DNA of 56,942 nucleotides from contig JANXRY010000067.1 of the NCBI GenBank assembly GCA_025356635.1, positions 1-56,942 on the forward strand, written 5' to 3'. Below are positions 1 through 56,942 of the stretch, one piece after another. The DNA is from Gammaproteobacteria bacterium. Lineage in GTDB: Bacteria > Pseudomonadota > Gammaproteobacteria > Xanthomonadales > Xanthomonadaceae. A program made the translations under genes and the position numbers. The notes under the pieces were generated by a model, which saw only the letters and a list, made by a program, of their open reading frames with translations, was not told the DNA's origin and did not search any database. The first letter of the stretch is position 1. The number at the start of each line of letters is the position of its first letter.

Positions 1-865
1 GATTGGCCGGCACGAAATTGGCGTGCTCCAGGAACATGCCGAAGAAGTTCGGGATGAAAAACAGGATGAAAGCCGCAATGGTCAGGAAGAACGCCGAACC
101 AAAGATGTCCTTGACTGTGTAGTACGGGTGGAAGGGAATTCCGTCCAACGGAATGCCGGTGGCCTTGTCCTTGACCTTCTTGATGTCGACGCCATCCGGG
201 TTGTTGGAACCGACTTCGTGCAGGGCGCCCAAGTGCAGGACAACCAGCAACAGCAGGACCAGCGGCAGCGCGATCACGTGCAGGGCGAAGAAGCGGTTGA
301 GGGTGGCGTCGGCAATGAGATAGTCACCGCGAATCCATTCGGTCAGGTCACCACCGATCACCGGAATGGTACCGAACAGGTTGATGATCACCTGCGCGCC
401 CCAGTAACTCATCTGGCCCCAGGGCAGCACGTAACCCATGAAGGCCTCGGCCATCAGGGTCAGGAAGATCAGCATGCCTAGGATCCAGACCAGCTCGCGC
501 GGCTTCTTGCCGGAACCGTAGATCAGGCCGCGGAACATGTGCAGGTAGACCACGATGAAGAACAGCGAGGCGCCGGTCGAGTGCATGTAGCGGATCAGCC
601 AGCCACCGGGCACATCACGCATGATGTATTCGACCGAGCCGAAGGCTTCCGCCGCGCTCGGCTTGTAGTGCATGGTGAGGAAGATACCGGTGACGATCTG
701 GTTGACCAGCACCAGCATCGCAAGCGAACCGAAGTAGTACCAGAGGTTGAAGTTCTTCGGAGCGTAATACTCCGACATGTGCTTCTTGTAGGCCGGCATC
801 AGGCCCGGGGCCCGCTCGTTGACCCAACCCATCAGGCCGTTGACGGCACGTTCGACGGCATTCAT
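1..865 (-). CDS. petB: Cytochrome b of the ubiquinol:cytochrome c reductase (bc1 complex), partial
   Basis: This is the membrane haem b subunit of complex III, which oxidises ubiquinol and passes electrons to the Rieske protein and cytochrome c1. About 288 N-terminal residues are visible and the rest lies beyond the left edge. The translation starts MNAVERAVNGLMGWVNER, followed by hydrophobic helices with typical cytochrome b signatures such as LVNQIVTGIFLTMHYKP, RYMHSTGASLFF and GYVLPWGQMSYWGAQV. Its ATG overlaps the TGA of petA (TGATG), so the two are translationally coupled, and petC (cytochrome c1) is expected beyond the edge. Identification is firm; only the C-terminus is unseen. Confidence 0.95.
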   Translation of the reverse strand, partial: MNAVERAVNGLMGWVNERAPGLMPAYKKHMSEYYAPKNFNLWYYFGSLAMLVLVNQIVTGIFLTMHYKPSAAEAFGSVEYIMRDVPGGWLIRYMHSTGASLFFIVVYLHMFRGLIYGSGKKPRELVWILGMLIFLTLMAEAFMGYVLPWGQMSYWGAQVIINLFGTIPVIGGDLTEWIRGDYLIADATLNRFFALHVIALPLVLLLLVVLHLGALHEVGSNNPDGVDIKKVKDKATGIPLDGIPFHPYYTVKDIFGSAFFLTIAAFILFFIPNFFGMFLEHANFVPAN

Positions 866-1482
866 CAGGCAGCCCCCCCTGGCGCGACACCAATTACGAG
901 ATGGCTGTCGTCAGTGTAGTGATAAGGCGGGATCGCCAGGTTCGACGGCGCCGGCACACCCTGGAAGACGCGGCCGGCCAGGTCGAAGCGCGACTGGTGG
1001 CAGGGGCAGTAGAAACCGCCTTGCCACTTCGCGTCGAACGCCTGCGGCTGCATTTCCGGGTAGTAGCCGGGTGAACAGCCCAGGTGCGTGCAGATACCGA
1101 CGATCACGGCAATTTCCGGCTTGATCGCGCGGGACTCGTTCTTGGCGAAGTCAGGCGTCTGGTCGGGGTTGATTGACTTGGGATCAACCAGACGGCCGTC
1201 CAGGGTCGTAAGGGCAGCCAACTGTTCCGAGCTGCGCTTGAAGATCCAGACTGGCTTGCCGCGCCACTGCACGATCATGCGCATGCCCGGCTCGTTGTCG
1301 AGCTTGCTGATGTCCACGTCCACCGGCGCCCCCAGCGTCTTGGCGCGGGCACTGGGCTCCCAGGAAGAGACGAACGGTACTGCCGCAAATCCGACTCCGA
1401 CCGCACCCACCACCGCTGTGGTGGCGGTCAGGAAGCGTCGGCGCCCCGTGTTGATTCCACCGTTGACGCCATCGTTAGCCAT
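865..1482 (-). CDS. petA: Ubiquinol-cytochrome c reductase iron-sulfur subunit (Rieske protein)
   Basis: This is the Rieske [2Fe-2S] subunit of the bc1 complex, carrying electrons from ubiquinol at the Qo site to cytochrome c1 on the periplasmic face. The 205-residue product has a twin-arginine N-terminus (GRRRFLTA, residues 13-20) and one membrane anchor, as expected for a Tat-exported folded Fe-S protein. The cluster ligands lie in CTHLGC (131-136) and CPCH (159-162). The ATG is preceded by a GGAGAG ribosome-binding site, and the stop overlaps the petB start. A candidate promoter lies about 70-100 bases upstream. The gene is intact and of usual length. Confidence 0.96.
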   Translation of the reverse strand: MANDGVNGGINTGRRRFLTATTAVVGAVGVGFAAVPFVSSWEPSARAKTLGAPVDVDISKLDNEPGMRMIVQWRGKPVWIFKRSSEQLAALTTLDGRLVDPKSINPDQTPDFAKNESRAIKPEIAVIVGICTHLGCSPGYYPEMQPQAFDAKWQGGFYCPCHQSRFDLAGRVFQGVPAPSNLAIPPYHYTDDSHLVIGVAPGGAA

Positions 1483-1551
1483 CCGGCTCTCCGAAGATTT
1501 TCACTGAAAGGACCGGGGCCGGACCCATCGCCCGCCCCTGTAAGACAGGTA

Positions 1552-1581
1552 ATTGTAGACGATGCCCGAAGCGGGCGACAA
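1552..1581 (-). promoter_or_regulatory. Candidate sigma-70 promoter of petA-petB
   Basis: Read on the minus strand, TTGTCG (1581-1576) and TACAAT (1557-1552) are separated by 18 bases and lie in the gap between the lytic transglycosylase stop and the petA start. Predicted transcription begins near 1545, giving a leader of roughly 60 bases. This rests on sequence match only. Confidence 0.4.
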
Positions 1582-1589
1582 CGGCGGAC

Positions 1590-2477
1590 TCAGGATCCCG
1601 CGAGCGCCTTGCGGTAGCGCACGGCCAATTCCGCGACTCGATCGACGTATCGCCGCGTCTCGGCATAGGGCGGAATGCCACCGTTGCGGTCCACGGCACC
1701 TTCGCCGGCGTTGTAGGCCGCGGCGACCAGGCTCAGGTTGGAGCCGTAGCGTTTCATCAGCCAGGCCAGATACTGCACGCCACCGCTGATGTTCTGGGCC
1801 GGATCGTAGGGATCGGCCACGCCAAACCGGGCTGCGGTGGCTGGAATCAGCTGCATCAGGCCCTGCGCGCCCTTGTTGGAACGCACGTTGGCGTGGAACG
1901 CGGACTCGGCATGGATCACCGCACGCACGATCGCTTCCTCGACGCCGTACTGAACGGCCGCCGTGTGGATCTCGCTGGCAAAGGCGGCAGTATTCAGACT
2001 GACCGTGTTGAAATTGACCCCGGGCACGAGCGCGCAGGCGTAACAGGAGTCGATAGAGAAAATCGGGTACTCGATCCGGTTGACCTGCACGTTGGCCGCG
2101 CCACTCGGGCGCCGACTGCTGAAATTGCGCACGCCATTGGCATCGACGAAAGAATAGGTGATTGAGGTCGCCATGCCGAGAAAGCGTGGCGCTTTGGCGA
2201 TTCCGGAGGCGACCGTTGCAGTCGCCGACACCAGTGTCGTCACGCCGCCTTGCGCCGTGGCGGTTGCCTCGGCGGTCGTGGCCGCCGCTGGCGGAGTCGT
2301 AATCACCGCTGCCACTGGCGGCGAATGCGCCACGACTTTGCACTGGGCTCCGGAGACCCGCTTGCTCACGTAGCTGGGGATGGCGTCCGGGCCAATGCAG
2401 CGATACAGCGTGCCGGCCAGCGCCGGGGCGCTGGCGACCGTCAGGCAAACCATCAGGAGCAGTCGAGACAGCGTCAT
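1590..2477 (-). CDS. Lytic transglycosylase (SLT domain) with DUF4124-like N-terminal segments
   Basis: This is a probable periplasmic murein hydrolase cleaving the MurNAc-GlcNAc bond with formation of 1,6-anhydro-MurNAc. Starting at the ATG at 2477 gives 295 residues with a signal peptide ([21 protein letters not shown]). Two DUF4124-like stretches follow, around [17 protein letters not shown] and [19 protein letters not shown]. The C-terminal half is a Slt70-type domain with [19 protein letters not shown] (catalytic Glu in HAES), [15 protein letters not shown] and [19 protein letters not shown]. The open frame runs further upstream, but that part overlaps miaB on the other strand and precedes the signal peptide, so it was excluded. 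The substrate-level role is inferred from the family. Confidence 0.9.
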
Positions 2478-2580
2478 GGCGCGGAGTGTCCACTCTTTTT
2501 TCCACGATTCCAAGACTTTGGCCAAGGAATTGGCCGGGCCGCTACAATACCTACCCTCCCGGAACGGATTAACCGCCGCC

Positions 2581-3948
2581 ATGCCCGGAACCTCGCTGCC
2601 CGCCAAGGGCAAGTTGTTCATCAAGACCCACGGTTGCCAGATGAACGAGTACGACTCGACCAAAATGGCCGACGTGCTCGCCGCCGAACACGGCTTGGAA
2701 CTGACCGACAACGAACTCGATGCCGACGTCATTCTGGTCAACACTTGTTCGATCCGCGAGCGCGCGCAGGAAAAAGTGTTCTCGCAACTCGGCCGCTGGA
2801 AGCAGCTCAAGAAAGACAAACCGCACCTGGTGATCGGCGTCGGCGGTTGCGTTGCCTCGCAGGAAGGCGAAGCGATCGTCAAGCGCGCGCCGCAGGTGGA
2901 TCTGGTATTCGGCCCGCAAACCTTGCATCGCTTACCGGAAATGATCGATGCCCACCGCGCCAGCGGCCAGGCGCAGGTGGACATCAGCTTCCCGGAGATC
3001 GAGAAATTCGACCGTCTGCCGGAACCCCGCGCCGATGGCCCGACCGCGTTCGTGTCGATCATGGAAGGTTGCTCGAAATACTGCTCGTTCTGCGTGGTGC
3101 CTTACACGCGTGGCGAAGAAATTTCCCGACCCTTCGATGATGTCTTGCTGGAGGTAGCGCAACTCGCCGCCCAAGGCGTGCGCGAGGTCAACCTGCTCGG
3201 CCAGAATGTGAACGCCTATCGCGGCCTGATGTTCGACAGCCCCGACCTTGCTGACCTCGCCCTGCTGATCCGCGCCATCGCCGAGATCGAAGGCATCGGC
3301 CGGATCCGTTACACCACCTCGCATCCGCTGGAGTTTTCCGACAGCCTGATCGAAGCGCATCGTGACGTGCCCAAGCTGGCGAATTTCCTGCATCTGCCGG
3401 TGCAATCGGGCTCGGATCGCATCCTGGGCGCGATGAAGCGCAACCACACCGCGCTCGAATACAAGGCGCGAATTCGCAAACTACGTGCGGTTCGGCCCGA
3501 CATCTGCGTGAGCTCGGATTTCATCGTCGGTTTCCCCGGCGAGAGCGAACAGGATTTCGAAGCGACCATGAAGCTGATCGCCGACATCGGTTTCGACCAG
3601 AGCTATTCTTTTGTGTACTCGCGTCGCCCGGGCACGCCGGCAGCGAACTTGCCCGACGATACGCCAGAAGCGGTGAAACTGGCGCGTTTGCAGCGCCTGC
3701 AAGCGGCGATCAACACCCATACGCGAAAAATTTCCGAAGCCATGGTCGGTACGGTACAGCGCGTGCTGGTGGAAAAAACCAGCACCCGCGACAACACCGA
3801 ACTCACCGGCCGCACCGAGAACATGCGCTACGTGAATTTCCCCGGGCATCCGCGCCTGGTCGGCCAGTTCATCGATGTGTTGATCACCGAAGTGATGGCC
3901 AATTCCCTGCGCGGCCGGGTGGCCGCCGTTGATGGTATCCACTGCTAG
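2581..3948 (+). CDS. miaB: tRNA-2-methylthio-N6-dimethylallyladenosine synthase
   Basis: This radical SAM methylthiotransferase adds the 2-methylthio group to i6A37 of tRNAs reading UNN codons. The protein has 455 residues when started at the ATG at 2581. The N-terminal UPF0004 domain shows cysteines C19 (THGCQMN), C56 (NTCSIRE) and C90 (GVGGC) for the auxiliary [4Fe-4S] cluster. The radical SAM motif CSKYCSFC (C164, C168, C171) follows, and a TRAM domain closes the C-terminus. The first gene of a plus-strand run with ybeY and corC, it is divergent from the transglycosylase. An in-frame upstream extension exists but would run into the transglycosylase signal peptide region and lacks family similarity. 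Confidence 0.96.
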
Positions 3949-3957
3949 ACTTCGACC

Positions 3958-4434
3958 ATGACCCGCGGCCCGATCCAGCTCGATGTCAGCGTCAGTTACG
4001 GCCTGCCCCGGGCCGGCATTCCGGCGGCGAACAGCTTCCGACGCTGGGTCGCAGCCGCGTGCGAAGGACGTATCCGCAAGGCCGACCTGGCCATCCGCCT
4101 GGTCGATGCCCGCGAGGGTCGTTCGCTCAACCGCCATTACCGCGGCAAGGACTACGCCACCAACGTGCTCAGTTTTCCGGCGGAATTGCCGGCGGGCGTC
4201 ATCATGCCCCTGCCCCTGCTCGGCGACCTGGTGATCTGTGCCCCGGTCGTGGCCCGCGAAGCCCGCGAGCAGGGCAAAATGCCGGCCGCCCATTACGCCC
4301 ACCTCACCATCCACGGCGTGCTGCACCTGCTTGGGCTCGACCATCACCATGAGCGGGAAGCGGTGCTGATGGAACAAATCGAGCGCGAAATCCTGGCCGG
4401 ACTGGGCTACTCCGATCCTTACTTCGAAAGCTGA
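3958..4434 (+). CDS. ybeY: Endoribonuclease YbeY (rRNA maturation factor)
   Basis: YbeY is a zinc metalloprotein needed for 16S rRNA 3' end maturation and ribosome quality control. The 158-residue product carries the diagnostic [16 protein letters not shown] stretch, whose H119, H123 and H129 are the expected zinc ligands, and YATNVLSFP upstream of it. It begins nine bases after the miaB stop and is followed by corC. In most gammaproteobacteria phoH (ybeZ) sits between miaB and ybeY; here it does not. Full length and intact. Confidence 0.95.
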
Positions 4435-4478
4435 GCCGGTACGTGCTTGGACTGTGGTCCGGCTTGAAACCAGCCATT

Positions 4479-4487
4479 TGCTAGACT
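4479..4487 (+). promoter_or_regulatory. Possible extended -10 element for corC
   Basis: The nonamer TGCTAGACT matches an extended -10 (TG-N-TAGACT) and lies 34 bases before the corC ATG in the 86-base gap after ybeY. The identical nonamer occurs at the miaB/ybeY junction. No clear -35 partner at standard spacing is visible, so this is tentative. Confidence 0.25.
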
Positions 4488-4520
4488 AGGCACCCGCCAC
4501 CCGGCGCCTGTTCCGCTTTC

Positions 4521-5369
4521 ATGTCCGACGATCCTGACAGTACCCCGCACGAACGCCGCTCCTGGCTCGAACGCCTGAGCCAGGCTTTTTCCGGCGAACC
4601 GCAAGACCGCGAGGACCTGGTCGAGATCCTGCGCGATGCCCAGAGCAATGGCCTGATCGGCCCCGATACCCTGAAGATGCTGGAAGGCGCGCTGACGGTT
4701 TCCGAGCGCCAGGTCGGCGACATCATGATTCCGCGCTCGCAAATGGTCTCGTTACCGGCCGACGCCGCATTCATCGACCTGATGAAGCTGGTGGTCGAAT
4801 CCGGCCACTCGCGCTTTCCGGTGCATGGCGATGACAAGGACGACATCCTCGGCATTCTCCTGGCCAAGGATCTGCTGCGCGGCATCGTTGCCGACGGCGG
4901 CCCGGGCCAAGTCCGCGAATTGCTGCGCTCGGCGGTGCTGATTCCCGAGTCCAAGCGCCTGAATGTGCTGCTCAAGGAATTCCGCCTGTCGCGCAACCAC
5001 ATGGCGATCGTGGTCGACGAGCACGGCGGCGTTGCCGGCCTGGTGACCATCGAAGACGTACTCGAACAGATCGTCGGCGAAATCGACGACGAACACGACG
5101 ACGCCGACGAGGCCAAGATGATCGCGGCACAAGCCGATGGTCAGTATCTGGTTGATGCACTCACGCCCATCGCTGACTTCAACGAGCAGTTCGGCGCCGA
5201 TTTCCCCGACGACGAGTACGACACCGTCGGCGGATTGGTCAACGACGCCATCGGCCACCTGCCCGAGGCCGGCGAGGAACTCACGCTCGACCGCTTCCAT
5301 TTCCGGGTCGGTCGCGCCGACCGCCGGCGCGTGCATTCGTTCATCGTTTCCATGCATGCACCGGGCTGA
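4521..5369 (+). CDS. corC: CBS-domain protein CorC (HlyC/CorC family)
   Basis: CorC (YbeX) is a cytoplasmic protein with tandem CBS domains and a C-terminal CorC_HlyC domain. It is linked to magnesium/cobalt efflux and, in E. coli, to ribosome function. The 282-residue product has no membrane helices. It shows the SERQVGDIMIPRSQMVSL entry to the first CBS motif, the second CBS region HMAIVVDEHGGVAGLVTIEDVLEQIVGEI, summarised here as two adjoining stretches of the family signature, and a C-terminal domain with FPDDEYDTVGGLV. It lies downstream of ybeY as in E. coli and overlaps the next gene by 14 bases. Confidence 0.93.
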   Translation: MSDDPDSTPHERRSWLERLSQAFSGEPQDREDLVEILRDAQSNGLIGPDTLKMLEGALTVSERQVGDIMIPRSQMVSLPADAAFIDLMKLVVESGHSRFPVHGDDKDDILGILLAKDLLRGIVADGGPGQVRELLRSAVLIPESKRLNVLLKEFRLSRNHMAIVVDEHGGVAGLVTIEDVLEQIVGEIDDEHDDADEAKMIAAQADGQYLVDALTPIADFNEQFGADFPDDEYDTVGGLVNDAIGHLPEAGEELTLDRFHFRVGRADRRRVHSFIVSMHAPG

Positions 5370-6537
5370 CGCTTCAGCGCTAGCCACGTGGTTGTTGCTG
5401 GCGCTGATAACCTGCCTGCCGATGCCGACCTTGGCCGATGCGCCGCTGCGCGTGGGCCTGCTGACCATGGAGCCGGGAGGTGAGTTCTGGGAACGCTTTG
5501 GCCACGACGCGATCCTGATCGAAGACAGCGCGACCGGCGCGGGCGTATCCTACAACTACGGTTTCTTCGACATGGACGAGCCGGGCTTCGTCGGTAATTT
5601 CGCCCGCGGCCGGATGAACTATTTGCTGGTCGCACTGCCGGTGCAAGAAGACCTGAATTCGTACCACGAGGAAGGTCGCGGCGTGGCCGTGCAGTGGTTG
5701 AACATCGACGCCGCCCACGCGAATGCGCTGGCCGCTGCACTGGCCGAAAACGCGCGCCCGGAAAATTCGCGCTATCGCTACGAGTACTACACCGCCAATT
5801 GCGCGACCAAGGTCCGCGACCGGCTCGACCAGGCCTTGGGCGGACTTCTGGAAAAACAATTATCCGGGCGTTCGCAGGGCAATACTTATCGCAGCGAATC
5901 GGTGCGCCTGGCCTGGCCGGCGAAATGGATGGCGTTGGGTTTCGACCTCGGCCTGGCTGGCACCGCCGATCGTCCACTGACACGCTGGGAGGAAGCCTTC
6001 ATCCCGATGCGGCTGCGCGACTCGCTGCGCGAAGTGAAACTCGCCGATGGCCGCCCGCTGGTGCAATCCGAACAGATCGTGCTGCCGCACCGACTGCCGC
6101 AGCCGCCTGTCGAGACACCACACTGGCGGATCGCAGCGCTACTGCTGGGAATCGCACTGGCAACCGGCGTACTCATGCTCGGCTCACGGCGACCGCGACT
6201 GCTGGCGGCGCTTGCGCTGCCGTTCTGGCTAGTCGCCAGCGTGCTCGGCGCTGTGATGACATTCCTGTGGCTGGGCAGCGAGCATGTATTCGCGCATGGC
6301 AACCAGAACCTGCTGCTGCTCAGCCCGCTTTGCATGCTGCTGCTTCCCGGTGGCTGGCGAGTAGCGCGCGGGCATGCGGCATCACCTGCATACCGGTTCT
6401 GGCTCTGGGCGATCGCAGGCATGGCCGCCATCGCCGGATTCCTGAAGTTCCTGCCGTTCCTGCCGCAGCAGAACCTCGAATGGGTGCTGCTGCTCTTGCC
6501 GCTGCATTGGGCCCTGGCGCGGGCGTTGGAAAAGTAG
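5356..6537 (+). CDS. DUF4105-family membrane protein
   Basis: The 393-residue product has a signal peptide (ALATWLLLALITCLPMPTLA). A DUF4105 periplasmic domain of about 220 residues follows, with GEFWERFGHDAILI and YYTANCATKVRDRLD, the latter holding the Asn-Cys pair characteristic of the family. The last 140 residues form about four or five membrane helices. DUF4105 proteins resemble NlpC/P60-like cysteine hydrolases, and a related domain occurs in lacto-N-biosidase; the substrate here is unknown. The ATG at 5356 overlaps the corC end by 14 bases, arguing for cotranscription. The neighbours (corC, corA) do not fix a function. Confidence 0.82.
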   Translation: MHRADASALATWLLLALITCLPMPTLADAPLRVGLLTMEPGGEFWERFGHDAILIEDSATGAGVSYNYGFFDMDEPGFVGNFARGRMNYLLVALPVQEDLNSYHEEGRGVAVQWLNIDAAHANALAAALAENARPENSRYRYEYYTANCATKVRDRLDQALGGLLEKQLSGRSQGNTYRSESVRLAWPAKWMALGFDLGLAGTADRPLTRWEEAFIPMRLRDSLREVKLADGRPLVQSEQIVLPHRLPQPPVETPHWRIAALLLGIALATGVLMLGSRRPRLLAALALPFWLVASVLGAVMTFLWLGSEHVFAHGNQNLLLLSPLCMLLLPGGWRVARGHAASPAYRFWLWAIAGMAAIAGFLKFLPFLPQQNLEWVLLLLPLHWALARALEK

Positions 6538-6559
6538 TCGAATCGCCTATGATGCCGGC

Positions 6560-7552
6560 ATGACCGACACCCGCGACGCCATGGTTAGAAACCTCGCCCG
6601 ATATAACCGTGACGGTCGCCGCGGCGCCGATCTCACGCTTGAACAGATCAGCGACGCACTTGCCGAAGATGACGGCGGCTACGTCTGGGTCGGACTGTAC
6701 GAACCGGACGAAGCGCTGCTACAGAAAATGCAGGAAGAATTCGACCTGCATCCGCTGGCCGTCGAGGATGCGCTCAAGGCGCATCAGCGGCCGAAGGTCG
6801 AGCTGTACGGAGATTCGCTATTCCTGGTGCTACACACCGCGCAGGTGGTGAAAGGCCAGATCGAATTCGGCGAAACCCACGTCTTCATCGGCCCGCGCTA
6901 CCTGCTGACCGTTCGGCACGGTGCGTCCTTGCCTTACAGTTCCGCGCGCGAACGCTGCGAAAAAAATCACGAGCTGATGAAGCTCGGCCCGAGTTACGGC
7001 CTATACGCGGTGCTCGACACCGTGGTCGATAATTATTTCCCGATCGTTGCCGAGTACCAGAGTGAACTCAACGACCTGGAAAAGGACATTTTCGCCGAGG
7101 ACTATCGGCGCGAGACCATCCATCGCCTCTACGAACTCAAGCGCGACCTGACCAAACTGCGTCTGGCTGCTTCGCCGCTGCAGGACTTGCTCAATCAGCT
7201 GCAAAATTTCCACTCGAGCATGGTCCGCGAAGAAGTGCATGTGTATTTGCGCGACGTCCACGACCACGTGGTGCGCGTCAACGAAGCCACCGACACCATG
7301 CGCGAAATGCTGACTGCGGCGATGAGCGTGAACCTGTCGCTGGTCACTGTCGCGCAGGGCGAGATCGTCAAGCGCCTGGCCGGCTGGGCCGCCCTGCTTG
7401 CCGCCCCGACCCTGCTCACCAGCTGGTACGGAATGAACTTCCACCACATGCCCGAATTGGACGAGCCCTGGGGCTACTGGGCGATGATCGGTGTCTCCGC
7501 CACTATCTGCACCGGCCTCTACCTCTGGCTGCGCAAGGCGAAGTGGTTGTAG
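6560..7552 (+). CDS. corA: CorA-family magnesium/cobalt transporter
   Basis: CorA forms a pentameric inner-membrane channel for Mg2+ (and Co2+). The 330-residue protein has a large soluble N-terminal domain (VWVGLYEPDEALLQKMQEEF, then DLHPLAVEDALKAHQRPKVE) and a long helical stalk. Two C-terminal membrane helices carry the selectivity motif YGMN at about residues 290-293, followed by the loop FHHMPELDEPWGY. The gene starts 22 bases after the DUF4105 gene, in the same direction. Sequence and length fit the family fully; ion preference cannot be told from sequence. Confidence 0.95.
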   Translation: MTDTRDAMVRNLARYNRDGRRGADLTLEQISDALAEDDGGYVWVGLYEPDEALLQKMQEEFDLHPLAVEDALKAHQRPKVELYGDSLFLVLHTAQVVKGQIEFGETHVFIGPRYLLTVRHGASLPYSSARERCEKNHELMKLGPSYGLYAVLDTVVDNYFPIVAEYQSELNDLEKDIFAEDYRRETIHRLYELKRDLTKLRLAASPLQDLLNQLQNFHSSMVREEVHVYLRDVHDHVVRVNEATDTMREMLTAAMSVNLSLVTVAQGEIVKRLAGWAALLAAPTLLTSWYGMNFHHMPELDEPWGYWAMIGVSATICTGLYLWLRKAKWL

Positions 7553-7562
7553 CTGGTCGCAA

Positions 7563-7576
7563 TTGACTCAAGTCAA
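7563..7576 (+). promoter_or_regulatory. Fnr/Anr-type operator upstream of ccoN
   Basis: TTGACTCAAGTCAA is a perfect palindrome of the TTGAC-N4-GTCAA type, matching the Fnr/Anr half-site core TTGA...TCAA. Its centre is 63 bases before the ccoN ATG. A weak -10 (CACTAT, 7601-7606) would place the operator about 42 bases before the start of transcription, the position of a class II activator site. An fnr gene lies at the far end of this same cbb3 cluster, which supports the assignment. Confidence 0.72.
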
Positions 7577-7632
7577 ACGCCGGTCCGGCCAGCCCGGCGA
7601 CACTATGTCCATGGCTCAGAAGGGGAAGCGTG

Positions 7633-9093
7633 ATGGTGGTCGATGCAATGGTGAAAGAGACCTATAACGACACGGTGGTCCGGCATTTCGCCGTGATGAC
7701 CGTGGTCTGGGGCATCGTCGGCATGCTGGTCGGCTGCCTGATCGCCGCGCAGCTGTACTGGCCAGCGCTGAATTTCGACATCCCCTGGCTGAGTTTCGGC
7801 CGATTGCGGCCGCTGCACACCAATGCGGTGGTCTTTGCCTTCGGCGGCTGCGCCCTGATGGGCACCAGCCTGTACGTCGTGCAACGCACCTGCCACGTCC
7901 GGCTGATCTCCGATGCCCTGGCCAGTTTCGTGTTCTGGGGCTGGCAACTGGTCATCGTGCTGGCGGCAATCACCCTGCCGATGGGCCTGACCGAAGGCAA
8001 GGAGTACGCCGAGCTGATCTGGCCGATCGACGTGCTGATCACCCTGGTCTGGGTCGCCTACGGCATCGTCTTCTTCGGCACCATCGCCAAGCGCCGGGTC
8101 CGCCACATCTATGTTGCGAACTGGTTCTACGGCTCGTTCATCATCGCCGTCGCCCTGTTGCATATCGTCAATTCGCTGGCGATCCCGACTTCGCTCACGC
8201 ACAGCTACCCGATCTATTCCGGCGCCGTCGATGCCATGGTGCAGTGGTGGTACGGCCACAACGCGGTCGGCTTTTTCCTCACCGCCGGCTTCCTCGGGAT
8301 GATGTACTACTTCGTGCCGCGCCAGGCCAATCGGCCGGTGTATTCCTATCGGCTGTCGATCGTGCATTTCTGGGCGCTGATCGCCATCTACATGTGGGCC
8401 GGGCCGCACCACCTGCAATACACCGCGATTCCCGATTGGGCGCAATCGCTGGGCATGGTGTTCTCGCTGATCCTGCTGGCACCGAGCTGGGGCGGCGCGA
8501 TCAATGGCGTGATGACGCTTTCCGGCGCCTGGTACAAGTTGCGCACCGATCCGATCCTGAAGTTCATGATCGTCTCGATCTCGTTCTACATGATGAGCAC
8601 GTTCGAAGGGCCGATGATGTCGATCAAGACCGTCAACGCCCTGAGCCACTACAGCGACTGGACCATCGGCCATGTGCATTCCGGCGCGCTCGGCTGGGTG
8701 GCGATGATTTCGATCGGCGCAATCTACATGCTGATCCCGCGCACCTTGGGGCTGAAGGAAATGGCCTCGATGAAGCTCATCGACGTCCACTTCTGGATCC
8801 ACACGATCGGCGTGGTGTTGTACGCGGCTTCGATGTGGGTCTCGGGCATCGGGCAGGGTCTGATGAGCCGCGCCACCAACCCCGACGGCACACTGACCTA
8901 TGCCTGGGTCGAGATCGTCAAGTTCACCTATCCCTACTACCTGGTGCGCCTGTCCGGCGGCCTGCTCTGCCTGACCGGCATGATCATCATGGCGGTGAAC
9001 ATGGTGCGTACGTTCCAGCTGGCGAAAGGCCCGCGCACGGTGCCGGTGGCGCCCGCCCCCGCCGACAACGCGATCGCCGGAGGAACGCCATGA
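7633..9093 (+). CDS. ccoN: cbb3-type cytochrome c oxidase subunit I
   Basis: This is the catalytic haem-copper subunit of the high-affinity cbb3 oxidase, reducing O2 at low oxygen tension. There are 486 residues from the ATG at 7633 (a GTG one codon earlier is possible), with a GGGG ribosome-binding site seven bases upstream. Twelve hydrophobic helices are apparent. Histidine motifs fit the family: [15 protein letters not shown] (haem ligand), [16 protein letters not shown] (CuB and cross-linked Tyr region), [10 protein letters not shown], and [15 protein letters not shown] (haem b/b3 ligands). It is the first gene of ccoNOQP and overlaps ccoO by four bases (ATGA). Confidence 0.97.
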
Positions 9094-9695
9094 GTCACGA
9101 AAAACTCGAAACCAATATTGGCTGGATGGCGATCCTGATCGCGGTCGTCATCAGCTTCGGCGGCCTGGCCGAAATCGTTCCGCTGATGTACCAGGCCGAG
9201 GCCATACAACCGCTGCCCGGGGTCAAGCCCTACGATGCGCTGGCATTGGCAGGTCGCAACATCTACGTGCGCGAAGGTTGCTACAACTGCCATTCGCAGA
9301 TGGTGCGCACGCTGCGTTTCGAGACCGAGCGCTACGGCCACTATTCCCTGGCCGGCGAGTCGGTCTACGACCGGCCCTTCCAGTGGGGCAGCAAACGCAC
9401 CGGACCGGACCTGGCCCGGATCGGCGGCCGCTACTCCGACGACTGGCATCGCGTGCATCTGGACAACCCGCGCGACGTGGTTCCGGAATCGAACATGCCC
9501 GGCTATCCGTGGTTGGCGAAGAACACGCTAGATCCCGAGGAGATCATGACCGACATGCGCGCGCTCAAACGACTGGGCGATCCGTACAGCGACGCCGACA
9601 TCGCCGATGCGCCGACAGCGCTGGCGGGCAAGACCGAGCAGGACGCGCTGATCGCGTACCTGCAAGGCCTCGGCAAGCACGCGCCCAAGGACTGA
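9090..9695 (+). CDS. ccoO: cbb3-type cytochrome c oxidase subunit II (mono-haem)
   Basis: CcoO is the membrane-anchored mono-haem cytochrome c subunit that passes electrons from CcoP to CcoN. The 201-residue product has an N-terminal anchor ([15 protein letters not shown]). The haem site is CYNCH at residues 64-68, within the conserved [15 protein letters not shown], and the distal Met ligand lies in SNMPGYPWL. Its ATG overlaps the ccoN stop. Normal length. Confidence 0.97.
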
Positions 9696-9700
9696 CCGCC

Positions 9701-9850
9701 ATGATTTCCGGAATCGTCACCGCCATCCTGTTGGCCTGTTTCCTTGGCGGCACCGCCTGGGCCTATAGCGGCAAACGCAAATCGGAATTCGAAGAAGCGG
9801 CGCGGCTGCCACTCGAAGATAACGTTGGAAATTCGGAGAACGCGCCATGA
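9701..9850 (+). CDS. ccoQ: cbb3 oxidase subunit CcoQ (FixQ)
   Basis: CcoQ is a tiny single-helix protein that stabilises the cbb3 complex. The 49-residue product starts at the ATG at 9701, five bases after the ccoO stop. Its helix (ISGIVTAILLACFLGGTAWAY) is described here by position 2-22 and is followed by a charged cytoplasmic tail. Size, topology and position between ccoO and ccoP identify it; it overlaps ccoP by four bases. Confidence 0.88.
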   Translation: MISGIVTAILLACFLGGTAWAYSGKRKSEFEEAARLPLEDNVGNSENAP

Positions 9851-10740
9851 CCACGGGTTGGTCGATCTACGTCATTTTCCTGGTCGCGCTCAATATCGGC
9901 GGCGCGGCCTGGCTGCTCTGGTGGACGGCCAAACGCCGCCCTGGCGATCCGCCTTCGGACGCCACCAGCCATCACTGGGACGGCGACTTGACCGAATACA
10001 ACAAGCCATTGCCGAAATGGTGGATCAACCTGTTCTGGATCACCATCGTGTTCGGCATCGGCTACCTGGCCTGGTATCCGGGCCTCGGAAATTTCGCCGG
10101 CAAGGGTGGCTGGAGTTCGCGCGGCCAGCTGGCTGCCGAACAAGCGGCAGCCGAGAAGCAACTCGCTGCGACTTACGCCGCGTATGCGAACCAGCCGATC
10201 GACGCGATTGCCCGCGACCAGGGGGCGGTGACCACGGGCCGGCGGATCTTCGCCAACAATTGCGCGATGTGCCACGGCTCGGATGCACGCGGCGCCAAGG
10301 GCTTCCCGAACCTGAGCGACGACAAGTGGCAGTGGGGTGGCGCGCCCGAGCAGATCCTGGCGACCGTACTTGATGGCCACCAGGCGGCAATGCCGCCGTT
10401 CGGGGCCGCGCTCGGCGGCGACGCCAATATCACCGCCACCGCAGTCTACGTGCAGAGCTTGTCGGGCCTGCCGGTGGATCCGGCCTTGGCCAGCGCCGGG
10501 AAAGCGACCTTCGCCGGCATCTGCGCGGCCTGCCACGGACCTGAAGGCAAGGGCAATCCGGTGCTCGGCTCGGCCGACCTGACCGACGATTACTGGCTGT
10601 ACGGCAATCGCATCGAGGACATCCGCGGCGCCATCGAGAAAGGCCACAACGGCCAGATGCCGGCCTGGCGCCTGCAGTTGGGCGAAACTCGCAGCCGCCT
10701 CGTCGCCGCCTACGTATACTCCTTGTCGCATCGGCAGTAA
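9847..10740 (+). CDS. ccoP: cbb3-type cytochrome c oxidase subunit III (di-haem)
   Basis: CcoP is the di-haem cytochrome c subunit receiving electrons from soluble or membrane cytochrome c. The 297-residue protein has two N-terminal helices flanking the conserved HHWDGDLTEYNKPLPKWW segment. Two haem-binding motifs follow, CAMCH (139-143) and CAACH (226-230), each followed by its Met-ligand region (AAMPPFG and GQMPAW). It belongs to the ccoNOQP operon, with start/stop overlap to ccoQ. Confidence 0.97.
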   Translation: MTTGWSIYVIFLVALNIGGAAWLLWWTAKRRPGDPPSDATSHHWDGDLTEYNKPLPKWWINLFWITIVFGIGYLAWYPGLGNFAGKGGWSSRGQLAAEQAAAEKQLAATYAAYANQPIDAIARDQGAVTTGRRIFANNCAMCHGSDARGAKGFPNLSDDKWQWGGAPEQILATVLDGHQAAMPPFGAALGGDANITATAVYVQSLSGLPVDPALASAGKATFAGICAACHGPEGKGNPVLGSADLTDDYWLYGNRIEDIRGAIEKGHNGQMPAWRLQLGETRSRLVAAYVYSLSHRQ

Positions 10741-10756
10741 CAACCGGAGCGACACG

Positions 10757-11053
10757 ATGAGAATCGAGGCCGAACGCCCCTTCGACCACCCGCGCCGGCC
10801 GCTTGCGCAAAAGGTCGGGGCGATCCTGTGGCCCTCGTTCTTCGCCGCGGGCGTGGCGACCATGGTGTTTTTCGCCTTTGTCGATCCGTTGATGCTGCGC
10901 GACATTACCTTTCCCGGCGTGGAACTGAGCCGCGAGGCCGGCTACACCATCGCCTTCTTCCTGTTCTGGATCGCCACCGCGAGTTCGAGCCTGTTCACCT
11001 GGATCCTGCTGCGTCCGGCGAGCCGCTTCAACCGGCCGTTGAGCCGCGACTGA
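10757..11053 (+). CDS. Small two-helix membrane protein between ccoP and ccoG
   Basis: I do not recognise this 98-residue protein. It has a basic N-terminus, two predicted membrane helices (around KVGAILWPSFFAAGVATMVF and TIAFFLFWIATASSSLFTWI) with a short DP-containing loop, and a basic C-terminus (LLRPASRFNRPLSRD). It lies 16 bases after ccoP and 4 bases before ccoG, in the same direction. A likely ribosome-binding site (CCGGAGCG) precedes its ATG. The position suggests a role in assembly or stability of the cbb3 oxidase, but this is only context. Confidence 0.8.
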   Translation: MRIEAERPFDHPRRPLAQKVGAILWPSFFAAGVATMVFFAFVDPLMLRDITFPGVELSREAGYTIAFFLFWIATASSSLFTWILLRPASRFNRPLSRD

Positions 11054-11057
11054 GACC

Positions 11058-12629
11058 ATGCCGCGGCCCATTCCCAGCGAGTTGGTTCTAAACGAACCAG
11101 GCGACGACAGCGCGCTCTACGTTTCCGAACGCAAGATCTACCCACGCGAGGTCTCCGGCGTGTTCCAGCGCCTGCGCGTGCTGGCGGTGGTCGTGTTGCT
11201 CGGCATGTACTACGTCTTCCCGTGGCTGCAATGGGCCGGACGCCAGGCCGTGCTGTTCGACCTGCCGGCGCGCAAGTTCTACATCTTCGGGCTGAGCTTC
11301 TGGCCGCAGGATTTCTTCTTCCTGGCGCTGTTGCTGGTCATGGCCGGCCTTTCCTTGTTCTTCTTCACCGCGCTGGCCGGTCGCCTCTGGTGCGGATACG
11401 CCTGTCCGCAGACCGTGTGGACGGAAGTATTCCTGTGGATGGAACAATGGACCGAGGGCAATCGCGCCCAGCGCATGAAGCTCGACGCCGCGCACTGGTC
11501 GGCGAACAAGCTGCGCCGCAAATTGGCCAAGCATTCGCTGTGGTTGTTGTTTGCGCTTTGGACGGGCTTCACTTTCGTTGGTTTCTTCACGCCGATCCAT
11601 GGGCTGGCCGAGCGAATGGTTCCGTTCCAGTGGGGCGGCTGGGAATCATTCTGGGTGCTGTTCTACGCGCTGGCCACCTGGGGCAACGCCGGCGTGCTGC
11701 GCGAACAGGTCTGCAAATACATGTGCCCGTACGCGCGCTTCCAGAGCGCGATGTTCGACCGCAACACCCTGATCATCGCCTACGACCCGATGCGCGGCGA
11801 ACCGCGCGGCGCGCGCAAGAAAGGCACGCTGGCCAGCGTGCTCGAACGCGCCCGCGGCCTGCTGCCGGTCGATGTCGCCACCAGCACGGTGATCGCCGCC
11901 GCCCACCATCGCAGCGCCGCCGACTTGCGCCTGGGCGCGCGCGCCACCACCGCCCTGGCCGTGGACGATATGGCCGACCTCCCGGCGCCAGCGACTGCCG
12001 ATTCGCCCGAAGGCCTGGGCGACTGCATCGACTGCACGATCTGCGTGCAGGTCTGTCCGACCGGCATCGATATCCGCAATGGCCTGCAGTACGAGTGCAT
12101 CGCCTGCGGCGCCTGCATCGATGCCTGCGACACGGTGATGGACCGGATGGGCTATCGACCCGGGCTGATCCGCTACACCACCCAGAATGCCGTCGATGGC
12201 AAGCTCGTTCGCCTGTTGCGGCCGCGCATCGTTATCTACGCGCTGCTGCTGCTGGTGCTGCTTGGCGGCACCATCGGTGGCATCGCCCTGCGCAAGCCCC
12301 TCATCGTCGACGTGATACGCGACAAACAACTGTTCCGCCTTGACGACGATGGCGAGATCGAGAACAGCTACGTCCTGCGCCTGGTCAACAAGGAAGCGAA
12401 GGCGCATACCTTCGTCATCAGCCTGGAATCGAATGCTCCGCTCAAGCTCGATCTCGATCAGGACCACGTCCATGCCGCGCCCGAGGAAGTGCTGACCGTG
12501 CCGCTGACGGTCGAAGCGAAACCCGGATCGGTGCACGGCCGCGTCGACCTGCGCTTCGTCGTCCGCGACGCCGACACCGGCCTGGAAATCAAGGAAGTTT
12601 CGCGCTTCTTCGGTCCGGCCTCGCCATGA
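11058..12629 (+). CDS. ccoG: cbb3 oxidase accessory protein CcoG (FixG/RdxA)
   Basis: CcoG is a polyferredoxin-like membrane protein involved in cbb3 biogenesis, reported in Rhodobacter as a cupric reductase. The 523-residue protein begins with several membrane helices carrying WCGYACPQTVWTEVF and CKYMCPYARFQ. Two ferredoxin-type cysteine clusters follow (CIDCTICVQVCPTG and CIACGACIDACD, around residues 320-358). A further membrane helix and a C-terminal immunoglobulin-like FixG_C domain close the protein. It lies in the middle of the ccoG-fixH-ccoI-ccoS accessory block and overlaps the next gene by four bases. Confidence 0.95.
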   Translation: MPRPIPSELVLNEPGDDSALYVSERKIYPREVSGVFQRLRVLAVVVLLGMYYVFPWLQWAGRQAVLFDLPARKFYIFGLSFWPQDFFFLALLLVMAGLSLFFFTALAGRLWCGYACPQTVWTEVFLWMEQWTEGNRAQRMKLDAAHWSANKLRRKLAKHSLWLLFALWTGFTFVGFFTPIHGLAERMVPFQWGGWESFWVLFYALATWGNAGVLREQVCKYMCPYARFQSAMFDRNTLIIAYDPMRGEPRGARKKGTLASVLERARGLLPVDVATSTVIAAAHHRSAADLRLGARATTALAVDDMADLPAPATADSPEGLGDCIDCTICVQVCPTGIDIRNGLQYECIACGACIDACDTVMDRMGYRPGLIRYTTQNAVDGKLVRLLRPRIVIYALLLLVLLGGTIGGIALRKPLIVDVIRDKQLFRLDDDGEIENSYVLRLVNKEAKAHTFVISLESNAPLKLDLDQDHVHAAPEEVLTVPLTVEAKPGSVHGRVDLRFVVRDADTGLEIKEVSRFFGPASP

Positions 12630-12823
12630 ACGGGTCGCGCGCGCGCTCGGCAGGACCGGTGTTGTGGCTGATAGTCGGAATTCCACTGGCGACCATCGTC
12701 GGCGGCCTGGTTACCCTGTGGTTGGCCGCACAGGATGGCGAGAGTCATCGGGCGCCTGACCCTGCGCCGCAAACCACGAAAGCGCAGCACGAGACACAGC
12801 CGCTACCGGTGGCACCACCTTGA
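12626..12823 (+). CDS. Very short FixH-like protein
   Basis: The 65-residue product has one N-terminal helix (VLWLIVGIPLATIVGGLVTL) followed by a low-complexity Pro/Gln/Thr tail. Its position between ccoG and ccoI, and the resemblance of the helix to the N-terminal anchor of FixH/CcoH proteins, suggest it is a FixH relative. Usual FixH proteins are over twice as long and carry a periplasmic beta domain that is missing here. Start and stop codons overlap ccoG and ccoI, so the frame is in use. It may be a reduced form, with the copper-related function moved to another protein. Confidence 0.7.
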   Translation: MNGSRARSAGPVLWLIVGIPLATIVGGLVTLWLAAQDGESHRAPDPAPQTTKAQHETQPLPVAPP

Positions 12824-15198
12824 ACACGCTGGCGCTCGGCGCCGAAGCGGCCCTGGAAGCATCGGAGCGATCCTGTCGGCATTGTGGCGAAGTTGTCGCT
12901 GGCGCCGGCGGTGAATTCTGCTGCGCCGGTTGCGCCGCCGCGGCTGCCTGGATCCACGATGCCGGCCTCGATGACTACTATCGCCTGCGCAGTGCCGACG
13001 GCAACCGGATCGCGGTCGATGCCGAGGATTACCGGGCATGGGATCGCCCCGACGTGCAGCACGGCCACGTCAGCCAGAGCGACGAAGGGAGCGAGATTAC
13101 GCTTGCCGTGGAAGGACTTCGTTGCGCCGCCTGCGCCTGGTTGATCGATCGGGCGCTGATGCGCGAGCCCGGCGTCAACGCGGTCAGCGTCAATGCCGTC
13201 ACCGGCCGCCTGCGACTCGGCTGGCGACCCGAACTCACCGCGCTTTCCGCGTTGCTGCAACGCCTGGCGGGGCTCGGCTATCGACCGCACCTGGCGGGAG
13301 GCGCGGCGCTGGAGCGCGAACGCCGGCGCGAACGCAATCAGATGCTGCTGCGACTGGGGCTGGCCGTGCTGGCCACCACCCAGGCGATGATGTTTTCCGA
13401 GGCGTTGTACCTGGACAGCAATGGCACGATGCCGCACGCCACGCGCGACTTGTTCCGCTGGCTGACTTTCATGGTCTGCACGCCGGTGGTGTTCTACTCC
13501 GGCATGCCTTTCCTGGCCGGCATGGTGCGCGAGTTGCGCCTGCGCCATCCGGCCATGGACACGCTGGCGGCGAGTTCGATCCTGCTCGCGTATTTCGCCA
13601 GCCTCATCGAAACGCTGCGCGGCGGTCCGCACGTCTGGTTCGACGCGGCGGCGATGTTCGTGCTGTTCCTGCTGAGTGCGCGCTTGCTCGAACGCTTCGC
13701 CCGATTGCGCGCCGTCGCGCGGCTCGACCTGCTGGCTCGGGCGCAACCGGCGCTGGCCTGGCGAGTGCGCGAGGGACGCTCCGAGCAGGTGCCGATCCAC
13801 GACCTCGAAATCGGCGACGAAATCCGGGTGCAGGCCGATAGCCCGGTGCCGGCCGACGGTGTATTGCTCGATCCGCAAGCGGCCTTCGACGAATCCCTGC
13901 TCAGCGGCGAATCGGCCGCCTGCGGCAAACGCGTCGGCGACGCTGTTTACGCCGGCAGCGTCGCGTTGACGCAACCGGCCCGACTGCGCATCACCGGCGT
14001 GGGCACCCAGACCCGACTCTCCCAGATCCTGCGCCTGGTCGAGCGCGCGCAGGCGCAGCGGCCAGCGCTGGCGCGGAACGCGGATCGGATCGCGGGCTGG
14101 TTCGTCATCGCAATGTTTGCGCTGGCACTCGCGGCATTCGCATTCTGGTGGCCGCTGGACGGCGGCCGCGCATTCGCGGTCGCGCTGGCGGTACTGGTCG
14201 CCGCCTGCCCGTGCGCGCTGTCCTTGGCGGTGCCAGCGGCGCTGTCGGCGGCGAACGATGCGCTGGCGTGTCGCGGCGTGCTGGTGCTCGGCGCCGATGC
14301 GTTGGCGCGCCTCGCCGATGTCGACACCGTCCTGCTGGACAAGACCGGAACGCTCACCCAGGGTCAGCCGACGCTGGTGCGTACCGATACATTCGATGGC
14401 CGCGATGAATTCGAAGCACTGGCCGTGGCCGCGGCGCTCCAACGCGACAACCGGCATCCGCTGGCGCAGGCTTTCGCGCAACCGCCCAGTGTGGAAATGA
14501 CGAACCAATGCCTGCATCCGGGATTCGGCGTCGAAGGTCGGCACGCCGGTCACGGCTATCGCCTGGGCCGTGCGGATTTCGCTTGCGGGAATTCCGATGA
14601 CGGTGCGCTTTGGCTGTCCGAGGACGGACGCGCGCTGGCGCGCTTCGAGCTGGCCGATCCGCTGCGCAGCGACGCCGCCGCCACGATGTCGCGCTTGCGT
14701 GCGCTCGATTTGACCTTGCAGGTCGCCAGCGGCGACGCCGAACCGGCGGTCGGTTCGATCTGCGCGGAACTTGGCATCGACGACTACCGCGCACGGCAAA
14801 GCCCCGAGGAAAAGCTCGCGACGATCCGTCGACTGCAGGCGCGAGGGCGACGCGTGCTGATGCTCGGCGACGGCATCAACGACGCGCCGGTGCTGGCTGG
14901 CGCCGACGTTTCCATGGCGATGGGTCATGGCTCGGCGATGGCGCAGCGCAGCGCCGACATCCTGTTGCTGGGCAACGGCCTTTCCGCCATTCCCGAAGCG
15001 ATCTTGCTGGCGCGGCGGACGCGCCGGGTGATCCGGCAAAATTTCGGCTGGGCATTGGCCTACAACGCCGTCGCCGTCGGAATCGCCGCCAGCGGCTGGA
15101 TCCATCCGGGTTGGGCGGCGCTGGGCATGGCAGGATCCTCGCTCGGCGTCACCCTGAATGCGTTGCGCCTGGCGCGTGGGCCGGACGCCGCGCCATGA
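12820..15198 (+). CDS. ccoI: Copper-translocating P-type ATPase of cbb3 assembly (CcoI/FixI)
   Basis: CcoI is a P1B-type ATPase that exports copper needed to metallate cbb3 oxidase. The 792-residue protein opens with a cysteine-rich metal-binding segment (CRHCG...CCAGC). A heavy-metal-associated domain with GLRCAACAWLID follows. The core shows the membrane copper site AACPCALSL, the phosphorylation motif DKTGTLTQG and the hinge GDGINDAPVLAGADV. A TTG start at 12820 overlapping the fixH-like stop (TTGA) is chosen because no ATG or GTG lies before the first metal-binding motif; GGTGG eight bases upstream can serve as ribosome-binding site. Confidence 0.95.
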   Translation: MNTLALGAEAALEASERSCRHCGEVVAGAGGEFCCAGCAAAAAWIHDAGLDDYYRLRSADGNRIAVDAEDYRAWDRPDVQHGHVSQSDEGSEITLAVEGLRCAACAWLIDRALMREPGVNAVSVNAVTGRLRLGWRPELTALSALLQRLAGLGYRPHLAGGAALERERRRERNQMLLRLGLAVLATTQAMMFSEALYLDSNGTMPHATRDLFRWLTFMVCTPVVFYSGMPFLAGMVRELRLRHPAMDTLAASSILLAYFASLIETLRGGPHVWFDAAAMFVLFLLSARLLERFARLRAVARLDLLARAQPALAWRVREGRSEQVPIHDLEIGDEIRVQADSPVPADGVLLDPQAAFDESLLSGESAACGKRVGDAVYAGSVALTQPARLRITGVGTQTRLSQILRLVERAQAQRPALARNADRIAGWFVIAMFALALAAFAFWWPLDGGRAFAVALAVLVAACPCALSLAVPAALSAANDALACRGVLVLGADALARLADVDTVLLDKTGTLTQGQPTLVRTDTFDGRDEFEALAVAAALQRDNRHPLAQAFAQPPSVEMTNQCLHPGFGVEGRHAGHGYRLGRADFACGNSDDGALWLSEDGRALARFELADPLRSDAAATMSRLRALDLTLQVASGDAEPAVGSICAELGIDDYRARQSPEEKLATIRRLQARGRRVLMLGDGINDAPVLAGADVSMAMGHGSAMAQRSADILLLGNGLSAIPEAILLARRTRRVIRQNFGWALAYNAVAVGIAASGWIHPGWAALGMAGSSLGVTLNALRLARGPDAAP

Positions 15199-15362
15199 GA
15201 ATCCTGCTGGTGCTGATCCCGATTTCGCTGGTGCTGCTGGGCATCGCCATCGGCGCGTTTTTCTGGGCGGTGCGTCGCGGCCAGTTCGAAGACCTCGACA
15301 GCGCCGCGATCGATATCCTGCGCGACGACGACGCGCCAGCGCGGAAACACGATGCCGATTGA
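15195..15362 (+). CDS. ccoS: cbb3 oxidase maturation protein CcoS (FixS)
   Basis: CcoS is a small single-helix protein required for cofactor insertion into cbb3 oxidase. The 55-residue product has one helix (LLVLIPISLVLLGIAIGAFF) and the conserved WAVRRGQFEDLDSAA segment directly after it, including the QFEDLD hallmark. The ATG overlaps the ccoI stop (ATGA), and the 3' end overlaps the next gene by 11 bases. Confidence 0.93.
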   Translation: MRILLVLIPISLVLLGIAIGAFFWAVRRGQFEDLDSAAIDILRDDDAPARKHDAD

Positions 15363-16080
15363 CCTCATCGCGCTGGCTGCCGCACTGCTCAGCGGCCTGT
15401 TCGGCGGCGTGCACTGCCTGGCGATGTGTGGCGGCATCGCCACCGGATTTTCGGCAAGCACACGCTCAGGCTCCGCATTCCGGCATGCATTGCTGCTCAA
15501 CCTCGGCCGCATCGGCGGCTATACGCTGGCCGGCGCGATCGTCGGTGGTCTCGGTGGCGGCCTGTTGCGTGCGGCACGACTGGAAGGCATCGGCACCGGG
15601 GTGCGCGCGCTGGTCGGATTGGTATTGATATTCACGGCGGCGCGACTCTTGTTCCCGGCACCATTTCATGGCTTGACGCGACTCGGGCATTCGGCTTGGC
15701 AAGGCCTGCGGCCGCTGCGCGAGCGATTTATTCCCGATCACGGCGCGGCGCGGCCGCTGGTGCTCGGCGTGTTCTGGGGCTGGCTGCCCTGTGGTTTGAG
15801 CACAACTCTGCTGATGGCGGCATGGCTTGAGGCCAGCGCCTGGCATGGCGCCTTGCTGATGTTCGCGTTCGGGCTGGGCACGCTGCCCTTGATGACCGGT
15901 GTGAGCTGGAGCGGCGCGCATTTCGCACGCCGGCTGGCGCAACCGCGCTGGCGTGTCGCAGCAGCGACGCTAATCGCATTGGCGGGCATGCTCACGCTAT
16001 CGGCGCCGTGGTTGGCACATAACGCATCCGCACACCAGTGGCTGCAGGCGCTGGGTTGCCGCGCCGTGTCCGACGGCTAG
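15352..16080 (+). CDS. TauE/SafE-type (DsbD_2) membrane protein of the cbb3 cluster
   Basis: This 242-residue inner-membrane protein has about six helices. The conserved FGGVHCLAMCGGIATGF motif lies at its N-terminus and a second motif, GWLPCGLSTTLLMA, lies in mid-protein. Such proteins ('sulfite exporter TauE/SafE', DsbD_2 family) occur next to ccoS in many proteobacteria and are implicated in copper or thiol handling during cbb3 assembly rather than sulfite export. It overlaps ccoS at its start. Its stop overlaps the converging fnr stop, leaving no room for a separate terminator. Confidence 0.85.
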   Translation: MPIDLIALAAALLSGLFGGVHCLAMCGGIATGFSASTRSGSAFRHALLLNLGRIGGYTLAGAIVGGLGGGLLRAARLEGIGTGVRALVGLVLIFTAARLLFPAPFHGLTRLGHSAWQGLRPLRERFIPDHGAARPLVLGVFWGWLPCGLSTTLLMAAWLEASAWHGALLMFAFGLGTLPLMTGVSWSGAHFARRLAQPRWRVAAATLIALAGMLTLSAPWLAHNASAHQWLQALGCRAVSDG

Positions 16081-16808
16081 TTTCGATCGTGCGCCTGTGC
16101 GTCGAGCCTGGACGCGTCGAGAACGGTGATCTCGCGGCCGTTGACGGCGATCAGGCCCTCTTCCTGCATCTTGCCCAGGGTACGGCTGACCGTTTCGATC
16201 ACCAAGCCGAGATAACTGGCGATGTCCTCGCGGCTCATCGGCAATAGAAATCGTTCGCCGGAGCGGCCAAGCGCCCGGTAACGCGCCGATATCTGGTGCA
16301 GGAAAATCGCCATCCGCTCGTGCGCGTTGCGCCGGCCTAGCATCTCGATATGGCCCTGGTCGCGATTGATCCCCTGGCCGACGATACGCAACAACTGGTG
16401 CTGCAGCCCGGGCACTTGTTGCGCAACGGACTCGAGCTGCGCCAGCGGCACTTCGCAGACGTTGGCATGGGTCAGGGCCTGTGCGTCGCAGGCATGCTTG
16501 CCAGTGCCCAGGGCATCGAGCCCGAGCAGTTCGCCCGGCAAGTGGAAACCGATCACCTGCTGGTTGCCATCGCCATCCATCGCCAGGGTCTTGAAAGCGC
16601 CTTCGCGGGCAACGTACAAGGAACCGAGCGGCTGACCGGAATGGAACAAGGACTCGCCGCGCTGCAGTGGCCGCCGGTTCAGGACGATGCTGTCGAGTCG
16701 TTCGATGCCCTCGACGCCGATGCTGGCCGGCAGGCATAGCACCTGCAACGAGCACTGCGCGCAGCTGCGCCGGAGTTTCGCCAGGTCCAGGCCGGCATCC
16801 GCCGCCAT
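16077..16808 (-). CDS. fnr: Fnr-type oxygen-sensing transcriptional regulator (Crp/Fnr family)
   Basis: This is a global regulator that binds DNA when it carries an oxygen-labile [4Fe-4S] cluster. The 243-residue product has cysteines C16, C19 and C25 (SCAQCSLQVLC) and C118 (VCEVP), matching the four cluster ligands of E. coli Fnr. A cyclic-nucleotide-like sensor domain and a C-terminal helix-turn-helix follow (REDIASYLGLVIETVSRTLG), whose E..SR residues read TTGAT-type half-sites. The ATG at 16808 lies one base after the S9 peptidase stop (TGACATG); a longer start would lie inside that gene. It probably activates ccoN through the palindrome at 7563-7576. Confidence 0.94.
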   Translation of the reverse strand: MAADAGLDLAKLRRSCAQCSLQVLCLPASIGVEGIERLDSIVLNRRPLQRGESLFHSGQPLGSLYVAREGAFKTLAMDGDGNQQVIGFHLPGELLGLDALGTGKHACDAQALTHANVCEVPLAQLESVAQQVPGLQHQLLRIVGQGINRDQGHIEMLGRRNAHERMAIFLHQISARYRALGRSGERFLLPMSREDIASYLGLVIETVSRTLGKMQEEGLIAVNGREITVLDASRLDAQAHDRN

Positions 16809-16809
16809 G

Positions 16810-18888
16810 TCACTGAGCTCCGGTCCAGCGTTTGAGCCAGGCATTGACGGTGTCGTGCCAGAGCACACTGTTCTGCGGCTTGAGAACCCAGTGATTTTCG
16901 TCCGGGAAGTACAGGAACTTGCTCTCTACACCCTGGCGCTGCAAAGCGGTGAACGCGGCAATACCCTGCTCGACCGGAATGCGGAAATCGAGTTGGCCAT
17001 GCACGACCAGCATCGGCACTTTCCAGTCCTTGACGTGGTTGACCGGGTTGAAACGTTCATAACTCTCGGGATTCTGGAACTGCGTGCCACCGTTCTCCCA
17101 TTCGTCGAACCACAGCTCCTCGGTCGAATAGGCCATTGCGCGGCTGTCGAACACACCGTCATGGGCGACTATGCACTTCCACGGCTGGCTCCAGTTGCCG
17201 GCGATCCAGTAGGCCATGAACCCGCCGTAGCTGGCGCCGAGTGCGCAAGCGTGGTTGCCGTCAAGGAAATCATATTTCTTCAGCGCCGCGGTCCAGCCTT
17301 TTTGCAGGTCCTCGAGCGGGCGATCGCCCCAGTGCTCGCGAATCGCATCGGTGAATGCCTGGCCGTAACCGGTCGAACCATGGAAGTCGATCATGACCAC
17401 CGCGAAACCCTGCCCGGCATAGGTCTGCGGATTCCAACGGTAGTGGAAATCGTTGCCGAAGCTGCCCTGCGGCCCACCGTGGATGAGGAAGGCGACCGGG
17501 TACTTCTTGCCCGGCTGGTAGTTCCAGGGCTTGACCACATAGCCGTGCACGGTTTCGTTGTTCCAGCCGACAAACGTGAACGGCTCGACCTCACCGAAGG
17601 CGATGTCCTTGAGTTTGTCCTCGTTGTTGTTGCTGAGCTTGCGCACGGCACTGCCATCGGCGCGGGCGGCGAACAACACACCGGGCGAGCGCATGTTGTC
17701 GCGCACGAATACCAGGCTGTCGCCGACCAGGTCGAAGCCGCTGACGGTGCCATCGCCGGCCACCGGCTCGACTTTGCCGCTGGCGATGTCGACCCGGAAC
17801 AGCGGCAGCTGGCCGAGTTCCTGTGCCTGCGTGTAGATCTTCGAGCCGTCGCCGGACAGCACGATGGTATTGGCCGAAGCATCCCACTTCGCGTCGATCT
17901 CCCGACGATTGCCGGTAGCGATGTCCATGGCCATCAGGGCAAAGCGGTCAGCTTCGTAGCCGGGCCGCTTCATCGCACGGTAATAAAGCGTCTTGCCGTC
18001 GGGGCTGAACACCGGGCCGGCATCCCAGGCCATGTTCGCGGCGGTCAGGTTGACCGGGGCGGCACTGGCGTCGGCAGGTACTCGATAAAGATCGAAGTTG
18101 GTCGACCAAGGTTCGCTGTTGCCGGCGATCCGTACCGAGAAGACCAAGCTCTTGCCATCCGGCGCGAACGCCACGTCGGTCATGTCGCCAAAGGGCTTGG
18201 ACGGCACGTCGCCATCAATGCCGCGACTGAGCTTGAGCGGTTCGCCATCGAGCTTGCCGTCGGCGCTGAAATTCGCAACGAACAGCTGGTTGCGCCGGCC
18301 ATCGGCCCAGCTATCCCAGTGGCGAACGAACAGCCGATCGTAGATCTGGCCGTTGGCCTTGTCGGCCTCGGCGGCATCGAGGCGTTGTTTGCTGCAGGCG
18401 AGCGAAGCGCAGTCGGTGAATACTTCGAAACTCAACGCCACTGCCTTGCCGTCCGGCGAAAGCTTGTAACCACCGACATCGAGCGCGAAGTCCGATATCT
18501 TCACCGCCGCGCCGCCGGCGAGCGCTTGCGCCCACAGTTGCGACGAGCCGGACTTGGCGGAGAGGAAATACACGGTGCGGCCATCAGGTGAAAACGCCGG
18601 GCTGTTGACGTTCATGCCATCAGCGGTGAAGCGCACCGGAGGCGCAGCATCGCGCGCGAACAGATCCTCGATCCACAAGCCGGTGCTGGCCTTGTTGGCG
18701 GCGTAATCCACCTGGCGCACGGCAAACACGACCTTGCGTCCATCCGGAGACAGTACCGGGCTGGAGATCCGCTCCAGGGTCACCAGGTCGCGGGCATCGA
18801 AAGGACGCGCGGCATCAGCGATCACCGGCAGAGTGGCGAGCAGCAGCCCCTGGATCAGGAAACGACGAATCATGTGTTTGCCCTTCAT
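16810..18888 (-). CDS. S9-family peptidase (acylaminoacyl/dipeptidyl peptidase-like), exported
   Basis: A prolyl-oligopeptidase-type serine peptidase of 692 residues, with a signal peptide (FLIQGLLLATLPVIADA). A beta-propeller of repeated SPDG blades follows (SPDGRKVVFAV, SPDGRTVYFLS, SPDGKAVALSF, SPDGKTLYYRA). The C-terminal alpha/beta-hydrolase domain has the nucleophile elbow GASYGG, the Asp in HGQLDFRIP and the His in DENHW. It probably trims short peptides in the periplasm. The ATG at 18888 overlaps the stop of the OPT transporter (ATGA), linking peptide hydrolysis to uptake. A second ATG five codons on is also possible. Confidence 0.93.
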   Translation of the reverse strand: MKGKHMIRRFLIQGLLLATLPVIADAARPFDARDLVTLERISSPVLSPDGRKVVFAVRQVDYAANKASTGLWIEDLFARDAAPPVRFTADGMNVNSPAFSPDGRTVYFLSAKSGSSQLWAQALAGGAAVKISDFALDVGGYKLSPDGKAVALSFEVFTDCASLACSKQRLDAAEADKANGQIYDRLFVRHWDSWADGRRNQLFVANFSADGKLDGEPLKLSRGIDGDVPSKPFGDMTDVAFAPDGKSLVFSVRIAGNSEPWSTNFDLYRVPADASAAPVNLTAANMAWDAGPVFSPDGKTLYYRAMKRPGYEADRFALMAMDIATGNRREIDAKWDASANTIVLSGDGSKIYTQAQELGQLPLFRVDIASGKVEPVAGDGTVSGFDLVGDSLVFVRDNMRSPGVLFAARADGSAVRKLSNNNEDKLKDIAFGEVEPFTFVGWNNETVHGYVVKPWNYQPGKKYPVAFLIHGGPQGSFGNDFHYRWNPQTYAGQGFAVVMIDFHGSTGYGQAFTDAIREHWGDRPLEDLQKGWTAALKKYDFLDGNHACALGASYGGFMAYWIAGNWSQPWKCIVAHDGVFDSRAMAYSTEELWFDEWENGGTQFQNPESYERFNPVNHVKDWKVPMLVVHGQLDFRIPVEQGIAAFTALQRQGVESKFLYFPDENHWVLKPQNSVLWHDTVNAWLKRWTGAQ

Positions 18889-20915
18889 GCGCTGCGTTGG
18901 CCGAGGCGCTCGACCCAGCGGTACAACACGAACATCACCAGCGCGAACGCGCCGCCGCCAATCCAGGCTGACTGGGAAAAGCCACCGAGCCAGGGTGCGC
19001 TCGCGTAATCGTCGCTGACCAGATTGAGCGGGAAATCGCGGTTGGCGAAACCGAGCTTGTCGGAGAACGCGACCAGTGCCGCCACCACGACGCCGACCAG
19101 ACCTTCGCCGACGATCATGCCCGAGGCCAGCAGTACGCCGAGTTGCTTTGTCGCTTCCGGCTTGGCGCCGCGATCGGCACGGCGATCGAACCACCAGCCG
19201 ACGACCGCGCCGACCACGACCATCAGGGTGCTCTGGGTCGGCAGGTAGATGCCCAGGCCGACCGCCAGAGGCGACAGATGCACCGACTTGGTCATCTTGC
19301 GCAGCAGTTCATCGAGCACGATCATGACCACGCCGATCGCGGCGCCGATCTTGATCAAATTGCCATCGATGTTGTTCTGGATGACGCCCGAAGCGAGCGC
19401 GGAGATCAGCCCGGCCTGCGGCGCGGGCAGCGCGTGCGGGCGTTGCGGGCCCGGGGCGCCGACGAAGCCATAGGCATGATTGAGCAGGTCGAGGATCGGC
19501 GGGATGATCGCCGCGCCGGCAATCACGCCGATCACCAGCGCCCACTGCTGCATGGACGGCGTGGCGTCCACCAGTTGCCCGGTTTTCAGGTCCTGCAGGT
19601 TGTTGTTGGCGATCGCAGCCGCTGCAAAAATTATCGAGGTCACGAACAAGGCGAAGGCGACCAAGGCTTTTTCGCTCTCCGCCGGCAACGACGAGCGCAC
19701 CCCGAACACCAGCAGCAGGGCCGCGCCGATCACCACGATGATGCCGATGCCCGACAGCGGGCTGTTCGAGGAGCCGATCAGGCCGGCCATGTAGCCGCAG
19801 ACCGTGGACACGAAGAAACTCATCACCACGATGTAGAGCAAGCCAGCGCCCACCAGCAGCAACATGTGATCCTGCAGGCCCTGGCCGGCAGTGTTGACGA
19901 AACTCATCAACAGCCAGCCGACGGGCAACAGGCAGGCCAGGGAAATCAGCGCGACCTGGCCGATCGGAATGTCCTGCTCCACCCGCGGCAGCGAACCAGC
20001 GTTGCCGCTGGCCCGAGCCCGCGACGCGGCCATGGCCGACGCCAGCCCACTGAAGACCGGCTTGACCAACTTCGCAAGGGTCCAGACCGCGGCGACGGCG
20101 ATGGTGCCGGCGCCAACGAAACGTACTTTGTGGCTCCAAGTCGCATTGGCGAGGTCAGCGATGGCGCCGCCGGTGGGATCGAGCGCGGAGAAATGCGGCA
20201 CACCCCAGCCCCAGCCGATCACGGCGCCGACCAGCATCGCAATGCCGACCCACAGCCCGACCAGATGGCCGATACCGAACAATGCGAACGAGAGGAAGAA
20301 ATCGAAACCGGAGACGCCGCCCGAGTCGCCACCGATGCGGAAGTAGCGGGCGAAGTCACCAGCGAACGTGCGGGTCGCGACCACGATGGCGAACACGCCG
20401 GACACGATCGAGCCCCACAACACCGCGAGCAGGCCGACACGGTTGGATTCGGCGGCCGCGGCGTCGCCACCGGCGCCGACCTTCAACACTTCGGCACAAG
20501 CCACGCCTTCCGGATACGGCAGGTCGGAGTTGGTGACCAGGGCGCGGCGCAGCGGGATCGAATACATGACGCCGAGGATGCCGCCGAGAGCACAGACCGC
20601 GAATGACGTCCAATAATTGAAACCGGTCCACCAGCCGATCAGGATCAGCCCCGGCAAGACGAAGATGATCGAGGACAAAGTGCCGGCCGCCGAGGCGACC
20701 GTCTGCACGATGTTGTTTTCCTGGATGGTCGAATCCTTGAAGTAGCGCAGGATCGCCATCGAGATCACGGCAGCGGGGATCGAGGTCGCGAAGGTCAGGC
20801 CGGCCTTGAGCCCGAAAAAGACATTGGCTGCAGTGAACACCACGGTGATCACGATGCCGATGACCAGGCCTCGAAAAGTGAACTCGGTGCGGGGTACGGT
20901 CGAGGTCGGGGTCAT
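18885..20915 (-). CDS. OPT-family oligopeptide transporter
   Basis: A 676-residue inner-membrane protein with about 14-16 hydrophobic segments. The N-terminal TEFTFRGLVIGIVITVVFTA, NVFFGLKAGLTFATSIPAAV and, further on, PYPEGVACAEVLKVG are typical of bacterial OPT (oligopeptide/siderophore) transporters. Proton-coupled uptake of small peptides is the family function; peptide preference cannot be read from sequence. It starts an operon with the S9 peptidase and fnr, all on the minus strand. Confidence 0.93.
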   Translation of the reverse strand: MTPTSTVPRTEFTFRGLVIGIVITVVFTAANVFFGLKAGLTFATSIPAAVISMAILRYFKDSTIQENNIVQTVASAAGTLSSIIFVLPGLILIGWWTGFNYWTSFAVCALGGILGVMYSIPLRRALVTNSDLPYPEGVACAEVLKVGAGGDAAAAESNRVGLLAVLWGSIVSGVFAIVVATRTFAGDFARYFRIGGDSGGVSGFDFFLSFALFGIGHLVGLWVGIAMLVGAVIGWGWGVPHFSALDPTGGAIADLANATWSHKVRFVGAGTIAVAAVWTLAKLVKPVFSGLASAMAASRARASGNAGSLPRVEQDIPIGQVALISLACLLPVGWLLMSFVNTAGQGLQDHMLLLVGAGLLYIVVMSFFVSTVCGYMAGLIGSSNSPLSGIGIIVVIGAALLLVFGVRSSLPAESEKALVAFALFVTSIIFAAAAIANNNLQDLKTGQLVDATPSMQQWALVIGVIAGAAIIPPILDLLNHAYGFVGAPGPQRPHALPAPQAGLISALASGVIQNNIDGNLIKIGAAIGVVMIVLDELLRKMTKSVHLSPLAVGLGIYLPTQSTLMVVVGAVVGWWFDRRADRGAKPEATKQLGVLLASGMIVGEGLVGVVVAALVAFSDKLGFANRDFPLNLVSDDYASAPWLGGFSQSAWIGGGAFALVMFVLYRWVERLGQRSA

Positions 20916-20963
20916 GGTCGGTGCCGGTCGCGGAGGTGTCGCGATGGTGGCACGAGACGCCCG

Positions 20964-21002
20964 CCCTGCCTAGACGACTCCCTGCCTACACGACCCCTGC
21001 CT
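20964..21002. repeat. Three short imperfect direct repeats
   Basis: The octamer CCCTGCCT occurs at 20964, 20980 and 20995; the first two copies extend to CCCTGCCTAGACGAC and CCCTGCCTACACGAC. The spacing is 15-16 bases, in the 96-base gap between the rhomboid stop and the OPT start. Both genes are on the minus strand. No function is apparent. Confidence 0.4.
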
Positions 21003-21011
21003 GGAGCGGGC

Positions 21012-21620
21012 TCAACCCCAGGTCGGGCTCGCCAGGCTGATCAGGAAATGGCCGAGCACGCGCGGCTCCATGATGATGGTGAACAGGGCGCCATAGGCTG
21101 CGCCCCACAGGTGCGCGCTGTGGTTGACGTTGTCGCCGCCGCGCTTGTCCATATAAACCGAGTAGACGGTATAGAGGACTGCATAGACGATCGCCGGTAC
21201 CGGGATCACGTAGACGTAGATCGTCGCCCAGGGCTCGAGCAGGATGAAGGCGAACAGCACGGCCGAGACCCCGCCGGAGGCACCGAGGCTGCGATAACTG
21301 GCGTCGTCCCGGTGCCGCAAGTAGGTCGGCAGGATCGAGGCGACCAGCCCGAGCACGTAGAAGAAAGCAAAACCGTACTGGCCCAATTCGGCGTTGTAGA
21401 AATCCTCCATCGCCCGGCCGAAAAAATACAGGGTGATCATGTTGAACAGCAGATGCTGGAAATTGGCGTGCACCAGGCCGTAGCTCATCAGCCGGTAATA
21501 ATCGTTGTCGCGAGCCACCGCCGGCGGCCACAGAATCAGCGCGGCGATCATCTTGGGGTTGTTGAAGGCGGTGAACGAAACCGCGCAGGTGATGGCGATC
21601 AGGATCAGGGTCGTGCTCAT
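21012..21620 (-). CDS. Rhomboid-family intramembrane serine protease
   Basis: Rhomboids cleave transmembrane substrates within the bilayer. The 202-residue protein has six hydrophobic segments. The helix-2 motif HANFQHLLFNM (about 51-61) comes first, the catalytic serine lies in GASGGVSAV (S115), and the catalytic histidine is in NHSAHLWGAAYG (H170). The ATG at 21620 is chosen; another ATG three codons upstream is possible. The gene is divergent from the POT transporter gene with about 75 bases between them. Substrates are unknown. Confidence 0.9.
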   Translation of the reverse strand: MSTTLILIAITCAVSFTAFNNPKMIAALILWPPAVARDNDYYRLMSYGLVHANFQHLLFNMITLYFFGRAMEDFYNAELGQYGFAFFYVLGLVASILPTYLRHRDDASYRSLGASGGVSAVLFAFILLEPWATIYVYVIPVPAIVYAVLYTVYSVYMDKRGGDNVNHSAHLWGAAYGALFTIIMEPRVLGHFLISLASPTWG

Positions 21621-21696
21621 GCCACGCATGCTACCCGAATCCGTTGTCCAACCGCTGCTGGCATACTTGCCTGCAGCAGCCCGCCGGAGTCCACCC

Positions 21697-23472
21697 GTGA
21701 CCACCATTGCCGCCCCGCTCGACCGCGACGAGTTCCTCGGCCATCCCAAGGGCGTGTACGTCTGTTTCTTCACCGAGATGTGGGAACGCTTTTCCTTCTA
21801 CGGCATGAAGGCACTGCTGCTGCTGTACCTGACCAAATACCACTTGTTCGGCGATACCGGTGGCTTGAATCTGCTTGGCGCCTACGGCGGTCTGGTCTAC
21901 TGCCTGCCGGTGCTCGGCGGCATGCTCGCCGATCGTTGGCTGGGAATGCGCAAGGCAGTGGTGTTCGGCGGAATTCTTCTATGCCTCGGCCACTTCGGAA
22001 TGGCTTATCACGGCACGCCCGCGCACATGGTCGATGGTGTAGCTCAGCGTGATGAAACGGCTCTGCTGGTTTTCTATTTCTCGCTGGCGTTGATCATCAT
22101 GGGCGTGGGCTTCCTCAAGCCCAATATCTCGGTCATCGTTGGCAAGCTGTATCCGGAAAACGATCCGAGGCGCGATTCCGGTTTTTCGCTGTTTTACGCC
22201 GGCATCAACCTGGGCGGCCTGTTCGCATCGCTGGTTTGCGGTGTACTCGGCGAAACCAAGGGCTGGAGCTGGGGCTTCGGTGCGGCCGGTATTGGCATGC
22301 TCGCCGGCTTGGGGATGTTCCTGTGGGGACAGAAATACCTGCAAGGCCAGGCCGAGCCGCCGGCCCCGGAAAAATTGCGTCAACGCGTGGCGGGAATCAG
22401 TCGGGAACACCTGATCTACCTCGGTGCGATCCTGGCGCTGGCACCGGTTGCCGGATTGATGTGGGCGACCGGCAACAACGCCTTCGCGCTCGACATTGGC
22501 GTGGACATCACACTGGCGCAACTGCTGATGCTGGCGATGCTGACGGGTGTACTGGTGTGGTTCACGCGCTTTGTCCTGCGCGAATGTTCGCTGGTTGAAC
22601 GCCAGCAGATGATCGCATTGATGGTGCTTATCTTCATGGCACTGGTTTTTTTCACCCTCTACGAGCAGACCTATGGCTCATGGGTGGTGTTCACCGACCG
22701 CATGCTGACTAAGAATTTTTTCCCGTCGCTGATATACGCCAACGGGCTGCCGCTTTGGTATTTCATCCTGCCGATGCTGTTGATGCCGGCATCATTCATG
22801 GCAGCCATGAGCTGGCAACAGAAACAACCAGGATCGCGGCTACCGCTGACTCTGTTTCTCGTATGCACCGCCATCACCTTGTTGATGACGTTGGGCATGG
22901 CGGTCTTTGAGGAGCAAACCGCCGGCTCGCTTACTTTCCTCCCCGGCCCGTTCATCCTGCTGCTGACACCTCTGTTCACCTGGCTGTGGGGCTGGCTGGA
23001 CCGACGCGCACTCGATCCGGGCAAACCGGCGAAAAGCGCCTTCGGCTTGCTCGCCGGTGGCTTGGCCTTCATTCCTTTGGCGTGGGCGGCACAGAGCGCG
23101 GGCGATACTGGCACCTGGGCGAGTGTGTGGTGGCTGGTGCTGGCCTATTTCATCTTGGAGGTGGGCGAGATGTGCCTGTCACCGGTTGGCTTGTCGGCGG
23201 TCACCCAGTTGTCGGTGCCGCGCGTGGCGAGCTTGATGATGGGCACTTGGTTCCTGGCTACGGCATTTTCAGAAATGCTCGCGCACAAACTAGGGACGCT
23301 CGCTTCGATCGAAGACACCGGCGCCGTGGTCGAACACAGTGCCGCATGGGCCGCCGCCGCACATACTTACGGTGACCTGTTCTGGAAACTCACCTGGGCA
23401 GGCATTGCTTGCGGCGTCCTGGCGTTCATCGCCGCACCCTGGCTGAGGCGGTGGATGCATGGAGTCAAGTGA
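21697..23472 (+). CDS. POT-family (PTR2) proton-coupled peptide transporter
   Basis: A 591-residue member of the major facilitator superfamily transporting di- and tripeptides with protons. The N-terminal HPKGVYVCFFTEMWERFSFYGMKALL region contains the ExxERF-type motif (EMWERFSFYG), and FLKPNISVIVG plus the later EVGEMCLSPVGLSAVTQL are POT hallmarks. About twelve to fourteen membrane helices are present. The GTG at 21697 is chosen because GGAG lies about eight bases upstream and the protein then begins near the usual N-terminus. With the OPT transporter and the S9 peptidase it makes this a small peptide-utilisation neighbourhood. Confidence 0.94.
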   Translation: MTTIAAPLDRDEFLGHPKGVYVCFFTEMWERFSFYGMKALLLLYLTKYHLFGDTGGLNLLGAYGGLVYCLPVLGGMLADRWLGMRKAVVFGGILLCLGHFGMAYHGTPAHMVDGVAQRDETALLVFYFSLALIIMGVGFLKPNISVIVGKLYPENDPRRDSGFSLFYAGINLGGLFASLVCGVLGETKGWSWGFGAAGIGMLAGLGMFLWGQKYLQGQAEPPAPEKLRQRVAGISREHLIYLGAILALAPVAGLMWATGNNAFALDIGVDITLAQLLMLAMLTGVLVWFTRFVLRECSLVERQQMIALMVLIFMALVFFTLYEQTYGSWVVFTDRMLTKNFFPSLIYANGLPLWYFILPMLLMPASFMAAMSWQQKQPGSRLPLTLFLVCTAITLLMTLGMAVFEEQTAGSLTFLPGPFILLLTPLFTWLWGWLDRRALDPGKPAKSAFGLLAGGLAFIPLAWAAQSAGDTGTWASVWWLVLAYFILEVGEMCLSPVGLSAVTQLSVPRVASLMMGTWFLATAFSEMLAHKLGTLASIEDTGAVVEHSAAWAAAAHTYGDLFWKLTWAGIACGVLAFIAAPWLRRWMHGVK

Positions 23473-23488
23473 TGCCGAAGTTTCGTGA

Positions 23489-24397
23489 TCAGCCAGTCTT
23501 CGCTTCCGCCAGCTCGCCGATGACTTCGCGCACGCCGGTGCGCCAGTCGGGCAGGCGGAATCCGAAGTCGCTAGCGAACTTACTGGTGTCCAGGCGCGAG
23601 TAGGTCGGGCGCTTGGCTTTGGTCGGATAGTCGCTGCTCGGGATCCCGGTCAACTTCGGTGCACGCGGAATCAGGCCGGCGACCAGGGCATCGCCAACAA
23701 TGGCCATCGCAAACTGATGCCAACTGCATTCGCCACTCGCGACCACATGCCAGGTGCCCTCGGCATCGGGATGTTTGGCCAGCGCCAGCGCGGTCGAAGC
23801 CGCGAGCCAACGCGCGGGCGTTGGCGAGCCGACCTGATCATTGACCACGCTCATCTCGTCGCGCTCGCGCGCTAGCCGCAATGCGGTGCGCAGGAAGTTC
23901 TGCCCGCGCGCGCCATAAACCCAGGCGGTGCGCAGGATCATGTGCGCGCAGCCGCTGTCGCGCACGGCATTCTCGCCATCGAGTTTGCTGCGCCCGTACA
24001 CGCTGCCCGGGTTGGTTGGATCGTCTTCGCGGATCGGCCGGCGGGCATCGCCAGCGAACACGTAGTCGGTCGAGTAATGCACCAGCTTGGCATCGAGCGA
24101 TTTGCAGGCTGTCGCGAGTTCGGCCACGGCTTCGGCGTTGATGCGCTGCGCCAGCGCTGGCTCATCTTCAGCACGATCGACCGCGGTGTGCGCCACGGCG
24201 TTGAGTACTAATTGCGGGCGATGCTCGACAACCAGGGCGGTCAGCAGGTCGGGCTGGGTGAAATCAATCTGGCCGCAGCGCTGGCCGCCGGGCAGCTTGC
24301 CACTGATGGTGTAAGCCTGGATTTCCCCAAGCGGCGCGCAGCTTCGATGCAGTTCGTAACCGAGTTGGCCATCAGCACCGAGTAACAGGATTTTCAT
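23489..24397 (-). CDS. rfbD: dTDP-4-dehydrorhamnose reductase
   Basis: RfbD performs the last step of dTDP-L-rhamnose synthesis, NAD(P)H-dependent reduction of dTDP-4-keto-L-rhamnose. The 302-residue protein has the nucleotide-binding N-terminus [16 protein letters not shown], the family stretch NAVAHTAVDRAEDEP, and the short-chain dehydrogenase YxxxK in VYGRSKLDGEN. The ATG at 24397 overlaps the rfbC stop (ATGA). Last gene of rfbBACD; it converges on the POT gene with 16 bases between stops. Confidence 0.95.
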   Translation of the reverse strand: MKILLLGADGQLGYELHRSCAPLGEIQAYTISGKLPGGQRCGQIDFTQPDLLTALVVEHRPQLVLNAVAHTAVDRAEDEPALAQRINAEAVAELATACKSLDAKLVHYSTDYVFAGDARRPIREDDPTNPGSVYGRSKLDGENAVRDSGCAHMILRTAWVYGARGQNFLRTALRLARERDEMSVVNDQVGSPTPARWLAASTALALAKHPDAEGTWHVVASGECSWHQFAMAIVGDALVAGLIPRAPKLTGIPSSDYPTKAKRPTYSRLDTSKFASDFGFRLPDWRTGVREVIGELAEAKTG

Positions 24398-24951
24398 ACG
24401 GAACACTCCGGCAAGCGTTCAGGCGCGATGTCGTCAAGGAAAGGCAGGGTCGCATCTTTTTCGGACAGGCGCGGAGCACTGACCGGCCAATCGATGGCCA
24501 GACGTGCATCATTCCAGCGCAGGCCCTGATCGGCTTCACGCACATACGGCGCGGTGCACAGGTAGTGGAAGACCGCACGCTCGGACAACACCACGAAGCC
24601 ATGCGCATAGCCCGCCGGAATCCAGAATTCACGGCGATTTTCCGCACTGAGCACGGCCGCCGTCCAGCGTCCGCAGGTCGGCGAGCCTCGGCGGATGTCC
24701 ACGGCGACATCGTAGACCTCGCCCTCAAGCACGCTGACCAACTTGCCCTGCGGATGCGGCCACTGGTAGTGCAGGCCACGCAACACGCCGCGCTCGGATA
24801 CCGAGACATTGCTTTGCACAAAATCGAGATCGAGCCCCTGCGCGGCCCAGCCGGCCTTGCTCCAGCTTTCGAAGAACACGCCGCGATCGTCGCGGTGGAT
24901 CTTCGGCTCGATCAACTTGCAGCCCAACAGCGTGGCATCGGTGAATTTCAT
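24394..24951 (-). CDS. rfbC: dTDP-4-dehydrorhamnose 3,5-epimerase
   Basis: RfbC epimerises C3 and C5 of dTDP-4-keto-6-deoxyglucose. The 185-residue cupin-like protein shows [13 protein letters not shown], the catalytic-His segment [18 protein letters not shown] and [11 protein letters not shown], all expected for the family. Length is normal. Start and stop overlap rfbA and rfbD by four bases each. Confidence 0.96.
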
Positions 24952-25832
24952 TCAATGCGTCCATGCTCAAGCAATCTCAACAGGTACTCGCCATAACTGT
25001 TCCTGGCCAACGGCTGCGCCAGGGCACGTAATTGCGCCGCATTGATCCATCGGTTGAAGTAGGCAATCTCTTCCGGGCAGCAGACGCGCAAACCCTGCCG
25101 CGCTTCGATGGTCTCGATGAAGTTGCCAGCCTGGATCAGCGATTCGTGGGTGCCGGTATCGAGCCAGGCGTAGCCGCGACCGAGCCTCTCCAGGTGCAGC
25201 ATGCCGTCATCAAGATAACGGCGGTTGAGATCGGTGATTTCCAGTTCGCCGCGCGCCGACGGTTTCAGGTCAGCGGCATAGTCGCAGGCGCGGCCGTCGT
25301 AGAAATACAGGCCGGTGACCGCGTAATTCGATTTTGGCTGCGCAGGCTTTTCTTCCAGACCGACCACGCGACTGTCGGCGGCGAATTCAGCGACGCCGTA
25401 ACGCTCGGGATCTTTCACCCAGTATCCGAACACGGTAGCGCCATGCTCGCGATCATTGGCACGCTTGAGCAGGTCACTCAGGCCCTGTCCGTGAAAAATG
25501 TTGTCGCCGAGCACCAGGCAACTGGGCGCACCGGCGAGGAACTCGCGACCGATCAGGAAAGCCTGGGCCAGGCCATCCGGGCTCGGCTGCGCGGCGTATT
25601 CGATGCGCATGCCCCACTGCGAACCATCGCCGAGTAACCGCTGAAACAAGACCTGTTCGTGCGGGGTGTTGATGATCAGCACCTCCCGGATGCCGGCCAG
25701 CATCAGCACGCTGAGCGGGTAATAGATCATTGGCTTGTCGTACACCGGCAGCAGTTGCTTGCTGATGCACTGGGTGATCGGATACAACCGGGTGCCGGAA
25801 CCCCCGGCGAGCACGATGCCTTTGCGTGTCAT
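24948..25832 (-). CDS. rfbA: Glucose-1-phosphate thymidylyltransferase
   Basis: RfbA makes dTDP-glucose from dTTP and glucose-1-phosphate. The 294-residue protein begins with the nucleotidyltransferase signature [17 protein letters not shown]. It continues with [18 protein letters not shown] and [12 protein letters not shown] (metal-binding Asp). It lies in rfbBACD with four-base overlaps on both sides. Confidence 0.96.
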
Positions 25833-26899
25833 TCGATAACGCTCCCGAGCCGTTGCATCCGATAACTGCCATCAAGCACGCGTCGAACCCAGGCGTCGTG
25901 GTCGAGATACCAGTCCACGGTGCGCGCGATGCCTTCTTCGAAACCCATCGTTGGTCGCCAGCCCAGTTCCCGCTTGATCTTGCTGGCGTCGATGGCGTAG
26001 CGGCGATCGTGGCCTGGGCGATCGGCGACGAAACTGATCTGCGATTCGCGTGGCAAGCCATCGCTGCGCGGCCGGCGCTGGTCGAGCAACGCGCAGATCG
26101 TCTTCACAACGGCGATGTTCTGGCGTTCAGCGTCGCCACCGATGTTGTAGGTTTCGCTAACGCGGCCGGCATCGAGCACGCGCCGGATAGCCGCGCAATG
26201 GTCGCTGACAAACAGCCAGTCGCGCACATTCTTGCCATTGCCGTAGACCGGCAACGGCTGCCCGGCCAACGCTTTCTGGATCACTAGTGGAATGAGCTTT
26301 TCCGGGAACTGGAACGGACCGTAGTTGTTCGAGCAATTCGTGGTCAGCGTCGGCAGGCCGTAGGTATGCTGGAAAGCGCGCACCAGGTGGTCGGACGCGG
26401 CCTTGCTGGCCGAATACGGGGAATTCGGCGCATACGGAGTTTCTTCGGTGAAGGCACCGGAGTCACCCAGCGAGCCATAGACTTCATCGGTGGAAACATG
26501 CAGGAAGCGAAATTGCGCAGCTTCGTTTTCCGGCAAAGCACCCCAGTAATCACGCGCAGCTTCGAGCAAGGACAGCGTGCCGACAACATTGGTCTGCACG
26601 AATGCGGCTGGGCCATCGATGGAGCGATCGACATGGCTTTCAGCGGCGAAATTGACGATCGCCGAAGGCCGGTGCTCGGCGAGCAAGGCTGCCACCAGCG
26701 TGCGGTCGCCGATATCGCCGTGTACGAAGCGGTGCCGGGGATCGTGTTCGAGCGACGCCAAGGTGTCCCGGTTCCCGGCGTAAGTCAGCGCATCGAGATT
26801 GACGATCCGCACGCCAGCTGCGGCAAGGCCTTCGAGCACGAAGTTGGCGCCGATGAAGCCGGCGCCGCCCGTTACCAGCCAGGATTTCACCTGCCGCAC
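25829..26899 (-). CDS. rfbB: dTDP-glucose 4,6-dehydratase
   Basis: RfbB converts dTDP-glucose to dTDP-4-keto-6-deoxyglucose with bound NAD+. The 356-residue extended short-chain dehydrogenase has [11 protein letters not shown] at its N-terminus. The active-site region is [13 protein letters not shown], with [15 protein letters not shown] containing YxxxK. It is the first gene of the rhamnose operon, beginning 33 bases downstream of the ssb stop on the same strand. No promoter is evident in that gap, so transcription may come through ssb. Confidence 0.96.
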
Positions 26900-26932
26900 C
26901 CCTGACTGGCTGATCGAACCGGCAGGCCGGAC

Positions 26933-27412
26933 TCAGAACGGGATGTCGTCATCGGGATAGGGCTCGTCGTTGCGCGCCGGCGGCATCGGTGCGGAGCCGC
27001 CGCCACGCGGCGCGTTGCCGCCCGGAGCACTGCGTGGTGCAGCACTGCGCTGCGGTCGCTCGCCACCTTCGCCACCACCCTGACCGCCAAGCATCTGCAT
27101 GTCGTCGGCGACGATATCGGTGAAATATTTTTCCACGCCATCAGCGCCGGTGAATTTGTCGTAGCGGATCGAGCCTTCGATGTAGACCTGGCGACCTTTC
27201 TTCAGGTACTCGCCGGCGATCTCACCGAGCTTTCCAAACAACTTGACCCGGTGCCATTCGGTCTTTTCGATCTGCTGGCCGTCCTTGTCCTTGCGCACGC
27301 TGGTGGTGGCCAGGCTCAAGGTGCAGATTGCCATGCCGCCCTGGGTGTATTTCATTTCCGGGTCGTTGCCCAAGTTGCCTACCAGAATGACTTTGTTGAT
27401 GCCGCGAGCCAT
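26933..27412 (-). CDS. ssb: Single-stranded DNA-binding protein
   Basis: SSB coats single-stranded DNA and recruits repair and replication enzymes through its acidic tail. The 159-residue protein has the OB-fold start MARGINKVILVGNLGNDPEM and the interior KTEWHRVKLFGKLGEIA. A glycine/proline-rich linker follows (about 115-150), and the C-terminal tip is DDDIPF. Normal length. It is divergent from the Rrf2 regulator gene. Confidence 0.97.
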   Translation of the reverse strand: MARGINKVILVGNLGNDPEMKYTQGGMAICTLSLATTSVRKDKDGQQIEKTEWHRVKLFGKLGEIAGEYLKKGRQVYIEGSIRYDKFTGADGVEKYFTDIVADDMQMLGGQGGGEGGERPQRSAAPRSAPGGNAPRGGGSAPMPPARNDEPYPDDDIPF

Positions 27413-27452
27413 GGGACGTTCCTTGTTGTCAGTTCGGTGACAGGCAGTCTGG

Positions 27453-27458
27453 ATTATA
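27453..27458 (-). promoter_or_regulatory. -10 element of the ssb promoter
   Basis: A perfect TATAAT on the minus strand lies 41 bases upstream of the ssb ATG, placing the transcript start near 27446. The -35 region at standard spacing is poor. Upstream, GACACG/CGTGTC hexamers occur three times (27468-27473, 27485-27490, 27495-27500) in alternating orientation and could form competing hairpins or an operator. Confidence 0.5.
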
Positions 27459-27535
27459 ACCGCCGCGCGTGTCGTTCCGGAGTTGACACGGTAGCGTGTC
27501 GGAAAACGCCTCAATGTTGCCCGGATCGCCCGCGC

Positions 27536-27563
27536 TTGACCGGGCCGGGCTTATCCATATATT
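27536..27563 (+). promoter_or_regulatory. Promoter of the Rrf2 regulator gene
   Basis: TTGACC (27536-27541) and TATATT (27558-27563) are 16 bases apart. Transcription would begin near 27570, only about five bases before the ATG at 27575, and no Shine-Dalgarno sequence is visible. The message is probably leaderless. Confidence 0.6.
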
Positions 27564-27572
27564 GTGTATATG
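27556..27572 (+). promoter_or_regulatory. Rrf2 operator candidate: dyad CATATA-N5-TATATG
   Basis: CATATATTGTGTATATG is a perfect inverted repeat of 6-bp arms around a 5-base centre. It overlaps the -10 element and the transcript start of the Rrf2 gene, as expected of an autorepressor site. A related dyad lies at 28145-28161 before sbp; the two agree at 12 of 17 positions. Confidence 0.6.
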
Positions 27573-27574
27573 AA

Positions 27575-28048
27575 ATGCTTACCAAGAAAGCCAAATACGC
27601 ATTGCGAGCCCTGAGTGCGCTGGCCCGGAACGAAGCCGGGTACACGCAGGCGCGCGACATTGCCCAGGATGCACAAGTCCCGGAAAAATTCCTTGAGACC
27701 ATCCTGGTTGAACTACGCAATGCCTGCCTGGTCGAGAGCAAGCGCGGCGCCCGCGGCGGCCATCGCCTGGCAAGGCCCGCCGAGCAGATCAACATTGGCG
27801 AAATCATCCGCACCATCGATGGCCCCCTCGCACCGATTCCTTGTGCCAGCCACACGCGTTACCGCCCCTGCGACGACTGCGTCGATCCGGCCCGATGCGC
27901 CCTGCGACTGCTGATGGTGGACGTACGAACCGCCATGTCCGATGTCGTCGATACCCGCACCCTGCGTGATTTGTCCGAAGCCGCCGGCCCGCCGCGACGG
28001 CGCACCAAGCAAGCCAAGCCGTCCAAACCGTCCAGCGAAGCTGCCTGA
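27575..28048 (+). CDS. Rrf2-family transcriptional regulator, probably of sulfur assimilation
   Basis: The 157-residue protein has the Rrf2 winged helix (MLTKKAKYALRALSALAR, then VPEKFLETILVELRNACLV). The wing KRGARGGHRLARP follows, and a cysteine-rich loop has C90, C99, C102 and C108 (CASHTRYRPCDDCVDPARC), which could bind an Fe-S cluster or sense thiols. A Lys/Pro/Ser-rich tail ends it. It directly precedes a sulfate transport operon, and both promoters carry the same kind of dyad. This recalls CymR, the Rrf2 repressor of cysteine genes in Bacillus. The target assignment is inferred. The ATG at 27575 matches the family N-terminus. Confidence 0.88.
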   Translation: MLTKKAKYALRALSALARNEAGYTQARDIAQDAQVPEKFLETILVELRNACLVESKRGARGGHRLARPAEQINIGEIIRTIDGPLAPIPCASHTRYRPCDDCVDPARCALRLLMVDVRTAMSDVVDTRTLRDLSEAAGPPRRRTKQAKPSKPSSEAA

Positions 28049-28126
28049 GCAAGCCCCGCCCGGCCGATAGCGGCCAGCTTCCCCCTCTCACGAGCCGATC
28101 GACAAGTGCCGATATCAACCGGGCAC

Positions 28127-28152
28127 TTGACAGCTGCGCTAAATCATATAAG
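28127..28152 (+). promoter_or_regulatory. Promoter of the sulfate transport operon
   Basis: A consensus TTGACA (28127-28132) is followed by TATAAG (28147-28152). The 14-base spacing is short, which suggests a weak or activator/repressor-tuned promoter. Transcription would begin near 28159, leaving a leader of about 58 bases to the TTG start. Confidence 0.5.
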
Positions 28153-28161
28153 TTCTATGTG
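28145..28161 (+). promoter_or_regulatory. Second Rrf2-type dyad, in front of sbp
   Basis: CATATAAGTTCTATGTG has arms CATATA and TATGTG (five of six positions complementary) around a 5-base centre. It has the same geometry and the same offset to the -10 element as the dyad in the Rrf2 promoter at 27556-27572. Confidence 0.55.
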
Positions 28162-28216
28162 AATTAGGCGCAGCCAGACCAGGCATCGCCTGGCAACGCA
28201 TTTCAGGGGAACTGCA

Positions 28217-29227
28217 TTGAATTGCTTCGGGCCTGCGCTTCTCATTGGCATTGCCGTTTGCGCCGCCGGCCTGGCGGCGGCCAAAGACGTCACCCTGCTC
28301 AATGCTTCCTACGACCCGACCCGCGAGTTCTACCGGGCCGTGAATGCTGAATTCGCTGCCCAGTGGAAGACCAAGACCGGCGAAAACCTGACCATCCAGT
28401 CCTCGTACGGCGGTTCCGGCAAGCAGGCCCGCGCCGTGATCGACGGCCTGGAAGCCGACGTGGTGACGCTTGCGCTGGCCGCCGATATCGATTCCATCGC
28501 CGAAAAAGGCCACCTGCTGCCCGCCAACTGGCAGGGCCGCCTGCCGAACAACAGCGCGCCCTACCGTTCGACCATTGTGTTCCTGGTGCGCAAGGGCAAT
28601 CCCAAGGGCATCCACGATTGGGGCGACCTAGTGCGCCCCGGCGTTGCTGTGATCACGCCTAATCCGAAAACCTCCGGCGGCGCGCGCTGGAACTATCTCG
28701 CCGCCTGGGTCTACGCCGCCAAACAGAGCAAGGGCGATCTGGCAGCTACGAAAAATTTCATGGCTCGGCTATACCGCAATGTCCCAGTGCTCGATACCGG
28801 TGCGCGCGGCTCGACCACCACGTTCGTCAATCGTGGCATCGGCGATGTGTTGATCACCTGGGAAAACGAAGCCTATCTGGCGCTGTCGGAACCCGAAGGC
28901 AAGAATTTCGAATTGGTCATTCCCAGCATCAGCATCCTGGCCGAACCACCGGTGGCAGTGGTGGACAAGAACGTGGATCGCCACGGCACGCGCAAGGTCG
29001 CCGAGGCGTACCTGCAGTTCCTCTACAGTGCGCGCGGCCAACAACTGGCGGTGCAGAACCATTTCCGCCCGTCCCGCCCCGACCTGGTATCAGCGGCAGA
29101 CCTGGCCATTTTCCGCCCGGTCAGCGTCGTGACCATAGACAACGCTTTCGGCGGTTGGAAAAAAGCGCAGGCCACGCACTTTGCTGATGGCGCCTTGTTC
29201 GATCAGATTTTCAAACCAGGGTCATGA
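28217..29227 (+). CDS. sbp: Sulfate ABC transporter, periplasmic substrate-binding protein
   Basis: This protein captures sulfate (or thiosulfate) in the periplasm for the CysTWA permease. The 336-residue product has a signal peptide ([16 protein letters not shown]). The family start [17 protein letters not shown] and the anion-binding stretches [20 protein letters not shown] and [16 protein letters not shown] follow. A TTG at 28217 is taken as start because AGGGGA lies eight bases before it and no other start fits the signal peptide. It overlaps cysT by four bases. Confidence 0.94.
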
Positions 29228-30072
29228 TGGCTTCCGCACTCGCACGCCGGTGGCGCCAGGCCGGGCCCTTGCCGGGATTTGGCCTGACCCTGGGCGTTAC
29301 CCTGACGTGGCTCAGCCTGATCGTGTTGATCCCGCTGATTGCGTTGTTGGTGAAAGCGGCGGGACTGGGCGCGCACGGTTGGTGGGCGATCGCCAGCGAT
29401 GCGCGCGTTCTGGCAGCGCTTAAACTGAGTTTCGGCAGCGCCTTGATCGCAGCGTTGATCGATGCGCTGATCGGCACACTGATCGCCTGGGTTCTGGTGC
29501 GCTATCGCTTCCCGGGCCGCACCTTGTTCGATGCCGTCATCGATCTGCCTTTCGCTTTGCCGACGGCGGTGGCCGGCATCGCGTTGACCGCGATTTACGC
29601 CGGCAACGGGTGGCTCGGCCATGGCCTCGAAGCCGCCGGGATCAAGATTGCTTACGCGCCGGCCGGGATCATCGTCGCCTTGCTGTTCGTCGGTTTGCCA
29701 TTCGCCGTGCGCACCTTGCAGCCGGTGCTGGAGAGTCTGCACCACGAACACGAGGAAGCCGCGGCGTCGCTGGGTGCGGACCGTTTCACCACGCTTTACA
29801 AAGTCGTGTTGCCGCAAATTCTTCCCGCAATGCTGACCGGCTTTTCGCTCGCGTTCGCGCGCGGTGTCGGCGAATACGGCTCGGTGATATTCATCGCCGG
29901 AAACCTGCCCTATGTTTCCGAAATCGCCCCGCTGCTGATCGTCATCCGCCTGGAGGAATTCGACTACCACGGCGCCACCGTGATCGCGACACTGATGCTC
30001 GGCGCATCGTTCCTGATCCTGTTCCTGGTCAATACGCTGCAACGGAGGCTCGCCCGTGGCCAACCCGCCTGA
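29224..30072 (+). CDS. cysT: Sulfate ABC transporter permease CysT
   Basis: One of two inner-membrane permeases of the sulfate transporter. The 282-residue protein has about six helices. The [20 protein letters not shown] start and the cytoplasmic EAA loop ([20 protein letters not shown]) are typical of CysT. Start is at ATGATG (29224); the second ATG is equally possible. It overlaps sbp and, by 17 bases, cysW. Confidence 0.95.
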
Positions 30073-30916
30073 GCGCAGCCGCGGCTTGACCGAGCCCGCA
30101 TGGCTGCGTCGCCTGCTGATCGGCGCGGCGCTCGGGCTGATCGCGCTGGTGATTTTGCTACCGCTGGCAGCAGTCCTGATCGAGGCCTCGGCCGCGGGCT
30201 GGCATGCGTATGCCAGCGCCATCCTGGAACCCGACACACTCGCCGCCATTCGGCTCACGCTACTGGTGGCCTTGCTGTGCGTGCCATCGAATATCATCTT
30301 CGGCATCGCCGCTGCGTGGGCGATCACCAAGTTTCGTTTTCCCGGCAAGAACCTGCTGATCACGCTGATCGATCTGCCGTTCTCGGTCTCGCCGGTGGTC
30401 GCGGGTTTGGTATTCGTGCTGCTGTTCGGCGCCCAGGGTTGGTTTGGCGATTGGTTGCGCGCGCACGACCTCAAGCTGATCTTCGCCACTCCCGGTATCG
30501 TGCTTGCGACTTTCTTCGTGACCTTCCCGTTCGTCGCGCGTGAGCTCATCCCCTTGATGCAACAGCAAGGTGCCGACCAGGAAGAAGCGGCGGCTTCGCT
30601 CGGTGCCGGCGGTTGGCGGATCTTCTGGCGGGTGACTTTCCCTAACGTGCGCTGGGCTCTGCTGTATGGCGTGCTTTTGTGCAATGCGCGGGCGATGGGC
30701 GAATTCGGCGCGGTCTCGGTGGTATCCGGCCACATCCGCGGTCTGACCACCACGCTGCCCTTGCAGGTCGAGATCCTCTACAACGAGTTCAACGCCGCCG
30801 GCGCGTTCGCAGTCGCCTCGCTACTGACTTTGCTGGCGCTGCTGACGCTTGGCCTCAAGCTGTGGCTGGAACACCGCCATGGCGAAAGCCTGGCGCGTGG
30901 CGCCCGCCCCCATTAA
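30056..30916 (+). CDS. cysW: Sulfate ABC transporter permease CysW
   Basis: The second permease of the sulfate transporter has 286 residues and about six helices. It carries the EAA loop [20 protein letters not shown] and the CysW-type NARAMGEFGAVSVVSGHIRG segment. A GTG start at 30056, with GGAGG shortly upstream, lies inside the cysT 3' end. It probably dimerises with CysT. Confidence 0.95.
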   Translation: MANPPERSRGLTEPAWLRRLLIGAALGLIALVILLPLAAVLIEASAAGWHAYASAILEPDTLAAIRLTLLVALLCVPSNIIFGIAAAWAITKFRFPGKNLLITLIDLPFSVSPVVAGLVFVLLFGAQGWFGDWLRAHDLKLIFATPGIVLATFFVTFPFVARELIPLMQQQGADQEEAAASLGAGGWRIFWRVTFPNVRWALLYGVLLCNARAMGEFGAVSVVSGHIRGLTTTLPLQVEILYNEFNAAGAFAVASLLTLLALLTLGLKLWLEHRHGESLARGARPH

Positions 30917-30952
30917 TTCGTACCCATTGATACGAGCACCGAATACAAACCC

Positions 30953-32005
30953 ATGGAAATCCTGATCGAAGGCGTCAGCAAACAGTTCGAAGGCTTCGCG
31001 GCGCTGAAGCCGCTCGACCTCGCGATTCCATCGGGGCAACTGGTCGCGTTGCTCGGCCCATCGGGATCGGGCAAGACCACGCTGCTGCGGCTGATCGCCG
31101 GTTTGTTGCCGGTGGATGCAGGCCAGGTGTTGTTTGGTGGACGCGACGCCACGCGGCTCAGCCTGCGCCAACGCAAGGTCGGTTTCGTGTTCCAGCATTA
31201 CGCGCTGTTCCCGCACATGAGCGTATTCGAGAACATCGCCTTCGGCCTGCGCGTGCGCCCACGCGCGCAGCGCCCGAAGGAAGCCGAGATCACGGCGAAA
31301 GTGGATCGACTGCTGTCCCTGGTGCAATTGGCAGCACTACGCGATCGGCTGCCGGCGCAATTATCCGGCGGGCAACGGCAGCGCGTGGCGCTGGCACGGG
31401 CGATGGCGATTGATCCCACCGTGTTGCTGCTCGACGAACCGTTCGGCGCACTCGATGCCAAGGTGCGCTTCGAGCTTCGGCAATGGCTGCGCACTATCCA
31501 CGATGAAACCGGCTTCACCACGATTTTCGTCACCCACGACCAAGAGGAGGCGCTGGATCTTGCCGATCGGGTAGTGGTGATGAACGAAGGCCGGATCGAA
31601 CAGGATGGCAGCCCGGATAGCGTCTACTCCACGCCGGCCTCGGCCTTTGTGTTCGATTTCCTCGGCCGCTCCAACCAGATCTTTGGTGAAGTCAGCGATG
31701 GCGTGTTCCGTGCGCCGGGATTGGCGAATGCCATCGCCGTCAACGACTGCCGGGCGGGACCGGCGTCGCTGTTCACGCGTCCGCACGACATCGCCCTGGC
31801 CAGCATGGGTAGCGGCTTGCGCGCGAAAGTCGCCGCCGTGCACCGGTTGGCCGGGCGGGTCAGCCTGGATGTCACGATCGAAGGGCAGGATCGGTCGCTG
31901 CTGGTGGATGTGCCAGGCCATGGCGTGGCACGCCCGCCAGCACGCGGCGAGCAGGTCGGGCTGGAGCTACGCCAATACCGGATATTTGCGATGCCACCCT
32001 TATAA
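30953..32005 (+). CDS. cysA: Sulfate ABC transporter ATP-binding protein CysA
   Basis: The ATPase subunit that powers sulfate import. The 350-residue protein shows Walker [10 protein letters not shown], signature [14 protein letters not shown], Walker [13 protein letters not shown], the switch [14 protein letters not shown] and a C-terminal TOBE-like regulatory domain. It closes the sbp-cysT-cysW-cysA operon, 36 bases after cysW. Confidence 0.95.
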
Positions 32006-32006
32006 T
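32001..32006 (+). promoter_or_regulatory. -10 element of the polyprenyl synthase gene
   Basis: A perfect TATAAT overlaps the cysA stop and ends six bases before the ATG at 32013. Transcription would therefore begin at or next to the start codon, and no ribosome-binding site is seen. This gives a probable leaderless message. A -35 at 17-18 bases is not convincing. Confidence 0.45.
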
Positions 32007-32012
32007 GTCGAC

Positions 32013-33008
32013 ATGACCGAATCGACCGCCGCCCCCGCGAGCGATATAGCCGCCATCCAGTCGCTGGCGGCCGGTGACATGGCCGCCGTCAATGCGCTGA
32101 TCCGCGCCCGGCTCGCGTCGGATGTCGTGCTGATCAACCAGATTTCAGAACACATCGTCGCCGCCGGCGGCAAACGCCTACGTCCATTGTTGGCAATTTT
32201 GTCGGCGCGGGCGCTCGGTTACTCCGGCAGCCAGCAACACACGCTGGCTGCGATCATCGAATTCATCCATACCTCGACCTTGCTGCACGATGACGTCGTC
32301 GACGAATCGGATCTGCGCCGCGGCCGCAGGACCGCGAATTCGCTGTGGGGCAATGCGCCAAGCGTGCTGGTCGGCGATTTCCTGTATTCGCGCAGCTTCC
32401 AGTTGATGGTCGAACTCGATGCGATGCCAGTGATGCGCATCCTCGCCGACACCACCAATGCGATCGCTGAGGGCGAAGTGCTGCAACTACTGCATGTGCA
32501 CAACCCGGATACCGACGAAACCGCCTACCTGCGTGTGATCGAGCGCAAAACCGCTGTGCTGTTCGCCGCCGCCACCCGGCTCGGAGCCTTGATCGCTGGC
32601 GCAGACCTTGCCACACAACAACGGCTGCATGACTACGGCCTGGCCTTGGGTTACGCCTTCCAGATCGCTGATGACGTGCTCGATTACGTCTCCGACGCCG
32701 AGACACTGGGCAAGAATCTCGGCGACGATCTCGCTGAAGGAAAAGCCACGCTGCCGGTGATCCACGCGTTGGCGCAGAGTGACGCTAGCGGTCGCGCGCA
32801 CCTCGCGCGAATCATCCGCGACGGCGACGTCGCCGCCCTCCCCGACGTGCTCGCGGCAATCCACGCGCACGGCAGCCTCGACTACAGCCACCGCATGGCC
32901 GAACGTTACGCGCAGTCGGCGATCGCTTCACTCTCCGGACTGCCCGACAACGACTGGATGCGGGCGCTGCGCGATCTCGCGCGATACGCCATCGATCGGC
33001 GGAATTGA
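32013..33008 (+). CDS. ispB: Long-chain polyprenyl diphosphate synthase (octaprenyl type)
   Basis: This enzyme elongates farnesyl diphosphate with isopentenyl diphosphate to make the ubiquinone side chain. The 331-residue protein has GGKRLRPLL and the first aspartate-rich motif LLHDDVVDESDLRRGR (DDVVD at 93-97). The second, YAFQIADDVLDY, is followed by KNLGDDLAEGKATLP. Length and motifs fit IspB; exact chain length (C40 or other) is not readable from sequence. It is monocistronic in appearance, with a hairpin downstream. Confidence 0.93.
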   Translation: MTESTAAPASDIAAIQSLAAGDMAAVNALIRARLASDVVLINQISEHIVAAGGKRLRPLLAILSARALGYSGSQQHTLAAIIEFIHTSTLLHDDVVDESDLRRGRRTANSLWGNAPSVLVGDFLYSRSFQLMVELDAMPVMRILADTTNAIAEGEVLQLLHVHNPDTDETAYLRVIERKTAVLFAAATRLGALIAGADLATQQRLHDYGLALGYAFQIADDVLDYVSDAETLGKNLGDDLAEGKATLPVIHALAQSDASGRAHLARIIRDGDVAALPDVLAAIHAHGSLDYSHRMAERYAQSAIASLSGLPDNDWMRALRDLARYAIDRRN

Positions 33009-33016
33009 CTCGTCTC

Positions 33017-33044
33017 TGCAGGAGTGCTCCTGAGCGTTCCTGCA
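33017..33044. terminator. Hairpin between convergent ispB and hydrolase genes
   Basis: TGCAGGA (33017-33023) pairs with TCCTGCA (33038-33044). An alternative tight hairpin AGGAG/CTCCT lies inside. It occupies most of the 42-base gap between two convergent stops and could end transcription from either side, though it has no clear U-run. Confidence 0.4.
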
Positions 33045-33050
33045 AATCGG

Positions 33051-33839
33051 CTACTTCTTCGCGAAAGCCTCCGCGAAGAACTCGTGCATCATCCGCACGC
33101 TGCGCCGGTAGCTCGGCGCATGGAACTTGCAGCCCTTGATCACCGAGCCGTCTTCGTCGGGTTCGGCGAAGCAGTGCACGGCGCCGCCGAAATTGACGAA
33201 CTGCCAGTCGACGCCGGCATTGCGCATCTCGGACTCGAAACCTGAAATCGCCTCGGCGGACGTGAAGGTATCGTCGGCGCCGTTCATCACCAGCACCGGT
33301 GCCTTGATATCACCGGGTTTGGCCAGCATTTTCGTAGTCAAATTGCCGTGGAAAGTAGCAAAGCCGGCGACATCGGCACCGCTGCGCGCGAGTTCCAGCG
33401 TCACCGCGCCGCCGAAGCAAAAACCAATCGCGCCGATGCGTTTTACATCCACCGGCGCCTTGCCGGCCGAGGCGCGGAAGGTGGCCAGCGCGGCATTGAT
33501 CCGCCCGCGCATGCCGGCCGGATCGGCATAAACGCCACCGGCGGCCTTGCCGGCTTCATCGGGATTCGCTGGCCGCAGGCCGCGGCCGTACACATCGACC
33601 AGCATGATCACGTAGTCCTTGCCAGCCAGGGTCTTGGCCTTGGCGACAGCATGGTCGTTGACGCCGTACCAGTTCGGCGTCATCAGCAGGCCCGGGCGCG
33701 CGACCTTGCTGGCGTCGTCCCAGACCAGGTAACCGTCGAAAGTCTTGCCGCCGTAGGTCCAGCTGATCTTGTCGGCGCGCGGCGCGGCCAGGGCGCACAG
33801 ACTGGTGGCGAACAGGAGCAGAGCAAGTAGAACGCGCAT
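33051..33839 (-). CDS. Exported dienelactone-hydrolase-family protein
   Basis: An alpha/beta hydrolase of 262 residues with a signal peptide (VLLALLLFATSLCALA). The nucleophile motif GFCFGG has cysteine (C141) as in dienelactone hydrolases. The triad is completed by an Asp in NGADDTFT and a His in GGAVHCFAEP. The true substrate is unknown; export makes a role in chlorocatechol degradation unlikely. It lies 21 bases after murD2 on the same strand, so it may be cotranscribed with the lysAC-murL-murD2 operon, but no functional link is evident. Confidence 0.88.
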   Translation of the reverse strand: MRVLLALLLFATSLCALAAPRADKISWTYGGKTFDGYLVWDDASKVARPGLLMTPNWYGVNDHAVAKAKTLAGKDYVIMLVDVYGRGLRPANPDEAGKAAGGVYADPAGMRGRINAALATFRASAGKAPVDVKRIGAIGFCFGGAVTLELARSGADVAGFATFHGNLTTKMLAKPGDIKAPVLVMNGADDTFTSAEAISGFESEMRNAGVDWQFVNFGGAVHCFAEPDEDGSVIKGCKFHAPSYRRSVRMMHEFFAEAFAKK

Positions 33840-33860
33840 GATATTTTCTCCAACAAAGAG

Positions 33861-35240
33861 TCAGGAAACACCCAGCCCCGGAATCGCGCTGATCAGGTTC
33901 GGGTCGAAGCCGGCGCGTTCGGCGAAATGCCGGCCGCGTTGCACGTAATCGGTGTAGCGGGGAAAGCTCGGCGCGCCCGGCGACAGCAGCGCCACGCCGT
34001 CGTTGTCGACCAACTCGCGACCGAGGCGAACCGCTTCGCGCATGTTGGTGGCAGCGGCGAGAGCGAACTGGCCTTTCGGCAGCAAGGGTTTGAGCAATTC
34101 GAAGATACGCGGGCCGTTCATGCCCATGGTCACCACCGCGCGCGGCGGATTGATCGACATGCGTTCAACGAATACGCCCCAGTCCAGGCCACGATCGTAA
34201 CCGCCGACCAGGATCGCCACGCGCCGACCTTTGAACGTATCCAACGCGGCGATGCTGGCGTGCGGCGTGGTGCTGATCGAATCGTTGACGAATTCCACGC
34301 CATCGCGCACGCCCAGCGATTGCAGGCGATGCGGCAAGGGTTTGAACTCTTGCGCTTTCGGCGCCAGCGCAATGGCATCCTGGCCGAGCGCTTCGACCGT
34401 GGCCAGCGCTGCGCACAGGTTCATCAAATTGTGCCGGCCGGATAGCGGCAGCAGCCGTGAATCAAGGATGCGCCACTCACCGCGATAGACGTCGTTATCG
34501 CGCAGATGCCAGCCATCGGTGTGGTTGAACCAAGTGACCATGATGTCGGGCGGCAGGCTCAGGGCGGCCAGGCGCGGATCAGCGGCATTGAGTACGGCAC
34601 GGCGCGGATGCGCGCGCATCAGCAAGGCCAACTTGTCTTCGAAATAGCGCTGCTCGCTGCCGTGCCAATCCAGGTGCTCGGGGAGCAAATTCAGCACCAC
34701 TGCGACTTCCGGCGCGATCGCATCGCCGGTCTGGAAACTGGACAGTTCGATCACCCAGTACTGCGGCGGCGGTTCGACGTCAAGCAATTCCAGCAAGGGC
34801 AAGCCGATATTCCCGGCCAGCGCGGTGCGTCGCCCCGCCGCACGCAGCAAGTGCGCGATCAAGGCGGTGACCGTGCTCTTGCCTTTGGTGCCCGTCACAC
34901 AAATCGTTCGCTCCAACGGATGTTCGGCGAACCACAGCGCGGTGCCGCCGACGAATTGCGCACCGGCGAGTTTGGCATCCGCCGCCGGCGACGTGTACGG
35001 GCTGATACCCGGCGACTTGATGATGATCTCGAACTCGGCCAGCTTTGCCGCAGTCACTTCAGTCTCGATGGATAGCCCTGGCGCTTCGCTGGTCGCCAGC
35101 ATGGCGGCTTCGGATTCGTTGCAGAACACCGTCACCGGCTGGCTCGGCAAACGCCAACGCAACGCGGCGAGCGCGGCGCGGCCTTCGCGGCCGTAGCCCC
35201 AGATTGCGATCCGCTTGCCCTCAAGCTCCGAAATGCGCAC
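33861..35240 (-). CDS. murD2: UDP-N-acetylmuramoyl-L-alanine--L-glutamate ligase (MurD2)
   Basis: MurD2 adds L-glutamate, not D-glutamate, to UDP-MurNAc-L-Ala; MurL then inverts the glutamate. This two-step route was described in Xanthomonas. The 459-residue Mur ligase has the N-terminal Rossmann segment [10 protein letters not shown] and the P-loop VTGTKGKST (about 115-123). The [12 protein letters not shown] and [13 protein letters not shown] stretches follow. A GTG at 35240, 20 bases inside the end of murL, is chosen because it places the Rossmann motif at the usual distance. Adjacency to murL, rather than to the mra cluster, is what distinguishes it from ordinary MurD. Confidence 0.9.
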
Positions 35241-36624
35241 GCAGTGCTCCCCACACCGCTGGCGGAATGCCATGTTCGGTCGATGGTACCAGCAGGGGCG
35301 CCATGGCAAGCGACGCGGGATCGAGTTGCGGCCGGATTTCACTGGCGAAGCGTTCGACCAGCGCGTCCTCGCGCCAGCTCGGGCTGCCGGCCAGGGCGGC
35401 CATTGCCGCGCGTGATTCCACACCCTCGCCCACGCATTCAAACGGCTTGTGCTCGCGGTATTCGAGCAAGGCGTCGAAGCCTGCCGCCTGTTCCGGCTGG
35501 TCGAGCAGGTTGCGTCCGAAGATATTGAGCAGGCGCGGTTTTGACATGAACGGCGCCAGCGCCAGGAACACGAACTGGCACTTCGGGCAGACACCGCACC
35601 AGCGCTGGGTCGGACGCTCGCCGAGGATGTGGAAGTTGCGATTACAACTGGAAAAATGCGCGTCGTAGCGATCGCTGCGCGCGAATAGCCGCGCCACCGC
35701 CAGTTCCGAAAACGGCCGCAACAGCGAGTAGTAATTCAGGTCGGCGGCGACATGGTTTTTCAGATGCGCGGCGAAATCGCGTTCGAATTGCCAGCCTTTC
35801 GACCACTGGTGGTTCACCTCGCCAGTTCCTGGAATCAGGCTGCCGTAACTGGCCGAGCGTTCGTTCGAGAACACCACCTGATCGGCGCCTTGCAGCACGG
35901 CCGCCATCGCCAGGATCGCCGAGTTCACCGCCGTCACCGGGATGTGTCCGTTGAGCGCGCCCTGCTTGTTCATCTCGAACAGTTCCGGCGCCAGGCTTCG
36001 CGAAATATTCAGCGTCGGCAGGCCGGTGCGTTCGGCGCAGGCCTTGATCAGCGGCGAGCTGCCAATCCATGTGACCGTCTGCGCAACACCCGCCGTACGC
36101 AAGGCCTCGATGCTGACCAACGAATCCTTGCCGCCGCCGATCGCGACGAGCGCGTGCGACCGTATACCCAAATCTCCCGTAGGAGCGGCTTTCAACAGAC
36201 GAATGTCTGGTAATTCATTCGCGACGCTGTTCGCGGGGAACACGATTTTCCCCCGCAGGTTCAAGCCGTTGCGATAAGCGAACTCACCCAGGCCGTTCTC
36301 GTAGACTTCGCTCAGGAACGCCGCCGTGCCGGCATCAATGCCGTAGGAATCGATCCGTATTTCCGGTGGTACCACCGCCTTGTAATAGCTCACGCCGGCG
36401 ATCAAGTGCAGCAGGCGCAGCGCCTGTTCCACCGCAGCAGCGCGGGCCTCGTCGAGCGCATAAGGCGCGTCCGGAAAACGGATCGTCTCGGTCAGCTCCG
36501 GGCCGTTGTCGAAGGCGTAGACCAAGAGCGCGACGCCCGTCGCAGTATCGAAGCGGCACCGCACAAACCGGAACACGCGGATCGCATCCCTGTCGAAAAT
36601 CAGTTGAACCGAGGAATCAGTCAT
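35221..36624 (-). CDS. murL: UDP-MurNAc-L-alanyl-L-glutamate epimerase (MurL)
   Basis: MurL converts the L-glutamate of UDP-MurNAc-L-Ala-L-Glu to D-glutamate in an ATP-dependent reaction. Together with MurD2 it replaces MurI plus MurD. The 467-residue protein contains a PP-loop-like motif AIGGGKDSL (162-168) and [14 protein letters not shown] cysteine cluster CGVCPKC comes later, preceded by [13 protein letters not shown]. Residues about 143-155 are encoded by a segment matching the REP core GCCGCTCCTAC, apparently an in-frame insertion just before the PP-loop. It overlaps lysAC and murD2. Confidence 0.9.
36172..36196. repeat. REP-like segment inside murL
   Basis: GTAGGAGCGGC (36179-36189) with its flanks matches the core of the REP elements common in pseudomonads and xanthomonads (GTAGGAGCGGCTTT...). 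It lies in frame within murL and codes for part of residues 143-155. The complementary half (GCCGCTCCTAC in the other orientation) is absent nearby, so it is a single half-element. Confidence 0.6.
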
Positions 36625-39235
36625 CGAGCACTTCTTCTTGCGGCAAGGCGCGCAGGTTGTAACGATTGGCCATCACTTGACCGTAGGCACCGGCGGTGGC
36701 GATCAACACAACGTCGTTTTCAGCAGTGCTCGCCGGCAAAGCGCGACGCCGGCCGAGCATGTCACCGGTTTCGCAGATCGGCCTGACGATATCGGCGGGT
36801 GTGCCGTCGGCTTCGTCAAGATGCGAAAGATTGACGATCTCGTGCCAGGCGCCGTACAGCGCCGGTCGCAGCAGGGCGTTCATGCCCGCGTCCAAGCCGA
36901 TTCGGCGCAGGCCAAGCTTGTCGCTGAGTTGAGTGACATGCGTGAGCAGCACGCCGGCTTCCGCCACCAGATAGCGGCCCGGCTCGATCCACAAGGCGTA
37001 TTGCGGCCAAGCCGCTTTGGCATTGGCGAGCTCGCGCCCGAACGCAGCGATGTCGAAAGCCTCGGCATCTGGCGTATAGGGAACGCCCAGTCCGCCGCCG
37101 ACATCGATCGCAGCGACGGTGCCGATACGGTCGGCCAGCTCGACCAGTTGCGCGTAGACCTGCGGCCAATGGCTGGCGTCGAGGATGCCGCTGCCGACAT
37201 GCGCATGCAGCACGGTGATCTTCGCCCGCGTCGCGCGTGCTGCCGCGATAAATTCAGGCAGTGATTCGGGTGCCAAACCAAACTTGGCCTCACGACCACC
37301 GGTGCGTACTTTTTCGTGGTGGCCGAGGCCGTAACCCGGATCGATGCGCAACACGATCTGCCGACCGGCGAACAATTCCGGCCAGTGTTGCAGCGGATAG
37401 ACGCTGTCCAGCGTTACCCAGACGTCACGCGCGATCGCCGCGGCGTATTCCGCGCGCGGCGCGAAGCTGGGCGTGAACAGCACGCGGGTCGGGTCGAGCG
37501 TCGGCAGGACTGCGAACAAGTGTTCCAACTCAGCGGCGGAGACGCATTCGAAGCCGAAGCCTTCGGAGTCGAGCACGGCCAGAATCGCTGGATGCGGATT
37601 GGCCTTGAGCGCATAGAATCGACAATTCACCGCACTGATCGCGGCCAGCGAACGGGCGCGTTCGCGCACCGTCGGCAGGTGATAGACGTAACGCGGCGTG
37701 CCCTGCGCGGCCATGCCCAGCAGCTGCGAGCGTTCGCGCTGCCACCAGGAAACACGGCGCGGCGATGCGCTCGCTTCGATCTGCCGCCAACTCGGCCCGA
37801 ACACTTCGGTGGCGTCAACCGGCATCGCCCCGGACTGGATCAATTTTTCGTGCAGACGCGGCAACAGGCCATCGGCCAGCGCCTCGTCAACGACGAAGGT
37901 CAAATTGAGATCGTTGGAACTTTGCGAGACCAAGTGCACGCGCTCGCGTCCGAATTCGCTCCAGACATCGGTGAGTTTGTGCAGCAGCGAACGCATGCCA
38001 CGGCCGACCAGCGTGACCGCACTGCACGGCGCGATCACCTTGACCCGGCAGACTTCGGCAAGGTCGGCGCAGAGTGCATCGAGCACGTTCGAGCTGACCA
38101 GATTGTCGGAAGGATCGAGCGAGACAGTCACGTTCGCTTCGGAAGAGCCGATCAGGTCCACCGACAGGCCGTGGCGCTTGAAGCGTTCGAAAACGTCGGC
38201 CAGGAATCCCACCTGCTGCCACATGCCGATGGTTTCCATCGAAACCAGTACGATGCCGCGCCGCGAGCTGATCGCCTTGACGCCGGGCACGGTGACGGCG
38301 CGGTGGTCGATCACCGTGCCGGCCAAGTCAGGGCGCTCGGTATCGCGAATCCAGATCGGCACCCGTGCTTCACGACAGGGATGGATGCAACGCGGGTGCA
38401 GCACCTTGGCGCCGGTGGTGGCGATTTCCTGTGCTTCTTCGTAATCCAATCGCGAGAGCAGCCGCGCATCGGGAACGGCGCGCGGATTGGCGGTGAACAT
38501 GCCGGGCACGTCGGTCCAGATCTCCACCCGCCGGGCATGCAGCAGCGCACCGAAATACGCGGCCGAAGTATCGGAACCGCCACGACCCAGAATCGCCGTG
38601 CCCCCGTCCGGGTGGCGGGCGATGAATCCCTGGGTGATCAGCAACCGGGCATTGCGATCGAAGCGCATGCGCAATTCGTCGTCGCCGATATAGGCGCAGG
38701 ACGCCGACAACCGCCGCGCCCATTCGTTCTGATTCGGCAAAGCGCGCGCTTCGAGCCAGTCGCGAGCGTCGAGCCAGTCCACGGCCAAGCCTTGCGTGCG
38801 AAGGTAAGCCACGCCCAGCGTCGAAGACATCAGCTCGCCCTGCGCCAATACTTCCGCCTGCCAGCTGAGGTCCGCGCTAACGCCACGCCTGTCGCCGGCC
38901 AATGCACGCAATGCCGCGAAGCGTTCGCCAAGCACGCCTTCGGCATCGACTTCCATCTCGGCGCAGGCGCCACGGTGACGCTCGATCAGTGCTTCGATGC
39001 GGGCGGAGACATCGACGGCATCGGCGTGCTGGTCGATGATTGCCTGCAACTCGTTGGTGACACCCGAGAGTGCCGACACCACTACCAGCACGCGCGCCGG
39101 CGGTTGCTCAGGAATGTCGCCCTCGGTGCGCTCGCGCAGCAGCCGGCCGATGGTGTCCCAGCGGTGGCGACGGGAAACACTGGTGCCACCGAACTTGAGG
39201 ACGATCCAGTCAGAAGCGGGGGCGGCAGCAGGCAT
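36617..39235 (-). CDS. lysAC: Bifunctional aspartate kinase / diaminopimelate decarboxylase
   Basis: This fusion carries the first and last steps of lysine biosynthesis on one 872-residue chain. Residues 1 to about 470 are aspartokinase, with VLKFGGTSV (about 12-20), GRGGSDTSAAYFGALL and ACT-type regulatory repeats (SSNDLNLTFVVDE). From about residue 500 on is a PLP-dependent diaminopimelate decarboxylase with the PLP lysine in YALKANPHPAIL, HAHVGSGI, VGGGLGVPY and CETGDMLG. Such fusions are known in Xanthomonas and Xylella. The ATG at 39235 gives the normal aspartokinase start. It overlaps murL by eight bases, linking meso-diaminopimelate/lysine supply to muropeptide synthesis. Confidence 0.95.
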   Translation of the reverse strand: MPAAAPASDWIVLKFGGTSVSRRHRWDTIGRLLRERTEGDIPEQPPARVLVVVSALSGVTNELQAIIDQHADAVDVSARIEALIERHRGACAEMEVDAEGVLGERFAALRALAGDRRGVSADLSWQAEVLAQGELMSSTLGVAYLRTQGLAVDWLDARDWLEARALPNQNEWARRLSASCAYIGDDELRMRFDRNARLLITQGFIARHPDGGTAILGRGGSDTSAAYFGALLHARRVEIWTDVPGMFTANPRAVPDARLLSRLDYEEAQEIATTGAKVLHPRCIHPCREARVPIWIRDTERPDLAGTVIDHRAVTVPGVKAISSRRGIVLVSMETIGMWQQVGFLADVFERFKRHGLSVDLIGSSEANVTVSLDPSDNLVSSNVLDALCADLAEVCRVKVIAPCSAVTLVGRGMRSLLHKLTDVWSEFGRERVHLVSQSSNDLNLTFVVDEALADGLLPRLHEKLIQSGAMPVDATEVFGPSWRQIEASASPRRVSWWQRERSQLLGMAAQGTPRYVYHLPTVRERARSLAAISAVNCRFYALKANPHPAILAVLDSEGFGFECVSAAELEHLFAVLPTLDPTRVLFTPSFAPRAEYAAAIARDVWVTLDSVYPLQHWPELFAGRQIVLRIDPGYGLGHHEKVRTGGREAKFGLAPESLPEFIAAARATRAKITVLHAHVGSGILDASHWPQVYAQLVELADRIGTVAAIDVGGGLGVPYTPDAEAFDIAAFGRELANAKAAWPQYALWIEPGRYLVAEAGVLLTHVTQLSDKLGLRRIGLDAGMNALLRPALYGAWHEIVNLSHLDEADGTPADIVRPICETGDMLGRRRALPASTAENDVVLIATAGAYGQVMANRYNLRALPQEEVLDD

Positions 39236-39289
39236 GTCCGGAAGGCTAGAATAAGACGCGCAATGGCGCAGACCTTGGAATGATAAGCG

Positions 39290-40159
39290 ATGCACGCTTC
39301 CCGACGCTTCCTGCAGCTCGATGTTTTCGCCGATCGCCCGGGCGCCGGCAACGCGCTCGCGGTGGTCCTCGACAGCGAGGGACTCGACGACCAGGCAATG
39401 CAGGCCTTCGCCCGCTGGACCAACCTCTCGGAAACCACCTTCCTGCTGCCGCCGACCACCGCGACGGCCAGTTATCGGGTGCGCATCTTCACCCCGCGCC
39501 AGGAACTGCCCTTCGCCGGCCATCCCAGCGTGGGTAGCGCCCATGCCGCGCTCGAGTCCGGGCTCGCCTCGGCGCAGGCCGGCCGGCTGGTGCAAGAATG
39601 CGCGGCGGGCCTGCTGCCAATGCGCGTCGAGGGCGAAAGCGCACAGCGCCGGATTTTCGTCCGCGCACCCAAGGGTCGAGAGCGCGACATGGCCTTTGCC
39701 GGCAAACTCCTGGCACCGGCACTCGCGGGCGTGACGCTCGGCGGCCTGCCCGCCTGCATCATCGACAATGGCCCGCATTGGCTGCTGGTCGAACTTGCTA
39801 GCGAAGCCGACGTGCGCTCGCTGACAGCGAACCTGCCGGCGATCGCCGCACTCACCACCGAGGCGGGAACGGTCGGGTTGGCGGTATTCGCGCGCGCCAA
39901 CCATCCGGACTACCAACTGGTAGTGCGCGCCTTCTGCCCGGCCGACGGCATTCCGGAAGATCCGGTCACCGGCAGCGTCAACGCCGCGATTGGCGCCTGG
40001 CTGCTACAAAACGATGCCCTGCCCGCGCGCTGCTACGTCGCCAGCCAGGGCCGTGAATTGGGCCGGGACGGACGAGTCGAGGTCGAAATCGACGAGGCCG
40101 GCGAAGTCTGGATCGGCGGTCGCACCCAGACGGTCATTCATGGCAGGCTGGACTGGTGA
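39290..40159 (+). CDS. PhzF-family isomerase-like protein, first copy
   Basis: The 289-residue protein has the PhzF fold signatures: LQLDVFADRPGAGNALAVV, the catalytic glutamate in NLSETTFLL, RIFTPRQELPFAGHPSVGSA, and in the second half GIPEDPVTGSVNAAIGAWL. The fold is a duplicated diaminopimelate-epimerase-like barrel. PhzF acts in phenazine synthesis, but no other phz gene is here, so the substrate is unknown. It is followed with a four-base overlap by a second homologue. Confidence 0.9.
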   Translation: MHASRRFLQLDVFADRPGAGNALAVVLDSEGLDDQAMQAFARWTNLSETTFLLPPTTATASYRVRIFTPRQELPFAGHPSVGSAHAALESGLASAQAGRLVQECAAGLLPMRVEGESAQRRIFVRAPKGRERDMAFAGKLLAPALAGVTLGGLPACIIDNGPHWLLVELASEADVRSLTANLPAIAALTTEAGTVGLAVFARANHPDYQLVVRAFCPADGIPEDPVTGSVNAAIGAWLLQNDALPARCYVASQGRELGRDGRVEVEIDEAGEVWIGGRTQTVIHGRLDW

Positions 40160-41037
40160 CGGCTCGCATGACATCGCCCTATTTGCAGATCGACGTGTTC
40201 GCCGAACAGCCCGGCGCCGGCAATCCGCTGGCCGTGGTGTTCGGCGGCGAGCGCCTGGAAACGGCACAGATGCAAGCGATCGCCGCCTGGACGCAGCTCG
40301 CTGAGACGACCTTCGTGCTGCCGGCGAGCGACAGCAAGGCCGACTATCGCGTGCGCATCTTCACCACGCAGAAGGAAATCGCCTTCGCCGGCCATCCCAG
40401 CCTCGGCACCGCGCACGCCGTGCTCGAGGCCGGTTTTGCGCGCGCGCGCGACGGCCTGCTGCGGCAGGACTGCCAAGCCGGCATCCTGCCGATCCGCCTC
40501 GAAGGCAATGGCAATTCGCGTACCCTGACCGTGCGGGTGCCGCGCTCGCGCATCGTGCGCGCCGCCGAGACTGGCGACGCGGTGCTCGACATCCTCCACG
40601 ATGTGCCCTTGGGCACGGCGCCGCCGGCCCTGGTGGAAGGCGGTCGCCGTTGGTGGCTGGCCGAATTGGCCGATGAATCGCGCGTTCGCCTGCTGCGACC
40701 GAACCGTTACGCCGTGCAGCGGCTCGCCGATACGACCCAGAGCCTGGGTTTGTGCGTGTTCGCGCGCTGCCCGGGACGCAGTTACGACATGGTCGTGCGC
40801 GCGTTCCCGCTCGGCGTCGGCATCGAAGAAGATCCCGCCTCCGGCGCCGCCAACGCCGCGATCGCCGCCTTCCTCGACGAAGCCGGCGCGCTCGGATCGC
40901 TCGGCCGCCGCTACCGCGTCAGCCAGGGCCGCGAGATTGGCCGCGACGCCACGCTCGAACTGTCGATCGACGACGCCCGCGACGTCTGGGTCGGCGGTTG
41001 CTGCCAGACCGTCATCCGCGGCGAGCTGGATTGGTAG
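40156..41037 (+). CDS. PhzF-family isomerase-like protein, second copy
   Basis: The 293-residue paralogue of the preceding gene is aligned along its whole length: LQIDVFAEQPGAGNPLAVV, AETTFVLPASD with the catalytic Glu, RIFTTQKEIAFAGHPSLGTA, and GIEEDPASGAANAAIAAFL. A GTG start at 40156 overlaps the previous stop (GTGA); an ATG four codons later is also possible. The difference PVTGS to PASGA at the second motif suggests diverged substrate specificity or a heterodimeric arrangement. A strong terminator follows 25 bases after the stop. Confidence 0.9.
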   Translation: MTARMTSPYLQIDVFAEQPGAGNPLAVVFGGERLETAQMQAIAAWTQLAETTFVLPASDSKADYRVRIFTTQKEIAFAGHPSLGTAHAVLEAGFARARDGLLRQDCQAGILPIRLEGNGNSRTLTVRVPRSRIVRAAETGDAVLDILHDVPLGTAPPALVEGGRRWWLAELADESRVRLLRPNRYAVQRLADTTQSLGLCVFARCPGRSYDMVVRAFPLGVGIEEDPASGAANAAIAAFLDEAGALGSLGRRYRVSQGREIGRDATLELSIDDARDVWVGGCCQTVIRGELDW

Positions 41038-41062
41038 GTAAACCGCGCGCAATTCCGAAACG

Positions 41063-41095
41063 ACGAAGGGGCCTCGCGGCCCCTTCGTTTTGTTG
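41063..41095 (+). terminator. Rho-independent terminator after the phzF-like pair
   Basis: ACGAAGGGGCC (41063-41073) and GGCCCCTTCGT (41078-41088) form a perfect 11-bp stem with a TCGC loop, followed by TTTTGTT. The glycine-zipper gene on the other strand ends 14 bases further on, so the element may serve both directions. Confidence 0.93.
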
Positions 41096-41108
41096 TACAC
41101 GTGACTTG

Positions 41109-41789
41109 TCAGTAACCGTAAGCGACTCCGCTGGCTTCCGGCTGCACGCTGACCGTGACCCGCAGTGTGTTGCCCGGGTGGTAATTGGTGATCGTGTGGT
41201 AGGTGCGCCCGGCGTAACGGTAGGTCACGTTGTAGGCGACCACGCGCTCGTCATAGCCGTCGTAGCCGTCGCGACCGTTGTCGCCCACGCGCTCGCAGCG
41301 GCGGATGCTACCGTCACGATAGCCGTTGTAACCGTCGTAGTGATCGTAGCGGTTGGCGTTGTTGCCGATGCTACCGCCGATGACGGCGCCGGCGATGGTC
41401 GAGGCGGCACGGCCGTCGCCGTGGCCTACCTGGTTGCCGAGCGCGCCACCGATCACGGCCCCGAGCAAGGCGCCACTGGCATTACCGCCGTGGTTGTAAT
41501 ACCGGCGGTCGTCGTAGCGGGACTGCTCGATCCAGCAATGCTGGCGCGATTCGGCGCGATAGCGATCGATGATCGGGTCGACCCGGATCACCTGGGCAGT
41601 ATCGGAATTCGAACGGTTGTTGCGGTAACCGGCCTGGTAGTCGTAGTCGGAATCGTAGCCGGAGTTGTAGCCGGCATCGTCGTTGTAGTCGTTGTACTGG
41701 TCGTAGCCGTTGTCGCGATCGTGGGCGAACGCGCTGCCGGAAGCAGCGATGAGGGCGGTGGCCAGGGCACTGACAGCGAGACGTTTCAT
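41109..41789 (-). CDS. Exported glycine-zipper 2TM-domain protein, Tyr/Asp-rich
   Basis: The 226-residue protein has a signal peptide (RLAVSALATALIAASGSAFA) and then a tyrosine/aspartate/asparagine-rich stretch (about 24-60). In mid-protein it has a glycine-zipper 2TM domain (GALLGAVIGGALGNQVG and AGAVIGGSIGNNANRY), as in the Rickettsia 17-kDa surface antigen family. A second Tyr/Asp/Gly-rich segment leads to a C-terminal beta-like domain (RVVAYNVTYRYAGRTYHTIT). Probably an envelope or outer-membrane protein of unknown role. GGAG lies 8-10 bases before the ATG at 41789. Confidence 0.88.
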   Translation of the reverse strand: MKRLAVSALATALIAASGSAFAHDRDNGYDQYNDYNDDAGYNSGYDSDYDYQAGYRNNRSNSDTAQVIRVDPIIDRYRAESRQHCWIEQSRYDDRRYYNHGGNASGALLGAVIGGALGNQVGHGDGRAASTIAGAVIGGSIGNNANRYDHYDGYNGYRDGSIRRCERVGDNGRDGYDGYDERVVAYNVTYRYAGRTYHTITNYHPGNTLRVTVSVQPEASGVAYGY

Positions 41790-41905
41790 TTTGTTTGCTC
41801 CAAACGCCGGACTGGCGCAGGACCCAAGATACGGATCGCTGCTAACCGCAGGCTTAATCCACACCAATTCACTAGGAAGCGTTCAGCGACGCGACAGCTG
41901 GCGGC

Positions 41906-42340
41906 TTACCCCAGCGCTGCTTCCATAGTTACTGGCACCGAAAGTGCCCGCGAGATCACACATCCGGCCTTCGCGGTATTGGCGATCTCGGCGAATTTCT
42001 CGGCACTGATGCCGGGCACGCTGGCGCTGACGACCAGGTGCATGCCGGTCACGGTCGGCCCCGGCTGCATGCCGGGCTCCATCGTGGCTTCGGCGCGGGT
42101 ATCGATGCGCGTCGGCGTGAAACCCTCGCGCCCGAGCACGGCGCACAGGGCCATGCTGAAACAGCCGGCATGGGCCGCCGCCAGCAGTTCTTCGGGGTTC
42201 GTGCCTTTCTCGTCGCCGAAGCGGGTCTTGAAGGAATAATTCTGGTCCGCGAACAGGCCGCTCTGCGGTGTGCTCATCGCGCCCTTGCCGGCCTGGAGGT
42301 CGCCTTCCCAGTACGCCGTCGCGAATCGCTTGAAGCCCAT
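41906..42340 (-). CDS. osmC: OsmC/Ohr-family peroxiredoxin-like protein
   Basis: OsmC proteins reduce organic hydroperoxides using two reactive cysteines. The 144-residue product has C60 in LLAAAHAGCFSMAL and C127 in TAKAGCVISRAL, the two redox cysteines, and the N-terminal SFKTRFGDEKGTNPEELL typical of the OsmC branch. The ATG at 42340 has a GGAGAG ribosome-binding site. Divergent from the EF-G-like gene. Confidence 0.93.
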   Translation of the reverse strand: MGFKRFATAYWEGDLQAGKGAMSTPQSGLFADQNYSFKTRFGDEKGTNPEELLAAAHAGCFSMALCAVLGREGFTPTRIDTRAEATMEPGMQPGPTVTGMHLVVSASVPGISAEKFAEIANTAKAGCVISRALSVPVTMEAALG

Positions 42341-42437
42341 GGTGCTCTCCTCGGGGGTGGTTAAAGCGGCCATTATGCGCGGCTTGACCCGGACTGGCAG
42401 CGGTGGAAATCTAGGGGTCCGGCCACTGGAGGGCGTC

Positions 42438-44474
42438 ATGGCATATACCACCGAACAGATCCGCAACGTGGCCCTCGCAGGCCATTCCTCCGCCGGCAAG
42501 ACCACCCTGTTCGAAGCCCTGCTGCATGCCGGCGGCGCAATCTCCACGGCAGGCAGCGTCGAACGCGGCACCACGGTGTCGGACTTCGACCCGATGGAAA
42601 AAATCCGCGGTCATTCCCTGAATACCGCCATCGCCCATACCGATCACGGCGGCATCCATATCAATTTGATCGACAGCCCGGGCTATGCTGATTTTCGCGG
42701 ACCAACGCTCTCGGCTTTTTCCGCCGTCGAAACCGCCTGCGTGGTAGTCAGTGCCAGCAGTGGTGTCGAGCACGGCACGCGCCGGATGATGGATGTCGCC
42801 AAGGCGCGCGGCTTGTGCCGGGTGCTGGTGGTCAACAAGATCGACGCCGAGCCAGGCAAGCTCGGCGCCCTGCTCGATGCCCTGCGCACCGAGTTCGGCA
42901 ACGAATGCCTGCCGCTCAACTTGCCCGCGAACGGCGGAAAAGCCGTCGTTGACTGCTTCTTCAACCCGTCGGGTGAGTCCGATTTTGGCCTGGTGTCCGA
43001 GTGGCATCAGAAAATCATCGACCAGGTCGTGGAGATCAACGAACAGGTCATGGGTCATTACCTCGAGGAAGGCGAAGCCGGGCTGTCCGGCCAGGAATTG
43101 CACGACGCCTTCGAGCAATGCCTGCGCGAAGGCCATCTGGTGCCAGTCTGTTTCGTCTCGGCGCGCACCGGCGCCGGCGTCAAGGAATTGCTCGACCTCG
43201 CCGAGCGCCTGTTCCCGAATCCGCTGGAAGGCAACCCGCCGCCGTTCCAGAAAAACAGCGAGCCGATGATCGCCAGTCCCGACGCCAAAGCGCATGTCAT
43301 CGCCGACGTGTTCAAGATCGTCAACGATCCCTTCGTTGGCAAGCTAAGCGTGTTCCGCATTTTCCAGGGCACCGTGAAGAAAGACACGCAACTGCTGATC
43401 GACGACGGCAAGAAACCATTCAAGGTCGGTCATCTGTTCAAGCTCAAGGGTAAGGAACACGTCGAGATCGACCAAGCCATCCCCGGCGACATCGCCGCTG
43501 TGGCCAAGATCGAGGAAATCCATTTCGACGCGGTGCTGCACGATTCCCACGACGAAGACCACATCCACCTGCAGCCAATCGAATTCCCGAAACCGATGTT
43601 CGGCCTGGCCATCGAAGCCGCCGCGCGCGGCCAGGAACAGAAGCTGTCAACGGCCCTACACAAGTTGGCCGAGGAAGATCCGGGCTTCCATATTGAACAC
43701 AACCCGGAACTCAACGAAACGGTGATCCGCGGCCTCGGCGAACTGCACTTGCGGGTGATGATCGAGCGCATGAAGGAGCGCTACGGTGTCGAGGTGAAAT
43801 CGCGACCACCGCGCATTGCTTACCGGGAAACCATCTCCGCTACAGCCGAAGGCCATCATCGGCACAAGAAACAGACCGGCGGCGCCGGCCAGTTCGGCGA
43901 AGTGTTCCTGAAGATCGAGCCGCTCAAGCGTGGCACTGGTTTCGAGTTCGTTGATGCGGTCAAGGGCGGCACGATTCCCGGACAATTCATGCCCGCCATC
44001 GAAAAAGGCGTGCGCCAGGTGCTGCATGGCGGCGCGGTAGCCGGCTACCAGCTTCAGGACGTGCGCGTGATCGTCCATGACGGCAAATATCATGCTGTCG
44101 ATTCCAAGGAAGTTGCGTTCGTCGCGGCGGGCAAGAAAGCCTTCCTCGACGCCATCGCCAAGGCGCGGCCACAGATCCTCGAACCGATCGTCAACCTTGA
44201 AGTGAACGTGCCCGAGATGCATATGGGCGACATCACCGGCGGGCTTGCCTCGAAGCGCGCGAAGATCAGCGGCACTGATTCGGGGCGCGATGGCGAGATC
44301 GTGGTCAAGGCGCAGGTGCCGTTGTCGGAACTCACCGACTACGCCGCAGAACTAAAAGGCGCCACCGCCGGGCGCGGCCGCTACGAGATCGAGTTCAGTC
44401 ATTACGAACCAGTGCCGGGCGCCGTCCAGAAGCAGTTGATGGACGCCTACAAACCACATCACGAGGAGGACTGA
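42438..44474 (+). CDS. fusA2: Elongation factor G-like GTPase (EF-G2 type)
   Basis: A 678-residue translational GTPase paralogous to EF-G. It has G1 GHSSAGKTTL, DSPGYADF (G3) and VNKID (G4), and domains II-V with GHHRHKKQTGGAGQFGEVFL and PEMHMGDITGGLASKRAKI. It is a little shorter than canonical EF-G. Its P-loop (SSAGKTT) and GSVERGTTVSDFDPMEK switch region differ from FusA, as in EF-G2/FusA-like proteins. Those may act in recycling or stress rather than elongation; the role here is not known. Its ATG at 42438 has GGAGGG upstream. It overlaps the next gene by one base. Confidence 0.9.
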   Translation: MAYTTEQIRNVALAGHSSAGKTTLFEALLHAGGAISTAGSVERGTTVSDFDPMEKIRGHSLNTAIAHTDHGGIHINLIDSPGYADFRGPTLSAFSAVETACVVVSASSGVEHGTRRMMDVAKARGLCRVLVVNKIDAEPGKLGALLDALRTEFGNECLPLNLPANGGKAVVDCFFNPSGESDFGLVSEWHQKIIDQVVEINEQVMGHYLEEGEAGLSGQELHDAFEQCLREGHLVPVCFVSARTGAGVKELLDLAERLFPNPLEGNPPPFQKNSEPMIASPDAKAHVIADVFKIVNDPFVGKLSVFRIFQGTVKKDTQLLIDDGKKPFKVGHLFKLKGKEHVEIDQAIPGDIAAVAKIEEIHFDAVLHDSHDEDHIHLQPIEFPKPMFGLAIEAAARGQEQKLSTALHKLAEEDPGFHIEHNPELNETVIRGLGELHLRVMIERMKERYGVEVKSRPPRIAYRETISATAEGHHRHKKQTGGAGQFGEVFLKIEPLKRGTGFEFVDAVKGGTIPGQFMPAIEKGVRQVLHGGAVAGYQLQDVRVIVHDGKYHAVDSKEVAFVAAGKKAFLDAIAKARPQILEPIVNLEVNVPEMHMGDITGGLASKRAKISGTDSGRDGEIVVKAQVPLSELTDYAAELKGATAGRGRYEIEFSHYEPVPGAVQKQLMDAYKPHHEED

Positions 44475-44755
44475 TGGCCAAGGCGAGACTCGCTGCCGAA
44501 GCGCGCTGCTTGCAGGACATCCCGAACATCGGGCCATCGATTGCCGGCGACCTGCGCGCAATCGGTATCTCCGAGCCGCAGCAGCTGCTCGGCCAGGATC
44601 CTTACGATTTGTATCGCCGCAGCAACATTTTGGCTGGCGTACGCCAGGACCCCTGCCTGATCGACTGTTTCATCTCGGCAGTGCGCTTCATGGAAGGTGC
44701 ACCGCCGCATCCATGGTGGCATTACACGCCGGAACGAAAACGCCGACTGGGCTGA
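44474..44755 (+). CDS. Cdd1-type helix-hairpin-helix protein
   Basis: The 93-residue protein resembles the Cdd1 ('pathogenicity locus') family. It has a helix-hairpin-helix (CLQDIPNIGPSIAGDLRAIG) and a second conserved part, DPYDLYRRSNILAGVRQDPC, ending WWHYTPERKRRLG. The hairpin suggests DNA or RNA contact; the family has no settled function. The ATG overlaps the last base of the fusA2-like stop codon, so it is coupled to that gene. Confidence 0.88.
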   Translation: MAKARLAAEARCLQDIPNIGPSIAGDLRAIGISEPQQLLGQDPYDLYRRSNILAGVRQDPCLIDCFISAVRFMEGAPPHPWWHYTPERKRRLG

Positions 44756-44760
44756 GTCCG

Positions 44761-45243
44761 TTATTTTTTCTTGCGTTTGGGCTGGAGCATGGTTCCAGTG
44801 CACTGCGGCGAGGCGCAGTGGCAGGCCCAGAGCTTCTTCAGGCTCGGCGTATGCGCTTCCGCCAGCTTGATGCCGTAGTTGTAGGTGAGTTCTTCGCCCG
44901 GCTTTATCGCCCGGATCGATTCGATGAAGATCGCGTCCCGGCTCGGGTCGCCGCCGTCGTCCTCGTCATGCACCGCTTCGCAGTTCGGATCGCAGCTGTG
45001 GTTGATCCAGCGGGCGTCGTTGCCGTCGACGTTGGCGTCGATCACGTATTCGCTGTTGAGCGTGAACAGGAAAGTGTGGCCGCTCTCGATGTCGTCGGCG
45101 TAGACCTGGTCGACCTCTTCATGGCTGCGCAGCTTGCCGCGATACTGGATCAGGCGGGTGCCCTTGCGGATCGGTGCGATGGCGAAAACGCCGTTGCCGT
45201 GGATGCGCGAATGGCGGGTGGCGATCAGGTGGGACTTGGGCAT
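44761..45243 (-). CDS. SET-domain protein-lysine methyltransferase
   Basis: The 160-residue protein is a complete small SET domain. It has SRIHGNGVFAIAPIRKGTRL at the start and WINHSCDPNCEA (NHSCDPNC at 81-88) in the centre. GEELTYNYG (117-125) is followed by a post-SET zinc site with C141, C143 and C148 together with C88. A basic tail (PKRKKK) ends it. Eukaryotic relatives methylate histone lysines. Bacterial standalone copies are known but their targets are largely unidentified; here DNA-binding or ribosomal proteins are possible. Convergent with the Cdd1-like gene. Confidence 0.92.
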   Translation of the reverse strand: MPKSHLIATRHSRIHGNGVFAIAPIRKGTRLIQYRGKLRSHEEVDQVYADDIESGHTFLFTLNSEYVIDANVDGNDARWINHSCDPNCEAVHDEDDGGDPSRDAIFIESIRAIKPGEELTYNYGIKLAEAHTPSLKKLWACHCASPQCTGTMLQPKRKKK

Positions 45244-45311
45244 GGCGAATGGGATGGGCCGGTCAGTCGGCTATTGTCGCGCACTTGCGCGGTTCGTGTG
45301 AAACTCCCGCC

Positions 45312-46343
45312 ATGAATCCGTTCGAAAGCTGGCACGAAGAGAAGCAATCCGCCTGGCTCTACCGTGCCCTGGCCGAGGCCGAACCCGAAGCGCGCATGTC
45401 GGCGCTGTTCAAGACCCTGGCGGCGGCGGCGGAGCAGCAGGCCGTCCACTGGGCCGGAGAACTGTCGAAGCTGGGCAAGCCCGAGCCGGCCTTCGTGCCC
45501 GAACCGCGGGCGCGTCTGGTCGCCGCCCTGGCGCGAACCCTGGGTCCGAAGCGGATGAAGCCGGCATTGGCCGCGATGAAGATCCGCGGGCTGTCGGCCT
45601 ATGGCGCGGCGGCCCCGGCCGGACATGCCATGCCGACCGACGTGGCGGCGATCGGTCGCGGCCACCGCAGCGGCGGCGGCAACCTGCGGCCGGCGATTTT
45701 TGGCGTCAACGATGGCCTGGTGTCGAACGCCAGCTTGATCCTGGGCATGGTCGGCGCGTCGGCAAATACCGGCACCGTGCTGGCCACCGGCATCGCCGGC
45801 TTGCTCGCGGGTGCGCTGTCGATGGCCGCGGGCGAGTTCATCTCGGTTCGCTCGCAACGGGAAATGTTCGAGTACCAGATCGGCCTTGAGGCCGATGAAT
45901 TGAAGGAGTACCCGGAAGCCGAAGCCGAGGAGTTGGCGTTGATCTACGCCGCGCGCGGCATGCCGCTCGAAGAAGCGCGCGTCTTCGCCCACCACCTGGT
46001 CAAGGACCACGAACAGGCGTTGGATGTACTCGCCCGTGAGGAACTCGGCCTGAACCCCAACGATCTCGGTTCGCCGACCGGTGCGGCGATCTTCTCGTTC
46101 ATTTCGTTCACGATCGGCGCCTCGGTGCCGCTGTTGCCCTTCTTCTTCGGCCTGTTGTTGCCCAACGCCGCCTACGTTGGCGCGGCGGCCGCGGGCCTGG
46201 GATTGTTCGGCACCGGCGCGGCCCTGAGCCTGTTCACCGGTCGCAACGCCTGGCTGGGTGGTTTGCGCATGCTCGCGATCGGCGGCGGCGCCGGCGCGGT
46301 GACCTACCTGATCGGCACGCTTATCGGCGGCCAGGTTGGCTGA
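45312..46343 (+). CDS. VIT1/CCC1-family iron or manganese transporter with ferritin-like N-terminus
   Basis: The 343-residue protein starts with a ferritin/rubrerythrin-like segment (WHEEKQSAWLYRALAEAEPE, then AAAEQQAVHWAGEL) whose Glu and His residues could bind iron. A VIT1/CCC1 membrane domain follows, with FGVNDGLVSNASLILGMVG, ALSMAAGEFISVRSQREMFE and a C-terminal set of helices. The architecture matches MbfA-type iron exporters. It lies directly upstream of the SUF operon and its Rrf2 regulator, consistent with iron handling. The N-terminal domain seems shorter than a full four-helix ferritin fold. Confidence 0.88.
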   Translation: MNPFESWHEEKQSAWLYRALAEAEPEARMSALFKTLAAAAEQQAVHWAGELSKLGKPEPAFVPEPRARLVAALARTLGPKRMKPALAAMKIRGLSAYGAAAPAGHAMPTDVAAIGRGHRSGGGNLRPAIFGVNDGLVSNASLILGMVGASANTGTVLATGIAGLLAGALSMAAGEFISVRSQREMFEYQIGLEADELKEYPEAEAEELALIYAARGMPLEEARVFAHHLVKDHEQALDVLAREELGLNPNDLGSPTGAAIFSFISFTIGASVPLLPFFFGLLLPNAAYVGAAAAGLGLFGTGAALSLFTGRNAWLGGLRMLAIGGGAGAVTYLIGTLIGGQVG

Positions 46344-46365
46344 ATCCAAGCCTGAAAGACGGGAA

Positions 46366-46394
46366 TTGAGCCGGCGCGGCCAATACAGTACAAT
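46366..46394 (+). promoter_or_regulatory. Promoter of the suf operon
   Basis: TTGAGC (46366-46371) and TACAAT (46389-46394) are separated by 17 bases. Transcription would start near 46401, with a leader of about 21 bases before the regulator ATG at 46422. Confidence 0.65.
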
Positions 46395-46407
46395 TTCGGT
46401 ACTGTAT
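46383..46407 (+). promoter_or_regulatory. Operator of the SUF Rrf2 regulator
   Basis: ATACAGTAC (46383-46391) and GTACTGTAT (46399-46407) are perfect 9-bp inverted arms around a 7-base centre. They cover the -10 element and the transcript start. Such a site is expected for autorepression by the Fe-S-loaded regulator encoded immediately downstream. Confidence 0.75.
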
Positions 46408-46421
46408 AGGCGGACGACCCG

Positions 46422-46853
46422 ATGCTTCGTGTCACCAAGCTCACCGACTACGCGACCCTGGTACTGACCGCGCTGGCGCGGTCGCCCACGCGAGTGCTCA
46501 GCGCCAACGAATTGGCCGAGCAGGCGCGCCTGGAATTGCCGACCGTCAGCAAGGTGCTCAAGCCGCTGGCCCACGCCGGCCTGGTCGAGAGTTTTCGCGG
46601 CAGCAACGGCGGCTACCGGCTCGCGCGCGATCCGGCCTCGATCAGCGTCATCGAGATCGTCGAGGCGATCGAAGGCCGCGTCGGCGTCACCGAATGCAGC
46701 GGCGACCACAGCCATTGCGAACTCGAGTCGCATTGCAGCGTCCGCGGCAAATGGCGCGACATCAATGCCGTCGTGGCCGACGCCCTGCGCGGCGTGACCT
46801 TGGCCGAGATGCTGCCGCGCAGGTCCATCCCGCTGCAACTGGCCGGGACCTGA
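46422..46853 (+). CDS. SUF system Rrf2-family regulator (Xanthomonas type)
   Basis: An IscR-like regulator of Fe-S cluster assembly. The 143-residue product has the Rrf2 winged helix ([38 protein letters not shown]) and the wing [12 protein letters not shown]. Three cysteines C92, C99 and C105 ([15 protein letters not shown]) match the spacing of the [2Fe-2S] ligands of IscR closely. First gene of the operon Rrf2-sufB-methyltransferase-sufC-sufD-sufS, with sufB starting 24 bases later. Likely represses the operon when clusters are plentiful. Confidence 0.94.
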
Positions 46854-46876
46854 GGTCAAGGACAGGCGAAGACCAA

Positions 46877-48312
<1,436 letters not shown>

Positions 48313-48316
<4 letters not shown>

Positions 48317-48963
48317 ACGGCCTGACCAACCAGGACCGTCGCGAGCACTGGCAGGCGGTTTACCAGGACAAGGGTGAAACGCAGACCAGCTGGTTCCGCC
48401 CGCACCTGGATGAGTCGCTGCGCCTGATCGACCAGCTGGCGCTGGCTCCGGCGACGCCGATCATCGATGTCGGCGGCGGCCGATCCACCTTGGTCGACGA
48501 CTTGTTGGCGCGAGGGTTTCGTGACCTGACCGTGCTCGACCTCTCGATTGCGGCGTTGCAGGCCTCCCGGCAACGGCTCGGCGACCGCGGCAATTCGATC
48601 ACGTGGATCGCCGGCGATGTCACCGCGACCGACCTTCCCGAGTCACGCTTTGGGCTGTGGCACGACCGCGCGGTCTTTCATTTCCTGGTCGACGAAGCCG
48701 ATCAGCGCCGCTACGTCGAGCAGGCCGCGCGCGCCGTGCGATCCGGGGGCTACGCAATCATCGCGACTTTTGCCGCCGACGGTCCCGAAAAATGCAGCGG
48801 CCTGCAAGTGCGCCGCTACGACTCCGCCAGCCTGGCGGCGCAGTTCACCGACCACTTCGATTGCGTCGACGAAAGCCGGGAAATCCACCGCACGCCCTTC
48901 GCCACCGATCAAGCCTTCACTTACGCGGTGCTGCGGCGCCGATCCGCCAACGAGAACTCCTGA
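48313..48963 (+). CDS. Class I SAM-dependent methyltransferase inserted between sufB and sufC
   Basis: The 216-residue protein has the SAM-binding motif [18 protein letters not shown] (motif I), [16 protein letters not shown] and the acidic [20 protein letters not shown]. The conserved [17 protein letters not shown] follows, and later [19 protein letters not shown]. The substrate is not recognisable. The ATG overlaps the sufB stop (ATGA), and the gene ends two bases before the sufC ATG, so it is embedded in the operon. A role tied to Fe-S assembly, to sulfur species or to oxidative stress is possible but not shown. Confidence 0.88.
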
Positions 48964-48965
48964 TC

Positions 48966-49718
48966 ATGCTCAAGATCGACAACCTGCACGTCCGCGTCGC
49001 CGGCAAGGACATCCTCAAGGGCGTGTCGCTCGAGCTGCAGGCCGGCCAGGTGCACGCCCTGATGGGCCCGAATGGCGCCGGCAAGTCCACGCTCGGCAAT
49101 GTCCTCGCCGGTCGTGAAGGTTACGAAGTCACCGAAGGCTCGGTGATGTTCGAGGGCCGCGATCTGCTCGCGCTGGAACCAGAGATTCGCGCCGCCGAGG
49201 GCGTGTTCCTCGCCTTCCAGTATCCGGTCGAGATCCCGGGCGTGAACAACACCTATTTCCTGCGCGCGGCCCTGAACGCGCAGCGCAAGCATCGTGGCGA
49301 GCAAGAACTGGATTCGATGCAGTTCCTGAAACGGGTGCGCGAAAAGCTTTCGGTCCTGCACCTGAAGGACGAGCTCCTGCACCGCGCGGTAAACGAAGGC
49401 TTCTCCGGCGGCGAGAAAAAGCGCAACGAGATCTTCCAGTTGGCGCTGCTGGAACCGAAGCTGGCGATCCTCGACGAAACCGATTCCGGCCTGGATATCG
49501 ACGCACTCAAGGCGGTCGCCGATGGCGTCAACCTGATGCGCTCGCCCGACCGCGCCTTCCTCGTGATCACCCATTACCAGCGCCTGCTCGACTACATCAA
49601 GCCCGACATCGTGCACGTGCTGTCCGAGGGCCGCATCGTCGAGTCCGGCGGCCCGAATCTCGCGCTCGAACTCGAGGCGCACGGTTACGCCTGGGTGAAG
49701 GATAGGATCGCGCCATGA
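48966..49718 (+). CDS. sufC: Fe-S cluster assembly ATPase SufC
   Basis: SufC is an ABC-type ATPase of the SufBC2D scaffold. The 250-residue protein has Walker A MGPNGAGKSTLGNVLAG, the SufC-specific AFQYPVEIPGVNN, and signature GFSGGEKKRNEIFQLALLEP. Walker B is LAILDETDSGLDIDALK, with ITHYQRLLDYI. It overlaps sufD by four bases. Normal length. Confidence 0.97.
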   Translation: MLKIDNLHVRVAGKDILKGVSLELQAGQVHALMGPNGAGKSTLGNVLAGREGYEVTEGSVMFEGRDLLALEPEIRAAEGVFLAFQYPVEIPGVNNTYFLRAALNAQRKHRGEQELDSMQFLKRVREKLSVLHLKDELLHRAVNEGFSGGEKKRNEIFQLALLEPKLAILDETDSGLDIDALKAVADGVNLMRSPDRAFLVITHYQRLLDYIKPDIVHVLSEGRIVESGGPNLALELEAHGYAWVKDRIAP

Positions 49719-50938
49719 GCGTCACGCTCGCCGCGCTGTCGGAGCCGGTCGGTGGCCTGCCCGGGCCGCGTAGCGAAGCCTGGAAGTACACCAGCCTGCG
49801 GGCGCTGTCGGCGCGCAACTTCGCGACGTCGGCCACGCCGGTCGCGCTCGATCCCGGCGCGCTCGCCGCCATTCCTGCGCCGCGCATCGTCTTCGTCAAT
49901 GGCCGCTTCGATGCCGCGCTGTCGGCGCTCGATGGGCTCGCTCCCGGGCTGTCGGTGCAGCCCTTGTCGCAGGCGCTGGCCGGCGCCGACAGCCGGGCGG
50001 TGAATTTCCTCGAACGTCGCTTCGACCGGGCCGACGAGGCCTTCGCGCGGCTCAATGCCGCGCACGCCCGCGACGGCGCGATCGTGCGCGTCGAGGCCGA
50101 CGCGCAGGTGGCTTCGCCGCTGCACCTGGTATTCGTCGCGGCGCCGGCCGACGCCGACCTTGCGAGCCACGCCCGCCACCTGATCGAACTGCGCGAGAGC
50201 GCCACGCTGACCGTGATCGAACACCACCTCACCGTCGGCGCGCATCGGCACCTTGGCAACCAACTGGTGCACGTGCATCTCAAGCCGGGCAGCCGCCTGG
50301 TCCACGTCCGCGTGCAGGATGACGACGCCGGCGCGACCCTGATCGCCCGCACCGACGCCGTGCTGGCCTCGAAGGCCGAGTACCGGCGCATCGACCTCGA
50401 ACTCGGGTCCGGGCTGTCGCGGCACGAACTCAATGTTTCGTTGCAGGGCGAACACGCGCGCGTGATCGCCGGTGGCGCCCTGCTCGCCGCGGGCCGCCAG
50501 CATGTCGATACGCGCCTGGGCATCGAGCACGTTGCCCGCGACACGAGTTGCGACCTGCGCTGGCGCGGGCTGGCCAACGGCCGCGGCCGCGTTGCCTTCC
50601 ACGGCGGCATCACCATCCGCGCCGGCGCCGACGGCAGCGACGCGATGCTGTCGAGCAAGAACCTGCTGCTGTCCGACAGCGCCGAGATCGACACCCAGCC
50701 AGTGCTGGAAATCCACGCCGACGAGGTCAAGGCCGCGCACGGCGCTACCGTCGGGCGGCTCAGCGACACCGCCCTGTTCTACCTGCGCTCGCGCGGCATT
50801 CCCGAAGACCAGGCCAGGGCCTTGCTGACGCTGGCGTTCTGCAAGGAAGTACTCGCCATCCTCCCGGACCCCGCGCTGGTCGAATCGCTGTCGGATATTC
50901 TCGAGGCACGACTGTCGCTGCCGGAGCTGGCGCCGTGA
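49715..50938 (+). CDS. sufD: Fe-S cluster assembly protein SufD
   Basis: SufD is the SufB paralogue that completes the SufBC2D complex and helps iron acquisition. The 407-residue protein begins with SEAWKYTSLRALSAR. It has the beta-helix core and ends with AAHGATVGRLSDTALFYLRS RGIP (in two stretches), the interface containing the family's conserved His. It overlaps sufC and sufS. Confidence 0.95.
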   Translation: MSVTLAALSEPVGGLPGPRSEAWKYTSLRALSARNFATSATPVALDPGALAAIPAPRIVFVNGRFDAALSALDGLAPGLSVQPLSQALAGADSRAVNFLERRFDRADEAFARLNAAHARDGAIVRVEADAQVASPLHLVFVAAPADADLASHARHLIELRESATLTVIEHHLTVGAHRHLGNQLVHVHLKPGSRLVHVRVQDDDAGATLIARTDAVLASKAEYRRIDLELGSGLSRHELNVSLQGEHARVIAGGALLAAGRQHVDTRLGIEHVARDTSCDLRWRGLANGRGRVAFHGGITIRAGADGSDAMLSSKNLLLSDSAEIDTQPVLEIHADEVKAAHGATVGRLSDTALFYLRSRGIPEDQARALLTLAFCKEVLAILPDPALVESLSDILEARLSLPELAP

Positions 50939-52155
50939 CGGCGATCGACTGGCAGGCGCGGCGCGCCGATTTCCCGGTTTTGTCGCGACGCGTGCACGGC
51001 AAGCCCCTGGTCTACCTCGACTCGGCCAATACTTCGCAAAAACCCGCCGCCGTGATCGAGGCGGTCGACGATTTCTACCGGCGCCACAATGCCAACGTGT
51101 CGCGCGCGGTGCATACGCTCGGTGGCGAGGCGACCGAATCCTACGAAGGCGCGCGCAAGCGACTCGCCGCATTCCTGAACGTGCGGCCCGACGATCTCGT
51201 ACTGACCTCGGGCACCACGCAAGCGATCAACTTGGTCGCCTACAGCTTCGCCCTGCCCCGGCTGCGGCCGGGCGAGACGATCCTGCTCACGCGCATGGAA
51301 CACCATGCCAATATCGTGCCCTGGCAACTGATCGCCGAACGCTGCGGCGCGACCATCAAGGTCGCCGAGATCACGCCCGCTGGCGAGCTCGATCTCGACG
51401 CCTTGTGGAAAGCCATGACGCCGGAAGTGAAGATCCTCGGCGTGACCCACGTGTCGAACGTGCTCGGCACGGTGAACCCGATCGCCGAGATCTGCCGCGA
51501 GGCGCGCCGACGCGGGATCGCGACCGTGGTCGACGGATCTCAGGCGGTGCCGCACCGTCCGGTCGACATCGCCGCGCTGGGTTGCGATTTCTACGCCTTC
51601 ACCGGCCACAAGATGCTCGGCCCGACCGGCACCGGCGGCCTTTGGGCGCGGCGCGAACACTGGCTGGCGATGCCGCCCTTCCTCGGCGGCGGCGAAATGA
51701 TCAAGGAAGTGCGCTTCGAGAAGACCACCTTCAACGACCCGCCGCACAAGTTCGAAGCGGGCACGCCCAATATCGCCGGTGTGGTCGGGCTCGGCGCGGC
51801 CGTGGACTATCTGTCGGCGCTGGGCATGGCCGCGATCGAAGCGCGCGAGCAGTCGCTGCTGGCTTACGCGACCGAGAGGCTGTCGATGGTTCCTGGCCTG
51901 CGCATCATCGGCCAGGCGCAACAGAAAGCCGCGTTGATTTCCTTCCTGGTCGAGGGCGCGCATGCCCACGACCTCGCCACCCTGCTCGACCTTGAAGGCA
52001 TCGCGGTGCGTTCCGGCCACCACTGCGCGCATCCGCTGATGCAGTTCTACGGCGTGCCGGCCACCTGCCGGGCTTCGCTGGCCTTCTACAATACGACCAC
52101 GGAGATAGATGCGCTGGTCACGGCCATCGACAAGGTCAGGAAAATGCTCGGATGA
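50935..52155 (+). CDS. sufS: Cysteine desulfurase SufS
   Basis: SufS mobilises sulfur from cysteine as a persulfide for cluster assembly. The 406-residue PLP enzyme has YLDSANTSQKP near its start and MEHHANIVPWQ. The PLP lysine lies in FTGHKMLGPTGTGG (about 226), and the catalytic C364 in AVRSGHHCAHPLM. This is a type II desulfurase, which normally needs SufE or SufU to relay sulfur; neither gene is in the operon. GTG start at 50935 overlapping the sufD stop. Confidence 0.95.
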   Translation: MTAIDWQARRADFPVLSRRVHGKPLVYLDSANTSQKPAAVIEAVDDFYRRHNANVSRAVHTLGGEATESYEGARKRLAAFLNVRPDDLVLTSGTTQAINLVAYSFALPRLRPGETILLTRMEHHANIVPWQLIAERCGATIKVAEITPAGELDLDALWKAMTPEVKILGVTHVSNVLGTVNPIAEICREARRRGIATVVDGSQAVPHRPVDIAALGCDFYAFTGHKMLGPTGTGGLWARREHWLAMPPFLGGGEMIKEVRFEKTTFNDPPHKFEAGTPNIAGVVGLGAAVDYLSALGMAAIEAREQSLLAYATERLSMVPGLRIIGQAQQKAALISFLVEGAHAHDLATLLDLEGIAVRSGHHCAHPLMQFYGVPATCRASLAFYNTTTEIDALVTAIDKVRKMLG

Positions 52156-52676
52156 GCCCTCTTGTGTTTCGCGCCGCCGACGCGGCCGATATTGCGGCAG
52201 TCGTCGCCCTCGTCGAATCGGCCTACCGCGGCGACGCCAGCCGCGCCGGCTGGACCACCGAGGCCGATTTCCTCGATGGTCGTCGCACCGGTCCCGACGA
52301 GATCGAGGCGATCCTTGTGCAATCGCGCAGCCGCATCGTCTTGGCCGAACGCGACGGCGAACTGATTGCTTGCGCGCACGTGGCGGTCGAGGACGACGCC
52401 GGCTATTTCGGCATGTTTTCGGTCGATCCGACCCAACAGGCGGGCGGCATCGGCAAGGCGGTGCTGGCCGAAGCCGAGCGCGTCGCCCGCGGAGAATGGG
52501 GCATGAACGCGATGCGCATGTCCGTCCTCGATATCCGCGATGAGCTCATCGCGTACTACGAGCGCAGAGGCTACCGCCGAACCGGCATCAAGAAGCCTTT
52601 CCCGTACGACGACGATAATTTCGGCTTGCCCAAGCGCGCCGACCTGCGCTTCGAGATCCTGGAAAAGCCGTTGTGA
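52152..52676 (+). CDS. GNAT-family N-acetyltransferase
   Basis: The 174-residue protein has the GNAT acetyl-CoA motif VDPTQQAGGIGKAVLAEAER and the later IAYYERRGYRRTGIKKPFPY. Its substrate is unknown. It overlaps the sufS stop (ATGA) and the following ferredoxin gene, so it is cotranscribed with the SUF genes. Confidence 0.9.
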   Translation: MSPLVFRAADAADIAAVVALVESAYRGDASRAGWTTEADFLDGRRTGPDEIEAILVQSRSRIVLAERDGELIACAHVAVEDDAGYFGMFSVDPTQQAGGIGKAVLAEAERVARGEWGMNAMRMSVLDIRDELIAYYERRGYRRTGIKKPFPYDDDNFGLPKRADLRFEILEKPL

Positions 52677-52987
52677 ACGGCTGGATCCGGGTCTGCGCTA
52701 CCTCCGAATTGCTGCCCGGCGAATTCCAGGTCGCCTTCGATGGCGATACCGCGATCGCGGTGTTCAATATCGACGGCGAGCTCTACGCCATCGAGGACGT
52801 CTGCACGCACGATGGCGGCGAACTGGCCGGCGGCCCGATCGAGGGATTCGAAGTCGAGTGCCCGCGCCATGGCGCCAAATTCGATGTCCGCACCGGAGAA
52901 GCGCTGTGCGCGCCGGCCTACCTGCCGACCGCGAAGTTCCCGGTGGCCGTCGATGCCGACGCCGTCTGGACCCGCGACGACCGCTGA
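52673..52987 (+). CDS. Rieske-type [2Fe-2S] ferredoxin
   Basis: The 104-residue protein is a soluble Rieske ferredoxin like those of dioxygenase systems. The cluster ligands are C44 and H46 in VCTHDGG and C63 and H66 in CPRHGAKFD. No partner oxygenase is nearby. Its position at the end of the SUF operon suggests a redox role in cluster assembly or a client that needs it. GTG start at 52673 overlapping the GNAT stop (GTGA). Confidence 0.92.
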   Translation: MNGWIRVCATSELLPGEFQVAFDGDTAIAVFNIDGELYAIEDVCTHDGGELAGGPIEGFEVECPRHGAKFDVRTGEALCAPAYLPTAKFPVAVDADAVWTRDDR

Positions 52988-53569
52988 TCAGCGCGTTGCG
53001 ATGCGCGCCAGCAGCACTTCGCCGCCGCCGTCGAGTACCAGGCGGTGGCTGCGGCCTGACGGTTGCAACAGCGCCGAGTCGCCGGTCTCCAGCATCGCCG
53101 GCTGGGCCTGGTCCCTGATCTCGGCGCGCCCGGCGAGCTGGTAAACGAACCACGACACGCCCGGTTCGGCGAAGAACAGCATCGGTCCGACCAAGGGCCG
53201 GTGCAGGAGTTGCGTGGCGATCCGGTCGCGCCGCCAGATCAGGTTGAAATCGGTGGTCGGGCCGGAAATCAGTTCGGCCGCCAGGGGCCGCTCGCCGGAG
53301 AACTGGTGCTTGCCATGCGGTGGCTGCAATTCGATGGATTGGCCATCGTCGAAGTCCAGGCGCATGCCATTGCCGGACAACAACACCAGCTCGCGCTCGC
53401 AGCCTTCGAAGATCGAGAACGGGCCGCCCTGGTCGACTTCGGCGATCGAAACGCGCCAGTCCCACTCCGGTGCATCCTGGGGAACGCGCAGGATTTCGCG
53501 GGTCCAGCCCAGGCCGTTCTTCCAGCGAACGCGGGTGTATTCGTTGGCGGGCAGCAAGGTGATGCGCAT
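52988..53569 (-). CDS. HutD-family protein
   Basis: The 193-residue product resembles HutD/Ves proteins, small cupin-like proteins linked to histidine utilisation. Conserved parts are RVRWKNGLGWTREIL near the N-terminus, WDWRVSIAEVDQGGPFSIF and SGPTTDFNLIWRRD. The hut genes are absent here. The ATG at 53569 is chosen; a longer frame to 53596 is possible. Its stop abuts the ferredoxin stop, with no terminator between them. Confidence 0.9.
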   Translation of the reverse strand: MRITLLPANEYTRVRWKNGLGWTREILRVPQDAPEWDWRVSIAEVDQGGPFSIFEGCERELVLLSGNGMRLDFDDGQSIELQPPHGKHQFSGERPLAAELISGPTTDFNLIWRRDRIATQLLHRPLVGPMLFFAEPGVSWFVYQLAGRAEIRDQAQPAMLETGDSALLQPSGRSHRLVLDGGGEVLLARIATR

Positions 53570-53612
53570 GGGTGGATTGTGGAAGCACCCATGCACCCGA
53601 TCAAGCGCGTAG

Positions 53613-53679
53613 AGAAAAAGGGGTCAGATCCCTTTTCCATGGGATGCCTCAACCGAAAAGGGATCTGACCCCTTTTTCT
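53613..53679. repeat. Long inverted repeat with 25-bp perfect arms
   Basis: The arms 53613-53637 and 53655-53679 are exact inverses (core GGGGTCAGATCCCTTTTC) with a 17-base loop. The element lies in the 113-base gap between the HutD start and the ComEA-like stop. Similar GGGGTCAGA...TCTGACCCC units occur as REP-like elements in Xanthomonas relatives. It could also act as a terminator for the ComEA-like gene, given the flanking T-runs on both strands. Confidence 0.8.
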
Positions 53680-53682
53680 AGC

Positions 53683-54012
53683 TCAGTGGTGGGCAGCGGG
53701 CTTCGCCGCCGGAGCCGGACGCGCGGGCGCCGGCGCGGCGCCGCCAGCGACGACGATGCGGTCGCGGTTCTTTTCGATCGTGGCCAGGCCGATGCCTTTG
53801 ACCGAGGCGAGCTGGTCGGCGCTGCGGAAGGCGCCATTGGCCTTGCGGTAGGCGACGATCGCTTCGGCCTTGCTCGGGCCGACGCCGACGAGGACGCGGT
53901 CCAGGGTCGGCGCATCGGCGGTGTTGATATTGACCTTCTCGGCGGCAAAAGCTGAACCGACCAGCAGGGCGGACAGGACGAGGGACTTCAGGATCAGGGC
54001 GAACGACTTCAT
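53683..54012 (-). CDS. Exported ComEA-like helix-hairpin-helix protein
   Basis: The 109-residue protein has a signal peptide (ALILKSLVLSALLVGSAFAA). One ComEA-type HhH domain follows, with EKVNINTADAPTLDRVL, GVGPSKAEAIVAYRKANG and SVKGIGLATIEKNRD. A low-complexity Ala/Pro tail (APAPARPAPAAKPAAHH) ends it. ComEA proteins bind incoming DNA in the periplasm during natural transformation; this small type often occurs alone. Its stop is close to the 25-bp inverted repeat. Confidence 0.9.
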   Translation of the reverse strand: MKSFALILKSLVLSALLVGSAFAAEKVNINTADAPTLDRVLVGVGPSKAEAIVAYRKANGAFRSADQLASVKGIGLATIEKNRDRIVVAGGAAPAPARPAPAAKPAAHH

Positions 54013-54186
54013 GGAGAGCTCCTAGTATTGGAATGGGTGGTCCGGCGCGGCGCGGGCCGTGCCGGTGAACCCAGTCTCGACATGGGGCACGGGCATCTCC
54101 ATCATCCGATGCGTCATAATCACTGGCGAAGATCGACCCAAGCGGGGTCGGTGATTTCCTACCGGAACCCCAAGGAGCCACCGTTC

Positions 54187-55680
54187 ATGGATAGCGCCAA
54201 GATCGCCAGCTTCGTCGGCGAGGCTTGGGACGGCGAAATCGTCCCGAAGCTGGTCGAATACATCCGCATCCCGAACAAGTCGCCGATGTTCGACAGCAGC
54301 TGGCAGACCCATGGCTTCATGGATGCCGCCACCGACCTGCTCGCCGATTGGGCCCGGAAGCAGCCGATCGCCGGCATGAAACTCGAAGTCGTGCGCCTGA
54401 CCGGGCGCACGCCGCTGATCTTCATCGAAATCCCGGCTTTCGGCACCAGCACGCCTTCCGACGATTGCGTCCTGCTCTACGGGCACCTGGACAAGCAGCC
54501 GGAAATGACCGGCTGGGCCGACGGCCTCGGCCCCTGGACCCCGGTCATCCGCGGCGACAAATTGTTCGGCCGCGGCGGCGCCGACGACGGCTACGCGCTG
54601 TTCGGCTCGCTGACCGCGATCCAGGCCCTGCGCGAGCAAGGCCACCCGCACCAACGCTGCGTGGTGCTGATCGAGGCCTGCGAGGAATCGGGCAGCTACG
54701 ACCTCCCCTACTACGTCGACCACCTCGCGGAACGCATCGGCACGCCGTCGCTGGTCGTTTGCCTGGATTCGGGCTGCGCCAACTACGACCAGCTCTGGTG
54801 CACGACTTCGCTCCGCGGCATCGCCGGCGGCAACCTGCGCGTCAGTGTGCTGAGCGAAGGCGTGCATTCCGGCGACGCCTCCGGCATCGTGCCGTCGAGC
54901 TTCCGCCTGCTGCGGCAATTGCTGTCGCGCCTCGAGGACGAAACCACCGGCACGATCCTGTTGTCGGAGTTGCACGTGGAGGTTCCTGCCGACCGCCTGG
55001 CCCAGGCCGAGCGCGCGGCCGAGGTGCTGGGGACCGCGGTCTACGACAAATTCCCGTGGCTGCCCGACATCGTGCCGATGTCGCCCAATCTCACCGAGTT
55101 GGTGCTCAACCGCACCTGGCGGCCGATGCTGTCGATCACCGGCGCCGATGGCCTGCCGCCGCTGGGCAATGCCGGCAACGTGCTGCGGCCGCAGACAGCG
55201 GTGAAGCTCAGCCTCCGGCTGCCGCCGACACTGAATCCGAAAATGGCCAGCGAGACGCTCCAGCGCCTGCTCACCGAGCACCCGCCGTACGGCGCGCGGG
55301 TCGAATTCGAGGTGGAAAAGTCGTCCACCGGTTGGAACGCGCCGGTGCTGGCGCCCTGGCTGGAAACGGCGATCGACCGCGCCAGCCAGGAATGTTTCGG
55401 CGCCCCGGCGATGTACATGGGCGAAGGCGGCACGATCCCTTTCATGGGCATGCTCGGCGAGAAATTCCCGGGCGCGCAGTTCATGATCACCGGCGTGCTC
55501 GGACCGCATTCGAATGCCCACGGCCCGAACGAATTCCTGCACATCCCGACTGGCAAGAAGGTCACCGCCGCGGTTGCCCGCGTGGTCGCCGAACACTTCC
55601 ACGCCAGCGAAGCGGGGCTCACCCGCGGCGTCGGCGCGCAAGCGGGCGAGTCCTCATTCGGGGACCACGGCTGCTGCTGA
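54187..55680 (+). CDS. M20-family metallopeptidase (dipeptidase/carboxypeptidase)
   Basis: A 497-residue zinc peptidase of the M20 family. It has the metal-binding LLYGHLDKQPEMTGW, RGGADDGYALFGSLTA (bridging Asp), CEESGSYDLPYYV (catalytic Glu) and the C-terminal His in GPHSNAHGPNEF. No signal peptide, so it is cytoplasmic. Substrates of related enzymes are short peptides. AAGGAG lies nine bases upstream of the ATG at 54187. Divergent from the ComEA-like gene and convergent on the epimerase gene. Confidence 0.93.
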   Translation: MDSAKIASFVGEAWDGEIVPKLVEYIRIPNKSPMFDSSWQTHGFMDAATDLLADWARKQPIAGMKLEVVRLTGRTPLIFIEIPAFGTSTPSDDCVLLYGHLDKQPEMTGWADGLGPWTPVIRGDKLFGRGGADDGYALFGSLTAIQALREQGHPHQRCVVLIEACEESGSYDLPYYVDHLAERIGTPSLVVCLDSGCANYDQLWCTTSLRGIAGGNLRVSVLSEGVHSGDASGIVPSSFRLLRQLLSRLEDETTGTILLSELHVEVPADRLAQAERAAEVLGTAVYDKFPWLPDIVPMSPNLTELVLNRTWRPMLSITGADGLPPLGNAGNVLRPQTAVKLSLRLPPTLNPKMASETLQRLLTEHPPYGARVEFEVEKSSTGWNAPVLAPWLETAIDRASQECFGAPAMYMGEGGTIPFMGMLGEKFPGAQFMITGVLGPHSNAHGPNEFLHIPTGKKVTAAVARVVAEHFHASEAGLTRGVGAQAGESSFGDHGCC

Positions 55681-55687
55681 GTTCGCC

Positions 55688-56695
55688 TCAGGTGCGGTGG
55701 TAATCGCGGTACCAGCGCACGAAGCGCTCGACGCCTTCTTCCACCGACACCACCGGCCGGTAGCCGACGCGGGCGACCAAGTCGGTCACGTCGGCCTCGG
55801 TGTCCGGCACGTCGCCGGCCTGCAGCGGCAGCATCTCCATGCGCGCCTTGCGGCCCAGGCATTGCTCGAGCACTTCGATGTAACGCAATAGCTCCACCGG
55901 CCGTTCGTTGCCGATGTTGTAGAGCCGGTAGGGAGCGCTGCTGGTCGCCGGATCGGGCGCGTCGCCACGCCAGTCCGGATTCGCCAACGGCACCCGGTCG
56001 AGCGTGCGCACCACGCCTTCGACGATGTCATCGATGTAGGTGAAGCTGCGCTTGTGCCGGCCATGGTTGAAGACTTTGATCGGTTCGCCGGCGAGGATCG
56101 CCTTGGTGAACAGGAACAGCGCCATGTCTGGCCTGCCCCACGGACCGTAGACGGTGAAGAAACGCAGGCCGGTGCCCGGAATGCCGTACAGATGGGCATA
56201 GCTGTGCGCCATCACTTCGTTGGCTTTCTTGCTCGCTGCGTACAGGGTCAGCGGGTGCTCGGTGGGCTGGTGCTCGGAAAACGGCATCCGGGTATTGGCG
56301 CCGTAGACCGAACTGGTCGATGCGAACACCAGGTGTTCGACGCCGTGCTGCCGGCAGCCTTCGAGCACATGCAGGAAACCGGTGATGTTGCTGCTGACAT
56401 AGACGTGCGGGTTCTCGGCGGCATAGCGCACGCCGGCCTGCGCCGCCAGGTTGATCACGCGGGTCGGCCGGTGTTGCGCGAAGATCGCTTCGACCGCGGA
56501 CCGATCGGCGAGGTCGGCCGTGACGTGCGTGTAGCCCGGTTGGTCGGCGAAACGGGCCAGTCGCGCCCGCTTCAAATTGACGTCGTAATAGTCGCTCAAG
56601 TTGTCCAAGCCGATCACTTCATCGCCGCGCTCGAGCAGGCGCATCGCCACATGCGAACCGATGAAGCCGGCGGTGCCGGTGACCAGTACCTTCAT
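55688..56695 (-). CDS. UDP-glucuronate 4-epimerase-like nucleotide-sugar epimerase
   Basis: The 335-residue extended short-chain dehydrogenase starts [20 protein letters not shown] (NAD binding). It has [17 protein letters not shown], typical of UDP-glucuronate epimerases, and the active-site pair in [12 protein letters not shown] and [11 protein letters not shown] (YxxxK). It probably makes UDP-galacturonate (or a related sugar) for surface polysaccharide. The ATG overlaps the stop of the nucleotide-sugar dehydrogenase gene upstream (TGATG). Confidence 0.92.
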
Positions 56696-56942
56696 CACAG
56701 CCTCCCGTCCGCGCTGCCCTGCGGCAACACCGACTTGACGTCGTAGACCACGGCACCGGGTTTGCCGAACGCGCGCACGCCGGCCGCGCCCAGCGCCGCG
56801 AACTGGCGGTGCCCGACGGCGAGCACGACGGCATCGTAACTGCCCCGCTCTGGATGCTCGACCAGGGTCAGCCCGTATTCCTCGTGCGCCGCCGCCGCAT
56901 CCACCCATGGGTCGTGTACTTCGACCACGGCGTTACACGCGG
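56695..56942 (-). CDS. Nucleotide-sugar dehydrogenase, C-terminal end (partial)
   Basis: About 81 C-terminal residues are present and the frame stays open to the window edge. The sequence [19 protein letters not shown], then [18 protein letters not shown] and [10 protein letters not shown], matches the third domain of UDP-glucose/UDP-N-acetylglucosamine dehydrogenases of the TviB/WbpA type. Such an enzyme would supply UDP-uronate to the epimerase immediately downstream. The exact substrate cannot be told from this fragment. Confidence 0.85.

Follow-up and report, generated by a model that had tools for sequence, protein, structure and literature searches.

The Rrf2-family protein (157 aa) encoded at positions 27575 to 28048 on the forward strand of the 56,942-nucleotide stretch of DNA analysed here, which we refer to as the window, is probably an autoregulated and mainly local repressor of sulfate uptake that binds as a dimer to a 23-bp palindrome and responds to sulfur. 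Comparison across genomes delineates this predicted operator and ties it both to the regulator and to the sulfate transport genes, and the 23-base site is very probably the switch for sulfate uptake in the genomes that carry the regulator. In Gammaproteobacteria, the control of sulfate uptake is usually attributed to the activator CysB. No description of an Rrf2 regulator of this type was found in the open-access literature that we searched.

A preliminary description of this DNA had reported a 17-bp dyad shared by the promoters of the regulator gene and of sbp, the gene for a sulfate-binding protein. The two dyads, CATATATTGTGTATATG at 27556-27572 and CATATAAGTTCTATGTG at 28145-28161, were confirmed at these positions with identity at 12 of 17 bases. 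However, they proved to be the cores of a single longer element, a 23-bp operator of roughly the form WTYCCYAY-N7-RTRGGRAW. Operator 1, ATCCATATATTGTGTATATGAAA (27553..27575, forward strand), contains the first dyad, and operator 2, AATCATATAAGTTCTATGTGAAT (28142..28164, forward strand), which lies before sbp, contains the second; the full operators agree at 15 of 23 positions. With a matrix built from relatives only, operators 1 and 2 ranked first and second of the 56,920 window positions (23.9 and 23.8 bits, versus 15.7 bits for the third-ranked position), and dinucleotide shuffling of each upstream stretch, repeated 5000 times, never reached these scores. The loose dyad pattern (up to three mismatches) had 10 matches in the window, with 10.1 expected, as it would if the two dyads resembled each other by chance. 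However, a chance origin has a negligible probability given the ranks and shuffles obtained with this independent matrix and the conservation in carriers described below, and we rejected it. The third-best match (41857-41879) is located upstream of a minus-strand glycine-zipper (Rick_17kDa_Anti) ORF and beside an OsmC-like ORF; it is borderline and may be a chance resemblance.

A consensus scan predicted a sigma-70-type promoter for the Rrf2 gene (27536..27563, forward strand, 10 of 12 matches), with TTGACC beginning at 27536 and TATATT at 27558-27563 after a spacer of 16 bp. Operator 1 covers this -10 element and reaches the first base of the start codon. The Rrf2 ATG (27575) lies two bases past the first dyad with no Shine-Dalgarno sequence between them, and the predicted message is almost leaderless. 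Many relatives share the spacing of this region (27553-27577), in which the operator runs into the start codon without a Shine-Dalgarno sequence (site from -22), and near-leaderless translation of the regulator may be common among them. Both dyads had been said to overlap -10 elements. This held for the Rrf2 gene, but for sbp the putative -10 TATAAG (28147-28152) is only 14 bp past TTGACA (28127-28132) and was absent from the promoter scan, and the sbp promoter is less sure because of this spacing and the missing scan report. The sbp start codon is a TTG at 28217, preceded by AGGGGA.

Since operator 1 lies over the predicted -10, its occupation by a protein should prevent transcription. We propose that a dimer of the regulator would bind the palindrome that spans the -10 and the beginning of the regulator gene, as well as, in the window's genome, the second operator copy before sbp-cysT-cysW-cysA. 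Under ample reduced sulfur, the regulator would block both promoters, and it would release them under sulfur shortage. The opposite direction of control, in which the protein activates at both sites, would agree with the annotation of E. coli IscR and similar Rrf2 proteins as dual regulators, but we consider it very unlikely, as a protein occupying the stretch from the predicted -10 to the start codon should hinder rather than recruit polymerase.

The conservation of the operator was examined in a sample of 149 genomes of the family, including the window's own, of which 27 carry an orthologue of the regulator (the window and 26 others). The 26 orthologues are 55-66% identical to the window regulator, and the next tier of matches is at 28-40%. 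Regions of 9.5-16 kb were taken around each of the relatives' orthologues, and five loci with near-identical upstream regions (L046, L047, L051, L055, and L058) were dropped before motif training, leaving 21 non-redundant upstream regions for the motif search, with the window left out. The matrix was built from the sites of 20 relatives, excluding locus L037, which has no site; the five dropped loci and L037 were still counted among the 27 carriers. In 19 of the 21 upstream regions, the palindrome starts 21-37 bases ahead of the start codon; in L048, the best copy starts at -85 and a second one at -34. Conservation of the dyads in related genomes had been named as a check, and it was found: the best site within 1500 bp upstream of rrf2 scored 15.7-29.0 bits in 26 of the 27 carriers, where 20 of these 26 sites served as the training set of the matrix and had leave-one-out scores of 11.5-27.5 bits. 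Outside an interval between -130 and +10 relative to the rrf2 start, only 3 of 399,173 positions in the 27 carrier regions reached at least 15 bits, and these were the window's sbp site, a site before a porin gene in L049, and a site in L037. With a looser promoter scoring of our own, nine of the 27 carriers, including the window, scored at least 9/12 with the -10 inside the operator, and the others had no clear -35.

Several observations count against the proposed repressor. L037 shows no site before rrf2 (best score -5.6 bits within 1500 bp upstream); its sbp is preceded by a 9.8-bit site, and a site of 18.4 bits follows rrf2 (oriented position 7878). The closest relative, G153, whose regulator is 68% identical and whose gene order is rrf2-porin-sbp-cysT-cysW-cysA, has an operator of only 14.6 bits at -40, which is weaker support than that from other carriers. 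The 14-bp spacing of the sbp promoter and the first rank of an IscR in the profile search (see below) were counted likewise. The regulator is patchy within the window's own genus, where four of 27 genomes carry it. As a side observation, the 18.4-bit site of L037 (genome G022) precedes a gene for an NAD_binding_9 FAD protein, and an NAD_binding_9 protein also follows rrf2 in the Mesorhizobium locus L115 (6491-7837).

The genes downstream of the regulator, all on the forward strand, encode a sulfate transporter: the sulfate-binding protein gene sbp (28217..29227; NF008022, 468.4 bits, cut-off 288), the sulfate permease genes cysT (29224..30072; TIGR02139, 390.8 bits, cut-off 246.1) and cysW (30056..30916; TIGR02140, 398.1 bits, cut-off 329.1), and the sulfate transporter ATPase gene cysA (30953..32005; TIGR00968, 364 bits, cut-off 342.75; for NF008105 it scored 391.9 bits, below the cut-off of 502). 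All 27 orthologues in the family adjoin sulfate ABC transporter genes, with sbp, cysT, and cysW in 24 loci and cysA alone in three (L034, L035, and L042). CysA is also present in 23 of the 24 sbp-cysT-cysW loci, and in the remaining one (L058) the sequence examined ends near cysW. A porin gene match was found between rrf2 and sbp in 19 of the 27 regions, so a single operator ahead of rrf2 could suffice for all genes of the operon. The window has no porin gene at this place and instead has the second operator before sbp. Such a separate sbp operator is unusual, since most carriers have the operator at the regulator's own promoter only.

Genomes without the regulator provided a further comparison. 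From the 122 family genomes without an orthologue, 39 were chosen by hand, and 17 of these have sbp. None of the 17 sbp loci showed the operator, with the best scores being 7.1 bits upstream of sbp and 8.1 bits anywhere in the loci, and the three genomes of the same genus without rrf2 that were tested also lacked sbp. These regulator-free genomes retain weaker Rrf2 paralogues, and many also have CysB. An operator that belongs to the SUF regulator or to CysB, with the adjoining rrf2 being incidental, would be conceivable given that both proteins occur in the family, but sbp loci devoid of the operator despite Rrf2 paralogues and CysB make this highly improbable. The predicted operator thus behaves as the site of this one regulator, to which it is tied by comparison across genomes.

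The window regulator belongs to the Rrf2 superfamily, with scores of 121 bits for PF02082 (cut-off 30) and 111.9 bits for TIGR00738 (cut-off 73.3). It fell short of the equivalog cut-offs for CymR (NF047409, 79.8 bits, cut-off 195), IscR (TIGR02010, 62.9 bits, cut-off 207.55), the SUF regulator (TIGR02944, suf_reg_Xantho, 58.9 bits, cut-off 110.65), and RirA (NF008886, 60.2 bits, cut-off 193). CymR is nevertheless the top specific family model after the superfamily, and it was matched at E 0.001 or better by all 22 aligned members, among which the score was read against the cut-off for the window protein alone. Structure prediction gave a high-confidence model (mean pLDDT 91, with 83 for residues 81-90 and 87 for residues 91-100). 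Among solved structures, CymR chains come nearest to it in fold (2y75, TM-score of 0.87 normalised by target length, sequence identity 34%), while a sequence profile search placed IscR of T. potens first (4cic, 89.5 bits) and CymR second (82.5 bits). The regulator had been suggested to be a CymR-like repressor of sulfate uptake, and the conserved operator, the sulfate gene neighbours, and the CymR fold agree with this. The predicted fold and the probable function of the four-cysteine regulator are thus similar to those of CymR, yet it is not a CymR by the family cut-off.

Four cysteines had been noted in the protein (C90, C99, C102, and C108), and all four are present; the total is, however, five, with an extra C51 that is unique to the window protein among the 22 aligned. 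The four are invariant in alignments of 22 and of 30 proteins. Their spacing, CX8CX2CX5C, occurs in all 27 family regulators and in 47 of the best 80 wider relatives, and in the other 33 the last cysteine is preceded by one residue fewer. When the profile is aligned with CymR of B. subtilis (2y75), the four-cysteine stretch falls mostly in a gap. Our guess is that the four invariant cysteines form the sensor, most likely by holding an Fe-S cluster that would be occupied according to the sulfur supply.

The sensing mechanism could differ from this guess in two ways. The regulator might work as CymR does, with CysK and O-acetylserine as the signal and with the four cysteines binding zinc or merely steadying the fold. 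CymR of Bacillus and Staphylococcus represses sulfur acquisition, as proposed here for the window regulator, and has a palindromic operator; in the cited parts of the CymR literature (PMC9338935, PMC3828012), it is cluster-free, acts with CysK, and controls many cysteine genes, whereas mainly one operon was found here. A CymR-like mode of action would fit the closest solved fold and the top specific family model, but the invariance of the four cysteines, the gap over most of their stretch in the alignment to CymR, and the missed CymR cut-off make it rather unlikely.

Alternatively, the regulator might mainly sense iron or Fe-S status in the manner of IscR or RirA, with sulfate uptake coupled to it as clusters need sulfur. 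IscR is known to be autoregulated and has three cysteines, spaced unlike CX8CX2CX5C. IscR and the SUF regulator share the superfamily with the window regulator and have their cysteines in the same C-terminal half, whereas the window regulator has four cysteines in the CX8CX2CX5C pattern and adjoins sulfate transport genes rather than isc or suf. RirA, a [4Fe-4S] iron regulator of Alphaproteobacteria, is likewise of the same superfamily; it represses iron uptake, whereas the neighbours of the window regulator are sulfate transport genes. The Fe-S sensing of RirA, as presented in the cited part of PMC10510648, is the model that we borrowed for the proposed sensor. Iron or Fe-S sensing as the main function is suggested by the four conserved cysteines, by the resemblance to the IscR and RirA models, and by the T. 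potens IscR as best profile match among solved structures. However, both the IscR and RirA cut-offs were missed, the 27 orthologues adjoin sulfate transport genes, and the genome has a separate Rrf2 gene (46422-46853) that scored 174 bits, over the SUF Fe-S assembly regulator cut-off of 110.65, so we regard iron sensing as improbable. Behind this second Rrf2 gene, an ORF starts at 46877, the first 174 residues of which have no Pfam match.

The proposed repressor appears to be mainly local. A pattern search of the window's genome returned the two window sites as the only strong matches, and the next match (17.8 bits, C45:111470) lies within a PALP/CBS-domain (cystathionine beta-synthase-like) ORF. 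The pattern search thus gave no support for a global regulon in this genome. Two strict patterns were further searched in 22 carriers and gave matches in 8 and 11 of the 22 genomes; sites upstream of rrf2 accounted for 7 of 11 distinct places with one pattern and 8 of 13 with the other. These patterns do not bound the regulon because they miss many true sites. Matches at other places were found in G037 (23.9 bits, far from rrf2; L187 1501-1523, corresponding to G037:C1:1891588-1891610), G014 (18.9 bits; L186 762-784, corresponding to G014:C261:762-784), G116 (18.2 bits), G121 (14.5 and 12.7 bits), and G115 (14.2 and 10.7 bits). The first ORF after the distant G037 operator copy, about 450 bp from it, has no Pfam match, and no recognised sulfur gene was found in the surroundings of the G116 site. 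The G014 operator copy is followed after 96 bp by a gene whose product is similar to a putative binding protein of a selenate ABC transporter (210 bits against a cut-off of 250), and this gene is possibly a further target. We call the regulator mainly local because most strict matches are rrf2 sites, yet the G037 and G014 copies hint at other targets.

The control of sulfate uptake had been expected to differ from the usual CysB control, and this applies to only part of the carriers. CysB is an activator of the LysR type from an unrelated protein family that has the same target genes in other bacteria. The E. coli CysB was used as a query against 148 family genomes at E 1e-60 or better, a query that does not separate CysB from its close LysR kin, and matches were found in 97 genomes, including 22 of the 27 regulator carriers. 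The five carriers with no CysB-like match at this threshold are G128, G037, G075, G022 (32% identity), and the window's genome, where the best match is 30% identical (5.4e-30) and where a 2.5-Mb draft assembly that is 97.4% complete limits the reading of CysB absence. The difference from CysB control may thus apply to the window's genome, whereas most carriers have a CysB-like protein in addition to the regulator. In the cited part of a study on Xanthomonas citri (PMC4501297), CysB, which shares 39% identity with its E. coli counterpart, was proposed as a regulator of sulfur genes.

Relatives of the regulator also occur outside the family, including in Alphaproteobacteria. Of the best 80 named loci, 19 contain sbp, cysT, or cysW. 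A site of at least 15 bits lies within 250 bp upstream in 13 loci, 10 of them belonging to the 19 with sulfate genes. Five of these 13 loci are carriers already counted; the eight additional ones comprise five alphaproteobacterial loci together with L105 (23.3 bits), L109 (24.0 bits), and L112 (27.9 bits), which lie outside the genomes used for matrix training. In L114, an alphaproteobacterial MAG, the genes run rrf2-porin-sbp-cysT, and the site scores 23.3 bits. Variants of the palindrome were seen upstream of rrf2 in L110, L117, L121, and L159 (e.g., alphaproteobacterial arms TTTCTA and TAGAAA), and rhizobial loci carry others near -119, to which this matrix gives low scores.

Among the matches listed, relatives of the regulator are common in rhizobia and their kin. 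In Rhizobium johnstonii, an SfnB-like gene (283 bits, below the cut-off of 430.9) lies beside the relative, and the neighbours in Chelatococcus include a monooxygenase of the NtaA/DmoA family, which scored over its cut-off, and an ATPase of the sulfonate type, which scored below. The scanned neighbours in Devosia, Magnetospirillum, and Mesorhizobium are not clearly sulfur genes, and the sulfur link of the rhizobial relatives is suggestive. The tie of the regulator to sulfur is thus strong within the window's family and suggestive outside it.

Tentatively, Rrf2 proteins of this four-cysteine lineage, which occurs in Lysobacteraceae and Alphaproteobacteria and in one outlier each assigned to Gemmataceae and Hymenobacteraceae, might read sulfur through a metal or Fe-S centre of its own, repress sulfur uptake, and have replaced a lost CysB in a few genomes, including this one. 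The proposed regulator would represent a repressor from a family other than that of CysB, with a defined operator, acting on CysB-type target genes, mostly alongside CysB and in a few genomes with no CysB detected. Its operator and invariant cysteines may offer a way into the sulfur sensing of an Rrf2 protein that is not CymR.
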